Shown: piece by piece, positions 1 to 32,534 of the stretch
Layout of the letters: every line of letters starts with the position of its first letter
Position numbering within the stretch: the first letter of the stretch is position 1
Assembly (NCBI GenBank): GCA_025358205.1
Contig: JANYKG010000063.1
Span: 1-32,534 of the forward strand
Length of the DNA: 32,534 nucleotides
Source of the DNA: Armatimonadota bacterium
Lineage (GTDB): Bacteria; Armatimonadota; UBA5829; DTJY01
Direction of reading: 5' to 3'
Notes under the pieces: model-generated
Told to the model about the DNA's origin: nothing
What the model saw: only the letters and a program-made list of their open reading frames with translations
Databases searched by the model: none
Translations under genes and position numbers: made by a program

Positions 1-51
1 TCCTCGTCCGCTTCTATCCGGAAGGGAGCGGACGAGGACGTCCGCGCTCCC
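1..51. repeat. GC-rich hairpin element (REP-like)
   Basis: Bases 1-12 (TCCTCGTCCGCT) and 27-38 (AGCGGACGAGGA) are perfect reverse complements separated by 14 bases. A competing hairpin pairs 25-33 with 40-50 through a two-base bulge. No T-run follows, so an intrinsic terminator is unlikely unless it acts together with sequence left of the window. The two mutually exclusive folds and the high GC suggest a dispersed palindromic (REP-like) intergenic element. Copy number cannot be judged from one window. Confidence 0.5.
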
Positions 52-70
52 AAAAAATGCGCTCAAGAAG

Positions 71-100
71 TTGACTGAGAGGCAGGTTCTTGGTTAATAT
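71..100 (+). promoter_or_regulatory. Probable promoter of mtaB-hinT
   Basis: TTGACT at 71-76 is followed, 18 bases later, by TAATAT at 95-100. These match the sigma-70-type hexamers at 5 of 6 and 4 of 6 positions. Transcription would start near 106-108 and give a very short leader before mtaB. It is weaker than the rpsU promoter further along. Confidence 0.45.
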
Positions 101-114
101 CAGGTGTCGGGGAA

Positions 115-1374
115 ATGGGGAATATCATGCCAAGAGTTGCGCTTCACACGCTGGGCTGCAAGGTTAACCAGTACGAAACTGAAAAGATCGCAGAGGACTT
201 CCGCGCTCGCGGATTTGAGGAAGCGCCGTTTTCCGGCGTTGCGGATGTCTACGTGATCAACACGTGTACGGTCACAAATACCGCAGACAGCAAGTCACGC
301 CAGGCCGCTCGTGCCGCAGCGCGCCGAAACCCAGGTGCTGCGGTAGTGCTGACCGGGTGCTATGCGGATACCTCTGCAGATCAACTCAGCGAACTCGACG
401 GTATCACCATGGTCATCGGCAACTCCGACAAAAGTCGTCTGGCTCAGATCGTTATCGAGAGTCTGTACCCGGAGATGCCAGGCCGCTCTTCTGTCGAGAC
501 TCATCTTCCCGGAAGAACCCGTGCGCTCCTGAAGGTTCAGGACGGCTGCGATCAGTTCTGCGCGTACTGCGCGGTTCCACTGGCCCGGTCGGTCATGAGC
601 AGTCGCCCGATGGACGAAGCGATCTCAGAAGCCGAGTCGTTGGCGAAAAGAGGGTATAAGGAGATAGTGCTAACCGGCATCAGGTTGGGCAGATACGAAC
701 CCGGACTTGTCGAACTGATTGGCGCGCTTGCCGGCATATCCGGGATCAAGCGCATCAGGCTCAGTTCCATCGAACTCACGGATGTGCCGGACGGCCTGCT
801 GGAACTGATGGCCGATAAACCGAAAATATGTCTGCACCTGCACCTGCCGCTGCAGAGCGGATCCGATGAAGTTCTAGCGCGGATGAACCGTCCGTACACT
901 GCTTTAGAGTTCGAGGCCTTTGCGGCAAAGGCACGCGCGCTGATGCCGAAGATAGGGATAACCACGGATATAATGGTGGGGTTTCCCGGCGAGACCGAGG
1001 CGCAGTTCGAGGAAACGTGCAGCCTGGCACAGCGGGTGAAGTTCTCGCGGTCTCATGTCTTCCCGTTCTCGGTGAGGCCGGGTACTGCAGCGGCTGAGAT
1101 GAAGGACGACGTGTCATCGTCCGAGAAGACCAGGCGCAAGAAGAGGCTGACCGAACTCACGGATGCAAGTATGCGCGAGTTTGCGGAGGGATTAGTGTGT
1201 ACGACGGCCAACGTATTGGTGGAAGGCAAAAAAGTCCAGCCTAGTTTATGGTCAGGACTTACCGATAATTACGTTAGGGTGACGTTCGAGGGTCAGCGCG
1301 GATCGGTCGGCGAGATAGTGGATATCGAGATTGAGTCGGCTGCGGACGGCATCGCTCACGGCAGGCAGGTGTAA
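115..1374 (+). CDS. mtaB: tRNA N6-threonylcarbamoyladenosine methylthiotransferase MtaB
   Basis: This radical-SAM enzyme adds a methylthio group to t6A37 of tRNAs reading ANN codons, a cytoplasmic tRNA maturation step. The 419-residue protein has the full three-domain MTTase layout. The N-terminal UPF0004 domain carries the three cluster-binding cysteines C15 (LGCKVN), C51 (NTCTVTN) and C82 (TGCYA). The radical-SAM core has the CxxxCxxC site C145/C149/C152. A C-terminal TRAM RNA-binding domain lies at roughly 355-419. The LGCKVN and NTCTVTN signatures and the CAYC core fit MtaB better than MiaB or RimO. A second in-frame ATG at 127 has a GGGG stretch just upstream and could be the true start, removing four residues. 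The stop lies two bases before hinT, so the two are surely co-transcribed. Confidence 0.93.
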   Translation: MGNIMPRVALHTLGCKVNQYETEKIAEDFRARGFEEAPFSGVADVYVINTCTVTNTADSKSRQAARAAARRNPGAAVVLTGCYADTSADQLSELDGITMVIGNSDKSRLAQIVIESLYPEMPGRSSVETHLPGRTRALLKVQDGCDQFCAYCAVPLARSVMSSRPMDEAISEAESLAKRGYKEIVLTGIRLGRYEPGLVELIGALAGISGIKRIRLSSIELTDVPDGLLELMADKPKICLHLHLPLQSGSDEVLARMNRPYTALEFEAFAAKARALMPKIGITTDIMVGFPGETEAQFEETCSLAQRVKFSRSHVFPFSVRPGTAAAEMKDDVSSSEKTRRKKRLTELTDASMREFAEGLVCTTANVLVEGKKVQPSLWSGLTDNYVRVTFEGQRGSVGEIVDIEIESAADGIAHGRQV

Positions 1375-1376
1375 GG

Positions 1377-1721
1377 ATGGACGACTGCATTTTTTGCAAG
1401 ATTGCACGGCATGAGATTCCGGCGCAGGTGGTCTATGAAGATGACGACCTGCTGGCGTTCAGGGACTTGAAGCCGGCCGCACCGGTTCATGTGCTGATTA
1501 TCCCGAAGAAGCACATATCCATGCTCACGCATATGACTGAGGAAGACGGCGCGCTCATTGGCAAGGTCATGCTCACCGCGAAGAACCTGGCTGCGAGCTT
1601 GGATGTGGCGGACAGTGGATTCCGTGTGGTGGTCAATCAGGGCGCTCAGGCCGGGCAGAGTGTGTTTCACATTCACTTCCATCTCCTGGGCGGAAGAGCG
1701 ATGTCATGGCCGCCCGGATAA
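1377..1721 (+). CDS. hinT: HIT-family purine nucleoside phosphoramidase (HinT-like)
   Basis: A complete 114-residue HIT protein, the usual length for bacterial HinT. HinT proteins hydrolyse AMP-lysine and other nucleoside phosphoramidates in the cytoplasm. The histidine triad H98-I-H100-F-H102-L-L near the C-terminus supplies the nucleophile. C4 and C7 near the N-terminus (CIFC), together with histidines such as the one in KKHIS, resemble the zinc site of many bacterial members. The ATG follows the mtaB stop by two bases and its ribosome site lies inside the mtaB end. The tail ends in SWPPG, the expected PP-rich C-terminus. A consensus promoter begins six bases after the stop, so transcription restarts there for rpsU. 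Confidence 0.93.
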   Translation: MDDCIFCKIARHEIPAQVVYEDDDLLAFRDLKPAAPVHVLIIPKKHISMLTHMTEEDGALIGKVMLTAKNLAASLDVADSGFRVVVNQGAQAGQSVFHIHFHLLGGRAMSWPPG

Positions 1722-1726
1722 ATCGC

Positions 1727-1756
1727 TTGACAGGATGATCGTCCCGGCGATATAAT
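1727..1756 (+). promoter_or_regulatory. Consensus promoter of the rpsU operon
   Basis: TTGACA (1727-1732) and TATAAT (1751-1756) are both perfect hexamers, 18 bases apart. Initiation near 1763 would give a leader of about 118 bases before rpsU (to 1880). The leader contains an A/T run (ACTTTTTTTA, about 1844-1853) but I see no convincing stem before it, so attenuation is not claimed. A promoter this strong suits a ribosomal-protein operon. Confidence 0.85.
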
Positions 1757-1880
1757 AACAGCTAATCTGAAGGCATGCGGCTGGACTCCGCCGTACACTA
1801 TCTGTTATTGCAGGGAAAAAGGCGTCGCATAGCTTCGGGCAAACTTTTTTTAGAAGGCTACGGTAGAGGGGGGAAATTAC

Positions 1881-2075
1881 TTGGCGCAGGTCCAGGTACG
1901 AGATAACGAGTCAATTGACAGCGCATTGAGGCGTTTCAAAAAAGAACTGGAGCAGACCGGCATCCTCAGGGAGGTCCGGGAGCATCAGCATTACGAAAAG
2001 CCGAGCGACAAAAAGCGCAAGGCCGAGGCGGCACGCAAGCGTAAGATACAGCGAGCCAACCGCACAAACGACTGA
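1881..2075 (+). CDS. rpsU: 30S ribosomal protein S21
   Basis: A 64-residue basic protein with the S21 pattern: a short strand, SIDSALRRFKKELEQTGIL, then a long Lys/Arg-rich helix ending in KRKIQRANR. S21 binds the 30S platform near the anti-Shine-Dalgarno end of 16S rRNA and helps initiation. The start is TTG at 1881, supported by a strong GAGGGGGG ribosome site at 1866-1873 with 7 bases of spacing; no ATG is available at this position. It is the first gene of a long operon, as in Firmicutes where rpsU is followed by yqeY. Confidence 0.95.
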   Translation: MAQVQVRDNESIDSALRRFKKELEQTGILREVREHQHYEKPSDKKRKAEAARKRKIQRANRTND

Positions 2076-2114
2076 TCCAGCACGACGCCGGGCAGATCGC
2101 GAGGCAATGCCGTT

Positions 2115-2567
2115 ATGTTGCGTGAACGATTAGACAACGATCTGACAACCGCAATGAAATCGAGGGATTCGCTCCGGGTATCCGTTCTGAGGATGATCCG
2201 GAGCGAAATCCGTTATAGGGAGATTGAGCAAGGCTCACCCCTGAACGATGAAGAGATAGCTCAGGTTGTGATAAAAGAGGCGAAGAAACGTCGTGATTCC
2301 ATTGAGCAGTTCACCAATGGAGGGCGTCAGGACTTGGCCGACAAAGAGACCGCAGAGCTAGCCATCCTTTCCGCTTATCTCCCCGATCAACTCGATGAGG
2401 CTGCAGTCACAAACATCGTGCAAGAGGTGATCTCGGAGTTGCGCCCAATGTCCAAGGCTGACAAGGGCAAAGTCATGAGCGCGCTGATGCCCAAAGTGAG
2501 GGGCAAGGCGGATGGCGCTATGGTGAGCCGCATAGTGGACGGGCTGCTCTCAGGCAATTCCGCATAA
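2115..2567 (+). CDS. yqeY: GatB/YqeY domain-containing protein
   Basis: A 150-residue protein of the YqeY family, the all-helical fold also found as the C-terminal tail of the GatB amidotransferase subunit. The family is thought to bind tRNA but its role is not settled. Recognisable features are the N-terminal LDNDLTTAMKSRDSLRVSVL, the RDSIEQF segment, and YLPDQL followed by the helical region ending in VRGKADGAMVSRIV, all in the usual order and at full length. A GAGG site lies 10 bases before the ATG. The stop is one base before pgpH. Confidence 0.92.
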   Translation: MLRERLDNDLTTAMKSRDSLRVSVLRMIRSEIRYREIEQGSPLNDEEIAQVVIKEAKKRRDSIEQFTNGGRQDLADKETAELAILSAYLPDQLDEAAVTNIVQEVISELRPMSKADKGKVMSALMPKVRGKADGAMVSRIVDGLLSGNSA

Positions 2568-2568
2568 T

Positions 2569-4749
2569 ATGGCTTTTATACGTTTCCCCGCCAGAGCCGG
2601 GCACAGCAAAAAGGAAAAGGAACGGAAGCGATTGGCGTTTTCCCGCCCATCGGGGCTACGTCTTGCGCTGGGTGTCGGCACCGTTCTCATCCTATCATTT
2701 CTTATCTCCATGCATCTTCTTCCAGCCAAGGTCACATGGCATGTGGGCGACACCAGCACTGAGGAGATTCGCGCCCACCGCGCAGTCCGCTACATAGACG
2801 AGGTTGAGACGGAACGTCTGCGCGAGGAAGCGGTGTCACGAGTCGGCAAGGTGTACCAGACCAACTCCGATGCCGCAGAATCTATCGCAAATATCTTCGC
2901 CACACTGCAGCGCGCCAGACTGAATCCATCACTGCATTCACCTCAATCCAAGCTTGATTTTGTCCGCCGCAGCTTGTCTATCGAGGTTAATAACGACGCC
3001 CTTGCGGCTCTTCTTTCGCTTGATTCCAGATCATTTGACCGCTCGGAGCTTTACAGCAAGCAGGTGGTCGGCGAAGTCATGGATCGTGAGATACGAGACG
3101 CAGCCGATTTGCGACAGGCTCGCGTGAAGTTCCGTCAGCAGTTGGGCGAATATCTCGGCCACGCAAAGTATGCCGCTTTCGTAGGAGACATCGGTAGCAG
3201 CGCAATAGTTCCCAACCGCATATATGATGCCGCCGCCACCGAACAAGCCAGGGATAAGGCCAGACGCAGCTTTCCCCAGCAGTACCGGCAGATATATCTG
3301 GGCGACGTGGTCATAGAGAAGGGCGAAGTGGTCACGCCCGAGCATATGGACAAGTTTGTGGCTCTTGGCCTGAGCCATCCGCGGATTGATTACATCTCTG
3401 TCATGTGCATCACTCTCCTGATTATCTGCATTGTTGTTTTTGTTATCATCTATCTCGCGCGGTATCACTCCACAATAATGGGTTCCACCAAACTGCTTCT
3501 CCTGTTATCGCTGATCGTGGTGGTCAGCGTATTGGGTCTGAAGCTCGGGGGCGCCATGCTGGGGATCAAGCTCAGTGGGGCGCAGGTCGGGTACTTCTCT
3601 ATGATATGGACCGCCACTGCCGGCATGCTCACAGCTATTCTGCTCGATCCGCAGCTTGCCGTGCTGATAGTCGCCCTGCTATCAACCACGTCCGGGCTGG
3701 CCATGAGCCATGACTTACGATGGGCGCTGGCGGCATTGGTGAGCAGTCTTGTGGCCATCTACGCGGTCTCAGACATTCGACACAGAGCGGACGTTATTCG
3801 CGCGGGTATTGCGGTATCCGGCGCGAATCTGGCGATGGTCTGGCTGATAGGGCGCATAGCAGGTGATGATTTCAGCGAACTCATGGTTGGGTCGGCTTGG
3901 GCGGTGGCCGGAGGATTTGCATCCATTGTTCTGTTCTGGCTGGGTACCGCTGCTATGGAGAAACCGTTTGGGATAACCACGCATATTCGCCTCCTCGAAC
4001 TTTCAGATACTAACACCCCCATGCTGAAAAGGTTGCTTATGGAGGCGCCTGGAACATACAGTCACAGCATCTTTGTGGGCAACATAGCGTCAGCGGCAGC
4101 CGAAGCGGTGGGTGCGGACGAACTGCTTGTCAGGGTGGCATCCTACTACCACGACGTTGGCAAGATGCGGCGGCCTCATTTCTTTGTCGAGAATCAGTAT
4201 GTGGAAAACGCTCATGACAACCTGAACCCATCGCTGAGCGCGCTGGTGATCCGTTCGCACACGAAGGATGGGCTGGAACTGGCGCTGGAGTACAAACTTC
4301 CGCCGTTGATCTGCGAACTGATGATGCAGCACCACGGCACCGGCCTTGTCCGATATTTCTATCATCAGGCGGCGGGCGAAGAAGAGAACGGCGGGTCGTT
4401 GGCGCTGGAACAGCAGTTCCGTTATGATGGCACCAAACCGCAGACCAAGGAAGCCGCAATACTTCTGTTGGCGGACGCGGTCGAGGCAGCTTCCCGGACT
4501 CTGTCGAAACCCAACCTGGGCCAGATAGAGGCTATGGTGGACGATATCATCGCAGAGAAACTGATGGATGGACAGTTGGACGAATCCGATCTTACATTCA
4601 AGGATATGAGCAGGATTCGTGATTCGTTTATTAGAACATTAACCAGTATGCTGCATGCCCGCATTGAGTACCCGGAGTTGCCTGCGGAGGCCAAGAAGAC
4701 CATTGGAAACGGAAGTGCTGGTAAGGAACTCTCAGACGGAACCGGTTGA
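2569..4749 (+). CDS. pgpH: 7TM-HD family membrane phosphodiesterase (PgpH-like)
   Basis: A 726-residue membrane protein with PgpH architecture. PgpH of Listeria hydrolyses cyclic di-AMP; by homology this is a candidate c-di-AMP phosphodiesterase (substrate inferred). A single membrane segment lies near residues 28-48, followed by a large extracytoplasmic 7TMR-HDED region to about 275, then seven membrane segments (about 275-470) and a cytoplasmic HD domain. Metal ligands visible are H499 (YSHSIF), H528-D529 (YYHDVGK) and the later QHHGTGL motif. It follows yqeY by one base. In Firmicutes phoH usually lies just upstream; it is absent here. The gene overlaps ybeY by 47 bases under the start chosen for ybeY. 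Confidence 0.92.
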   Translation: MAFIRFPARAGHSKKEKERKRLAFSRPSGLRLALGVGTVLILSFLISMHLLPAKVTWHVGDTSTEEIRAHRAVRYIDEVETERLREEAVSRVGKVYQTNSDAAESIANIFATLQRARLNPSLHSPQSKLDFVRRSLSIEVNNDALAALLSLDSRSFDRSELYSKQVVGEVMDREIRDAADLRQARVKFRQQLGEYLGHAKYAAFVGDIGSSAIVPNRIYDAAATEQARDKARRSFPQQYRQIYLGDVVIEKGEVVTPEHMDKFVALGLSHPRIDYISVMCITLLIICIVVFVIIYLARYHSTIMGSTKLLLLLSLIVVVSVLGLKLGGAMLGIKLSGAQVGYFSMIWTATAGMLTAILLDPQLAVLIVALLSTTSGLAMSHDLRWALAALVSSLVAIYAVSDIRHRADVIRAGIAVSGANLAMVWLIGRIAGDDFSELMVGSAWAVAGGFASIVLFWLGTAAMEKPFGITTHIRLLELSDTNTPMLKRLLMEAPGTYSHSIFVGNIASAAAEAVGADELLVRVASYYHDVGKMRRPHFFVENQYVENAHDNLNPSLSALVIRSHTKDGLELALEYKLPPLICELMMQHHGTGLVRYFYHQAAGEEENGGSLALEQQFRYDGTKPQTKEAAILLLADAVEAASRTLSKPNLGQIEAMVDDIIAEKLMDGQLDESDLTFKDMSRIRDSFIRTLTSMLHARIEYPELPAEAKKTIGNGSAGKELSDGTG

Positions 4750-5155
4750 TGAGAACCGTCTGACCTGCGTTGTCGAGAAGATCCTTGAATTGGAGGATTT
4801 CGGTAAACCTGCCGAAATAAGTATAGTGCTGACCGGTGACGAGGAAGTACGGATTCTGAACCGGGACTATCGCGGCAAGGACTGCCCGACGGACGTGCTC
4901 TCGTTTTGCCAGCTTGAGGGCGAACCGTTTGCCCCGAGTGTCGGCGGGCTGGTGGAGCTTGGCGATGTGGTGATCTCCGTGGATACCGCGCGAAGGCAGT
5001 CGCTGGAACACGGTCACTCGTTGCAGACTGAGATTGACGTGTTGACTATACACGCGATGCTGCATCTGCTTGGTTACGATCACGAAGACGATGAAGAGGC
5101 CGAGGTTATGCAGTCGCGTGAATCGGCAATACTGGAAGAAGTAAATCATGGATGA
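4703..5155 (+). CDS. ybeY: Endoribonuclease YbeY (16S rRNA maturation)
   Basis: A zinc-dependent endoribonuclease for 16S rRNA 3'-end processing and ribosome quality control. The catalytic motif HAMLHLLGYDH matches the family HxxxHxxGxxH zinc site, and the DVLSF segment typical of the family is present. The reading frame is open from an ATG at 4655, but that would add a basic, non-homologous stretch. TTG at 4703 gives METEVLVRN, the expected beginning, with a GGAGG 12 bases upstream (long spacing). GTG at 4715 is another candidate. The 5' end overlaps pgpH and the stop overlaps the next ATG by 8 bases, indicating translational coupling. Function is certain, start is not. Confidence 0.9.
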   Translation: METEVLVRNSQTEPVDENRLTCVVEKILELEDFGKPAEISIVLTGDEEVRILNRDYRGKDCPTDVLSFCQLEGEPFAPSVGGLVELGDVVISVDTARRQSLEHGHSLQTEIDVLTIHAMLHLLGYDHEDDEEAEVMQSRESAILEEVNHG

Positions 5156-5978
5156 GTCGCCTAAGCCGAATATCGAACCCGAGATTCGGGACTTCGAAGA
5201 CCCGCCGCCTAAGTTGTGGGCAAGGTCGCCTGTTGAGGGATTCAAGTACGCCATAGACGGTATCCTGGATGTATTCCGCACGCAGAAGCACATGCGTTTC
5301 CACTTCGTCACCATGGTGCTTGTGCTCCTGGTGGCCCTGCTGTTCGACCTGAGTAAGGGCGACATTCTGATACTCGTTTTCGTGGTTTCGCTGGTGCTTA
5401 TATCCGAGATGTTCAACACGGCCATAGAGGCGGTGGTGGACATGGTGGTGCAGTCATATCATCCGCTTGCCAAGTTCGCCAAAGACGCCGCTGCAGGTGC
5501 GGTGCTGATAGCCACTGCGACGGCGGTGTTGGTAGGATTTATGCTTTCGGTTGGCGATACCAAGTCGCTCAGCGGCAACCTGACCGAACTGCGACCTGAA
5601 TCGCAGGGCAGCCTGGGTAAAGTGGTCCTGACGGGTATAATACTGCTTGTGGTGGTGACCATGGCCAAGATATTGGGAACCAAGGGCAAACTACTGAAGG
5701 GTGGTATAGTCAGCGGCCACACGGCGTTTGGCTTCTTCCTGGCGGCTACAATACTCTTTGTCTCCAGAAATACGGTTGCCGCCATTCTTGGCATACTCAT
5801 GGCCTTGCTGATCGCGCAGAGCAGGGTTGAGGCGAAGATACATTCGCTGCAGGAAGTTATCATTGGCGCCATCGTTGCCATGCTTCTGACTGCGGTTGTA
5901 TACTGGTTCCCTGGACTATGGGCCAGTATTAGCCACGCGTTTCCCATACTTGGAGGAGTTTTCTTTCTTGGATACTGA
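5148..5978 (+). CDS. DgkA-type lipid kinase fused to a PAP2 phosphatase
   Basis: 276 residues with two membrane enzymes in one chain. Residues about 25-135 are a DgkA/undecaprenol-kinase domain with E87-MFN90-TAIE94-AVVD and the K112-D113-AAAGAV motif. Residues about 155-265 are a PAP2-like phosphatase with SGH (189-191), then SR (225-226) and H232 in the R-x5-H arrangement; the usual following acid is Glu236. DgkA enzymes phosphorylate undecaprenol or diacylglycerol with ATP, and PAP2 enzymes remove phosphate from such lipids, so the protein could set the balance of undecaprenol and its phosphate for wall synthesis (inference). The first PAP2 motif (KxxxxxxRP) is not obvious. It overlaps ybeY by 8 bases and the next gene by 11. 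Confidence 0.85.
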   Translation: MDESPKPNIEPEIRDFEDPPPKLWARSPVEGFKYAIDGILDVFRTQKHMRFHFVTMVLVLLVALLFDLSKGDILILVFVVSLVLISEMFNTAIEAVVDMVVQSYHPLAKFAKDAAAGAVLIATATAVLVGFMLSVGDTKSLSGNLTELRPESQGSLGKVVLTGIILLVVVTMAKILGTKGKLLKGGIVSGHTAFGFFLAATILFVSRNTVAAILGILMALLIAQSRVEAKIHSLQEVIIGAIVAMLLTAVVYWFPGLWASISHAFPILGGVFFLGY

Positions 5979-7338
5979 AGGCGACCCATTCCAACTCGTA
6001 TCTCTACATTTTCCGTGGAACGTGGTTCTGGTATTCGCACTAATACTAGTCAGCGCTTTCTTTGCAATGGCTGAGATAGCGTTGGTTTCGGTGCGCAAGA
6101 CCCGCATCAGGCAGTTGGTGGAGGAGAAGGTTCCTCATGCCAGAACGGTGCAGCGTCTCATCGAAAACCCCACCCGCATCCTCGCCACGGCGCAAATAGG
6201 CATCACACTTGTTGCGTTTTTCGCGTCGGCGGCTGGAGCGGTGACCATGGCCGAACCCATAGCCAAGATTCTACACCGCATACCTCTAAGCTTTGTGTCT
6301 GAAAATGCAAGCAGCATTGCGGTGATACTCATCACGCTCATCCTCGGCTTTTTCACGCTTGTCATCGGCGAGATTTCGCCCAAGAGCCTGGCGTTGCAGC
6401 AGGCGGAGCGGATAGCGCTGTGGGTAGCAGGGCCGTTGACACTGCTCGCCGCGCTGGCCTCGCCGTTCGTAAAGCTTATCACATGGAGCAGCAATTTACT
6501 AATTAGGCCGTTCGGTGGAACTGCCAGCTTTGCGCCGCCGATCCTCAGTGAAGAAGAACTGAAAATGCTGGTGGAGGCGGGCGAGGAAGACGGTGTCATC
6601 GAGGAAGAAGAACGCGAGATGATTCACTCCATCTTCGAGTTCACCGATACCGTAGTCCGAAAAGTCATGACCCCTCGCACAGACATAAAGGCTGTCGAAA
6701 TGAACGAGTCCGTGACCGAAATGCTGGAAGTCATCATGGATCAGGGCCACTCGCGCGTGCCGGTGTACGAGGAGACTGTTGACAACATCGTTGGCATAGT
6801 ACACGCCAAGGACCTGCTGAAGGCGATTCACGAGAACGGCAAGGCAGTGGCCATAAAAGAACTCATGCGCCCGCCCTATGTCATACCTGAGAACAAGAAG
6901 GTTGATGAACTGCTGGCCGAGTTCAAGAAGCGCAAGACACAAATGGCAATTGTTGTTGATGAATATGGTGGCACCGCCGGATTGGTGACAGTGGAAGATC
7001 TGATAGAGGAGATCGTCGGCGACATAATGGATGAGTACGACATGGAAGAGCCGATGCTGGTAACCATAGACGCGAACACCGTGATCGTGGACTCGCGAAT
7101 GCCCATTGATGAGGTCAACGAGCAGATGGAGATCAGCCTGCCGGATGAGGAGTTCGACACCATCGGAGGCTTTGTCTTCGGCGTGCTTGGCAGAGAAGCG
7201 CTGCAGGGCGAGCAGATCGAGTATGACGGTGTGACCCTCGTCGTCGAGAAGACCGACGGTCGCCGCATAGAAAAGATCAAGATCGTCCGCTCCGAACCCA
7301 CGCTTCTGGAGCTATCCGAGGACGAGGTGGACGAGTAG
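5968..7338 (+). CDS. CNNM/CorC-type hemolysin-family membrane protein with CBS pair
   Basis: 456 residues from the TTG at 5968, chosen because GGAGGAG at 5952-5958 lies 9 bases upstream; a longer frame from 5896 runs back inside the preceding gene and has no such site. Domains in order are a DUF21 transmembrane region (about 15-190), two CBS motifs (about 205-345, with VMTPRTDI and GHSRVPVY in the first and VVDEYGGTAGLVTVEDL in the second) and a CorC_HlyC domain (about 360-440). The family is linked to magnesium and cobalt efflux or resistance. In proteobacteria a CorC gene often follows ybeY, which matches its place here. The C-terminus is acidic. It ends the operon; a heptad-repeat region follows. 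Confidence 0.9.
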   Translation: MDTEGDPFQLVSLHFPWNVVLVFALILVSAFFAMAEIALVSVRKTRIRQLVEEKVPHARTVQRLIENPTRILATAQIGITLVAFFASAAGAVTMAEPIAKILHRIPLSFVSENASSIAVILITLILGFFTLVIGEISPKSLALQQAERIALWVAGPLTLLAALASPFVKLITWSSNLLIRPFGGTASFAPPILSEEELKMLVEAGEEDGVIEEEEREMIHSIFEFTDTVVRKVMTPRTDIKAVEMNESVTEMLEVIMDQGHSRVPVYEETVDNIVGIVHAKDLLKAIHENGKAVAIKELMRPPYVIPENKKVDELLAEFKKRKTQMAIVVDEYGGTAGLVTVEDLIEEIVGDIMDEYDMEEPMLVTIDANTVIVDSRMPIDEVNEQMEISLPDEEFDTIGGFVFGVLGREALQGEQIEYDGVTLVVEKTDGRRIEKIKIVRSEPTLLELSEDEVDE

Positions 7339-7342
7339 GCCC

Positions 7343-7461
7343 ATTTCGGAGTTCGGATTGCGGACTGCTGATTTCGGATTGTTCGGATCTGCGTTGGATG
7401 TTGAGAGTTGAGCGTTGAACGTTTCCGGCATCAACTCTCAACCATCAGCCATCAACAATTC
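7343..7461. repeat. Heptad-periodic intergenic repeat, 17 units in phase
   Basis: Nearly the whole gap between the convergent corC-like and pheA genes can be cut into 17 consecutive 7-base units in one phase. The first part uses ATTCGG-type units (atttcgg, agttcgg, attgcgg, atttcgg). The middle uses NGTTGAG-type units (tgttgag, agttgag, cgttgaa). The last part uses NNNATCA/NNCTCA-type units (ggcatca, actctca, accatca, gccatca). The units are degenerate, so this is not a simple microsatellite. The second and third blocks are complementary and form the hairpin listed separately. It resembles in style the STRR heptamers known from heterocystous cyanobacteria. Confidence 0.75.
7400..7442. terminator. 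Hairpin between convergent genes, possible bidirectional terminator
   Basis: GTTGAGAGTTGA (7400-7411) and TCAACTCTCAAC (7431-7442) are perfect 12-base inverted repeats with a 19-base loop. They lie between the converging corC-like (+) and pheA (-) genes. There is no T-run on either side, so intrinsic termination is only a possibility. The arms are made of the 7-base units described above. Confidence 0.4.
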
Positions 7462-7467
7462 CCTGGC

Positions 7468-8532
7468 CTATTCCGCCTCTGGATACGATCCCAACACCGT
7501 TACGAACAGCGAGTGCTCACCGAGCGCCGCCAGCGCCTTCTGCACCCCTGCGTCCTTCACGTGTCCCTGCACGTCCACGAAGAACACGTACTCCCACGGC
7601 GTTAGCTTGGTTGGCCTGGACTCGATCATCGTCAGGTTAATGTCGTACTTCTCGAATGCGCTCATTGCACGGAACAGCGACCCCGCCTTGTGTGAAACCG
7701 AGAACATGATCGAAGTCTTGTCTTTGCCGCTTGGCCCCGGCTCGTTGATACCCACGACCAGGAATCTTGTGCGGTTCTGCGGATTGTCCTCAATGTGCTC
7801 GGCCAGCATTTTAAGGCCGTAGACTTCCGCTGCAAGGCTGCTGGCGATGGCGGCTGACGAGGGGTCTTCGGCACAGAGTTGGGCGCCCTTCGCCGTGGTT
7901 GAGACATCAATGATCTCTACATCGCGCAGGTTTGTCTGAAGCCAGTTGCGACACTGTGCCGCAGCCACCGGTATAGAGTAGATGCGCTCCACCTTGTCCA
8001 GTGAATCCGCCAGGGTCAGCAGATTGTGCGTGATCGGCAGGTAGACCTCGGAGCAGATCTTCATGTTGGTGGACAGAAACGTATCCAGCGTGTGGTTGAT
8101 GACCCCTTCTGTGGAGTTTTCGATGGGCACCACACCGAAGTCCGCACGCTCGCGCTCCAGTTCGCTGAATACGTCCGGTATAGATGTAGTCGGCACGAAC
8201 GTACACGATGAGCCGAACTTCTGGATGCTGGCCATGTGTGTGTTGGTGGCCGGCGGACCCCAGTATGCCACGGTCAGCGGCTTCTCCAGCGCGCGTGAAG
8301 CGGAAATGATCTCGCGGTAGATAGCTTGCACCGCCGTTTTCGGCAGAGGTCCCTTGTTCGCGGTTGTGAGTTTGCTGATGACCTGACGCTCACGCTCTGG
8401 TGCGAAGTAGCTTCTGTTCGTCTTCTGTTTGTGCTTGCCTATCTCAAGTGCCAGTTCGGCGCGCTTGTTCAACAGGTCAAGTACCTGCTGGTCAACAGTG
8501 TCAATATCCTTGCGCAGATCATTGATGTTCAT
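7468..8532 (-). CDS. pheA: Bifunctional chorismate mutase / prephenate dehydratase (P-protein)
   Basis: 354 residues covering two steps of phenylalanine synthesis, chorismate to prephenate to phenylpyruvate. Residues 1-85 are an AroQ chorismate mutase (LRKDIDTVDQQVLDLLNKRAEL). Residues about 87-262 are prephenate dehydratase with PIENSTEG (137-144) and the catalytic T255-R-F motif. Residues about 272-350 are an ACT regulatory domain with the ESRP phenylalanine-binding motif (304-307), so feedback inhibition by Phe is expected. The stretch usually reading SHPQ is SIPV here (186-189), a variation. GGAG lies 8 bases before the ATG. It is monocistronic and convergent with the corC-like gene. In the 146-base gap upstream I see only a weak TATCAT-type -10 and no firm promoter. 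Confidence 0.95.
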   Translation of the reverse strand: MNINDLRKDIDTVDQQVLDLLNKRAELALEIGKHKQKTNRSYFAPERERQVISKLTTANKGPLPKTAVQAIYREIISASRALEKPLTVAYWGPPATNTHMASIQKFGSSCTFVPTTSIPDVFSELERERADFGVVPIENSTEGVINHTLDTFLSTNMKICSEVYLPITHNLLTLADSLDKVERIYSIPVAAAQCRNWLQTNLRDVEIIDVSTTAKGAQLCAEDPSSAAIASSLAAEVYGLKMLAEHIEDNPQNRTRFLVVGINEPGPSGKDKTSIMFSVSHKAGSLFRAMSAFEKYDINLTMIESRPTKLTPWEYVFFVDVQGHVKDAGVQKALAALGEHSLFVTVLGSYPEAE

Positions 8533-8678
8533 ATACCTACTCCACAGCCTGCAAGATGCCAGGTTGATATGCTCTATGTTACTGACTCTATGATATCACA
8601 AAATGGTGCGGTATGACTATTTGTTCGGAGTGTCAGGGTCTTTAGCGTCTTGGAGTTTCTTTGTGGTGTCAATCGCGG

Positions 8679-9443
8679 TTAATTAGCTGATGAGTCCTCG
8701 TCGCGCATGCGGCTTACATACCAGAAGTTATCGGCTGAACTGGTCGGCCCGGTGAAGCCCGGATACGTAGGGGTGTCCATGGTCATTATATGGCCGTCTA
8801 CCATCAGATAATTGTTTCTACCGTGATGCCAGGCCTTACCGGCATCTTTCCAGTATTTGTTCCCCTTTGGATAGTAACCGCGCACCTGTGTCCAGTCACC
8901 GCACCGATAGACATATCCCTCGCCGTACTGCGGATTCGTTTCGTCTGCGGGTACGCCTTCGTACAGCAGAATTGTTCTGGACGGCGAGACTATGTTCAAG
9001 ATGCACACGCCTTTCATGATCGTCAGGCACGCCGGATAGGGTATATCGGATGGCTCTCGCAGGTAGGAGTTCATGCTGTAGGTTCGAGGTGAGTATTTGT
9101 ACTCTTGCCACCGGCCTGAATAAGCGGGGCAGCAGAATGAGCTTCGCAGTCCCATTCGCTGGACGTTCAGATATTTGTCAATGCCGCCGTCCTTTTCCTG
9201 CGCCCAGTAGCTATGGCTGCCTATCACGCCGCCGGGACATGGAAGAACGCCGTCCCAGTCTTGCGTGTAGATCTGAAATGCTGAGTAGAGCTGTTTGAGG
9301 TTCGATTGGCAGGCGGCTTTGTATGAGGCGGAGCGCACGGACCCGAACACGGGAAAAAGAAGCCCGGCCATGATGGTGATGATGGCGATGACGACAAGTA
9401 GTTCTATGAGGGTAAAACCGTGTTGCGTCTTGCAGGTCCGCAA
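8679..9443 (-). CDS. Type IV pilin-like prepilin (DUF1559-like / H-x9-DG class)
   Basis: 254 residues from a TTG at 9443. A longer open frame extends to 9647, but GGAGGG lies 8 bases before this TTG and the promoter at 9496-9524 lies inside the longer frame, so the longer start is rejected. Residues 8-20 begin with the prepilin peptidase motif HGFTLIELL, followed by a hydrophobic helix. The rest is a globular pseudopilin body with several cysteines. Near the C-terminus WHHGRNNYLMVDGH fits the H-x-G ... DGH motif of the large prepilin families in Planctomycetota, Verrucomicrobiota and Armatimonadota. The protein should be processed by a prepilin peptidase and held at the inner membrane. Its specific partner is unknown; no pilus assembly genes are nearby. 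Confidence 0.85.
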   Translation of the reverse strand: MRTCKTQHGFTLIELLVVIAIITIMAGLLFPVFGSVRSASYKAACQSNLKQLYSAFQIYTQDWDGVLPCPGGVIGSHSYWAQEKDGGIDKYLNVQRMGLRSSFCCPAYSGRWQEYKYSPRTYSMNSYLREPSDIPYPACLTIMKGVCILNIVSPSRTILLYEGVPADETNPQYGEGYVYRCGDWTQVRGYYPKGNKYWKDAGKAWHHGRNNYLMVDGHIMTMDTPTYPGFTGPTSSADNFWYVSRMRDEDSSAN

Positions 9444-9495
9444 TGCCGTTGCCCTCCGATGCAGTAATGATCTTATAGCGACTACTGTTCGGAGG

Positions 9496-9524
9496 ATTAT
9501 ACCAGACAGACAAGGGTCTGTAAA
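9496..9524 (-). promoter_or_regulatory. Promoter of the prepilin gene
   Basis: On the minus strand TTTACA (9524-9519) and TATAAT (9501-9496) are separated by exactly 17 bases. The -10 is perfect and the -35 matches 5 of 6. Initiation near 9489 gives a leader of about 45 bases to the TTG at 9443. This separates the prepilin from the methyltransferase gene upstream. Confidence 0.8.
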
Positions 9525-9567
9525 GAGCGCGCATGGCGAGAAACTTACGGCTGACAAAGAGAAAGAC

Positions 9568-10143
9568 TTAGTGGCGCCTGAGCAAAGCTGATCTGCTGAG
9601 TACGATCTGTGGCTCGGCGGCGGTATCGAAGCCGACGGTGTGCGCAAGGTCTATCGTCTTGCGGAAACCGGCGGCGGATACATGAAACTTGGGTTCTACC
9701 AGCAGCAGTTGGCCGCCCGGCTTCAGTAGACCATGCACGTCGCGGAGAAACGCCTCGGCATTCGGTACTTCGTGAACCATGTAGAAGGCGAGCGCGAAGT
9801 CTACCGTCTCATTCAATCCGATCCGGTCGCTCTCGCACTTATGAAGATGAATTCGGGACTCAAGGCCTTCCGCCTGAGCATGCATGCGCAGCCGGTCGAG
9901 CATTGCCTGCTGTAGGTCCGCCGCAATTACCACACCTTCTTCACCGACAATCCTGGCCATTGCGAGAGAGAAGATACCCGGGCCGCAGCCGATGTCAAGG
10001 ACCTTCTGCCCACTGCGAATCAGCTTTGCCAGAATTCTGTCAGGATTCTGAAGTCGCATTCGTATACGGTTATCGAGCGCCCAAGCAAGTCCCGCTTTGC
10101 AGACTTTGCAGTCCAGTTTGGGGTCGCCATTGCTGGTAGTCAT
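9568..10143 (-). CDS. Class I SAM-dependent methyltransferase
   Basis: 191 residues with the Rossmann-like methyltransferase fold. Motif I is VLDIGCGPG (48-56), followed by an acidic strand end (IAADLQQAML), the motif near DFALAFYMVHEV and LKPGGQLLLVEPK. The substrate cannot be read from the sequence. An N-terminal CKVCKAG (C12, C15) precedes the fold and could bind metal or simply be structural. The gene begins 16 bases after the sulfatase stop with GAGG 8 bases before the ATG, so it is probably the third gene of the FNT-sulfatase unit. Small-molecule methylation is more likely than rRNA methylation given the size and the MVHEVPNAEAFL region, but this is inference. Confidence 0.85.
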   Translation of the reverse strand: MTTSNGDPKLDCKVCKAGLAWALDNRIRMRLQNPDRILAKLIRSGQKVLDIGCGPGIFSLAMARIVGEEGVVIAADLQQAMLDRLRMHAQAEGLESRIHLHKCESDRIGLNETVDFALAFYMVHEVPNAEAFLRDVHGLLKPGGQLLLVEPKFHVSAAGFRKTIDLAHTVGFDTAAEPQIVLSRSALLRRH

Positions 10144-10159
10144 GCTATTACCTCTGGCA

Positions 10160-11680
10160 TCAGACCTTCGGGATCATATTGAGCGCCGGGTCCGACGTTT
10201 CCTTCATGTGCGCCTTCAGGTGTCCGCGCATCTTGGCCACAGTGGCTTTGTGTGCCGGATCAAAGGCGAGGTTGTGCATCTCATCCGGGTCCTTGTTCAT
10301 ATCAAACAGCTCCTGCCTGCCATCGGCGTAGACGCAGTACTTCCAATCCGTGCTGCGGACCATGCGGCCGTACTCGGCTCTTGCACCGCGCTCGCAGAAC
10401 CCGAGCCTCTCGCCGGCCTTCACTTTGCCGTCAATCAGTGGTTTCAGAGACTTTCCCTGAGCGCCTTTCGGTGACGGCACCCCCGCGTATTCCAACAGCG
10501 TTGGCATGATGTCTACAGAGTTCGCGTGACCATTCACCACGGTTCCCGGCTTTATCTTCCCAGGATACCGGATCATCAGTGGTACCCGGACGATCTCCTC
10601 GAAGTAGCAGTTGACCGATTTGCCGACCATGCCGTGCGCGGCCTGCATGTCGCCGTGATCGCTGACATAGACGACCAGGGTGTTCTCTTCCAGTCCCTGG
10701 TCCTTGAGCGCCTTCAGAATCCGTCCGACGAAGGAGTCTACCATCGTGACCTGCGCGTAGTAGCATCTCATCTGTTCGCGCACCAGTTTTTCTCCCATGT
10801 TGTCGCCCATCTGCTTGGCGCGTGACTTGGCGTACTCCGGCGGGCAGTGATTCCAACTCTTTGGAAGCGGCATTTTGGCCGGGTCGTACATGCTGTAGAA
10901 CGGTTCCGGCGCGATCCACGGCGCATGGGGAGGGCTGACCGACCACGTGATCATGAACCGCTCGTTTTTGTGCTTCTTGATCATTTCGATACACCGGTCC
11001 GTAAGCCATGATTCATAGGTATGCTCGGCTGGGATTAGTTGCCGTCCGATACGGGTAGTCTCTTCCGGTCCGGCTTTCGCCGCTACGTCCTTGTCCCTGA
11101 CCGCAACCATCTCAGGCAGCATCGCCAGATCGCCGACTTTCACTTCGCTATCCCTCGGCTTGGGCCAGTCGTCTCGCGTGACGGCGCTGAGGTAGTCTTT
11201 GTATTCATCCTTCAGTTGGCCGCTCTGACCATCTTTATAGCACCGCAGGGAAGTGATATCGCCGAGATGCCACTTGCCCATCTGCGCGGTGTAGTAGGCC
11301 TTGTCGAAGAGAATCTGTTCGGTTGCGATGGTTTTATCGTCAAGACCCGGTCTTGTGCCGTCAACGTTTTGCACTATTCCATGTGTGTGCGGCCACAGAC
11401 CTGTGATGAGCGATGCGCGGGTAGGGGAGCAGAACGGCGTCGCGCAGACCGCCTGGGTGAATCTTGCGCCCTGACTCGCCAGCTTGTCCAGATTCGGCGT
11501 CTTCACCAGTGGGTTTCCCGCACAGCCCAGGACCGAATGGTTATGCTGATCGGCCATCAGGAAAAGGATGTTCATTCCCTTCGCTTTGGCCTCAGCGAGT
11601 CCGGGTAAGCTGTTAGCCAGCGCACTTGCTGCCACAAATCCGCCTGCGGTTTTCATGAAGTCTCGTCTGGTGAACTTCAT
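10160..11680 (-). CDS. TAT-exported type I sulfatase
   Basis: 506 residues. The N-terminus has a twin-arginine signal (RRDFMKTAGG at 5-14, then a hydrophobic stretch), so the protein is predicted to be exported folded. The sulfatase signature C84-S-P-T-R88 provides the cysteine converted to formylglycine, the catalytic aldehyde. Metal-binding residues include D44-Q45 (MADQHN, the DQ form seen in choline-sulfatase-like and related subfamilies) and VSDHGD in the middle. Family substrates are sulfated carbohydrates or small sulfate esters; the specific one is unknown. No formylglycine-generating enzyme is in the window. The ribosome site AAGGAG overlaps the stop region of the FNT gene, 8 bases before this ATG, indicating coupling. 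Confidence 0.93.
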   Translation of the reverse strand: MKFTRRDFMKTAGGFVAASALANSLPGLAEAKAKGMNILFLMADQHNHSVLGCAGNPLVKTPNLDKLASQGARFTQAVCATPFCSPTRASLITGLWPHTHGIVQNVDGTRPGLDDKTIATEQILFDKAYYTAQMGKWHLGDITSLRCYKDGQSGQLKDEYKDYLSAVTRDDWPKPRDSEVKVGDLAMLPEMVAVRDKDVAAKAGPEETTRIGRQLIPAEHTYESWLTDRCIEMIKKHKNERFMITWSVSPPHAPWIAPEPFYSMYDPAKMPLPKSWNHCPPEYAKSRAKQMGDNMGEKLVREQMRCYYAQVTMVDSFVGRILKALKDQGLEENTLVVYVSDHGDMQAAHGMVGKSVNCYFEEIVRVPLMIRYPGKIKPGTVVNGHANSVDIMPTLLEYAGVPSPKGAQGKSLKPLIDGKVKAGERLGFCERGARAEYGRMVRSTDWKYCVYADGRQELFDMNKDPDEMHNLAFDPAHKATVAKMRGHLKAHMKETSDPALNMIPKV

Positions 11681-11683
11681 CGT

Positions 11684-12535
11684 CTATTCTCCTTGCTCTG
11701 AATGCCCGTCTCGCCGCTGGTACGCGAGATAGTATGCGCCTCCTACAAAGAGTGATCCACCCACGATGTTGCCAAGGGTTGCCGGAACCAGGTTGCCGAT
11801 GAGGAAGTTGTGCCACGTTAGAACGCCGATTTTGGCGGACAGATTTCCCGCGGCAACTACGGCTGGTTGTGTTTTGAGTAGCAGCCCCAGTGGGATGAAA
11901 TACATGTTCGCCACACTGTGCTCAAACCCGCTGGCGACGAACGCCATGACCGGAAAGTATATGCCGAATATCTTGCTGATCGAATCACGTCCGGCAATCC
12001 CCAGCCAAACGCCAAGGCAGACCAACCAGTTGGCTCCCACTCCACGCCAGAACGCCTCAGAGAACGAGAGACCGGTTTTCAGGCAAGCGGTAGAGAGCGC
12101 CGCCGCGCCAACACCGCAGTTGCCCAGCTTCCACTGACCGCTGTAGTAGATGATGCCCACCAGCGCCAATGATCCGATGAAGTTTGCCAGGTAGACGATG
12201 ATCCAGTTGCGCATCATGCCTGCCATGGAGATTTTGCGCGCGAGTACGCCGGTGAACATAAGGCAGTTGCCAGTGAACAGCTCACCTCCGCCCAGCACGA
12301 CGAGCATGAGGCCGACGCTGAAGACGCTGCCGCCCATGAACTTCGCGATGCCCAGCCCCATGTGTTGAGGAATGTCATGTGTGACAATGGTGCAAAGCTC
12401 GGCGCCGAACGCAATATACGCGCCTGCTAATATTCCGAGAATTACCATTTGCATGGTTGGCATGCGCGCCTTGACCTTGCTGTTCTCTATGACCTGCTCT
12501 GCGATTTCTTTTGGAGAAAGGTATCCTGTATTCAT
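11684..12535 (-). CDS. Formate/nitrite transporter (FNT) family channel
   Basis: 283 residues with six membrane segments and the FNT landmarks GGELFTGN (first broken-helix region) and SGFEHSVANMYFIP, which holds the conserved central histidine. FNT proteins are pentameric inner-membrane channels for small monovalent anions: formate, nitrite or hydrosulfide. The sequence does not decide among them by eye. It is the first gene of a unit with the sulfatase (3 bases downstream) and the methyltransferase. The ATG lacks a strong Shine-Dalgarno sequence. Two tandem dyads lie 54-119 bases upstream (see the regulatory entry). There is no formate lyase, nitrite reductase or sulfite reductase gene in the window to fix the substrate. 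Confidence 0.92.
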   Translation of the reverse strand: MNTGYLSPKEIAEQVIENSKVKARMPTMQMVILGILAGAYIAFGAELCTIVTHDIPQHMGLGIAKFMGGSVFSVGLMLVVLGGGELFTGNCLMFTGVLARKISMAGMMRNWIIVYLANFIGSLALVGIIYYSGQWKLGNCGVGAAALSTACLKTGLSFSEAFWRGVGANWLVCLGVWLGIAGRDSISKIFGIYFPVMAFVASGFEHSVANMYFIPLGLLLKTQPAVVAAGNLSAKIGVLTWHNFLIGNLVPATLGNIVGGSLFVGGAYYLAYQRRDGHSEQGE

Positions 12536-12588
12536 GCCGTTTTATTCTACGGGCATATCCGTATTATCCTCCTGCGGATTCTTGATTC

Positions 12589-12654
12589 GCATTATTCATG
12601 AAGATCGTGAATAATGCTCAGAAGTACCCGCATTATGCGTGAGTCGCATAATGC
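12589..12654. promoter_or_regulatory. Two tandem dyads in the FNT / EamA divergent control region
   Basis: First dyad: GCATTATTCA (12589-12598), 9-base spacer, TGAATAATGC (12608-12617). Second dyad: GCATTATGCG (12630-12639), 5-base spacer, CGCATAATGC (12645-12654). All four half-sites share GCATTAT followed by T/G-C-A/G, and the two centres are 39 bases apart. They lie between divergent genes, which is what operators for a dimeric or tetrameric regulator would look like. They could instead be two stable RNA hairpins. The regulator is not identified. Confidence 0.6.
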
Positions 12655-12699
12655 AGACTGGGCTTGCGAAAAAGCAGGTCAGTCGGGTACTCTTTAGTC

Positions 12700-13611
12700 A
12701 TGAACTCTCGTATGAACAACCAGATTAGGGGGCTTCATCGAAACGGGCCGTTTTGGCTCACGTTTTCCGCTGTTCTGTTTGCAGTGATGGCGGTGGCCGT
12801 TCGTATGGCCGGTCAGCACGGCATACCCGGCTCAGAGACTACATTTATCCGCTTCGCGTCCGGTCTGATCGCTGTCTTCTTTCTCCACCGGTCGGGTGCG
12901 ATGAAGGTATCGCTCAGTCGGCTGCCTTTGCTGGCTGCCAGAGGGATCACAGGTGGGATAGCGATACTACTCTATTTCGCCAGCCTGTCTGCGGCGAAGG
13001 GAACTGGTTCCACTTCTCTAACCAGCAGCGTCTTTCTGGGAAATTCGTATTTCCTCTACCTGCCGTTGCTTGGTATGCTGTTCATTCACGAGCGTTTGTG
13101 CCTGCGCACGGTTTTGATGGTGGTTCTGGCGGTTGTCGGCTTGTACTTGATCGTCAATCCGCAGTTTGGGCAGATCAGGGCAGGTGATGCCTATGGATTC
13201 TTTGCGGGACTGATGTCTGCTGTAGCGATGGTGGTCATTCGTGAGCTTCGGAAGACCGAAGAAGCGGTTTCCGTTTTCTTTTCGCTTTGCGTGTTTGGCG
13301 CGCTGGTTGCCTTGATCACCATGATTTTTCAGAAGCCGGTCTGGCCTGATGCGACCGGATGGCTGATAATGCTGGTGATGGGGATATCAGCGACTGCCGG
13401 GCAGTTGTCCATGACTTACGGCATGGGATTCACGGGCGTTGGCGAAGCGGGAATCATCCAGATGAGCACAGTGGTCTACTCATCGGTGGTAGGTATACTG
13501 ATGTTCGGCGATCCGTTCAGCCTGCGCATTCTCCTCGGCGCGGCGATGGCGCTGGTGTCGGCAGCTTACATATCGTATGCCGAGAGCTGTGTAGTCTCCG
13601 AATCCGCGTGA
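12700..13611 (+). CDS. EamA/DMT-superfamily transporter
   Basis: 303 residues with about ten membrane segments arranged as two EamA repeats (roughly 10-135 and 150-290). These are exporters or exchangers for metabolites such as amino acids or S-adenosylmethionine; the substrate is unknown. Features are the first-helix WLTFSAVLFAVMAV, IRFASGLIA, and a gly-rich second half ending ILLGAAMALVSAAY. The frame is open from a TTG at 12664. ATG at 12700 is preferred because the upstream residues are charged and the second dyad ends only 10 bases before 12664; ATG at 12712 is also possible. No start has a strong ribosome site. It converges with fabL, leaving 7 bases between the stops. Confidence 0.87.
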   Translation: MNSRMNNQIRGLHRNGPFWLTFSAVLFAVMAVAVRMAGQHGIPGSETTFIRFASGLIAVFFLHRSGAMKVSLSRLPLLAARGITGGIAILLYFASLSAAKGTGSTSLTSSVFLGNSYFLYLPLLGMLFIHERLCLRTVLMVVLAVVGLYLIVNPQFGQIRAGDAYGFFAGLMSAVAMVVIRELRKTEEAVSVFFSLCVFGALVALITMIFQKPVWPDATGWLIMLVMGISATAGQLSMTYGMGFTGVGEAGIIQMSTVVYSSVVGILMFGDPFSLRILLGAAMALVSAAYISYAESCVVSESA

Positions 13612-13618
13612 TGAAGAG

Positions 13619-14377
13619 CTAAGCCAGTATACTCAGGCCGCCGTCTACCACGATGAACTGGCCGCAGATCATGCGCGCCTGGTCTGAGCAGAGGAATGCA
13701 GCTACATCAGCGACATCCTCGGCCTGGACGAGGCGCTTGAGCGGCGCTCTTTCCTCCACGTACCGTAGCAGCTTTTCCGCGTCGGGGACGGATCGTAGAG
13801 ACTTCGTGTCTGAGACGCCCGCAAGGATGCCGTTCACGAGAATACCCTTCGGCGCAAGCTCGACTGCTAGTGCACGGGTGAGGGATTCCAGCGCTCCCTT
13901 CGCCGCACCCATCAGCCCGTAAGCCTCCAGAGCCTTCTGACCACCGTGGCTGGTCATGCTAATGATTCGGCCCCAGCCATCGGGCATGAGTGGAACGGCG
14001 CGCTGGGCGAGTGCGGGAAGCGAGTAGGCGGAGCTGGACATGGTGAGGTCCCAATACTTACGAGTGGACTCCATCACCGCGCCAGGGATGCCGAACGCAG
14101 CGTTGGAGACAACTATATCCAGGCTGCCGAGCTCGGACTTGATACCTTCGAAGAGCTTGTCCAATGCCTCATCGTCGCCGACATCACCGCGCAGTGAAAT
14201 GGCTTTTCCGCCGAGACTGGCTATCTCATCCACAACGGCCTGCGCATCGGACTTGCTGCGCCGGTAGTTGACGACGACGGTGACGCCTTCTTTTGCCAGA
14301 CGCAGCGCGATGGCTTTGCCGAATCCTCGTGCCGCGCCAGTGACCAGCGCCTGTTTACCGGCTAGTTCAGGATACAT
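13619..14377 (-). CDS. fabL: Enoyl-[acyl-carrier-protein] reductase III, FabL type (SDR fold)
   Basis: A short-chain dehydrogenase of about 252 residues. Counted from the first ATG at 14383, the NADP-binding TGAARGFG lies at 15-22. The catalytic pair is Y155-x6-K162 rather than the usual Y-x3-K, the spacing that marks enoyl-ACP reductases such as FabL and FabI. The C-terminal half, with ALTRALAVELAPK-like sequence, the ERAPLKRLV segment, and GQFIVVDGG, matches Bacillus FabL by eye. It would catalyse the last step of each fatty-acid elongation cycle using NADPH. TGGGAG fits the second ATG at 14377 (7 bases) better than the first. It lies downstream of trxB in the same unit. If the assignment is wrong, it is a generic SDR. 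Confidence 0.8.
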   Translation of the reverse strand: MYPELAGKQALVTGAARGFGKAIALRLAKEGVTVVVNYRRSKSDAQAVVDEIASLGGKAISLRGDVGDDEALDKLFEGIKSELGSLDIVVSNAAFGIPGAVMESTRKYWDLTMSSSAYSLPALAQRAVPLMPDGWGRIISMTSHGGQKALEAYGLMGAAKGALESLTRALAVELAPKGILVNGILAGVSDTKSLRSVPDAEKLLRYVEERAPLKRLVQAEDVADVAAFLCSDQARMICGQFIVVDGGLSILA

Positions 14378-14392
14378 GTTCATACTCCCATT

Positions 14393-15319
14393 CTATCTGT
14401 CGCCCAATGCTTCGATATAATGTTCCGCAGCCACCGCCGCAATAGCCCCATCAGCCGCTGCAGTGACCATCTGCCGCAGTGACTTACGCCTGCAGTCACC
14501 AGCCGCGTACACACCGGGTATGTTGGTTTGCATATCCTCGTCGGTGATAATATACCCCGCTGGATCAAGCGCCACCATCCAGCGCAGAAAACCTGTATTT
14601 GGGTCCGTGCCAATGAGAACGAAAATTCCGTCAACAGGAATTACTTTTTCCGTCTGATCCTGCACGTTTTTCAGCGTGAGAGTCTGCACCTTATGTTCGC
14701 CGGTGATCTCAGTGACCACGGAGTTCCACGCTATCTCGATCTTCGGGTTATTAAATGCGCGCTCCTGCAGAATTTTGGTGGCTCTAAGCGCGTCACGACG
14801 ATGGATGATGGTCACTTTGTCGGCGAACCTGGTGAGGAAGACGGAATCCTGGACAGCGGTGTTTCCGCCACCGACCACCGCGATTTCTTTGTCGCGGAAG
14901 AACGCGCCGTCGCAAGTTGCGCAGTAGGAGACTCCCTTGCCGGTCAGCCTGTCTTCGCCTGGAACGCCTATTCGCCTGGGCGTGGCGCCGGTCGCTAGAA
15001 TCACCGTGGGCGCATGGAACTCACCTTCAGGCGTAACCACAATCTTCTGCTCTGCCGTGAAGTCTACTGACGTTACATCGGCGGAGAGTATCTCCAGTCC
15101 TAATCCGCGTGCTTGCGCTTCCATTGCCAATCCGAGATCAGGGCCGCCGACACCTTGAGGAAAGCCTGGGTAATTCTCTACGAAATCGGTGATCACCATC
15201 TGCCCGCCCGGCATGTACTTCTCCAACAGCACAGTATTCAGGCGCGAGCGCATAGCATATATTCCGGCGGACAGGCCGGCCGGCCCTCCACCGATAATTA
15301 TCGTATCAACACTCTTCAA
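14393..15319 (-). CDS. trxB: Thioredoxin reductase
   Basis: 308 residues, the normal length for low-molecular-weight thioredoxin reductase. It has the FAD-binding GGGPAG (10-15), the redox pair C133-A-T-C136, the NADPH-binding VVGGGNTA followed by HRR (NADPH specificity), and the C-terminal AGDCR motif for FAD. It passes electrons from NADPH to thioredoxin. The start is TTG at 15319, supported by a perfect AGGAGG (15332-15327) 7 bases upstream; there is no ATG nearby. It is the first gene of a unit with fabL. Thioredoxin itself is not in the window. Confidence 0.95.
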   Translation of the reverse strand: MKSVDTIIIGGGPAGLSAGIYAMRSRLNTVLLEKYMPGGQMVITDFVENYPGFPQGVGGPDLGLAMEAQARGLGLEILSADVTSVDFTAEQKIVVTPEGEFHAPTVILATGATPRRIGVPGEDRLTGKGVSYCATCDGAFFRDKEIAVVGGGNTAVQDSVFLTRFADKVTIIHRRDALRATKILQERAFNNPKIEIAWNSVVTEITGEHKVQTLTLKNVQDQTEKVIPVDGIFVLIGTDPNTGFLRWMVALDPAGYIITDEDMQTNIPGVYAAGDCRRKSLRQMVTAAADGAIAAVAAEHYIEALGDR

Positions 15320-15357
15320 TGGTCATCCTCCTGTTTTTTCACGGGGACCGGAGGCAC

Positions 15358-15366
15358 ATTATAGCA
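15358..15366 (-). promoter_or_regulatory. Extended -10 promoter of trxB-fabL
   Basis: On the minus strand TGCTATAAT reads as an extended -10 (TGn directly before a perfect TATAAT, 15363-15358). A -35 is weak: GTGACC at 18 bases spacing matches 4 of 6. Initiation near 15351 gives a leader of about 30 bases that includes the AGGAGG ribosome site. Confidence 0.65.
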
Positions 15367-15412
15367 CAGGAACCGGCGTTTGGTCACAGTCTCGCCGTGT
15401 ATGGCACAGACG

Positions 15413-15455
15413 ACAAGAAGAGCGGAGCTATGAAACAAGCCCCGCCCTTTCTTGT
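15413..15455 (-). terminator. Hairpin downstream of the BlaI-type gene
   Basis: ACAAGAA (15413-15419) pairs with TTCTTGT (15449-15455), and inside it GCGG (15422-15425) pairs with CCGC (15442-15445), forming a long imperfect stem. It sits 37 bases beyond the blaI stop and upstream of the trxB promoter. On the minus strand no clean T-run follows, so it may be a weak or assisted terminator. Confidence 0.45.
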
Positions 15456-15491
15456 TGCGCGATTGGCCCAATCGACTTTATCCGACGGCTG

Positions 15492-15863
15492 CTAGTCCGA
15501 GAGTTCAGCGAGTACCTGACTGAGCGGTTTGTTGAAGACTTTATCCGCGACCGACTCCAAGAGACTCTTTCCAAGCTCCCGTCTAGTCAAGAGCGGTGTG
15601 TACACAAACGGGTCGGTCTTTCTGGGGCCGGAGCGTTCTTGCGTGAGTATGCCTTTCCGTGCCAGTTTGGACATGGTCAGCATCACAGTAGAGTAGGAAA
15701 GCTCTCTGCGCGGATACATCACCTTGAATACCTTTGATGCCGTGATCGGAGGTTCAATATCCCATACGATGTCCAGTATCTGCGCTTCCAGTTCGCCAAG
15801 CGATTGACCATCCAAGCCTTTGCGGATGCCTACGTAATCTTTCGTACCGGTCTCAATGTTCAT
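15492..15863 (-). CDS. BlaI/MecI/CopY-family transcriptional repressor
   Basis: About 123 residues with the family layout: an N-terminal winged helix (LSELE-like LGELEAQILDIVWD, then ITASKVFKVM and the recognition region ELSYSTVMLTMSKLARKG) and a C-terminal dimerisation helix. Such repressors bind TACA-type dyads and in the classical system are cut by a BlaR1-type membrane protease. No BlaR1, beta-lactamase or copper gene is next to it, and no TACA-N2-TGTA dyad was found in its own promoter. Its target is therefore unknown. ATG at 15863 is chosen because AAGGG lies 9 bases upstream; the ATG at 15872 would be too close to that site. It is transcribed alone. Confidence 0.88.
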   Translation of the reverse strand: MNIETGTKDYVGIRKGLDGQSLGELEAQILDIVWDIEPPITASKVFKVMYPRRELSYSTVMLTMSKLARKGILTQERSGPRKTDPFVYTPLLTRRELGKSLLESVADKVFNKPLSQVLAELSD

Positions 15864-15914
15864 AGCAATCATCCCTTTCGTGCAGCGAATAGAAATAGAA
15901 AAATTACGAATAGT

Positions 15915-15943
15915 ATGATAGCGGGGTATGGCAGTGATGTCAA
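15915..15943 (-). promoter_or_regulatory. Promoter of the BlaI-type repressor gene
   Basis: On the minus strand a perfect TTGACA (15943-15938) is followed after exactly 17 bases by TATCAT (15920-15915), 5 of 6 to consensus. Initiation near 15908 leaves a leader of about 45 bases, an AT-rich stretch with CTATTC repeats where autoregulation could occur. In the 166 bases on to acpS (15944-16109) no convincing plus-strand promoter was found. Confidence 0.8.
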
Positions 15944-16109
15944 GTCATTGAAATCACAAAAAGTTAAAGTGTGCATACATAATCAGGTGCGTCTCTTTGC
16001 TGCAGTGTTCGCAAGCAGGCTGAGGGTGATTGATCTGAATCGGCCTTCATCCCGCCAATATGGAGGAATCAGCGCGTGTGGGGCGTATTGTGTAATAAAG
16101 GGTACTGTG

Positions 16110-16466
16110 ATGATTACTGGGATTGGCGCCGATATTATCGAAGTAAGCAGAATCAGGCAGGCGGTCGAACGGCGCGGCGGTTTCGTACAGCGCGTGTTTA
16201 CGCCGGTTGAAGCAGCCTATTGCCTATCCAAGTCCAATTGGGCGGAACGATTTGCCGGGCGGTTTGCCGCGAAGGAAGCTGTGGCGAAGTGCTTGGGTCT
16301 GAGTCTGTGCTGGCATGACGTGGAGATTCTATCGGATCAGTCCGGCAGGCCTGTTGTCACGCTCACAAACCGAGCGGCGGAGGCTGCTGCTGGCGGTAGA
16401 GTGCTGCTCAGCATATCCCACTGCCGCTCTCATGCGGTGGCATTCGCGACACTGGTTTCAGGATGA
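16110..16466 (+). CDS. acpS: Holo-[acyl-carrier-protein] synthase
   Basis: 118 residues, the typical AcpS length. It transfers 4'-phosphopantetheine from CoA to acyl carrier protein. The two magnesium ligands are visible as D8 (GIGADIIEVSRI) and E56 (RFAAKEAVAK), and the C-terminal SISHCRSHAVAFA is typical. The frame is open far upstream, but ATG at 16110 gives the exact family N-terminus MITGIGAD and has AAAGGG 7 bases before it. The gene is followed after 18 bases by nnrDE, a very common pairing in bacteria. It is probably the first gene of the long signalling run, though its promoter was not located. Confidence 0.95.
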   Translation: MITGIGADIIEVSRIRQAVERRGGFVQRVFTPVEAAYCLSKSNWAERFAGRFAAKEAVAKCLGLSLCWHDVEILSDQSGRPVVTLTNRAAEAAAGGRVLLSISHCRSHAVAFATLVSG

Positions 16467-16484
16467 AGTTAACAGGAGAGCGCA

Positions 16485-18047
16485 TTGTCGCATAAGAATC
16501 GCGCGGATAATCAGTATATCGGGAAGGTCGCCACGTCAGCGCAGATGCGTAAATTTGATCGCCGCGCGGTGGAGGAGTTCGGCATCCCCAGCCTTACGCT
16601 GATGGAAAACGCAGGACGACGGGTGGCTGAGACTGCCGCAAGCGAGTTCGGCCCACTGACCGGAAAGCGCGTGACGATACTGGCCGGTCGGGGTAACAAC
16701 GGCGGTGACGGGTTTGTTGTTGCACGGTATCTGAAGGATTCCGGGGCAAAGATCAGGGTCTTTCTCCTGGCCGCGAAGGACGATGTGAAGGGCGATGCGC
16801 GGGTCAACCTTGATAAGCTGGACCTGCCTGTGGAAGCCAATCCAGCAATGAATGAGATTCGCGCGGCGCTGGTTGATTCCGACCTTGTGATTGATGCTAT
16901 TCTCGGCACAGGCATTCGAGACGATGTTCGCGGGCTGGCTGCCGATGTGATCGAAGCCATGAACAACTCGGTCTGCAAGGTTCTGGCTGTTGACCTGCCT
17001 TCCGGGTTGGATACCGACAACGGAAGAATATGCGGAGTATGCGTCAGGGCGGACTGCACCGTTACTTTCGCTCTTCCGAAGATCGGACTATACACCTACC
17101 CAGGCGCGTCGTGCGTGGGTAAGATGATAGTGGGCGACATAGGTATCCCGCCTGCTCTCTACGAAGAAGTAAACGTGGAAGTAATCGGCGATGAATGGGT
17201 TTCGGCTCGATTGCCCGATAGATCGGCTGATTCGCACAAGGGCACGTTCGGCACGGCGCTGGTGATCGCCGGTTCATCAGGTTTCATCGGGGCTGCTGCG
17301 CTGGCATCCGAGGCGGTGTTGAGAATCGGGGCCGGGCTGTCCGTTGCAGCGGTGCCGGGGGGCCTGCAGGATGTGCTTGCGGTTAAGGTCACCGAAGTAA
17401 TGACGCGGCCTTTGCCGGAGACCGAAATGCGCGCGGTGAGTCATGCGGCATTGAACCCCGCGCTGGAGCTGTCCGCCAAGGCTGACGCCGTGGTGATTGG
17501 CTGCGGGCTGGGCGCATGGCCTGATACCGGGCGATTCGTGCGCAAGTTCCTGCGGCTGGTGGACAAGCCGACGGTCGTGGATGCTGACGCATTGAACTGC
17601 CTGTCGGACGATCCGACTCCGCTTGAGGGGAAGCACGCAGACATGGCGCTTACCCCGCACCCTGGCGAGATGGCAAGGTTGCTTGGAACGAATATTGAGC
17701 AGATACAGTCAGACAGGGTAGGGGCGGTGCGAAAAGCGGCCTCGCGCTTTGGCTCAGTGGTGGTTCTGAAGGGCGCGCATACGCTTATCGCTGAGCCGAG
17801 TGGACGGGTTTTCATCAACGTCACCGGCAACTCCGGCATGGCGACCGGCGGAACCGGCGACGTGCTGGCCGGTGCGATTGGCGGTCTGCTGGCACAGGGA
17901 CTGAGTCCGCTTGATGCGGCGGTTTGCGGGACATACATTCACGGGATGGCCGGGGACATTGCGGCCTCCAAACTGGGCGAGCCGGGTATGATAGCGGGCG
18001 ATGTGCTGCGCTATCTGCCCAAGGCGCTCAAGTCATTGACACTCTAA
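16485..18047 (+). CDS. nnr: Bifunctional NAD(P)H-hydrate epimerase / ADP-dependent dehydratase
   Basis: 520 residues that repair hydrated NADH and NADPH. Residues about 15-225 are the epimerase (YjeF_N) with GRGNNGGDGFVVARYL (69-84) and DLPSGLDTDNG. Residues about 235-515 are the ribokinase-like dehydratase with VVIGCGLG, VVDADALN, LTPHPGEMARL and the catalytic GNSGMATGGTGDVLAG. Full-length fused form as in E. coli. The start is TTG at 16485 with AGGAGAG 4-5 bases upstream. Its stop overlaps the ribosome site of the next gene, so it is coupled to the FHA cluster. Confidence 0.95.
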   Translation: MSHKNRADNQYIGKVATSAQMRKFDRRAVEEFGIPSLTLMENAGRRVAETAASEFGPLTGKRVTILAGRGNNGGDGFVVARYLKDSGAKIRVFLLAAKDDVKGDARVNLDKLDLPVEANPAMNEIRAALVDSDLVIDAILGTGIRDDVRGLAADVIEAMNNSVCKVLAVDLPSGLDTDNGRICGVCVRADCTVTFALPKIGLYTYPGASCVGKMIVGDIGIPPALYEEVNVEVIGDEWVSARLPDRSADSHKGTFGTALVIAGSSGFIGAAALASEAVLRIGAGLSVAAVPGGLQDVLAVKVTEVMTRPLPETEMRAVSHAALNPALELSAKADAVVIGCGLGAWPDTGRFVRKFLRLVDKPTVVDADALNCLSDDPTPLEGKHADMALTPHPGEMARLLGTNIEQIQSDRVGAVRKAASRFGSVVVLKGAHTLIAEPSGRVFINVTGNSGMATGGTGDVLAGAIGGLLAQGLSPLDAAVCGTYIHGMAGDIAASKLGEPGMIAGDVLRYLPKALKSLTL

Positions 18048-18059
18048 GGAGGGACAGCT

Positions 18060-19307
18060 TTGCGGATTTCGAACATCATCATTGCATTCATTCTTCTTAT
18101 CTCATCAGCCTGCGTCTACGGTGCGCAGAACGCGAAGATCACCGTGGACAAAGAAGGCAGCTACTACTACTGGTTCACCTACTCCGACATCAACGGCAAG
18201 GCTGTGACCACCACTCCGGCCCCGTTCAGCGACAAGAAGACCACGGTTGAACTACCGCTGGTGAAGGACGCCGTGCCCAAGTGCAAGCTGTTTGTGCTGA
18301 ACGAAACCACCGGCAACGAAGCTGTGCTCGACATCACGCCCAAAGCCGGAGCGGCGGTCAAGTTCGATCTGAAGGCTTCGAGTTTTGATCGAGTCCGACG
18401 CGTGGAGGTTCTGGTAACTTCTATTGCGGACAAGGCTCCGGTTGCCGCGTGCGTGGTTAAGCTGGGCGCGGGCAAGGACCAGCAGGTTGAGACGCTCGAC
18501 CCATCGGCTCTGGGCGTCGCGCGGTTTGAGGATGCGCACTCTGGTACTGTGAAGGTCAGCGTGGAGTACGGCGAAGGAAAGACCAGCAGCCAGGATGTGG
18601 ACATCCCGCTGGAGCGCGATGATCGTGTGCCAAGGATAGAGGTTCCGGTTGTCGGGCAGGTAGATACGGTGAACGCGCCGGTTTCGTCGGCCAAGACCGA
18701 GGAGAAGGCCAAGGAGCCGGTCAACAGCTTTATCAATTTCCCGATGGCCGTCGTGGGCATGGTGTTGTTCGGCTTAATCTTGTGGGGCGCGGTGCGGATG
18801 ATGAGCAATCGCGGCGCGGGGTTCAGGCAGGTAATGCAGAAGGTCGGAGTGGACCTTCCGGGCGAGCCTGAGCCGGTCGGACTGCAAGCACAGACGGCTC
18901 AGGTTGCGCCGGTTGATCCCACGGTCTGCGCGTTTTGCGGCGGGAAGAAGGATGCGGTTACCGGCACCTGTGCCTGCTCGCTGGGCGGGGCTGCGCCGAG
19001 TGCGACGCCGTCCGCGGGATCGGGTCCGAGACTGATCGCCACGCAGGGCGCATACATGGGCAGCATATTCCAGATTGACGGGACGATGGTTATCGGACGC
19101 GATGAGTCAAACCCGATCCCCCTGCCGCTGGATACCACGGTTTCGCGCAAGCACGCCGCCATTACTAATGCGGGCGGTACGGTGACCGTTGCTGATCAAG
19201 GTTCCTCAAACGGTACATTCGTCAACGGTGTGAAGATCACCGAGCAGGTGCTCAAACCCGGTGACGAGGTCCAGATCGGCAGTAGTCGGTTCAGATTCGA
19301 AGCATAG
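18060..19307 (+). CDS. Membrane-anchored FHA protein with secreted N-terminal region
   Basis: 415 residues. The first about 22 residues are a Sec signal peptide (hydrophobic IIIAFILLISSACVYG). Residues about 23-222 are an extracytoplasmic region without recognised domain. A membrane helix follows at about 225-247 (MAVVGMVLFGLILWGAV), then a cytoplasmic linker with a small Cys motif, C290-x2-C293-GGKKD-x5-C304-x-C306, and a C-terminal FHA domain (about 322-415) with VIGRDE, SRKHA and SSNGTFVNG. This places the phosphothreonine reader in the cytoplasm and a possible sensing domain outside. The TTG start at 18060 is fixed by AAGGAGGG at 18046-18053. It is the first of the three FHA genes in the cluster. 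Confidence 0.88.
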   Translation: MRISNIIIAFILLISSACVYGAQNAKITVDKEGSYYYWFTYSDINGKAVTTTPAPFSDKKTTVELPLVKDAVPKCKLFVLNETTGNEAVLDITPKAGAAVKFDLKASSFDRVRRVEVLVTSIADKAPVAACVVKLGAGKDQQVETLDPSALGVARFEDAHSGTVKVSVEYGEGKTSSQDVDIPLERDDRVPRIEVPVVGQVDTVNAPVSSAKTEEKAKEPVNSFINFPMAVVGMVLFGLILWGAVRMMSNRGAGFRQVMQKVGVDLPGEPEPVGLQAQTAQVAPVDPTVCAFCGGKKDAVTGTCACSLGGAAPSATPSAGSGPRLIATQGAYMGSIFQIDGTMVIGRDESNPIPLPLDTTVSRKHAAITNAGGTVTVADQGSSNGTFVNGVKITEQVLKPGDEVQIGSSRFRFEA

Positions 19308-19310
19308 AGA

Positions 19311-19380
19311 TGATGAGTGATGAGTGACGAGTGAACCGGAGAGGATAGGTCCGGTCACGTATCACTCATCACCTATCAGA
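19311..19380. repeat. Heptad-periodic repeat forming a long hairpin
   Basis: The gap between two FHA genes consists of ten 7-base units in one phase, beginning tgatgag, tgatgag, tgacgag, tgaaccg and ending tatcact, catcacc, tatcaga. GTGATGAGTG (19317-19326) pairs perfectly with CACTCATCAC (19363-19372), and inside it GTGAACCGG (19331-19339) pairs with CCGGTCAC (19351-19358) with one bulge. The folded RNA would separate the two FHA coding regions and end just before the ribosome site at 19384-19387. Confidence 0.75.
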
Positions 19381-19393
19381 AACGGAGTTTCCC

Positions 19394-20866
19394 TTGTCTC
19401 TTAACTCCAAAGTCATAATGAGTTTTCTTGCGGGGTTGTTCTCAGCCGCGCTCGCTTGGATCGTCATTGATTTCAATGGCATCTATAGGATGACGGAGAC
19501 ATTTGGCAGGAACCAAGCCGAGATGTTTTTCGATCAGGCAATTCTTGGCGCAATCTTCGGGCTGTTCATCGGCGTGGCAATAGCCGGCGTGAACGGCCTA
19601 AGCTCCGGCAGCGGCAAGCAGTTGCAGCGAGATGTCGGCTGGGGCGCGGTCGTCGGCGTGCTCGGCGGCATCATCGGTCTCTACATCGGCCAGATGATCT
19701 TCGGGCGGTTGTACAAGGATCCGCGTCAGGCCGGCATCTCCGCGCTCGGTCCATTCTACTTTGTCTGGGACGTGATCATCCGCGCGCTCGGCTGGGGTGT
19801 TATCGGCCTCATCGTCGGGCTAGTGCAGGGCCTTCCGTCGAAGTCACCCCAGGCCGCTCGGCACGGGGCAATCGGCGGGCTTATCGGTGGAATGCTCGGC
19901 GGCTCGCTCTTCGAGATATCGCAATATCTTATCCCGCCGGGGACCAAGAACCCGAGCGTGATCTGCCGCGGAATCGGACTCATCGTCACGGGCGCGTCCA
20001 TCGGCTTGTTCATCGGCCTGGTGGAGACGCTGCTCAAACAGGCGTGGATTCGCGTGGTTGTCGGGCGAAACGAGGGCAAGGAATACGTGGTCTCCAAGCA
20101 GCGAACCGTTATCGGGCGCGACGAACTGGCCGACATCGGGCTGTTTGGCGACCTGACGATTTCGCCGTATCATGCGGCAATAGAGGTGCAGAACGGTCGT
20201 CGAGTGCTGGTGGACGGCGGGAGTCAGATAGGCACATCGGTGAACAACCAGCGTGTAAGCGCTCAGATTTTGCGCGACGGCGATGTGATACAGATTGCGG
20301 GCATGCGGTTGGAGTTTCACGAGAAGGCGACGGCATCTCTCATCGCGCCACCTACCGATTACGCGAAACAGCAGATCAAGATTCCTGAGACCGCGGGTAT
20401 CTGCCCGTTCTGCGGCACCAAGAAGGACGCAAGCGGCGGATGCGCGTGCTCGGTGGGCAGTCAACCGCCTCAGCAGCCCGCATGGCAGCAACCGGTTATG
20501 CAGCCTACCATGCAGGCGAGTTCGCCCGGCGCGCAACCGACCATTGGGATGGCCGCCGCTCCTGCGCAGGGAAGCGGTCCCAGGCTGGTCGGCACAGGTG
20601 GGCCGTATGCAGGGCAGGTGTTTCCGCTGCAGCCCGGCGCGTCTGCTACTGTGGGTAGAGAGCCGGGTCGGCAGGTGCAGTTGCCAATGGACAGCACGGT
20701 TTCACGCCTGCACGCCAGGATAGAGAACGAAGGCGGCGCGTTTGTCGTATATGATGAAGGCAGTTCCAACGGCACCACAGTCAACGGCGCCAGGATTACC
20801 CGGCAGCAGATTTCACCAGGCGACGTGGTTGGTTTTGGAAGCAGTTCTTTCAGATTCGAGGGCTGA
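19394..20866 (+). CDS. Polytopic membrane protein with two cytoplasmic FHA domains
   Basis: 490 residues. Residues about 5-215 contain about six hydrophobic, glycine-rich segments (for example AIFGLFIGVAIAG and GGLIGGMLGGSLF), like glycine-zipper membrane domains. A first FHA domain (about 220-310) has VIGRDELAD and ISPYHAAIEV. A Cys motif CPFC...KKD...CAC follows at about 337-352, then a Gln/Pro-rich linker, and a second FHA domain (about 395-490) with TVGREPG, SRLHARIE and SSNGTTVNG. The Cys motif is the same type as in the preceding gene. The TTG start has GGAG 6 bases upstream. No enzymatic domain is visible; it looks like a membrane scaffold for phosphothreonine ligands. Confidence 0.87.
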   Translation: MSLNSKVIMSFLAGLFSAALAWIVIDFNGIYRMTETFGRNQAEMFFDQAILGAIFGLFIGVAIAGVNGLSSGSGKQLQRDVGWGAVVGVLGGIIGLYIGQMIFGRLYKDPRQAGISALGPFYFVWDVIIRALGWGVIGLIVGLVQGLPSKSPQAARHGAIGGLIGGMLGGSLFEISQYLIPPGTKNPSVICRGIGLIVTGASIGLFIGLVETLLKQAWIRVVVGRNEGKEYVVSKQRTVIGRDELADIGLFGDLTISPYHAAIEVQNGRRVLVDGGSQIGTSVNNQRVSAQILRDGDVIQIAGMRLEFHEKATASLIAPPTDYAKQQIKIPETAGICPFCGTKKDASGGCACSVGSQPPQQPAWQQPVMQPTMQASSPGAQPTIGMAAAPAQGSGPRLVGTGGPYAGQVFPLQPGASATVGREPGRQVQLPMDSTVSRLHARIENEGGAFVVYDEGSSNGTTVNGARITRQQISPGDVVGFGSSSFRFEG

Positions 20867-20900
20867 GCCGCATATCTCGCGCGCTCATCAGGAGGCTTCA

Positions 20901-22256
20901 ATGGATGATCAGACTCGCATAATCCCGCCCGGCGGCGGCGATCCCAATATGCGCACCCAGGCGATGAATCTTAACGCGACTCAGGCGATGAACGCCGACA
21001 TGAACCGCACCGCCATGGTCGGCTCGAACAAGGCTCTGGAGTTAGACTGCGTACCCGGCAACTCCTACGCGCTCTCCACGGGGCAGACGAGGGATCATGT
21101 CCTCTTCCGCCTCAGGTCCGCGCCGAACGTGATGGGCCGCCGACTTCCGCTGAATATCGCGCTGGTGATTGACCGCAGCGGGTCCATGGAAGGCGATCCG
21201 CTGAACTACGTCAAGCAGGCGTGCAGTTACGTGGTTGATCTCCTGGAGCCGAACGATATCCTCTCCGTGGTCACGTTTGAAGAGCAGGTTGACGTCCTCG
21301 TTCCCGCGCGGCGCGTGGTGAACAAGACTCTGCTGAAGGAGCACATCAATCGGCTGGAAGTGGGCAACACCACTAACCTCTACGATGGACTGGTGGTCGG
21401 CTGCCAGCAGGTGGCGTCGGTGATGGCGGACGGTTATGTGAACCGCGTGCTTCTGCTCACGGACGGCGATCCGACCGCGGGCATCAAGGATTTCAACTCG
21501 ATAGTCGGCCAGGTTGCCGAACAGAAGGGCAGGGGAATCACCATCGCGGCCCTCGGTTTCGGCCCGGACTACAACGAGGAGTTGATGGCAGGCATCGCAC
21601 GGCGAAGCGGCGGCAACTACTACTACATCGCCAGGCCGGATCTGATCCCCGAGGTCTTCCGCCGCGAACTCGAGACCATGATGACGGTCACGGCGCGCAA
21701 TCTCAAGCTGCGGCTCAATCTTTCTCGCTGGGTGCAGCTTCGGCAGGTCTACGGACGCCAGCCGTCCTTTGGTCCGAAGTACGCCGAGGTGAATCTGCAG
21801 GATATCGAGCGCGGCAGTGCGATGTCGGTGCTCTGCGAACTGGAGTTTGCGTCCAGGCCGTCGGGTACGTACCGCGTGGTGAAGGCGGAGTTGGCGTACG
21901 ACGATACTGTGACCGGGCGGAGCGAGGCGCTGACCTGTGACGTCGCGCTGGACTTCACGCCGGACGGTTCGCTTGTCGCGGCGAACGTGAGCCAGGTCGT
22001 GCAGCAGGAGATCGAGATCGCGATGGCGTCGCGGAACCTGGAGAAGACGGTGATGGGAATGAAGACCCAGCAGCTTTCCGCGATGACGGCGACGATGGAA
22101 CTGAACAAGACGATGAGCCTGCTGGTGAGTCAGGGCCGCATGGACGAGGCCGAGGATGTGCGCAAGGCGATTGACAGCATCCAGCACGGCGGCCAGGACG
22201 CGGAGAAGACGCTGATGGGCACGATCCTGAACCTTGACCAGGGCAAGAAGAAGTAG
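20901..22256 (+). CDS. VWA-domain protein with Thr-rich N-terminal tail
   Basis: 451 residues, no signal peptide or membrane helix. Residues 1-41 form a polar tail with four threonines (T5, T19, T27, T37), each followed at +3 by a hydrophobic residue. A von Willebrand A domain follows (about 84-260) with a complete MIDAS motif D91-R-S-G-S95 and the LLLTDGDPTAG loop, so it can bind a divalent metal and a protein ligand. The remaining part is beta-rich (about 265-380) and ends in a charged helical region. The frame is open from 20742 inside the previous gene, but AGGAGG at 20890-20895, 5 bases before the ATG at 20901, sets the start. Position between FHA genes suggests a cytoplasmic component of the phospho-signalling system. 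Confidence 0.9.
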   Translation: MDDQTRIIPPGGGDPNMRTQAMNLNATQAMNADMNRTAMVGSNKALELDCVPGNSYALSTGQTRDHVLFRLRSAPNVMGRRLPLNIALVIDRSGSMEGDPLNYVKQACSYVVDLLEPNDILSVVTFEEQVDVLVPARRVVNKTLLKEHINRLEVGNTTNLYDGLVVGCQQVASVMADGYVNRVLLLTDGDPTAGIKDFNSIVGQVAEQKGRGITIAALGFGPDYNEELMAGIARRSGGNYYYIARPDLIPEVFRRELETMMTVTARNLKLRLNLSRWVQLRQVYGRQPSFGPKYAEVNLQDIERGSAMSVLCELEFASRPSGTYRVVKAELAYDDTVTGRSEALTCDVALDFTPDGSLVAANVSQVVQQEIEIAMASRNLEKTVMGMKTQQLSAMTATMELNKTMSLLVSQGRMDEAEDVRKAIDSIQHGGQDAEKTLMGTILNLDQGKKK

Positions 22257-22261
22257 CGGAC

Positions 22262-22326
22262 TGATGAGTGATGAGTGACAAACGCTCTCTTCTCCCGTTA
22301 TCGGGAGAAGGGCTGGGGATGAGGGT
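22262..22326. repeat. Heptads plus palindromic repeat, left copy
   Basis: Three 7-base units (tgatgag, tgatgag, tgacaaa; 22262-22282) repeat the start of the element at 19311. They are followed by a palindrome, CTTCTCCCG (22289-22297), 4-base loop TTAT, CGGGAGAAG (22302-22310), and a G-rich tail to 22326. Read on the minus strand the unit begins ACCCTCATCCCCAGCCC and closely matches the repeat at 23132-23175, which lies in the opposite orientation. Confidence 0.7.
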
Positions 22327-22342
22327 TTGAGGAGGGTCAGCG

Positions 22343-23107
22343 ATGAGATCCAGCACATTCAGGTATGCGGTTGTCATATTGGCGATCCTGGCTGTCTGCT
22401 CAGCGCTTCCATCACTCGCAGACACCAGCGATGAGAAGCCGGTTCGCTCAGTAACGAATGTCAAGATAAAGCAAAGACCTGCCGGAGAGCCGAAGCGTGT
22501 CATTCCATTTGATGAGAATGCCGATCAGATATCGGTGGTGACCGCCGACAAGAAGCGCAGAGTGATTTCTGTTGAACTCGGTGTGACCGTTTATGAAGGC
22601 AAGCTCGTACAGAAAACTGATTCGGAGAGTACCGAGAAATGCGCATCGTGGTTCTGCTACGAACTAGAATCGAAAGACAAAGATGTTCCCTATAGTTGGC
22701 ACATGTGGGCAGACACCACTGTCGGTATCTTTGGCCACTTCAAGTGCTTCATTACTTCCGAGAAGCACAATTACCTCACCTGGGTAGGTGATCGTTATCT
22801 CTATATTACTGAGGTCTCCAAAGCCATGGTGAAGGCGAACAAGATTAAGGGGCTAGATGACCACGTCAATGGGAGGGGTGGCCCGGCATTGCAGACTGTC
22901 GATGTTTGTGGCGTCACCGGTCAGAATCCATACAAGGTATTTCTAGATGGAAATAGCTCTCCGCACTTCTTTAGCATTTACGTTACGTCCCTGGAAGACG
23001 ACGGCGAGGGCGGCCTTAGGCTTCAATTGCACGGAAAGGATCCTTCCAACGTGTACACGATAGTCACCGACAAGAAGTCCGAGTATGGCTGGCGTTTGGT
23101 GAAGTAG
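22343..23107 (+). CDS. Secreted protein of unknown function
   Basis: 254 residues. A Sec signal peptide is clear (basic start, hydrophobic AVVILAILAVCSA, likely cleavage after LADT-adjacent SLA near residue 26). The mature part has scattered aromatic residues and five cysteines and matches no family I recognise. GAGGAGGG lies 6 bases before the ATG. It interrupts an otherwise tightly packed signalling run and is flanked by inverted copies of one palindromic repeat. Its base composition differs: the line 22621-22680 has 28 G+C of 60, against 37 of 60 in the VWA gene at 21781-21840. This is compatible with insertion as a small cassette, or with a secreted ligand or sensor of the system. Confidence 0.75.
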   Translation: MRSSTFRYAVVILAILAVCSALPSLADTSDEKPVRSVTNVKIKQRPAGEPKRVIPFDENADQISVVTADKKRRVISVELGVTVYEGKLVQKTDSESTEKCASWFCYELESKDKDVPYSWHMWADTTVGIFGHFKCFITSEKHNYLTWVGDRYLYITEVSKAMVKANKIKGLDDHVNGRGGPALQTVDVCGVTGQNPYKVFLDGNSSPHFFSIYVTSLEDDGEGGLRLQLHGKDPSNVYTIVTDKKSEYGWRLVK

Positions 23108-23131
23108 ATGAGCACAGATGGAAACACGGGA

Positions 23132-23175
23132 ACCCTCACCCCCGACCCTCTCCCAATAATGGGAGAGGGAGTGAG
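23132..23175. repeat. Palindromic repeat, right copy
   Basis: CCCTCTCCCA (23146-23155), loop ATAA, TGGGAGAGGG (23160-23169) form a perfect 10-base stem. CTCAC (23135-23139) and GTGAG (23171-23175) can extend it. It matches the left copy at 22289-22326 in inverted orientation. It ends 5 bases before the ribosome site of the next gene (AGGAG at 23181-23185). Confidence 0.7.
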
Positions 23176-23193
23176 TTGTTAGGAGAACAGAAC

Positions 23194-24099
23194 ATGGACG
23201 AACAGGATAGAACAATGATGGTTCCGAGCGTTGATGCCAATGCCACGGTTATGGGCGCGAGCGTGACGTGTCCGATATGCAAGACGGAGAACGCGCCGAC
23301 TGAGAAGTACTGCGGTGACTGCGGGTTCCTGCTGTCATCCACGCCGGTCGAGGATGCGGTCGTGCCGGATGCTTCGAGCCTTGCGAAGTTGACCGATGCT
23401 TCGGGGCGCGAGTACATGCTTGCCGAGGGCGAGAATAGCGTCGGGAGAGAGGCCGCGACCGTTCTCCTGGCCGATCCGACTGTTTCTCGGAGTCACGCGA
23501 AGCTGACCATCGAGGGCGGCAAGGCATGGCTTGAGGACATGGGCAGCAGCAACGGCACCTCGGCTTCCGGCGTGATGGTGAGGCCGGGCGACAAGATCGA
23601 GGTCGCGGACGGCGCGGAACTGAAGTTCGGCTCGGCATTGTTGAAGCTGGTCTTGCCTGCCGCAGCAGCGGTCGCAGAACCTTTCGATGAGCCTGTGGAA
23701 GCCGCTGAAGTAGTGGACGAGCAGACCGACGAGCCGGAAGCCGAAACCGCTGAGGCCGAAGAAGTTGCCCTCGAGCCGCTCGTGCCGGTTGCGAAACTTA
23801 TCAGCACGAAGGATATGTCGGTCGAGTACCTCGTCATGCCGGGGTCGAATACCCTTGGGCGCAGAAGCGCGAACAGCATCGTGCTGGACGACGACCCCTA
23901 TGTCTCGGGTGCGCACGCCGAGATCATCGCCGATGACCAGGGCATCTGGCTCACCGATGTCGGCAGCACGAACGGCACTTCGCTGAACGGCGCGCTGCTG
24001 GAACCGAACGTCCGCATGGCGCTGAAGACCGGCGACGACATCGTTTTCGGCCAGACCCCGGTAAAGCTGCAGATCGCCGAAAGCCCGGCAGGAGAATAG
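23194..24099 (+). CDS. Soluble protein with zinc ribbon and two FHA domains
   Basis: 301 residues, no signal or membrane segment. Residues 1-21 form a short tail with T7 (DRTMMVP) and T18 (NATVMG). A zinc ribbon follows (CPIC ... CGDCG, about 27-46). The first FHA domain (about 70-155) has SVGREA, SRSHAKL and SSNGTSASG. An acidic Glu/Ala/Val linker (about 165-200) leads to the second FHA domain (about 205-295) with TLGRRSAN, GAHAEI and STNGTSLNG. The frame is open from a TTG at 23176, but ATG at 23194 has AGGAG 8 bases upstream. It lies 4 bases before the PP2C gene. The Thr tail resembles that of the VWA protein. Confidence 0.88.
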   Translation: MDEQDRTMMVPSVDANATVMGASVTCPICKTENAPTEKYCGDCGFLLSSTPVEDAVVPDASSLAKLTDASGREYMLAEGENSVGREAATVLLADPTVSRSHAKLTIEGGKAWLEDMGSSNGTSASGVMVRPGDKIEVADGAELKFGSALLKLVLPAAAAVAEPFDEPVEAAEVVDEQTDEPEAETAEAEEVALEPLVPVAKLISTKDMSVEYLVMPGSNTLGRRSANSIVLDDDPYVSGAHAEIIADDQGIWLTDVGSTNGTSLNGALLEPNVRMALKTGDDIVFGQTPVKLQIAESPAGE

Positions 24100-24103
24100 C
24101 GCT

Positions 24104-24988
24104 ATGGCCGAGACCAACGAAATCACCGCCAAGCTGAATAAGGGCGACCTGTCCGATGGGTGGGCCAAGCTGAAGGACCGCAAGCCGGAGCGCGTTCTGG
24201 ACGTACACATCGGCGCGCAGACCGACCTCGGGCGCGTGCGCGAGAACAACGAAGACAAGTTCGCGTTCCTGGAGCCGGAGGAGTTGGAACTGCTCGCGGT
24301 GAAGGGGCTGCTCTACGCGGTGGCGGACGGCATGGGCGGCCACTCGTCCGGCCAAATCGCGAGCGAATTGGCACTCAAGGCGCTGCTGAAGACCTATTTC
24401 GGCGACCCGAATGACGACGTTCCCGTGAGCATTACCTCCGCCCTGCGTGTGGCGAACTCATACATTTACGATGCCGGGCGCATGATACCGGAGCGCGAAG
24501 GCATGGGTACGACGTGCGTTTGCCTGGCGCTCAGGGACGACGAGGCGTTCATCGGAAACGTTGGCGACAGTCGGTGCTACCTCCTGCGTGACGGCGCACT
24601 GAGGCAGGTGACGGACGATCATTCATGGGTGGGTGAGCAGGTCCGCCGCGGGTTGTTCAGCAAAGAGGAAGCTGAGGCGTCGCCCTTCCGCAACGTCATT
24701 ACCCGGTCGCTGGGCGCGGCGCCTGACGTTGAGCCGGAAGTCTACCGCGAGGAGATCAAAGAGGACGACACGTTCGTGCTGTGCTCGGACGGTCTATCAG
24801 GGTACGTCACCGACCAGGAGATTCAAGAGATCGTGAGCGGCTCCAGCTCGGCGATGGCGGCGGTCAAGCTGGTGGAGCGCGCGAACGAGCACGGCGGCGG
24901 CGACAACGTCACCGTGATGGTCGTGGCCGTCAGAGAGATTCGCAAGCCCGGCAAGCAGAGCCGGTTCAGCAGGCTGTTCGGAAGATGA
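24104..24988 (+). CDS. PP2C-family Ser/Thr protein phosphatase
   Basis: 294 residues. All PP2C landmarks are present: RENNED51 (first metal Asp), D75-GMGG-H80, GMGTT, GNVGDSRCYLL, DDHSWV, CSDGLSGYV and the late GGGDNVTVMVV. The enzyme is a metal-dependent phosphatase and the natural antagonist of the kinase encoded next. About 30 residues precede the catalytic core, more than in minimal PP2C proteins, and a basic tail (GKQSRFSRLFGR) follows. There is no membrane segment. The ATG lies 4 bases after the previous stop and its AGGAG lies within that gene, so it is coupled to it. Confidence 0.93.
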   Translation: MAETNEITAKLNKGDLSDGWAKLKDRKPERVLDVHIGAQTDLGRVRENNEDKFAFLEPEELELLAVKGLLYAVADGMGGHSSGQIASELALKALLKTYFGDPNDDVPVSITSALRVANSYIYDAGRMIPEREGMGTTCVCLALRDDEAFIGNVGDSRCYLLRDGALRQVTDDHSWVGEQVRRGLFSKEEAEASPFRNVITRSLGAAPDVEPEVYREEIKEDDTFVLCSDGLSGYVTDQEIQEIVSGSSSAMAAVKLVERANEHGGGDNVTVMVVAVREIRKPGKQSRFSRLFGR

Positions 24989-25000
24989 TATTCCCGAAAA

Positions 25001-25035
25001 CATCCAACGTTCAACACTCAACATCCAACATCCAG
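25001..25035. repeat. Heptad-periodic repeat, five units
   Basis: Five 7-base units in one phase: catccaa, cgttcaa, cactcaa, catccaa, catccag. They fill half of the 72-base gap between the PP2C and kinase genes. The units are the complement of the ttggatg/gttgag type seen at 7392-7112... region start (7392-7119). No hairpin is formed here because only one orientation is present. Confidence 0.7.
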
Positions 25036-25060
25036 ACGAGATAGTGAATGAGGATCGGCA

Positions 25061-26692
25061 TTGTCAGCAAATACGCTCGGCAAATACCAGATAATACGCG
25101 AAATTGCGCGCAGTAACGACATCGTGTACGAGGCGGTTGATACCAGCATCAACCGTCGTGTCGCGCTGAAGGAACTGCTCGTCCCGCCGAACCTGACCGG
25201 GGTTCAGCGACGCGAACGTGTGGAGCGGTTCTACCGTGAAGCGCGCGCGGCGGGTACGCTTGCCCACCCCAACATCGTCACCATCTACGAGGCCGGCGAG
25301 GACCAGGGCAGACACTTCATTGCCATGGAGTTTTTGGAGGGGCAGACCCTGCGCGACGTGATTCAGATCGAGGGGAAGATCGCGCTGGACAAGGCGGTGA
25401 ATATCGCCAAACAGGTCTGCGCGGGGCTGGAGTATGCGCACTCCAAGAATATAATCCACCGCGACATCAAGCCGGATAACGTTCAGATACTCCCGACGGG
25501 GCTGGTCAAGATCACGGATTTCGGTATCGCCCGCATCATGGAAGAGCCAACCCTCACAGCGGACGGCCAGATTTTCGGCACCCCCAGCTACATGTCACCG
25601 GAGCAGGTGGCGGGCAAGACGCTCGATCAGCGTTCGGACCTGTTTTCGCTGGGCGTGATGTTTTTTGAGATGCTGACCGGCAACAAACCCTTTTCCGGCG
25701 ACTCGGTGGTGACCATCACCTACAACATCATGAACCAGGAGATGACACTGCCGCCGTACCTGCCGCCGTACATCGAGCGGGTGATCAGCCGCAGCCTCGC
25801 GAAAGACCCATGCCAGCGTTATTCGAGCGCGGCGGATATGGTCGCCGATCTGAACGACACTTCCTTCACCTCGTTTCCGACAGCCACGAGGCCCGATCCG
25901 TTCGGCGCGACAATCCACTCGCCCGGCCCGATGTTCGATCCGCAGGCTCCGTACCCGCAACCTCAGTATCCACAGCCGCCGCAGTCGTATCCCGACTTGC
26001 CGCCACCTCCTTTTCAGCAGCGGGTGAGCAGGCCCAGACGGCAAATGTCGGGGGACACCAAGTTTTTTCTCAAGACCATGTTCACCGTGATTATCGTATG
26101 CGCGGCGATCGTGGGGTTCATCTGGGTACTGAATGCGGGCTACCAGGGCTACATGCGGCAGGCGGGATCAGCGCAGGTTCAGGTGCATTTCGATGCCGCG
26201 AAGAAACATTTCGACCAGCAGAGCTACGCTGCCGCGATTGAGGAGTACCAGAAGGCGCTCACTATGACCAGCAATCCGGAGATGCTCAAGACCGCCAAGC
26301 AGAACATAGCGGTGTCGTACATCAACCTTGGCGTACAGAACGAAGCGGCGGGCAATCTGTCTCAGGCGACGGTCTGTTACCAGCAGGCGCTGGTCTATGC
26401 CCCTGAGTACCCGGATGCTCACCTGAGTCTCGGCAACGCGTTCTTCAAGTCGGGACGTGATGACGATGCGTTGGCCGCGTGGACGAAGGCGATGCAGTTC
26501 GGCGGTGGCGGGGCGGTCGGCATGCAGGCTCGCGAGAACGTGGCGGTGCTCTACAACAAGCGCGGAAATGATGCCTACAGCCGCAATGACGCGGGGGCTG
26601 CGGTCGAGTGGTGGCGCAAGGCGGTGGACATCGCACCCGGCACCCAGCCTGGGAACACGGCGCAGCAGAACCTGGATAAAGTGGGGGGATAG
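25061..26692 (+). CDS. Membrane Ser/Thr protein kinase with C-terminal TPR region
   Basis: 543 residues. The N-terminal kinase domain (about 8-265) has K37 (VALKEL), helix-C E59, H132-R-D134 (HRDIKPDN), D152-F-G and SPEQ, so it should be active. The glycine loop is abnormal: where GxGxxG is expected it reads IARSNDIVYEA (15-25), with no glycine. A Pro/Gln-rich juxtamembrane segment (about 275-325), a membrane helix (about 337-358) and a TPR region (about 370-535) follow, the last predicted to lie outside the cytoplasm. Threonines in the activation region (EEPTLTADG) are likely autophosphorylation sites. Start is TTG at 25061 with GAGG 7 bases upstream. It closes the signalling cluster. Confidence 0.93.
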   Translation: MSANTLGKYQIIREIARSNDIVYEAVDTSINRRVALKELLVPPNLTGVQRRERVERFYREARAAGTLAHPNIVTIYEAGEDQGRHFIAMEFLEGQTLRDVIQIEGKIALDKAVNIAKQVCAGLEYAHSKNIIHRDIKPDNVQILPTGLVKITDFGIARIMEEPTLTADGQIFGTPSYMSPEQVAGKTLDQRSDLFSLGVMFFEMLTGNKPFSGDSVVTITYNIMNQEMTLPPYLPPYIERVISRSLAKDPCQRYSSAADMVADLNDTSFTSFPTATRPDPFGATIHSPGPMFDPQAPYPQPQYPQPPQSYPDLPPPPFQQRVSRPRRQMSGDTKFFLKTMFTVIIVCAAIVGFIWVLNAGYQGYMRQAGSAQVQVHFDAAKKHFDQQSYAAAIEEYQKALTMTSNPEMLKTAKQNIAVSYINLGVQNEAAGNLSQATVCYQQALVYAPEYPDAHLSLGNAFFKSGRDDDALAAWTKAMQFGGGGAVGMQARENVAVLYNKRGNDAYSRNDAGAAVEWWRKAVDIAPGTQPGNTAQQNLDKVGG

Positions 26693-26702
26693 GGGAATGG
26701 TT

Positions 26703-26915
26703 CATGGCTAATGGCTGATGGCGGATCAGACGAACATCGAACGTCGAACATCGAACATCGAACTTCCAACGTCCAACGTCAGACCGGAAAATCCGAAATC
26801 GCCTAACACCAACCAACTACCACCAAACACCTCTTTCTCTCCGTGCCCTCCGTGCCTCGTGTGGTTAATGGCGTCAAGCACTCCGAAATCCCCAATCCGA
26901 AATCCGAAATGGAGA
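26703..26915. repeat. Heptad-periodic repeats filling the gap after the kinase gene
   Basis: The 390-base gap 26693-27082 contains no gene. Its first part is repeats. Twelve units run in one phase from 26703 to 26786: catggct, aatggct, gatggcg, gatcaga, cgaacat, cgaacgt, cgaacat, cgaacat, cgaactt, ccaacgt, ccaacgt, cagaccg. A second block at 26881-26915 (ctccgaa, atcccca, atccgaa, atccgaa, atggaga) has another phase. Between them a stretch with CCGTGCC and CGTGTGG words is loosely 7-periodic. The open frame at 26718-26960 is a translation of these repeats, not a gene. The rest of the gap holds the dyads and promoter listed next. Confidence 0.75.
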
Positions 26916-26918
26916 AAA

Positions 26919-27034
26919 ACCGGTAAATTTACCTGGTCATATTTTTGCCAGACGTGTTGACAAAGCCCAGCATGGCCGCTAAACTAGAAAAAGTCTTCTT
27001 GTAACACCCGCAATACCCGGTGAGGTTTACCGGT
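26919..27034. promoter_or_regulatory. Paired ACCGGTAAA half-sites around the surface-gene promoter
   Basis: GGTAAATTTACC (26922-26933) is a perfect 12-base palindrome inside ACCGGTAAATTTACCTGGT. Its arm recurs inverted as TTTACCGGT at 27026-27034. The first copy lies just upstream of the -35 (26957) and the second about 35-40 bases downstream of the expected start of transcription. Such flanking sites can bind one regulator and loop the promoter. The regulator is unknown and the second copy is only a half-site. Confidence 0.5.
26957..26985 (+). promoter_or_regulatory. Promoter of the collar/CHAP surface-protein genes
   Basis: TTGACA (26957-26962, perfect) and TAAACT (26980-26985, 4 of 6) are separated by 17 bases. 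Initiation near 26993 gives a leader of about 90 bases before the ATG at 27083. The leader contains the inverted TTTACCGGT half-site. Confidence 0.65.
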
Positions 27035-27082
27035 CGTTCCACCGCATTTCGTTGTACAGATTTTCGTTCGGGAGGTCATGTC

Positions 27083-28048
27083 ATGCGTATTATCGCTATT
27101 GCAGTCACCGCCGTATTGTGTCTCCTCTTTGCTTGCTCCCTGTGTCTCGCGTCCGTTCCACCGATGATCAACTACCAGGGTAAGCTGATGCAGCCGTCAG
27201 GCGTGCCTGTACCGGATGGGACGTTCAGCATGACCTTTGCGATCTATTCTGTTCCGACCGGTGGAACTGCGCTGTGGTCCGAGACGAATCCGTCCGTTCA
27301 GGTCAAGGGAGGTTTGTTCTCAGTCTTGCTTGGCAGTGTGAATAACCTTCCCGCGAATATCTTCGATGGCCCTGACAGATGGTTCGGCGTAACCGTCGGC
27401 GCTGATCCCGAAATGACACCGAGGCAGAAGATTGCCAGTGTGGCGTTCGCGGAGAAAGCTGCTCTGGCGGATTTGGCGACCACTGTTCCGGACGGAGCGA
27501 TAACTGCCGTAAAACTAGCCCCCGATGCCGTGACGGTTGGCTCAGTTGCCGATGGCACTCTGACTGCTGCCAAATTTGCGGCTGGGGTTGCGACACCAGT
27601 AGGAACCATGTCCATGTTTGGTGGTTCCAGCGCGCCAACGGGCTGGCTGATGTGCGATGGATCAGCGGTTTCCAGAACGACCTACGCTGCCCTGTTTGCT
27701 GCTATTGGAACAGCTTTTGGAGCCGGCGATGGGTCAACTACGTTCAACCTGCCGAATCTGCAGGACGCATTCCCCATCGGTATATCGAGCACCAAGGCCT
27801 TGGGAGCAACTGGCGGAGAGGCTACTCACGTCCTTACTATTGATGAAATGCCGCCGCATATCCATAATTTCCCATATGGTATGGTGTCGTGGCCGATAGA
27901 TGTTGCAGGTTGGGGTTGGGGGGGTGGCTGGTCAAATACCGCACATCCGTATGTCAAGAATATCACGGTCTCTGGAAGTAGCGGTTCAGGCGCAGCTCAC
28001 AACAACATGCCTCCATATGTAGCAGTGGACTATATGATCAAGTATTAG
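27083..28048 (+). CDS. Secreted phage-tail-collar domain protein (paralog 1)
   Basis: 321 residues from the ATG at 27083, set by GGGAGG 7 bases upstream; the frame is open from 27020 but that adds no signal peptide. Residues 1-24 are a Sec signal peptide. Residues about 25-125 are a beta-rich N-terminal domain (INYQGKLMQPSG ... DRWFGVTVGADPEM-PRQ ... IASV), a type widespread in secreted bacterial proteins. A short linker with DGAITAVKLAPDAV-like tail-fibre repeats follows. Residues about 172-240 are a phage tail collar domain (PTGWLMCDG ... YAALFAAIGTAFG ... FNLPNLQ), and the C-terminus is Gly/Ser-rich ending in YMIKY. Collar domains in non-phage proteins (microcystin-dependent protein family) lie at the cell surface. 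Function unknown. Confidence 0.83.
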   Translation: MRIIAIAVTAVLCLLFACSLCLASVPPMINYQGKLMQPSGVPVPDGTFSMTFAIYSVPTGGTALWSETNPSVQVKGGLFSVLLGSVNNLPANIFDGPDRWFGVTVGADPEMTPRQKIASVAFAEKAALADLATTVPDGAITAVKLAPDAVTVGSVADGTLTAAKFAAGVATPVGTMSMFGGSSAPTGWLMCDGSAVSRTTYAALFAAIGTAFGAGDGSTTFNLPNLQDAFPIGISSTKALGATGGEATHVLTIDEMPPHIHNFPYGMVSWPIDVAGWGWGGGWSNTAHPYVKNITVSGSSGSGAAHNNMPPYVAVDYMIKY

Positions 28049-28069
28049 CTCGGAAGCGGAGGAACGGAA

Positions 28070-28927
28070 ATGTATGTCAAGAGAATGGCTCTGATTGCAG
28101 TTCTTGTTTGTATTGCGGTGGGTGCGGTATTTGCCGCAGTTCCTCCGATCATCAACTACCAGGGCAAGCTCATGCAGCCGTCCGGTGTGCCCGTGCCGGA
28201 CGGTACCTACAGCATGGTCTTCGCCATCTACGCCCAGCCAACCGGCGGAACGGCGCTTTGGTCTGAGACGAACTTATCGGTTCAGGTGAAAGGTGGTTTG
28301 TTCGCCACCCTCCTCGGGAGTATCAACAACCTGCCTGCGAACATCTTCGACAACCCGGACCGCTGGTTTGGAGTCAAGGTTGGCGCTGACCCCGAAATGG
28401 TTCCCAGACAGCAGATTGCCAGTGTACCCTACGCGCAGACGGCCGGAAACGGCACACCTGCAGGCGGTATCATCATGTGGTCAGGCTCTGTTGCGAGCAT
28501 TCCCGCAGGCTGGGCGCTCTGCGATGGAACGAACGGCACTCCCAATCTTCAAGACAAGTTCATCGTTGGCGCTGGAGCCGAATATGCGGTAGGCGCAACG
28601 GGCGGTGAGAAGCTCCATCAGTTGACTGTACTAGAAATGCCTTCACACACACATATTCAAGATGCGCATAACCACACCCAGGATCCACACAATCACACTT
28701 GGAATGGTGGCTTCTACCAGAAGATTCACATAATGCCCAATGCGAATTACTCAGGTGTAGGTATGAATCCAGCCAGTTGGGATGGCGGTACAGCTTTGAC
28801 TATGGATACTGCTCAGCCAGCCATACAAAACAGTGCGGCTATCAACCAGAACACAGGCGGCGACCAGCCGCACGAGAATCGCCCGCCGTACTATGCGCTC
28901 TGCTTCATCATGAAGCTGGGATATTGA
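28070..28927 (+). CDS. Secreted phage-tail-collar domain protein (paralog 2)
   Basis: 285 residues. A signal peptide (about 1-23) is followed by an N-terminal domain that aligns with paralog 1 at about 85 of 102 positions by eye. The linker is shorter, and the collar domain (from about residue 135: IMWSGSVASIPAGWALCDG ... NLQDKF) lacks the YAALF segment. A histidine-rich stretch near 190-210 (HTH, HNHT twice) could bind metal, as HxH motifs do in some phage tail fibres. The end is HENRPPYYALCFIMKLGY. GGAGG lies 8 bases before the ATG, and 21 bases separate it from paralog 1. The pair is a tandem duplication with divergent C-termini. Confidence 0.83.
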   Translation: MYVKRMALIAVLVCIAVGAVFAAVPPIINYQGKLMQPSGVPVPDGTYSMVFAIYAQPTGGTALWSETNLSVQVKGGLFATLLGSINNLPANIFDNPDRWFGVKVGADPEMVPRQQIASVPYAQTAGNGTPAGGIIMWSGSVASIPAGWALCDGTNGTPNLQDKFIVGAGAEYAVGATGGEKLHQLTVLEMPSHTHIQDAHNHTQDPHNHTWNGGFYQKIHIMPNANYSGVGMNPASWDGGTALTMDTAQPAIQNSAAINQNTGGDQPHENRPPYYALCFIMKLGY

Positions 28928-28937
28928 GGAGGGGGAG

Positions 28938-31900
28938 ATGCGCTCTTGTCTACTTCTGATGCTCGTGCTTGGGCTGGCGATGGCTGCGGGTACACCAGCA
29001 GTGAGCCAATCGAAGACGCCAGCAGAGCAGAACGGTGATAGGCCAGCACCGGTCGACGCTCCTCTGCCCATGCCATTGCCGGGCAACAGTGCAGCTTCAG
29101 ACTGCTACTCGCCCGACGATGGGCTGGCAGCGTACTGCGCGGATACCGGTGGTTCGGTCTACCACGATCCCAACTCATCCCAGCGTGGCCAATGTGTATG
29201 GTTCTGTCGGGCCGTGCGCCCCGATGCGCTTCCTAGCACGTCACCCAGCGGTTTTGCGAAGGACATGTGGAACAACGCGGTCGCTAACGGTTGGCGCACA
29301 GGAACGTCCCCCAAACCTGGCTCTGTAATGTGTTTTGACTCAGGCGGCAGCTACGGAAGTACCGGACACGTGGCGATTGTTACCACAGTCAACGGTGACG
29401 GCTCCGTCGACGTGTGGGAATCCAACGTATGCGAATCGCTCAGTGTTGGCAAGAGGTATGTATCCAACATGGGTTCTCTGCAAGGGTATTTGTACGCAGA
29501 GGACTCCGACACGCCTCCTATATTACAGTCGGGCTGCGACACACCGATAGGCAATGGTTCATCTGAATCGGGGCACTTTGTGGACTGCTACAACCGCAAC
29601 GGCGGCAAAGCGAACGTGGGATGTCCTGCTGAGTTCGGCGGAAGCAGGAATGCGCACTGGTGGGGGATCGTGGTGATACAGGACTTCGACGGAGGCTCAT
29701 TCGGAAGAGGCGCGATCATCGACAATGAGGGTGTGTCGCATAATACCGCATACTGCGTACGCGGTGCTATCTGGACCAAGTACGCTTCTATGGGAAGCAC
29801 ATCCGTGTTGGGCAGGCCAACAAGTGATGAGATGGAGGCTGCACCATCGCCTCAAGGTACTCACGGACGCTTGAGCCGCTTCGAGAATAACAACAGCATA
29901 TACTGGTGCGGAGCCTATGGGGCACATCCCACATATGGCAACATCAGGTCTACGTATGAGGCTGCAGGCGGAACGGGAAGCGCCTACGGCTTCCCAACAA
30001 GCGACCCGTATTCCTGGCACGGCGGGATCAGACAAGATTTCCAGGGCAGCTATATCTCATCCGGCGCTGACGCTTCTGCCCCGAGCGTTTCGCTGACGCC
30101 TACCGAGATCCCCGGCTGGTACACATCACCGCAGTCTGTATCGTGGAGCGTTTCCGACCCAGCTGGCCTTGATGCTGTGCAAGTCTGGTGGAACGGCGGC
30201 CCAGTGTTTTCCAATAGCCCATCAGGCAGCACTGACATGCTGGAAGGCCAGCAGGTGTTCCACGTATGGGCCAGGGACGCGTATGGAAACGCCGGCCAGA
30301 CTGACCGCACCTATCACTTGGATGCCGTATCGCCGACAGTCCTGCTGTCTGGCCCGGCGATATCCACGTGGTTCAAGACTCGGCAGTCCATCTCCTGGAC
30401 TGCGACTGATGCAACCTCCGGAGTGTCAACCACGACGCTTCAGTGGGACGCGGGAATTCCTGCAGCCGTTCAGGCGAGCGGATCAGTCCAGATATCGGAA
30501 GGCAAGCACACTGCCTCGATCATTGCCACGGACAGCGCGGGCAATCCGACCTCTGAGTCCGGCGGCCAATGGTGGATAGACACAGCCCCGCCGGTTCCGT
30601 CCGTCGCGTTAAGCCCCGCCGCTCCGAATGGTGACAACGGCTGGTACTCCAGCAATCCCACGATGTTGTGTTCCGCCACTGATCCCAACGGTGTGAATGG
30701 GTCCGGGGTAAGTGCCATCTATTACAATCTGGATGGTGGCTCAGAGACTGCGTACATGGCTCCGGTGACGATCACGGGAGACGGCATTCATACATGTTTG
30801 GTCAGAGCGACCGATGCGGCAGGCAATTCGGCTTCCACCGGCGCTCTGACGGTTAGGGTGGATACTACCGGCCCTGTGTTTGACTCCTTCTACACCGATC
30901 CCCAATCACGCAACCTTACCACTCTGGTGGCAGGATGGAACTGCTCCGACCCGGAGTCCGGCATAGCGGAGTACGAGTACTGGATAGGCACCACAGCCGG
31001 AGATGATGACGTGTTGACTGCGACTAGCACAGTCAACAACTGGGCCTATGCGATGAACCTGAACCTGATCTCCGGGCAGACGTACTACTTCACCATCCGC
31101 TCGAAGAACGCGGCAGGGCTATGGAGTGCGGCGGTTAGTTCGCAGGGAATGCAGGCACGACCGGACTGGGATACGTCACCCACCATGAACGCAGGCGGCG
31201 TGAGCGTTCCATCCGAAGCGCGGGCATCAACCAACTACAAGATCGTAGACACCATCGGGCAGTTCGTGGTAGACGGCTCATCGAGCGATAACTACGTGCT
31301 GGAGCACGGCTACTGGCATTCGGATATTGCCTTTGTAATGGTTGATGGTCCCGGTGCAGCGAAGACTCAACCTAACGGCGTTACGCTGCAGATAGGCACG
31401 ACGGAAAACCCGCTAGTGCTGACATCAAGCACATCCACGTTTGCGGACAGGTTCTACGTGGAGCAGGCGGACAGAGCGAGCGGTATAGCGGTTCAGTACG
31501 GCGCGGCGGGCGGACCGACTCTTGTGGAGGGCGATCAGGTGACGCTAGTCGGCAAGACGGATACGGTCAGCGGAGAGCGGATAATGAACTTCGTGTCGCC
31601 ACAGTGGATCGGGCATACCGAGCCTGTGAAACCCGTGTACATTAACGTGGTGAGCCTGGGCGGATGGGATGCTAATGAATATACGTTGGGTGTGCTGGAT
31701 GGGACAGGGCTGAACAACATCGGTCTGCTGGTCACCACATTTGGCGGACTGGTGAGCTACCGTGACTCGCAAGGGCGGTTCTTCTATGTGGACAACGGCG
31801 ATGGACTCTACGACGGCAGCCACTACGGCATGCGGGTGATCTGCGACGGCTTCAAGGGCGGCGGGAAGCTTGCGATGCCTGCGTATGGGAAGCATGTGAT

Positions 31901-31991
31901 GCTGACGGGCATCAGCTCGACGGCGGTTGTAAGTGGGCAGACGGTTCGAGCGATCCGCCCGCGTCGGCAGTCGGATATCATATCATGGTAG
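28938..31991 (+). CDS. Secreted multidomain CHAP / LGFP / Ig-like protein
   Basis: 1017 residues. A signal peptide (1-23) and Pro-rich spacer lead to a CHAP domain (about 75-190) with the expected triad C86 (RGQCVWFC), H144 (GHVAIV) and E161 (VWESN), usually a peptidoglycan amidase or endopeptidase. Residues about 198-375 hold LGFP-like repeats (VLGRPTSDE, YGFPTSDP), which bind cell-wall or glycan partners. Residues about 380-650 are three Ig-like domains with repeated DAxGN motifs, followed by an FN3-like domain to about 740. Residues about 745-1017 are a module with NYKIVDTIGQFVV and EHGYWHSDI, then a possible OB-fold domain. That module recurs in the next gene. It begins 10 bases after paralog 2, with a strong GGAGGGGG. 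Confidence 0.86.
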   Translation: MRSCLLLMLVLGLAMAAGTPAVSQSKTPAEQNGDRPAPVDAPLPMPLPGNSAASDCYSPDDGLAAYCADTGGSVYHDPNSSQRGQCVWFCRAVRPDALPSTSPSGFAKDMWNNAVANGWRTGTSPKPGSVMCFDSGGSYGSTGHVAIVTTVNGDGSVDVWESNVCESLSVGKRYVSNMGSLQGYLYAEDSDTPPILQSGCDTPIGNGSSESGHFVDCYNRNGGKANVGCPAEFGGSRNAHWWGIVVIQDFDGGSFGRGAIIDNEGVSHNTAYCVRGAIWTKYASMGSTSVLGRPTSDEMEAAPSPQGTHGRLSRFENNNSIYWCGAYGAHPTYGNIRSTYEAAGGTGSAYGFPTSDPYSWHGGIRQDFQGSYISSGADASAPSVSLTPTEIPGWYTSPQSVSWSVSDPAGLDAVQVWWNGGPVFSNSPSGSTDMLEGQQVFHVWARDAYGNAGQTDRTYHLDAVSPTVLLSGPAISTWFKTRQSISWTATDATSGVSTTTLQWDAGIPAAVQASGSVQISEGKHTASIIATDSAGNPTSESGGQWWIDTAPPVPSVALSPAAPNGDNGWYSSNPTMLCSATDPNGVNGSGVSAIYYNLDGGSETAYMAPVTITGDGIHTCLVRATDAAGNSASTGALTVRVDTTGPVFDSFYTDPQSRNLTTLVAGWNCSDPESGIAEYEYWIGTTAGDDDVLTATSTVNNWAYAMNLNLISGQTYYFTIRSKNAAGLWSAAVSSQGMQARPDWDTSPTMNAGGVSVPSEARASTNYKIVDTIGQFVVDGSSSDNYVLEHGYWHSDIAFVMVDGPGAAKTQPNGVTLQIGTTENPLVLTSSTSTFADRFYVEQADRASGIAVQYGAAGGPTLVEGDQVTLVGKTDTVSGERIMNFVSPQWIGHTEPVKPVYINVVSLGGWDANEYTLGVLDGTGLNNIGLLVTTFGGLVSYRDSQGRFFYVDNGDGLYDGSHYGMRVICDGFKGGGKLAMPAYGKHVMLTGISSTAVVSGQTVRAIRPRRQSDIISW

Positions 31992-32017
31992 TCTAGCCGC
32001 CGATTTCTCACCCGACA

Positions 32018-32041
32018 GCATTCGCTGCGTTTTGCGAATGC
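32018..32041. other. Hairpin after the CHAP gene
   Basis: GCATTCGC (32018-32025) pairs with GCGAATGC (32034-32041) around an 8-base loop. CGACAG directly repeats at 32014-32019 and 32041-32046. There is no T-run after it, so it is at most a weak terminator or RNA-processing site between the CHAP gene and the next secreted protein gene. Confidence 0.4.
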
Positions 32042-32083
32042 GACAGGGGACGCGGACGTACGCCGATGGCAGAGGGAAAGCAT

Positions 32084-32534
32084 ATGGTTAAGGTTATTTT
32101 GCTGGCGATAATTGTTCTCACCATGTCGTGTGGTGTGCTGGCTGATTTCTGTCCCGGTACCGGGGCAGAGTATCGGGTATCCACGAACTACATGATTGCC
32201 GACACTCTTGGTCAGTTTGTGGTAGGTGAATCTCGGTCGATGAACGACTCCTATGCTTGTGGGTGGATAGAGCACGGATTCTGGCATTCGGACATCCACG
32301 TGCCTACGCTGAATGAGATCAAGACGACCGCGGGGAACTTGGAATACATTCAGGCGTTCGGTAAAGTGGCTACGGCAGGGAACGATCACCTGTACCGGAA
32401 TTTCTACATCGAGGACGGGAACCGACTTGGCGGCATTCGAATCTATGTCGGCACGAACACGAGCATCCACGTTTCCGAGGGCGACATGGTGGATGTATCC
32501 GGCATGATCAAGAACGCATCCGGCGAAAGGTACA
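32084..32534 (+). CDS. Secreted protein with recurring C-terminal-type module (3' end missing)
   Basis: An open frame of 150 codons running off the window, with no stop. ATG at 32084 has GAGGG 7 bases upstream. The first about 21 residues are a signal peptide (VILLAIIVLTMSCGVLA). After a short spacer, NYMIADTLGQFVV, EHGFWHSDI and a following region with FYIEDGNRLGGIR, SEGDMVDVSG and SGER align to residues about 767-890 of the preceding protein. So the module that is C-terminal there starts near the N-terminus here. Its role is unknown. An overlapping minus-strand frame across the same bases is a shadow. Confidence 0.8.
   Translation, partial: MVKVILLAIIVLTMSCGVLADFCPGTGAEYRVSTNYMIADTLGQFVVGESRSMNDSYACGWIEHGFWHSDIHVPTLNEIKTTAGNLEYIQAFGKVATAGNDHLYRNFYIEDGNRLGGIRIYVGTNTSIHVSEGDMVDVSGMIKNASGERY

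Follow-up and report, generated by a model that had tools for sequence, protein, structure and literature searches.

A conserved gene block in Armatimonadota probably encodes a phosphothreonine switch of the ArnA–ArnB kind

The window analysed here is a 32,534-nucleotide stretch from an Armatimonadota bacterium (assembly GCA_025358205.1, contig JANYKG010000063.1). Six-frame open reading frames together with Pfam and NCBIfam scans placed six gene families within positions 18060–26692 in the order A–B–C–E–F–G, all on the + strand, to which the gene and domain coordinates below refer. The initial annotation had proposed these families in this order, and they were recovered at the same coordinates; its inventory, however, missed the secreted gene D (22343–23107) and the presence of two FHA domains in B. 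The block encodes five FHA domains, of which four are canonical or nearly so, since the first FHA domain of B lacks the phosphothreonine (pThr)-binding Asn. The whole source genome encodes four kinases and seven FHA domains, the other two of the latter being located on contig C12.

Gene A (18060–19307) encodes a signal peptide, an all-β ectodomain (about 18123–18725), a single transmembrane (TM) segment (about 18726–18809), a CxxC..CxC Cys knuckle (18927–18977) and a canonical FHA domain (19089–19280). The ectodomain model is all-β and yielded no informative PDB match, as the listed matches fall almost entirely on the FHA domain of A; its match to bMG3 in the Pfam/NCBIfam scans was weak and below the cut-off. 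Gene B (19394–20866) comprises a glycine-rich multi-TM membrane region (19394–20038), the degenerate FHA1 (20105–20296), a Cys knuckle (20402–20449) and a canonical FHA2 (20648–20839). At the position of the Asn missing from B FHA1 in the window, orthologues mostly carry Ile, Leu or Ala. The binding residues are invariant in the FHA domain of A, in B FHA2 and in the first FHA domain of E, and essentially kept in the second FHA domain of E, which retains S, H and N and has G in place of R. Directly upstream lies nnrD (16485–18047, + strand), a housekeeping NAD(P)H-hydrate epimerase/dehydratase gene that is a conserved neighbour of A and B and is possibly on one transcript with them.

Gene C (20901–22256) encodes an ArnB-like VWA protein. 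Its start is probably the ATG at 20901, which is preceded by GGAGG; the listed TTG at 20742 is less likely. The AlphaFold model (pLDDT 90.2) consists of a 43-residue disordered N-terminal tail, a β-sandwich split by the vWA domain, and four C-terminal helices. In the PDB, the model best matches ArnB as part of the ArnAB complex (8S05, chains A/B; E 3.6e-26, TM 0.77 on target), followed by 4FX5, a vWA protein from Catenulispora, and 5A8J, the ArnB paralogue ArnE; the tripartite order is common to 8S05 and 5A8J, and both entries were also found by the sequence profile of C alone. Sequence identity between C and ArnB is 18%, and Pfam ArnB_C matched none of 54 C members at E values up to 1.

Two regions of C are marked by conserved or recurrent threonines. 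The disordered tail (residues 1–43, 20901–21029) contains the motifs TRII, RTQAM, ATQAM and NRTAM. Across the family, the tail repeat has the consensus DPN[RK]TQM, with 221 motif matches against 57 expected and a maximum of 81 in 500 shuffles. Thr outnumbers Ser in the tail by 2.4:1, as expected of FHA ligands, because FHA domains prefer pThr over pSer (PMC6509490). In the C-terminal four-helix bundle (21993–22241), T383, T404 and T437 (LEKTVMG, NKT and AEKTLMG, respectively) are near-invariant, being conserved in 54/54, 53/54 and 53/54 members and almost never replaced by Ser.

The VWA protein had been suggested to be an adhesive or surface assembly part. Its MIDAS residues are intact (DRSGS..T..D), and VWA pilus adhesins appear lower in its fold list, but no signal peptide or TM segment was found in C, its best folds are the cytoplasmic ArnB, ArnE and Sec23/24, and its threonine motifs fit cytoplasmic FHA domains, leaving an adhesive role very improbable. 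Since C combines an ArnB fold with the lack of export signals, it is more likely a phospho-switched hub, and C is probably the target shared by the kinase, the phosphatase and the three FHA-reading proteins. Sec23/24 rank after ArnB, 4FX5 and ArnE among the fold matches, with E about 1e-13. It is conceivable, though distinctly unlikely, that C represents a bacterial Sec23/24-core-like phospho-switched scaffold that the FHA receptors A and B recruit to the inner membrane, under the control of its own kinase and phosphatase. If true, bacteria would have a membrane-bound assembly built from an ArnB/Sec23-24-core protein.

Gene E (23194–24099) encodes a soluble protein, a candidate ArnA-like partner with a Thr-rich N-terminal tail, a zinc ribbon (CxxC-x10-CxxC, 23269–23322) and two FHA domains (FHA1, 23437–23631; FHA2, 23851–24051). 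The CxxC-x10-CxxC span is identical in 57/57 parsed E ribbons, and its cysteine spacing is exactly that of ArnA, whose ribbon cysteines are C21, C24, C35 and C38 (PMC12852372). The ArnA FHA domain is among the PDB matches of the E profile but is not the best, and E is not linked to ArnA by FHA sequence alone, because GarA and OdhI outscore it. In some families, E orthologues carry an N-terminal DnaJ domain, forming a fusion of J-domain, ribbon and double FHA (L055, 8338–9579, Pfam E 6e-12; L059, 11357–12352, 4e-9).

C and E are gained or lost together across Armatimonadota. A clear C orthologue is present in 43/61 genomes, with only distant VWA matches in two more; both genes occur in 43 genomes, C alone in none, E alone in one (85% complete) and neither in 17 (Fisher p 3e-14, a value inflated by genome relatedness). 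Losses are scattered and extend to one genome from the family to which the window belongs. The membrane part of B follows much the same presence profile as C, except that a small number of weak matches came from genomes lacking C; its two misses (G038 and G051) were recovered by profile.

This co-inheritance bears on whether E might instead be an autoinhibited switch of the GarA/OdhI kind, in which the kinase phosphorylates the N-terminal Thr tail of E, the tail folds onto its own FHA domain, and C is one of several clients. E shares with GarA and OdhI a Thr tail ahead of the FHA domain, its tail contains 116 motif matches against 51 expected, GarA, OdhI and FhaA are the top-scoring matches of its FHA domains, and, according to PDB titles, structures exist of DgcB FHA domains together with the phosphorylated tail of the same protein. 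However, threonine conservation is highest in C rather than E, C and E are inherited together, and no link to 2-oxoglutarate dehydrogenase was seen; moreover, GarA and OdhI have a single FHA domain and neither a ribbon nor a VWA partner, whereas E combines a pair of FHA domains with a zinc ribbon. We therefore regard such autoinhibition as unlikely.

Gene F (24104–24988) encodes a PP2C Ser/Thr phosphatase of the Stp1 type, scoring above the NCBIfam Stp1 cut-off, with intact motifs DGMGG, GDSR, SDG and GGGDN. Gene G (25061–26692) encodes an N-terminal Ser/Thr kinase domain with intact VALK, HRDIKPDN and DFG motifs, a TM segment (about 26069–26134) and a TPR region (about 26207–26689); the positive-inside rule places the kinase in the cytoplasm and the TPR region outside. 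The external TPR region of G and the ectodomain of A support the earlier proposal of signal input from outside, and its placement of the FHA readers on the inside is likewise supported.

Kinase, PP2C and FHA genes also occur together in the actinobacterial PstP-RodA-PbpA-PknA/B-FhaA/B operon, and the block could in principle be a generic cluster of that kind, tied to cell-wall synthesis. The enzyme families are shared, with Stp1- and PknB-type matches, but the actinobacterial operon has no VWA or ribbon-FHA protein, and the source genome holds such an operon separately on contig C12 (L069, 5805–13313), with a rodA–pbp fusion, an FhaA-like double-FHA protein, a PP2C and a kinase, all named by eye from their sequences. 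Neither rodA nor pbp is linked to kinase G, and each of the 57 C-linked kinases resembles G more closely than the C12 kinase. A cell-wall role of this type thus has a very slim probability. The absence of secretion and cell-wall genes from the block, as described in the initial annotation, agrees with the location of the C12 operon and with the lack of the sheath gene VipB from the genome, on which ground we also rejected a type VI secretion PpkA/PppA/Fha system.

The six-gene block is real and old: its order is far beyond chance and recurs in many Armatimonadota families, bearing out, within this phylum, the expectation of a neighbourhood conserved beyond the source genome. Most loci from the class to which the window belongs, as well as loci of the Chthonomonadaceae type, show the complete arrangement nnrD-A-B-C-E-F-G. 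In other Armatimonadota families, nnrD-A-B lies apart from C-E-F-G, with A and B remaining paired behind nnrD. Fimbriimonadia-type loci keep nnrD-A-B-C together, with E-F elsewhere in both genomes checked (G038 and G051). Among named loci, E adjoins C in 34/60 of those with sufficient room downstream, and A and B are present in 38/62 of those with sufficient room upstream. In one genus, B and C are separated by an inserted methyltransferase-like gene, recognised by eye from its sequence (L032, 9249–10019). Our literature search found no paper on this gene cluster in Armatimonadota.

We also compared the block with the TerY-P triad, which consists of a TerY-like VWA protein, a PP2C-like enzyme and a kinase with a C-terminal zinc ribbon (PMC11090510). 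The same three families occur here in one operon, and the block could be a stress or anti-phage triad of this type with FHA proteins added. The kinase architecture differs, however, in that G has a TM segment and TPR region rather than a zinc ribbon or OB fold; TerD is absent from the genome, the block contains no nuclease, helicase or Ter gene, and its inheritance is single-copy and phylum-wide, not patchy as in defence systems. With PADLOC returning only generic kinase and PP2C models, a defence system was rejected and a TerY-P-like origin appears very improbable. No MoxR-type AAA+ gene, as in the vWA-MoxR ternary system (VMAP), was found among the operon members.

In a genome scan, the best 80 of 419 loci all belong, judging by their titles and relatedness, to Armatimonadota. 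One contig titled as a Methanoregulaceae archaeon (L132) carries an Armatimonadota-type C gene and is probably mislabelled or from a mixed bin. Five plasmid VWA relatives from Deinococcota and Cyanobacteriota were inspected, and none had FHA, kinase or PP2C genes alongside. On four of the five plasmids (L172, L173, L174 and L175), a MerR regulator directly precedes the ArnB-like VWA gene, and the pair possibly constitutes a two-gene module.

Gene D, located on the + strand between C and E, encodes a secreted orphan of no family. Its GC content is 0.50, compared with about 0.60 in the operon, it is bordered by two REP-like palindromes (CTTCTCCCGTTATCGGGAGAAG and CCCTCTCCCAATAATGGGAGAGGG), and it was found in none of the relatives fetched. 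D is probably a recent insertion outside the system, and given its GC content and its absence from these relatives it was rejected as a member. Downstream of G, positions 27020–31991 encode a CHAP/LGFP/Ig-like protein and two secreted proteins that carry phage tail-collar domains, none of which is conserved beside the operon in relatives.

The closest parallel to the block is the ArnA-ArnB-ArnC/ArnD-PP2A module of Sulfolobus acidocaldarius, in which ArnB, like C, combines a split β-sandwich, a vWA domain and a four-helix bundle with Thr sites (PMC6509490, PMC12852372). There, the ArnA ribbon loosely holds unphosphorylated ArnB; ArnC phosphorylates threonines of the ArnB helix bundle, whereupon the ArnA FHA domain binds tightly, and PP2A reverses this state (PMC12852372). 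The same 2026 structural paper reports that, in other settings, the ArnB blueprint mostly has no connection with multi-phosphorylation (PMC12852372). ArnA resembles E in its N-terminal four-Cys ribbon of identical spacing, followed by an FHA domain toward the C-terminus, and both systems include a Ser/Thr kinase and a phosphatase. The differences are nevertheless considerable. The block is bacterial, E has two FHA domains where ArnA has one, C carries an N-terminal Thr-array tail that ArnB does not, the phosphatase is a PP2C instead of PP2A, G is a transmembrane kinase with an external TPR region, unlike the Arn kinases, and the membrane FHA proteins A and B are additions. The tripartite fold does not by itself identify a protein as ArnB, because the bacterial 4FX5, from Catenulispora acidiphila, has the same fold and fits C about as well (TM 0.70 on query). 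To our knowledge, neither a function nor an FHA or kinase context is known for 4FX5. With this equal fit, the 18% identity and the lack of an ArnB_C match, our claim is that the block works like ArnAB, not that C is an ArnB orthologue.

Because the block has a counterpart for each Arn part, we infer the same type of switch: on sequence, models and analogy, it is probably a dedicated phosphothreonine switch of the ArnA–ArnB kind (probability about 0.7), in line with the dedicated phosphothreonine system that the initial annotation had proposed. In the mechanism we envisage, kinase G would use its external TPR region to sense the envelope state and would phosphorylate threonines of C, namely the DPN[RK]TQM tail array and T383, T404 and T437 of the bundle. 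The E ribbon would dock loosely on C, and the E FHA domains would bind tightly once C is phosphorylated. A and B may bind the same kind of phosphothreonine and would thereby bring the C–E complex to the membrane or transmit a signal through it, and the PP2C F would reverse the phosphorylated state. Further points against this ArnAB-type switch are that the TQM motifs could serve a purpose other than FHA binding and that no kinase adjoins C or E in Fimbriimonadia.

The archaellum, the output of the Arn module, cannot apply as such to a bacterial block; our best guess is that the switch controls some process at the surface or in the envelope. Motility is unsupported by presence patterns, as PilT is present in 61/61 genomes and flagellin is weakly associated with the module (both, module only, flagellin only and neither in 31, 12, 6 and 12 of the 61 genomes; p 0.009, uncorrected for relatedness), 12 genomes carrying the module but no flagellin.

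The phosphorylation-driven ArnAB switch has so far been described from Sulfolobales. By analogy, a switch of this type, with membrane-anchored readers added, probably also operates in bacteria, the new element relative to ArnAB being, as we infer, the two membrane-anchored FHA receptors. The whole putative circuit of hub, ribbon-FHA reader, kinase, phosphatase and two membrane FHA receptors is contained in one or two operons of a poorly studied phylum, and with six genes the relations between kinase, readers and hub become directly testable. The finding is also relevant to how ArnB/Sec23-24-core proteins and FHA signalling arose.
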